Shown one piece after another: positions 1 to 7,234 of a stretch of DNA of 7,234 nt. The stretch comes from Chloroflexota bacterium (GTDB taxonomy: Bacteria; Chloroflexota; Dehalococcoidia; UBA3495), in NCBI GenBank assembly GCA_002697005.1, contig NZUD01000075.1:3972-11205 (forward strand), given 5' to 3'. Below the pieces are notes generated by a model. The model had not been told where the DNA came from and did not search any database. It saw only the letters and a program-made list of their open reading frames with translations. Both the position numbers and the translations under genes were made by a program. Each line of letters starts with the position of its first letter. Position 1 is the first letter of the stretch.

Positions 1-536
1 TGCTCCAAGGCGAAGCATTTGACTGGCTATTGCTGGCGGAACGGCTCTGTGCAGACGTTGATGGAGCTATTCCAGCGGAAGAGAAAGAACGCTTCCTATT
101 CAGCGGTCAGATACCCGGCGCCGTCGATGAAGAGCAGTTCCGCGATTACTTAGGTCCCAGCAAGTTCCGTGCTTATATGAACTTCCGTTATGGCGTCGTC
201 TTGGAGGAGACGTTGCAGTTGGTCGCCGAAGAGGAGGTCCGAAAACTGCATATGTCCCGCAGCTATTCTGATAATGACGAACTGATAGATGAAGCTTACG
301 TTCATCTTTACCAGAAGTCTCGTCCCGAACTTCTTAAGACATTTCAGAAAGAAACCAAGATGGACCGCCGCCGTAACCTGACCCTCTCCGACCTCAAAGA
401 GTTCACCTACTGGCTCCACAAACGCCGCATCAACCTCTGGGATCCGGCTCGGGTTGCCAGTGACACCACAAAAGCCATTAGACAGCTGGACCTGTTGCAA
501 CGTGGATATCATCATACCGATTCCCCAAAACAATAA
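1..536 (+). CDS. Hypothetical protein, 5'-truncated by the window edge
   Basis: The reading frame ending at TAA 534-536 stays open to the left edge (codons in phase from position 3), so this is the C-terminal part, about 178 residues, of a longer protein. The in-frame TTG at 30 lies inside it: the codons before it read LQGEAFDWL and continue smoothly into LLAERLCADVDG, and no ribosome binding site is visible, so TTG 30 is probably not the true start. The visible part is soluble, charged and mostly helix-like, with no signal peptide or membrane segment. It has a very basic patch (KMDRRR, near 358-372) and a Trp/Arg-rich segment (FTYWLHKRRINLWDP) near the C-terminus. I do not recognise the family. 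It is on the same strand as valS but separated by 220 nt, and valS has its own candidate promoter, so no functional link is implied. Confidence is good that it is coding, nil on function. Confidence 0.7.
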   Translation, partial: LQGEAFDWLLLAERLCADVDGAIPAEEKERFLFSGQIPGAVDEEQFRDYLGPSKFRAYMNFRYGVVLEETLQLVAEEEVRKLHMSRSYSDNDELIDEAYVHLYQKSRPELLKTFQKETKMDRRRNLTLSDLKEFTYWLHKRRINLWDPARVASDTTKAIRQLDLLQRGYHHTDSPKQ

Positions 537-565
537 GGTCCTAAAATTCTATGCATATCCACGTT
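499..565. repeat. 11-bp perfect inverted repeat across a stop codon
   Basis: AACGTGGATAT (499-509) and its exact reverse complement ATATCCACGTT (555-565) flank the stop codon of the upstream gene, 45 nt apart. The left arm is coding, the right arm intergenic. It could form a long-loop hairpin at the mRNA 3' end, but there is no U-tract after it, so it is not a standard intrinsic terminator. It may also be chance. Confidence 0.3.
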
Positions 566-662
566 CACCCTCAAACCCCAGTAAATCGCTATAAAAGGTG
601 ATTTTTGCTTTTTAGGAATGGAGGAGCACGGGTCAGTTTCGATTCATTACAGCTCGCTTCAA

Positions 663-692
663 TGGACGGTCAACAACGGCGAATGATATATT
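663..692 (+). promoter_or_regulatory. Candidate extended -10 promoter for valS-aroE-aroC
   Basis: TATATT at 687-692 matches the sigma70 -10 box at five of six positions and is preceded by TG plus one base (684-686), the extended -10 arrangement. A weak -35 (TGGACG, 663-668, four of six) lies 18 nt upstream. Transcription would start near 699, giving an approximately 58-nt leader to the ATG at 757. The rest of 537-756 holds no gene that I can support. I looked for a T-box leader, which often precedes valS in Firmicutes, and saw no T-box consensus. Confidence 0.4.
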
Positions 693-756
693 TGCTAGAG
701 TTCGTTTGAGGCAAACTCCCCTTGGCCATCAAATTTCACGGAGAAACATCCCGGCA

Positions 757-3447
757 ATGACTTCCGCCCAGATGCCTAGCGCCTACAACGCCGCCGACGT
801 CGAACAACGTATCTACAAAGAGTGGCAATCCAAAGGCTACTTCAACGCCAAGATTGAGAAGGGTAAAGAGCCCTACGTGATCATCATGCCCCCGCCCAAC
901 GTCACGGGGGAGCTGCATTTGGGCCATGCCCTAGAAAAGGCGATAGAAGATGCCCTGGTTCGCTGGCGACGGATGAGCGGAGTACCGACTCTTTGGCTGC
1001 CGGGCACTGATCACGCGGGTATCGCCACCCAGTGGGCGGTGGAGCGCCGACTGGCCTCTGAAGAAGGAACCAGCCGCCACGATCTGGGCCGGGACACCTT
1101 CGTAGAGACGGTGTGGGAGCACGTCCGCAAATTTGGTGGCATCATCCACGAACAATCCCGCCGGTTAGGTATATCCGCCGATTGGGAACGCCATCGTTTC
1201 ACCTTGGATCCAGGCCCCTCCAAGGCAGTGCGCACCACCTTCGTTAACCTATATAAGAAAGACCGCATATACCGCCACGAGCGAATCATCAATTGGTGCA
1301 CTCGCTGCGCTACGGCCTTAAGTGACCTGGAAGTTGATTACCAGGACGTTGACGGTCACCTATATCACCTTCGCTATCCTTTAGAAGACGCCCCTGGGTC
1401 TTTCATAACCGTGGCTACGACCAGGCCTGAGACCATGCTGGGCGATACCGGAGTAGCTGTTCACCCGGAGGACGATAGGTACGCCAACATCATTGGCAAG
1501 AATGCCGTACTACCCATCATGGAACGACCTATCCCGGTTGTTGGTGACGAGGCGATTGACCGGGAGTTCGGAACAGGGGCGTTGAAGGTCACTCCTGCTC
1601 ATGACCCCATAGATTTCGAGATTGGCGAGCGTCACGGCCTGGAAGTCTTCAATGTTATTGGGTTAGACGGTAACCTTACTGCCGCCGGCGGGAAGTATGA
1701 GGGAGTCGAACGCACCGAAGCGCGCCAGAAAGTAGTTGAAGAGCTTGACCAACTGGGTTTCTTAGAGAAAATAGAGGACCACCGTCACTCAGTTGGGCAT
1801 TGTCAACGTTGCAGCTCTGTGGTCGAGCCTCTGGTCAGCCTCCAGTGGTTCGTCAACCTCGGTGGTCCGGACCAACCAGATAGCATTGCCGGCAAGGCCC
1901 ATGCTGCCGTGGCGGACGGAGATATCAGGATCGTTCCCGAGCGGTTCCGACGTGTCTATCTCAATTGGCTGGAGAATATCCGTGACTGGTGCATTAGCCG
2001 CCAGCTCTGGTGGGGGCACCGCATACCAGTCTGGTATTGCGCATCTTGTCAGTACATGACGGTGACTGTTGATGATCCTGATGAGTGCGAGAGTTGCGGT
2101 AGCAAAGAGATCGAACAGGACGCCGACGTTCTGGACACCTGGTTCAGTTCTGGGCTCTGGCCTCATTCGACTTTGGGGTGGCCTGAAGAAACTGACGATT
2201 TGAACTATTTCTATCCAACGGCCGTGTTGGAAACGGGTTACGACATCCTGTTCTTTTGGGTTGCCCGGATGATTATGATGGGCATCGAGAACACCAACCA
2301 AGTCCCATTCCGCACCGTGTTCCTTCATGGTTTGATACGGGATGCCACCGGCGCTAAGATGAGCAAGACACGGGGCAATACCATGGACCCTTTGGAGCTT
2401 ATTGACCAATACGGCACGGACGCCCTGCGCTTTGCTCTCACCACCGGTACCGCGCCAGGCAACGACCTGCGTTTTGGCGAGAACCGTTTGGAAGCAGCAC
2501 GCAACTTTGCCAACAAGGTCTGGAATGCCTCCAGGTTCGTTATCTCCGGTCTGGAAGGCGAATCCGGCCTTGAAGGTTGGCACGACCTGCCCAAAATCGA
2601 ACATCGTGAGGATCGTTGGATCGTTAGCCGACTTGATCGGGTAACAACCGAGGTCAACGAATCTCTGCGCGATTTCGAGCTAGGTGACGCTCAGCAAAAG
2701 CTCTATGACTTCTTCTGGAACGATTACTGCGATTGGTACATCGAAATGGCCAAGCTCCGGCTCCGGTCTGCCGATGGCCCGTCGCCGCTTCCTACCTTGG
2801 CCCACGTTCTTGAACGCACGCTGAGGCTGCTGCATCCCTTTATGCCCTTCATTACCGAAGAGGTCTGGCAGAATCTGTGCTCCAAACTTCCTCAGGAAGG
2901 CGCCAACGTCGAATCGATCATGGTTGCAGAATACCCCAGCGCCGATGCTCCCCGACATGACGCCTCAGCTGAGGTAGAGATTGGCTTGGTCATGTTGGCC
3001 ATCCGGGCCGTTCGGAACGCCCGATCCCAACTGCATATCCCAGCTGGGCAACGCCTCGAAGCTCAGATCGAGGCCAACGGTATGCAAGGCCCCATCGAAG
3101 AAGAGGCAGAGGTCATTCGCGCCCTTTCAAAGGTTGAGCCGCTACACATTGTTAATGGTGATTCCAAAGACGCGGACCTACCCAGGGGTGTCACTCTAGT
3201 GGTAAACCCGTTGATTATTCACCTGCCGTTGGAAGGCGTCGTTGACCTGTCCGTTGAAGAAGCGCGGCTGCGCTCAGAACTAGACGACTGCCTCAAGAAC
3301 ATGGACCGGGTGGAAAAACTAGTTTCCAATTCCAATTTCTTGGAGAAAGCCAAGCCTGAGGTCGTGGAGACCGAACATGCCCGTCTTCAGGACCTGAAAG
3401 AACGCCAGCAACACCTGAATGAGATTTTGGAACAGTTGGCCAGTTAG
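757..3447 (+). CDS. valS: Valine--tRNA ligase (ValRS)
   Basis: Cytoplasmic class Ia synthetase that activates valine, charges tRNA-Val and hydrolyses mischarged Thr-tRNA-Val. At 896 residues it is a normal bacterial length. Visible in order: PPPNVTGELHLGHAL with the HIGH-type motif HLGH at 54-57; GTDHAGIATQ; the CP1 editing domain with TTRPETMLGD (221-230) and GTGALKVTPAHDP (272-284); four Cys pairs that look like two zinc sites (C181/C184 with C349/C352, and C428/C431 with C444/C447); WCISRQLWWGHRIP from 411; DTWFSSGLWP; KMSKT at 534-538 (the KMSKS loop); the helical anticodon-binding domain; and the C-terminal coiled-coil arm (about 829-896). No key residue seems lost. I chose ATG 757 because GGAGA (740-744) lies upstream and the family homology begins soon after it. 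The frame also extends to TTG 706, but that is almost at the predicted transcription start. aroE follows after only 16 nt. Confidence 0.97.
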   Translation: MTSAQMPSAYNAADVEQRIYKEWQSKGYFNAKIEKGKEPYVIIMPPPNVTGELHLGHALEKAIEDALVRWRRMSGVPTLWLPGTDHAGIATQWAVERRLASEEGTSRHDLGRDTFVETVWEHVRKFGGIIHEQSRRLGISADWERHRFTLDPGPSKAVRTTFVNLYKKDRIYRHERIINWCTRCATALSDLEVDYQDVDGHLYHLRYPLEDAPGSFITVATTRPETMLGDTGVAVHPEDDRYANIIGKNAVLPIMERPIPVVGDEAIDREFGTGALKVTPAHDPIDFEIGERHGLEVFNVIGLDGNLTAAGGKYEGVERTEARQKVVEELDQLGFLEKIEDHRHSVGHCQRCSSVVEPLVSLQWFVNLGGPDQPDSIAGKAHAAVADGDIRIVPERFRRVYLNWLENIRDWCISRQLWWGHRIPVWYCASCQYMTVTVDDPDECESCGSKEIEQDADVLDTWFSSGLWPHSTLGWPEETDDLNYFYPTAVLETGYDILFFWVARMIMMGIENTNQVPFRTVFLHGLIRDATGAKMSKTRGNTMDPLELIDQYGTDALRFALTTGTAPGNDLRFGENRLEAARNFANKVWNASRFVISGLEGESGLEGWHDLPKIEHREDRWIVSRLDRVTTEVNESLRDFELGDAQQKLYDFFWNDYCDWYIEMAKLRLRSADGPSPLPTLAHVLERTLRLLHPFMPFITEEVWQNLCSKLPQEGANVESIMVAEYPSADAPRHDASAEVEIGLVMLAIRAVRNARSQLHIPAGQRLEAQIEANGMQGPIEEEAEVIRALSKVEPLHIVNGDSKDADLPRGVTLVVNPLIIHLPLEGVVDLSVEEARLRSELDDCLKNMDRVEKLVSNSNFLEKAKPEVVETEHARLQDLKERQQHLNEILEQLAS

Positions 3448-3463
3448 GACTATCAACTTCCTC

Positions 3464-4321
3464 ATGACTAAACGCCTAGGAATAATCGGCCATCCCATTG
3501 GCCATTCCATATCGCCAATCTTCCAGCAGGCGGCGTTGGATCACATAGGCATCGACGCTACCTATGAGAAATGGGAAGTCACGCCTGAAAGCGTGAGGGA
3601 TTTCGTTAACAGTCTGCGCGCTCCAGACACGTTGGGCATCAATATCACCTTACCTCATAAGCAAGCGGTGATCCCATTCTTGGATGAAGTTGACGAATGG
3701 GCGACCTCAGCGGGCGCTGTGAACACCATCGTCAACCACGATGGGCGACTGAGCGGGCACAACACCGATGGTCCTGGGTTCCTGCAGGCTTTACTGGTTG
3801 AGACCGGCTACGACCCCAAAGGCACTCGTGCGTTGATACTGGGTGCCGGAGGCGCTGCCCGAGGCATTCTGCTGGCTCTGATTAGGGGTGGAGTAGATTC
3901 GCTGGTTATCGCAAATCGGACATTGGAGCGGGCGGAAAACCTGGCACAACTGTCCCAGGACAACGGAGTTGGTTCGGAAGCCATTTCTCTTTCGGGAGAT
4001 GCCTTGACTGAATCCGCTGCGTCCGCAGACCTGATCGTAAACTGTACAAGCATGGGTATGTCCCACGGGCCGGCCGAGCATGGCTCTCCTTTATCTGCAG
4101 CCCAGATTCCGGCTACGGCCATCGTAAATGACGTGGTGTATACTCCGATTCTGACTCCCATACTCAAAGAAACTGCCGAAGCAGGGGCTATTGCTCTAGG
4201 TGGGCTTCACATGCTGATCTACCAAGGGGCCCTGTCCTTCAAGATGTGGACAGGCCAGGACCCTCCTGTAGACGTGATGCTGGAAGCAGCGACCCGTGAA
4301 ATGGTTTCCCGGGGCGCCTAG
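3464..4321 (+). CDS. aroE: Shikimate dehydrogenase (NADP-type)
   Basis: Reversibly reduces 3-dehydroshikimate to shikimate in the chorismate pathway. The 285 residues show the whole family pattern: GHPIGHSISP (9-18) of the substrate site; NITLPHK with catalytic Lys66; AGAVNT with Asn87; NTDG with catalytic Asp102; the Rossmann loop GAGGAARG (127-134); NRT (151-153), the NADP-selective motif; NCTSMGM (193-199); DVVYTP (223-228); and the C-terminal GGLHMLIYQGA (246-256), which closes the active site. The numbering of Lys66 and Asp102 is close to the E. coli enzyme, and the length is slightly above E. coli AroE. The frame extends back to ATG 3419 inside valS, but residues before ATG 3464 resemble nothing in the family and no other start codon lies between. 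AGGA at 3446-3449 overlaps the valS stop and is 14 nt from the ATG, a long spacing that suggests translational coupling to valS. aroC starts 24 nt downstream. Confidence 0.96.
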   Translation: MTKRLGIIGHPIGHSISPIFQQAALDHIGIDATYEKWEVTPESVRDFVNSLRAPDTLGINITLPHKQAVIPFLDEVDEWATSAGAVNTIVNHDGRLSGHNTDGPGFLQALLVETGYDPKGTRALILGAGGAARGILLALIRGGVDSLVIANRTLERAENLAQLSQDNGVGSEAISLSGDALTESAASADLIVNCTSMGMSHGPAEHGSPLSAAQIPATAIVNDVVYTPILTPILKETAEAGAIALGGLHMLIYQGALSFKMWTGQDPPVDVMLEAATREMVSRGA

Positions 4322-4345
4322 GCAGAACGCCTCCACAGGAATTCC

Positions 4346-5527
4346 ATGGTAAGATTTTTCACCGCAGGTGAGTCCCACGGACAGGGCTTAGTCATAATAT
4401 TGGAAGGCGTCCCCGCAGGACTGCCTATCAGCGAAGATTATATTGGCGTGCATCTGGCCCGACGGCAGAAAGGCTACGGCAGGGGCGGGCGAATGCTTAT
4501 TGAGCAAGACCGGGCTAAAATCATCTCCGGAGTACGCCACGGCCAGACCCTCGGCAGCCCTATCGGCATGACCTTAGAGAACAAAGACTGGGCGAACTGG
4601 GGAGAGGCGATGGCAGTCGATCCACTGACAAGCCCGCCCCAGAGCCCCCGCACGCGGCGTATCACGCGCATCAGGCCAGGCCATGCAGACCTGCCTGGGG
4701 CTATGAAATACGGCTTTGACGACGTGCGCAATGTGCTAGAGCGCTCCAGCGCCCGCGAGACTGCAGGGCGGGTGGCCGCTGGAGCCATCGCGATTAAGCT
4801 GCTGGAAGAATTCGGCATCCGCGTACATAGCCACGTGATATCCATCGGTTCTATCAACGCCAAGATTCCAGAAAGTATTGACTGGGAATCTGTGGAGGAA
4901 TCCCCCGTGCGCTGCGCCGACCCTGGTGCTGCGCTGAAGATGGCAGCCGAGATAGACGCCACTAAAGAGGCAGGTGATACCGTCGGCGGCACCTGCGAGA
5001 TCATCGTGGAGAACGTACCTATTGGCTTGGGATCCCACGTAAGTTGGGACCGGAAGATAGACGCTCTGGTAGCCCAGGCGCTGATGTCCATTAACGCGGT
5101 GAAAGCAGTATCCATTGGCCCAGGCTGGGAAGTATCCAGTCAACGTGGCTCACAGGTGCAAGACGTCATACAGCCGGTGACTGACATTGACCGGCCCTGG
5201 CAGCGGAACACTAATAAGCTAGGCGGGACGGAAGGCGGCATGACCAATGGGATGCCATTAGTCGCGCGGTTCGGCATAAAACCCATTCCCACCATGGTCA
5301 CTCCTCTGCCATCGGTGGACTTAGACACGGGCGAAGAGGTGCTCTCTCATTTTGAGCGTTCCGACGTCTGTCAGGCGCCTCCGGCCTGCGTAGTCGGAGA
5401 AGCGATGGTTGCCCTGGTTGTTGCTGATGCTTTCATGGAGAAGTTCGGCGGCGATTCTGTGCCGGAAACTAGGCGCAACTTCGAGGGTTACATCAAAACT
5501 GTGGGACCCCGCAAGGTTTACCAGTAG
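4346..5527 (+). CDS. aroC: Chorismate synthase
   Basis: Converts 5-enolpyruvylshikimate-3-phosphate to chorismate, the last common step to aromatic amino acids, folates and quinones. It uses reduced FMN as a catalytic cofactor without net redox change. The 393 residues match the long form typical of Gram-positive-like bacteria; the enterobacterial enzyme is nearer 360. Signatures: FTAGESHGQGL with His11 at the N-terminus; GYGRGGRM and SGVRHGQTLGSPIG; RPGHADLPGAMKYG; RSSARETAGRVAAG from Arg133, part of the FMN/substrate site; and GGTEGGMTNG (293-302). ATG 4346 has AGGA at 4337-4340 with a 5-nt spacer, and homology starts at once. Two shikimate-pathway genes in a row (aroE, aroC) suggest co-transcription with valS; the other aro genes are not in this window. 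Whether it reduces its own FMN or needs a separate reductase cannot be read from sequence. Confidence 0.97.
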   Translation: MVRFFTAGESHGQGLVIILEGVPAGLPISEDYIGVHLARRQKGYGRGGRMLIEQDRAKIISGVRHGQTLGSPIGMTLENKDWANWGEAMAVDPLTSPPQSPRTRRITRIRPGHADLPGAMKYGFDDVRNVLERSSARETAGRVAAGAIAIKLLEEFGIRVHSHVISIGSINAKIPESIDWESVEESPVRCADPGAALKMAAEIDATKEAGDTVGGTCEIIVENVPIGLGSHVSWDRKIDALVAQALMSINAVKAVSIGPGWEVSSQRGSQVQDVIQPVTDIDRPWQRNTNKLGGTEGGMTNGMPLVARFGIKPIPTMVTPLPSVDLDTGEEVLSHFERSDVCQAPPACVVGEAMVALVVADAFMEKFGGDSVPETRRNFEGYIKTVGPRKVYQ

Positions 5528-5586
5528 ACCCGCTCCCTGGTTAATCATGGTTTGGCGGAGAGGTGAACTTTGGCAGATGGCCAATA

Positions 5587-5600
5587 TACCGGTGCCGGTA
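5587..5600. repeat. Short palindrome in the aroC downstream gap
   Basis: TACCGG TG CCGGTA is a perfect 6-bp inverted repeat with a 2-nt centre. As RNA the loop is too tight, so as DNA it would be a dyad of the kind some repressors bind. It lies about 156 nt before the next start codon. There is no independent sign of an operator. Confidence 0.25.
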
Positions 5601-5695
5601 ACGGACCACTTTAACTCCGGTCTGCGCGGCCCGGGAGCCCTTGGAGTCATGCTCAGACTCTGCATCATCAGGTACACTTTCACCAATTTTAAGAA

Positions 5696-5715
5696 ATCTG
5701 GCCATCCCGGCAGAT
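5696..5715 (+). other. Hairpin in the leader of the LLM oxidoreductase gene
   Basis: ATCTG-(G)-CC pairs with GGCAGAT (5709-5715): seven pairs with one bulged G (5701) and a 5-nt loop (5704-5708). It ends 40 nt before the ATG at 5756 and has no U-tract, so it is not a terminator. Around it, 5528-5755 has no convincing gene. It does hold further small pairings: GAGTC (5643-5647) with GACTC (5655-5659), and GGCCAAT (5579-5585) with ATTGGCC (5720-5726). No clear promoter or known riboswitch class was recognised there. Confidence 0.3.
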
Positions 5716-5755
5716 CCGAATTGGCCGGTAGCAATGTCTCTAGCAAGGAACGGGT

Positions 5756-6757
5756 ATGAAATTTGGAGTCGGCATCGTTCCACATAACTTGGACGAAACA
5801 GCGGTCAGCGCCAAGCTGGCAGAGGATCAGGGGTTCGATTACATTGGGATACCGGACTCACAATCGCTCTGGCGTGAGCTGTACCTGAGCCTAAGTGTAG
5901 TAGCTAATGCGACCAGCAAAGTCCGGATCGGCCCAACGGTTACAAATGCCCTGACGCGTCACCCCGCTGTGACTGCTTCGGCCATCGCCACCCTGAACGA
6001 GATATCAAGTGGGCGCGCTTTCTTGGGCGTTGGCAGCGGCGATAGCGCCGTCCTGAACCTGGGCTTGCGTCCGGCAAAAATGGCCGATATGCGGGAATAT
6101 ATTCAGGCGGTACGCACCATACTTTTAGGTCAGCCTTACGACTACAGAGGACGTCCCATTCATGTCCAATGGTCGGAGAATCCAGTACCCATCGTGATGT
6201 CGGCTGAAGGGCCCGAAACCCTGGTTATGGCCGGAGAGATCGCCGATGCCGTTATCGTTCACTCAGGACTAACGAAGGACGTCTTGGCCGATACTGTCGC
6301 CAGGATCAGGGAAGGAGAGGAATCTGGCGGTCGGCCGGAAGGCTCAGCCGAGATTTGGGCTTTCGCCAAGTGCAATATATCCGATGATCATGAAGAGGCC
6401 ATCGACGAAATCAAGATGGCTCTGGCTGCGTCGGGTCATCATGCATTTCGGTTCACTCTAGAGGGTAAGAATGTGCCTGAAGAGCTTGAGGAGGCTGTTA
6501 TGGCACTCCAAGGCGAGTATGTTCCTGCGGAGCATGAGCAGTTGGGCGAAACCCGTAATGCGGCTCTCAGCGATGAATTGGGCCTAACCGATTTCCTCGC
6601 CGACCGCTTCGCCGTGGCAGGCACGCCAGACGAGTGCTTAGATAAGGTGCGTGTCATCCAGGATGCCGGGGTGGATAACTTAATTATCTTGGCTATAAGC
6701 TCCGATTCAGACAACATTATTCGACGCTTTGGCCAAGAGGTGATTGCCCGCTTGTAG
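5756..6757 (+). CDS. Luciferase-like (LLM) flavin/F420-dependent oxidoreductase
   Basis: Soluble TIM-barrel enzyme of 333 residues in the bacterial luciferase-like family, in the subgroup resembling F420-dependent methylenetetrahydromethanopterin reductase. Seen: first strand KFGVGIVPHN (2-11); EDQGFDYIGIPDS (23-35); then the strong subgroup block KVRIGPTVTNALTRHP (55-70) followed by ATLNEISSGRAFLGVGSGDSA (78-98, the GxGxGDS phosphate/flavin loop region); PIVMSAEGPETLVMAGEIADAVI in mid-protein; and a late FAVAGTPDECLDKV segment, the usual 'GTPeec' helix. There is no signal peptide. It probably uses F420 or FMN to oxidise or reduce an organic substrate. The sequence does not reveal the cofactor or the substrate, and the family is heavily duplicated in some Chloroflexota and actinobacteria, so 'mer' would be over-annotation. 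ATG 5756 has AAGGA (5745-5749) at a 6-nt spacing. It lies 228 nt from aroC and is probably its own unit. Confidence 0.9.
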   Translation: MKFGVGIVPHNLDETAVSAKLAEDQGFDYIGIPDSQSLWRELYLSLSVVANATSKVRIGPTVTNALTRHPAVTASAIATLNEISSGRAFLGVGSGDSAVLNLGLRPAKMADMREYIQAVRTILLGQPYDYRGRPIHVQWSENPVPIVMSAEGPETLVMAGEIADAVIVHSGLTKDVLADTVARIREGEESGGRPEGSAEIWAFAKCNISDDHEEAIDEIKMALAASGHHAFRFTLEGKNVPEELEEAVMALQGEYVPAEHEQLGETRNAALSDELGLTDFLADRFAVAGTPDECLDKVRVIQDAGVDNLIILAISSDSDNIIRRFGQEVIARL

Positions 6758-6822
6758 CGACATATCAGCCTGGTCACGCCCGAGGAATTCGTGGACTATA
6801 GCGGGTTTGTATCTGATTTGGG

Positions 6823-6850
6823 TTGACTTGGCGACGTTATGCGCTAAACT
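6823..6850 (+). promoter_or_regulatory. Sigma70-like promoter of the selenoprotein gene
   Basis: TTGACT (6823-6828) matches the -35 box at five of six positions. TAAACT (6845-6850) matches the -10 box at four of six, with a 16-nt spacer. Transcription would start near 6857, giving a leader of about 30 nt. It lies wholly in the gap between the LLM gene and the next start codon, so the downstream gene appears independently transcribed. The 65 nt before it (6758-6822) show no terminator or gene. Confidence 0.6.
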
Positions 6851-6876
6851 AGTGTTAGCCAAATCAAGGACTATTC

Positions 6877-6882
6877 GGAGGA
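6877..6882 (+). promoter_or_regulatory. Strong Shine-Dalgarno that fixes the start at 6888
   Basis: GGAGGA sits 5 nt before ATG 6888 and is the best ribosome binding site in the window. The internal in-frame ATG at 6957 is preceded only by ACGTGG. This contrast is the main reason to start the gene before the in-frame TGA. Confidence 0.8.
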
Positions 6883-6887
6883 ACCAA

Positions 6888-7172
6888 ATGGAAGGGAAGT
6901 TCCAGATAGAGATTACCTACTGCGTAAGTTGACAGCACCACGCTGTCGCCACGTGGATGGCGAATGAATTTTTCCGGCACTATGGCCCAGATGCTGCCAT
7001 CGCTATTTCTCCCCGCGGCCAAGGCATCATGGAAGTATTCTTCAATGGCGAGCGGATATTCGACAAGAAAGGCGAAGGCAATATCTACCCCGACCTGGCA
7101 CGGGTTAGGGAAATGCGCAAGGTTATCGATGCCAAGCTTGAAAACCTCGAGCCAGCTCCTGCTGACGACTAG
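6888..7172 (+). CDS. SelW/Rdx-family selenoprotein (Sec at TGA 6930-6932)
   Basis: A 94-residue protein if TGA 6930-6932 is read as selenocysteine (residue 15). It would be a small thioredoxin-fold redox protein of the Rdx group (SelW, SelT, SelH and bacterial SelW-like proteins), whose redox centre is CxxC or CxxU at the end of the first beta strand. Seen: strand KFQIEITY (4-11); Cys12-Val-Ser-Sec15; helix AVATWMANEFFRHYG (19-33); then GIMEVFFNGERIFDKK (46-61), the typical hairpin of the family; GNIYPD (64-69), the usual pre-helix proline; and a closing helix. Homology-like features lie on both sides of the TGA in one frame, and the start has a strong Shine-Dalgarno. The Gly that often follows the Cys/Sec in animal SelW is Gln here. 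The physiological partner is unknown. Alternatives are a Cys codon miscalled as TGA, or a nonsense mutation; a SECIS-like hairpin argues for Sec. A standard caller would give only a truncated ORF from ATG 6957 that lacks the redox motif. Confidence 0.83.
6946..6963 (+). promoter_or_regulatory. Candidate bacterial SECIS hairpin
   Basis: TCGCCA (6946-6951) pairs perfectly with TGGCGA (6958-6963) around the 6-nt loop CGTGGA (6952-6957). The loop starts 19 nt after the TGA and has a G among its first two bases. Both agree with the general bacterial SECIS model as I remember it: loop roughly 16-37 nt after UGA, G at loop position 1 or 2. It would bind SelB. It lies within the coding sequence, as bacterial SECIS elements do. 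A second perfect 6-bp hairpin, GACAGC/GCTGTC with loop ACCAC (6931-6946), starts inside the UGA and touches this one by a base. Confidence 0.6.
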
Positions 7173-7197
7173 GCTTCCTTTCAAGAGCAGCGGACAC

Positions 7198-7228
7198 AAA
7201 AAGCTCTCCCGATTGGGAGGGCTTTTTT
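7198..7228 (+). terminator. Intrinsic terminator after the selenoprotein gene
   Basis: AGCTCTCCC (7202-7210), loop GATT, and GGGAGGGCT (7215-7223) form a nine-pair stem with one T-G wobble, followed by a run of T to 7228 and preceded by a run of A. The A-run makes it potentially bidirectional. It lies 29 nt after the stop codon at 7170-7172. Confidence 0.9.
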
Positions 7229-7234
7229 CTTGCT

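Follow-up and report, generated by a model that had tools for sequence, protein, structure and literature searches.

The stretch of DNA analysed here (7,234 nt, hereafter the window) holds valS, aroE, aroC, a gene for a luciferase-like/F420-type oxidoreductase and, close to its 3′ end, a short frame interrupted by one TGA codon (Table 1). At the opposite edge lies an incomplete frame of 177 amino acids (3-536), for which no Pfam match at E ≤ 0.001 was obtained. The interrupted frame begins with ATG, runs through 14 codons ending in YCVS to the TGA (codon 15), and then stays open to the TAG at 7170-7172 with no second internal stop. Two same-frame segments split by a single TGA, the upstream one of 14 codons behind a strong GGAGGA and ending in YCVS, had been reported in the preliminary description, and direct reading of the frame gave the same picture. 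The read-through product would carry the motif Cys12-Val-Ser-Sec15.

Table 1. Coordinates of the SelW-like gene and of the elements in and around it, in window positions.
Feature	Position	Strand	Remarks
Promoter-like site TTGACT - 16 nt - TAAACT	6823..6850	+	boxes conserved in relatives
Ribosome-binding site GGAGGA	6877..6882	+	five bases 5′ of ATG 6888
SelW-like (Rdx) selenoprotein gene (predicted)	6888..7172	+	94 residues, Sec at 15, TAG stop
C-V-S-U redox motif (putative)	6921..6932	+	Sec codon TGA at 6930-6932
Candidate bacterial SECIS hairpin	6946..6963	+	stem TCGCCA/TGGCGA, loop CGTGGA
71-aa ORF that a gene caller picks	6957..7172	+	without first strand and CxxU motif
Terminator-like hairpin with T tail	7204..7227	+	from terminator scan; terminator-like on the minus strand too

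Searched against Pfam, the whole read-through frame matched PF10262 (Rdx) with 50.9 bits at a cut-off of 22.6, whereas the 71-aa ORF from ATG 6957 alone reached 21.4 bits and thus stayed under the cut-off. For NCBIfam TIGR02174 (CXXU_selWTH; SelT/SelW/SelH) the score of 34.2 bits was printed as equal to the cut-off of 34.2, and the frame fell outside the Campylobacter-type SelTWH equivalog NF041051 (34 bits, cut-off 88). The structure model, which was built from 29 sequences with Sec modelled as Cys, had a pLDDT of 90.5 and comprised a strand at residues 5-12, a helix at 18-35, three more strands and a helix at 70-85, thereby placing Cys12 at the end of the first strand and Sec15 ahead of the first helix. 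Foldseek returned 22 PDB matches at E ≤ 0.001, which were chains of mouse SelW and of six bacterial entries (2oka, 2ojl, 2fa8, 2obk, 2p0g and 3dex), three of the latter labelled as SelW-related or SelT/SelW/SelH.

The model together with the PDB matches points to the thioredoxin-like SelW fold. The six bacterial SelW-related or hypothetical structures have this fold in common with the window protein (best E-value 5e-7) at 19-28% identity, and in the three printed alignments, with 2p0g, 2ojl and 2oka, their CxxC is aligned to the CxxU, Cys standing opposite Sec. Mouse SelW (2npb) and human MIEN1/C17orf37 (2ljk) have the same fold as well, with TM-scores by query length of 0.68 and 0.61 and identities of 16% and 23%, respectively. 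The designation of the segment downstream of the TGA as Rdx/SelW-like, and the proposed alignment of the 94-residue translation to the PF10262 profile, were borne out by the profile match of the whole frame and by the predicted fold.

With each GTDB species represented by a single genome, a scan yielded 45 related loci, located in SAR202, Dehalococcoidia, Chloroflexi or Chloroflexota assemblies. Codon 15 was TGA in all 45, the nearest locus (L001) having 86% DNA identity to the window over 6833-7168. Within codons 2-13, residue changes were restricted to positions 5 and 7 (44 rows, with L043 and L045 dropped), and codon 14 encoded Ser or Pro in the relatives; the most distant relative, L043, differed at more positions. 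Motifs resembling a ribosome-binding site, taken from our own list of 5-mers with no shuffle control, were located 5′ of the first codon in 45 of the 46 sequences (window and 45 loci). The exception was L043, because its aligned start is an inner codon and not the true start. No such Shine-Dalgarno-like 5-mer was found 5′ of the internal ATG 6957 in any of the 46.

In the wider phylum, Rdx matches were obtained in 186 of 400 Chloroflexota genomes, and the 90 best-scoring matches from these were surveyed. The second position of CxxC/CxxU was encoded by TGA in 61, by TGC in 24 and by TGT in five of these 90, with no codon besides TGA or Cys. The TGA of the window had been placed at exactly this position, with the prediction that homologues would have Cys or Sec in the column; both statements agree with the 61 TGA and 29 Cys codons of the best 90 matches and with the Cys of 2p0g, 2ojl and 2oka. 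Since scores in the SAR202 subfamily are lower, at about 50 bits, the survey speaks for the wider family, in which alone the exchange of Sec and Cys is visible; within the SAR202 subfamily, neither the window nor any of the 45 related loci had a Cys form. The surveyed loci (L100-L189) show that a single phylum harbours TGA as well as Cys forms, and some genomes (G150, G198, G246, G254 and G286) hold both.

A possible, though rather doubtful, reading is that this SelW subfamily strictly requires selenium in SAR202-type Dehalococcoidia, with Sec fixed across the lineage, which would imply a reaction or a partner that Cys cannot serve. A survey from 2006 noted that Cys forms of SelW-like proteins are few or lacking in organisms that use Sec (PMC1794560), which makes such a reading less surprising.

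The proposed search for the genes of Sec synthesis and insertion was carried out in the genomes of the relatives. Matches to tRNA-Sec (selC) were counted from 62 bits upwards, because matches at E ≤ 0.001 appeared in all 14 control genomes; at this threshold tRNA-Sec was present in 36 of the 45 related genomes (40 at the tool cut-off of 47 bits), and all 30 fetched tRNA loci were called tRNA-SeC with anticodon TCA. Over the cut-offs were also selB in 41, selA in 41 and selD in 44 of the genomes, and all four genes were found together in 35, including the four chromosome-level genomes (those of L033, L036, L040 and L042). The corresponding numbers over the cut-offs in the 14 control genomes were five for tRNA-Sec, two for selB, one for selA and two for selD. 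The ten related genomes missing at least one of the four genes were all shotgun assemblies. In the small assemblies G004 and G005 (1.9 and 2.1 Mb) selA, selB and tRNA-Sec were not found, and both hold selD with an in-frame TGA. Judged from these relatives, the organism of the window would possess the Sec machinery too.

The 18 bases at 6946-6963 form a hairpin of 6 bp, the loop of which begins 19 nt after the TGA, with a folding energy of -7.8 kcal/mol as a bare hairpin. It fits the rules of the bacterial SECIS model given in PMC13188914. Its loop was identical in 46 of 46 sequences, and five core pairs were kept in all 23 distinct rows. Four of these pairs never vary; the fifth is C-G in 19 rows, U-A in three and U-G in one, so that the pair has changed on both sides in three of the 23 rows and is unpaired in none. 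On a tree of 45 of the 46 sequences, the support values of which were not examined, the U-A rows L040/L041 lie on one branch and L026 on another. Both columns of the varying pair are third codon positions. Codon uniformity was 0.88 in codons 16-25 (8 codons) versus 0.59 elsewhere (62 codons), a difference with a Mann-Whitney p of 0.0003 when relatedness is not corrected for. The stretch is hence constrained, and it is hairpin-forming.

Hairpins of the SECIS type with -5 kcal/mol or less followed the TGA in all 35 distinct SAR202 rows, and were found in 53 of the 54 distinct TGA genes of the phylum versus 8 of 29 Cys genes. We ourselves chose this threshold, a hairpin search that allows no bulges, and mononucleotide shuffles, 10-21% of which reached a hairpin of -5 kcal/mol. 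Across the Chloroflexota Rdx loci L100-L189, SECIS-type hairpins thus track the TGA forms. The SAR202 hairpins have five pairs in 26 of 35 cases and, as bare hairpins, a mean of -6.3 kcal/mol, which is less stable than the -7.5 kcal/mol of the published model (PMC13188914). Folding of single sequences favoured other structures in many relatives: the minimum-energy fold contained the hairpin core in 8 of 18 distinct rows at 36 bases, 9 of 23 at 42 and 11 of 29 at 54, and the median pairing probability of the core was 0.36, 0.21 and 0.08 at the respective lengths. The consensus fold had the hairpin at all lengths tried; its covariation term, at +0.2 to +0.4, was slightly unfavourable. A search of 6700-7234 against Rfam gave four matches, all under their gathering scores. 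The hairpin is the weakest link of the selenoprotein case. With the conserved loop, pairs and codon choice set against the poor single-sequence folds, 6946-6963 is likely the SECIS, its exact structure being a candidate.

A promoter before the gene and a terminator after it had also been proposed. For the promoter, a consensus scan of its own remained at chance level (one site found versus 0.7 expected); the boxes themselves are conserved, as the window and 10 relatives all had TTGAC as the -35 box, and the -10 box was TAAACT in nine and TAGACT in two of these 11 sequences, with a varying spacer sequence of the same length. It is this comparison of relatives that makes the promoter convincing. 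The terminator was recovered as a terminator-like hairpin with a T tail at 7204-7219. In total, the terminator scan of 6600-7234 gave four sites versus 0.7 expected, two of them at 7204-7219 (one per strand) and two on the hairpin after the TGA. In the latter case, the scan scored 6941-6963, i.e. the candidate SECIS hairpin plus a T-rich stretch, as similar to an intrinsic terminator.

Downstream, a convergent gene which we read as dTMP-kinase-like from its P-loop sequence was located in 37 of the 45 loci, beginning 297-1430 bases from the start codon, and its place was taken in six loci by a gene of another cluster (c12) on the same strand. Upstream genes differed between the loci. With conserved boxes, a following terminator-like hairpin and differing neighbours, the gene looks like a single-gene unit. 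Gene neighbours were also considered as a functional clue and set aside, as they revealed no function and those upstream vary.

Among database matches, 111 of the 120 listed (of 440) were 69-73 aa long, and 110 of these 111 share the initial MA of the truncated form. Some of the short ones are nonetheless named Rdx selenoproteins. The YC motif was absent from the first 40 residues in 112 of the 120 listed. The earlier expectation that gene callers start at 6957 and lose the active site is thereby borne out, and any inference from such entries would miss the redox centre. Seven full-length entries (P0002-P0008) have Trp at the Sec site. They were considered as possible Cys forms and rejected, since the residue is Trp and gives no evidence for Cys; most simply, they result from gene calling or translation with TGA as Trp.

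Other explanations of the interrupted frame were weighed against Sec insertion. A single TGA within an otherwise open frame is what a nonsense mutation, a pseudogene or a base-call error at 6930-6932 would leave behind, but the identical codon in every one of the 45 other loci already refutes this; L001, being only 86% identical, represents a separate genome with no shared assembly error, and the remaining frame is constrained as protein, which makes the probability of mutation or error practically nil. It is scarcely more credible that TGA is a general sense codon of the lineage, for instance for Trp. The seven entries with Trp at the site would agree with it, as would the fact that no gene of the window ends in TGA; yet the five other frames of the window contain 38 TGG codons and zero in-frame TGA, 13 of the 37 frames of the adjacent dTMP-kinase-like cluster terminate in TGA, and the four Sec genes occur together in most of the related genomes. 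Very improbable, too, is a true product of 71 residues from ATG 6957, the 14 upstream codons forming a leader that stops at the TGA. In its favour, the window and all 45 loci have Met24, and the listed database entries are mostly of that length. Against it, the internal ATG has no Shine-Dalgarno-like motif before it, the upstream codons vary synonymously and are conserved at the protein level, the short form falls under the Pfam cut-off and loses the first strand with the redox motif, and the position of Met24 is not Met in many other Chloroflexota Rdx genes.

The hairpin after the TGA may be given a different role, either instead of or besides that of a SECIS. As a transcription attenuator, it would end transcription together with its T-rich tail whenever Sec is scarce and the ribosome halts at the UGA, and the terminator scan did pick 6941-6963 with the tail AATGAATTTT. 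The T run, however, begins 5-6 bases past the stem, and a C breaks it up in 12 of 44 sequences, where codon 28 is TTC; attenuation is in our view a very unlikely function. We consider it highly probable, on comparison of the sequences, that the gene at 6888-7172 encodes a selenoprotein of the SelW/Rdx family.

On this reading of the gene as a selenoprotein, it would be transcribed alone from its own promoter, and translation would begin at ATG 6888. The hairpin just past UGA 15 would recruit SelB with Sec-tRNA-Sec, so that in this organism translation presumably does not terminate at UGA 15 but continues with the insertion of selenocysteine. Cys12 and Sec15 would come to lie side by side in the folded protein, where the first strand gives way to the first helix, and the chances that they act as a redox pair are about even. 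The chemistry suggested by the family is cycling between Cys and Sec, in which peroxide or disulfide substrates would likely be reduced via a selenenylsulfide that is reset by cellular thiols. For comparison, the function of SelW-like protein was called unclear in PMC1088965, where an interaction of SelW with glutathione was also quoted. In Campylobacter SelW, likewise a small SelW with UGA-encoded Sec but of another subfamily (NF041051), UGA read-through and full-length translation were seen by Ribo-seq and peptides (PMC11955535). Eukaryotic SelW relatives differ from the gene here in having the SECIS in the 3′ UTR (PMC1088965).

The preliminary description was right in its observation, and its interpretation is supported by the available comparative evidence; its designation of the gene as an "unannotated-type" selenoprotein was not upheld, as this is no new type and SelW-like proteins form a long-known and abundant marine family (PMC1088965, PMC2398784). 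No other selenoprotein family was as abundant in the Sargasso Sea data (48 SelW-like sequences; PMC1088965) or in the GOS data (427, besides 56 Cys homologues; PMC2398784), and SelW-like proteins had the largest share (11.3%) in the list quoted from a survey of 2021 (PMC9402790). The Sargasso and GOS members have the CxxU motif and a bacterial SECIS as well (PMC1088965, PMC2398784). By the same comparative evidence, the gene described here is a real selenoprotein gene and a further member of this known family.

The value of the finding lies in the lineage, in the TGA of every relative found and in the mis-annotation. The word "Chloroflexi" occurs in the main text of neither the Sargasso nor the GOS survey; the present description supplies the host lineage, the anatomy of the gene and its neighbours. 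A full-text literature search for SAR202 with selenoprotein or selenocysteine (titles only for the latter) returned no dedicated report on SAR202 selenoproteins, and the present gene provides a well-supported one for this marine lineage. The Chloroflexota Rdx set, with its TGA and Cys forms with and without a SECIS-type hairpin, offers a ready comparison for the gain and loss of Sec. A selenoprotein candidate in its own right is selD of the related genomes: the best match contained one in-frame TGA in all 44 genomes over the cut-off, and at L098 1501-2424 and L099 1501-2418 (minus strand) this was found as CAG-TGA in both.
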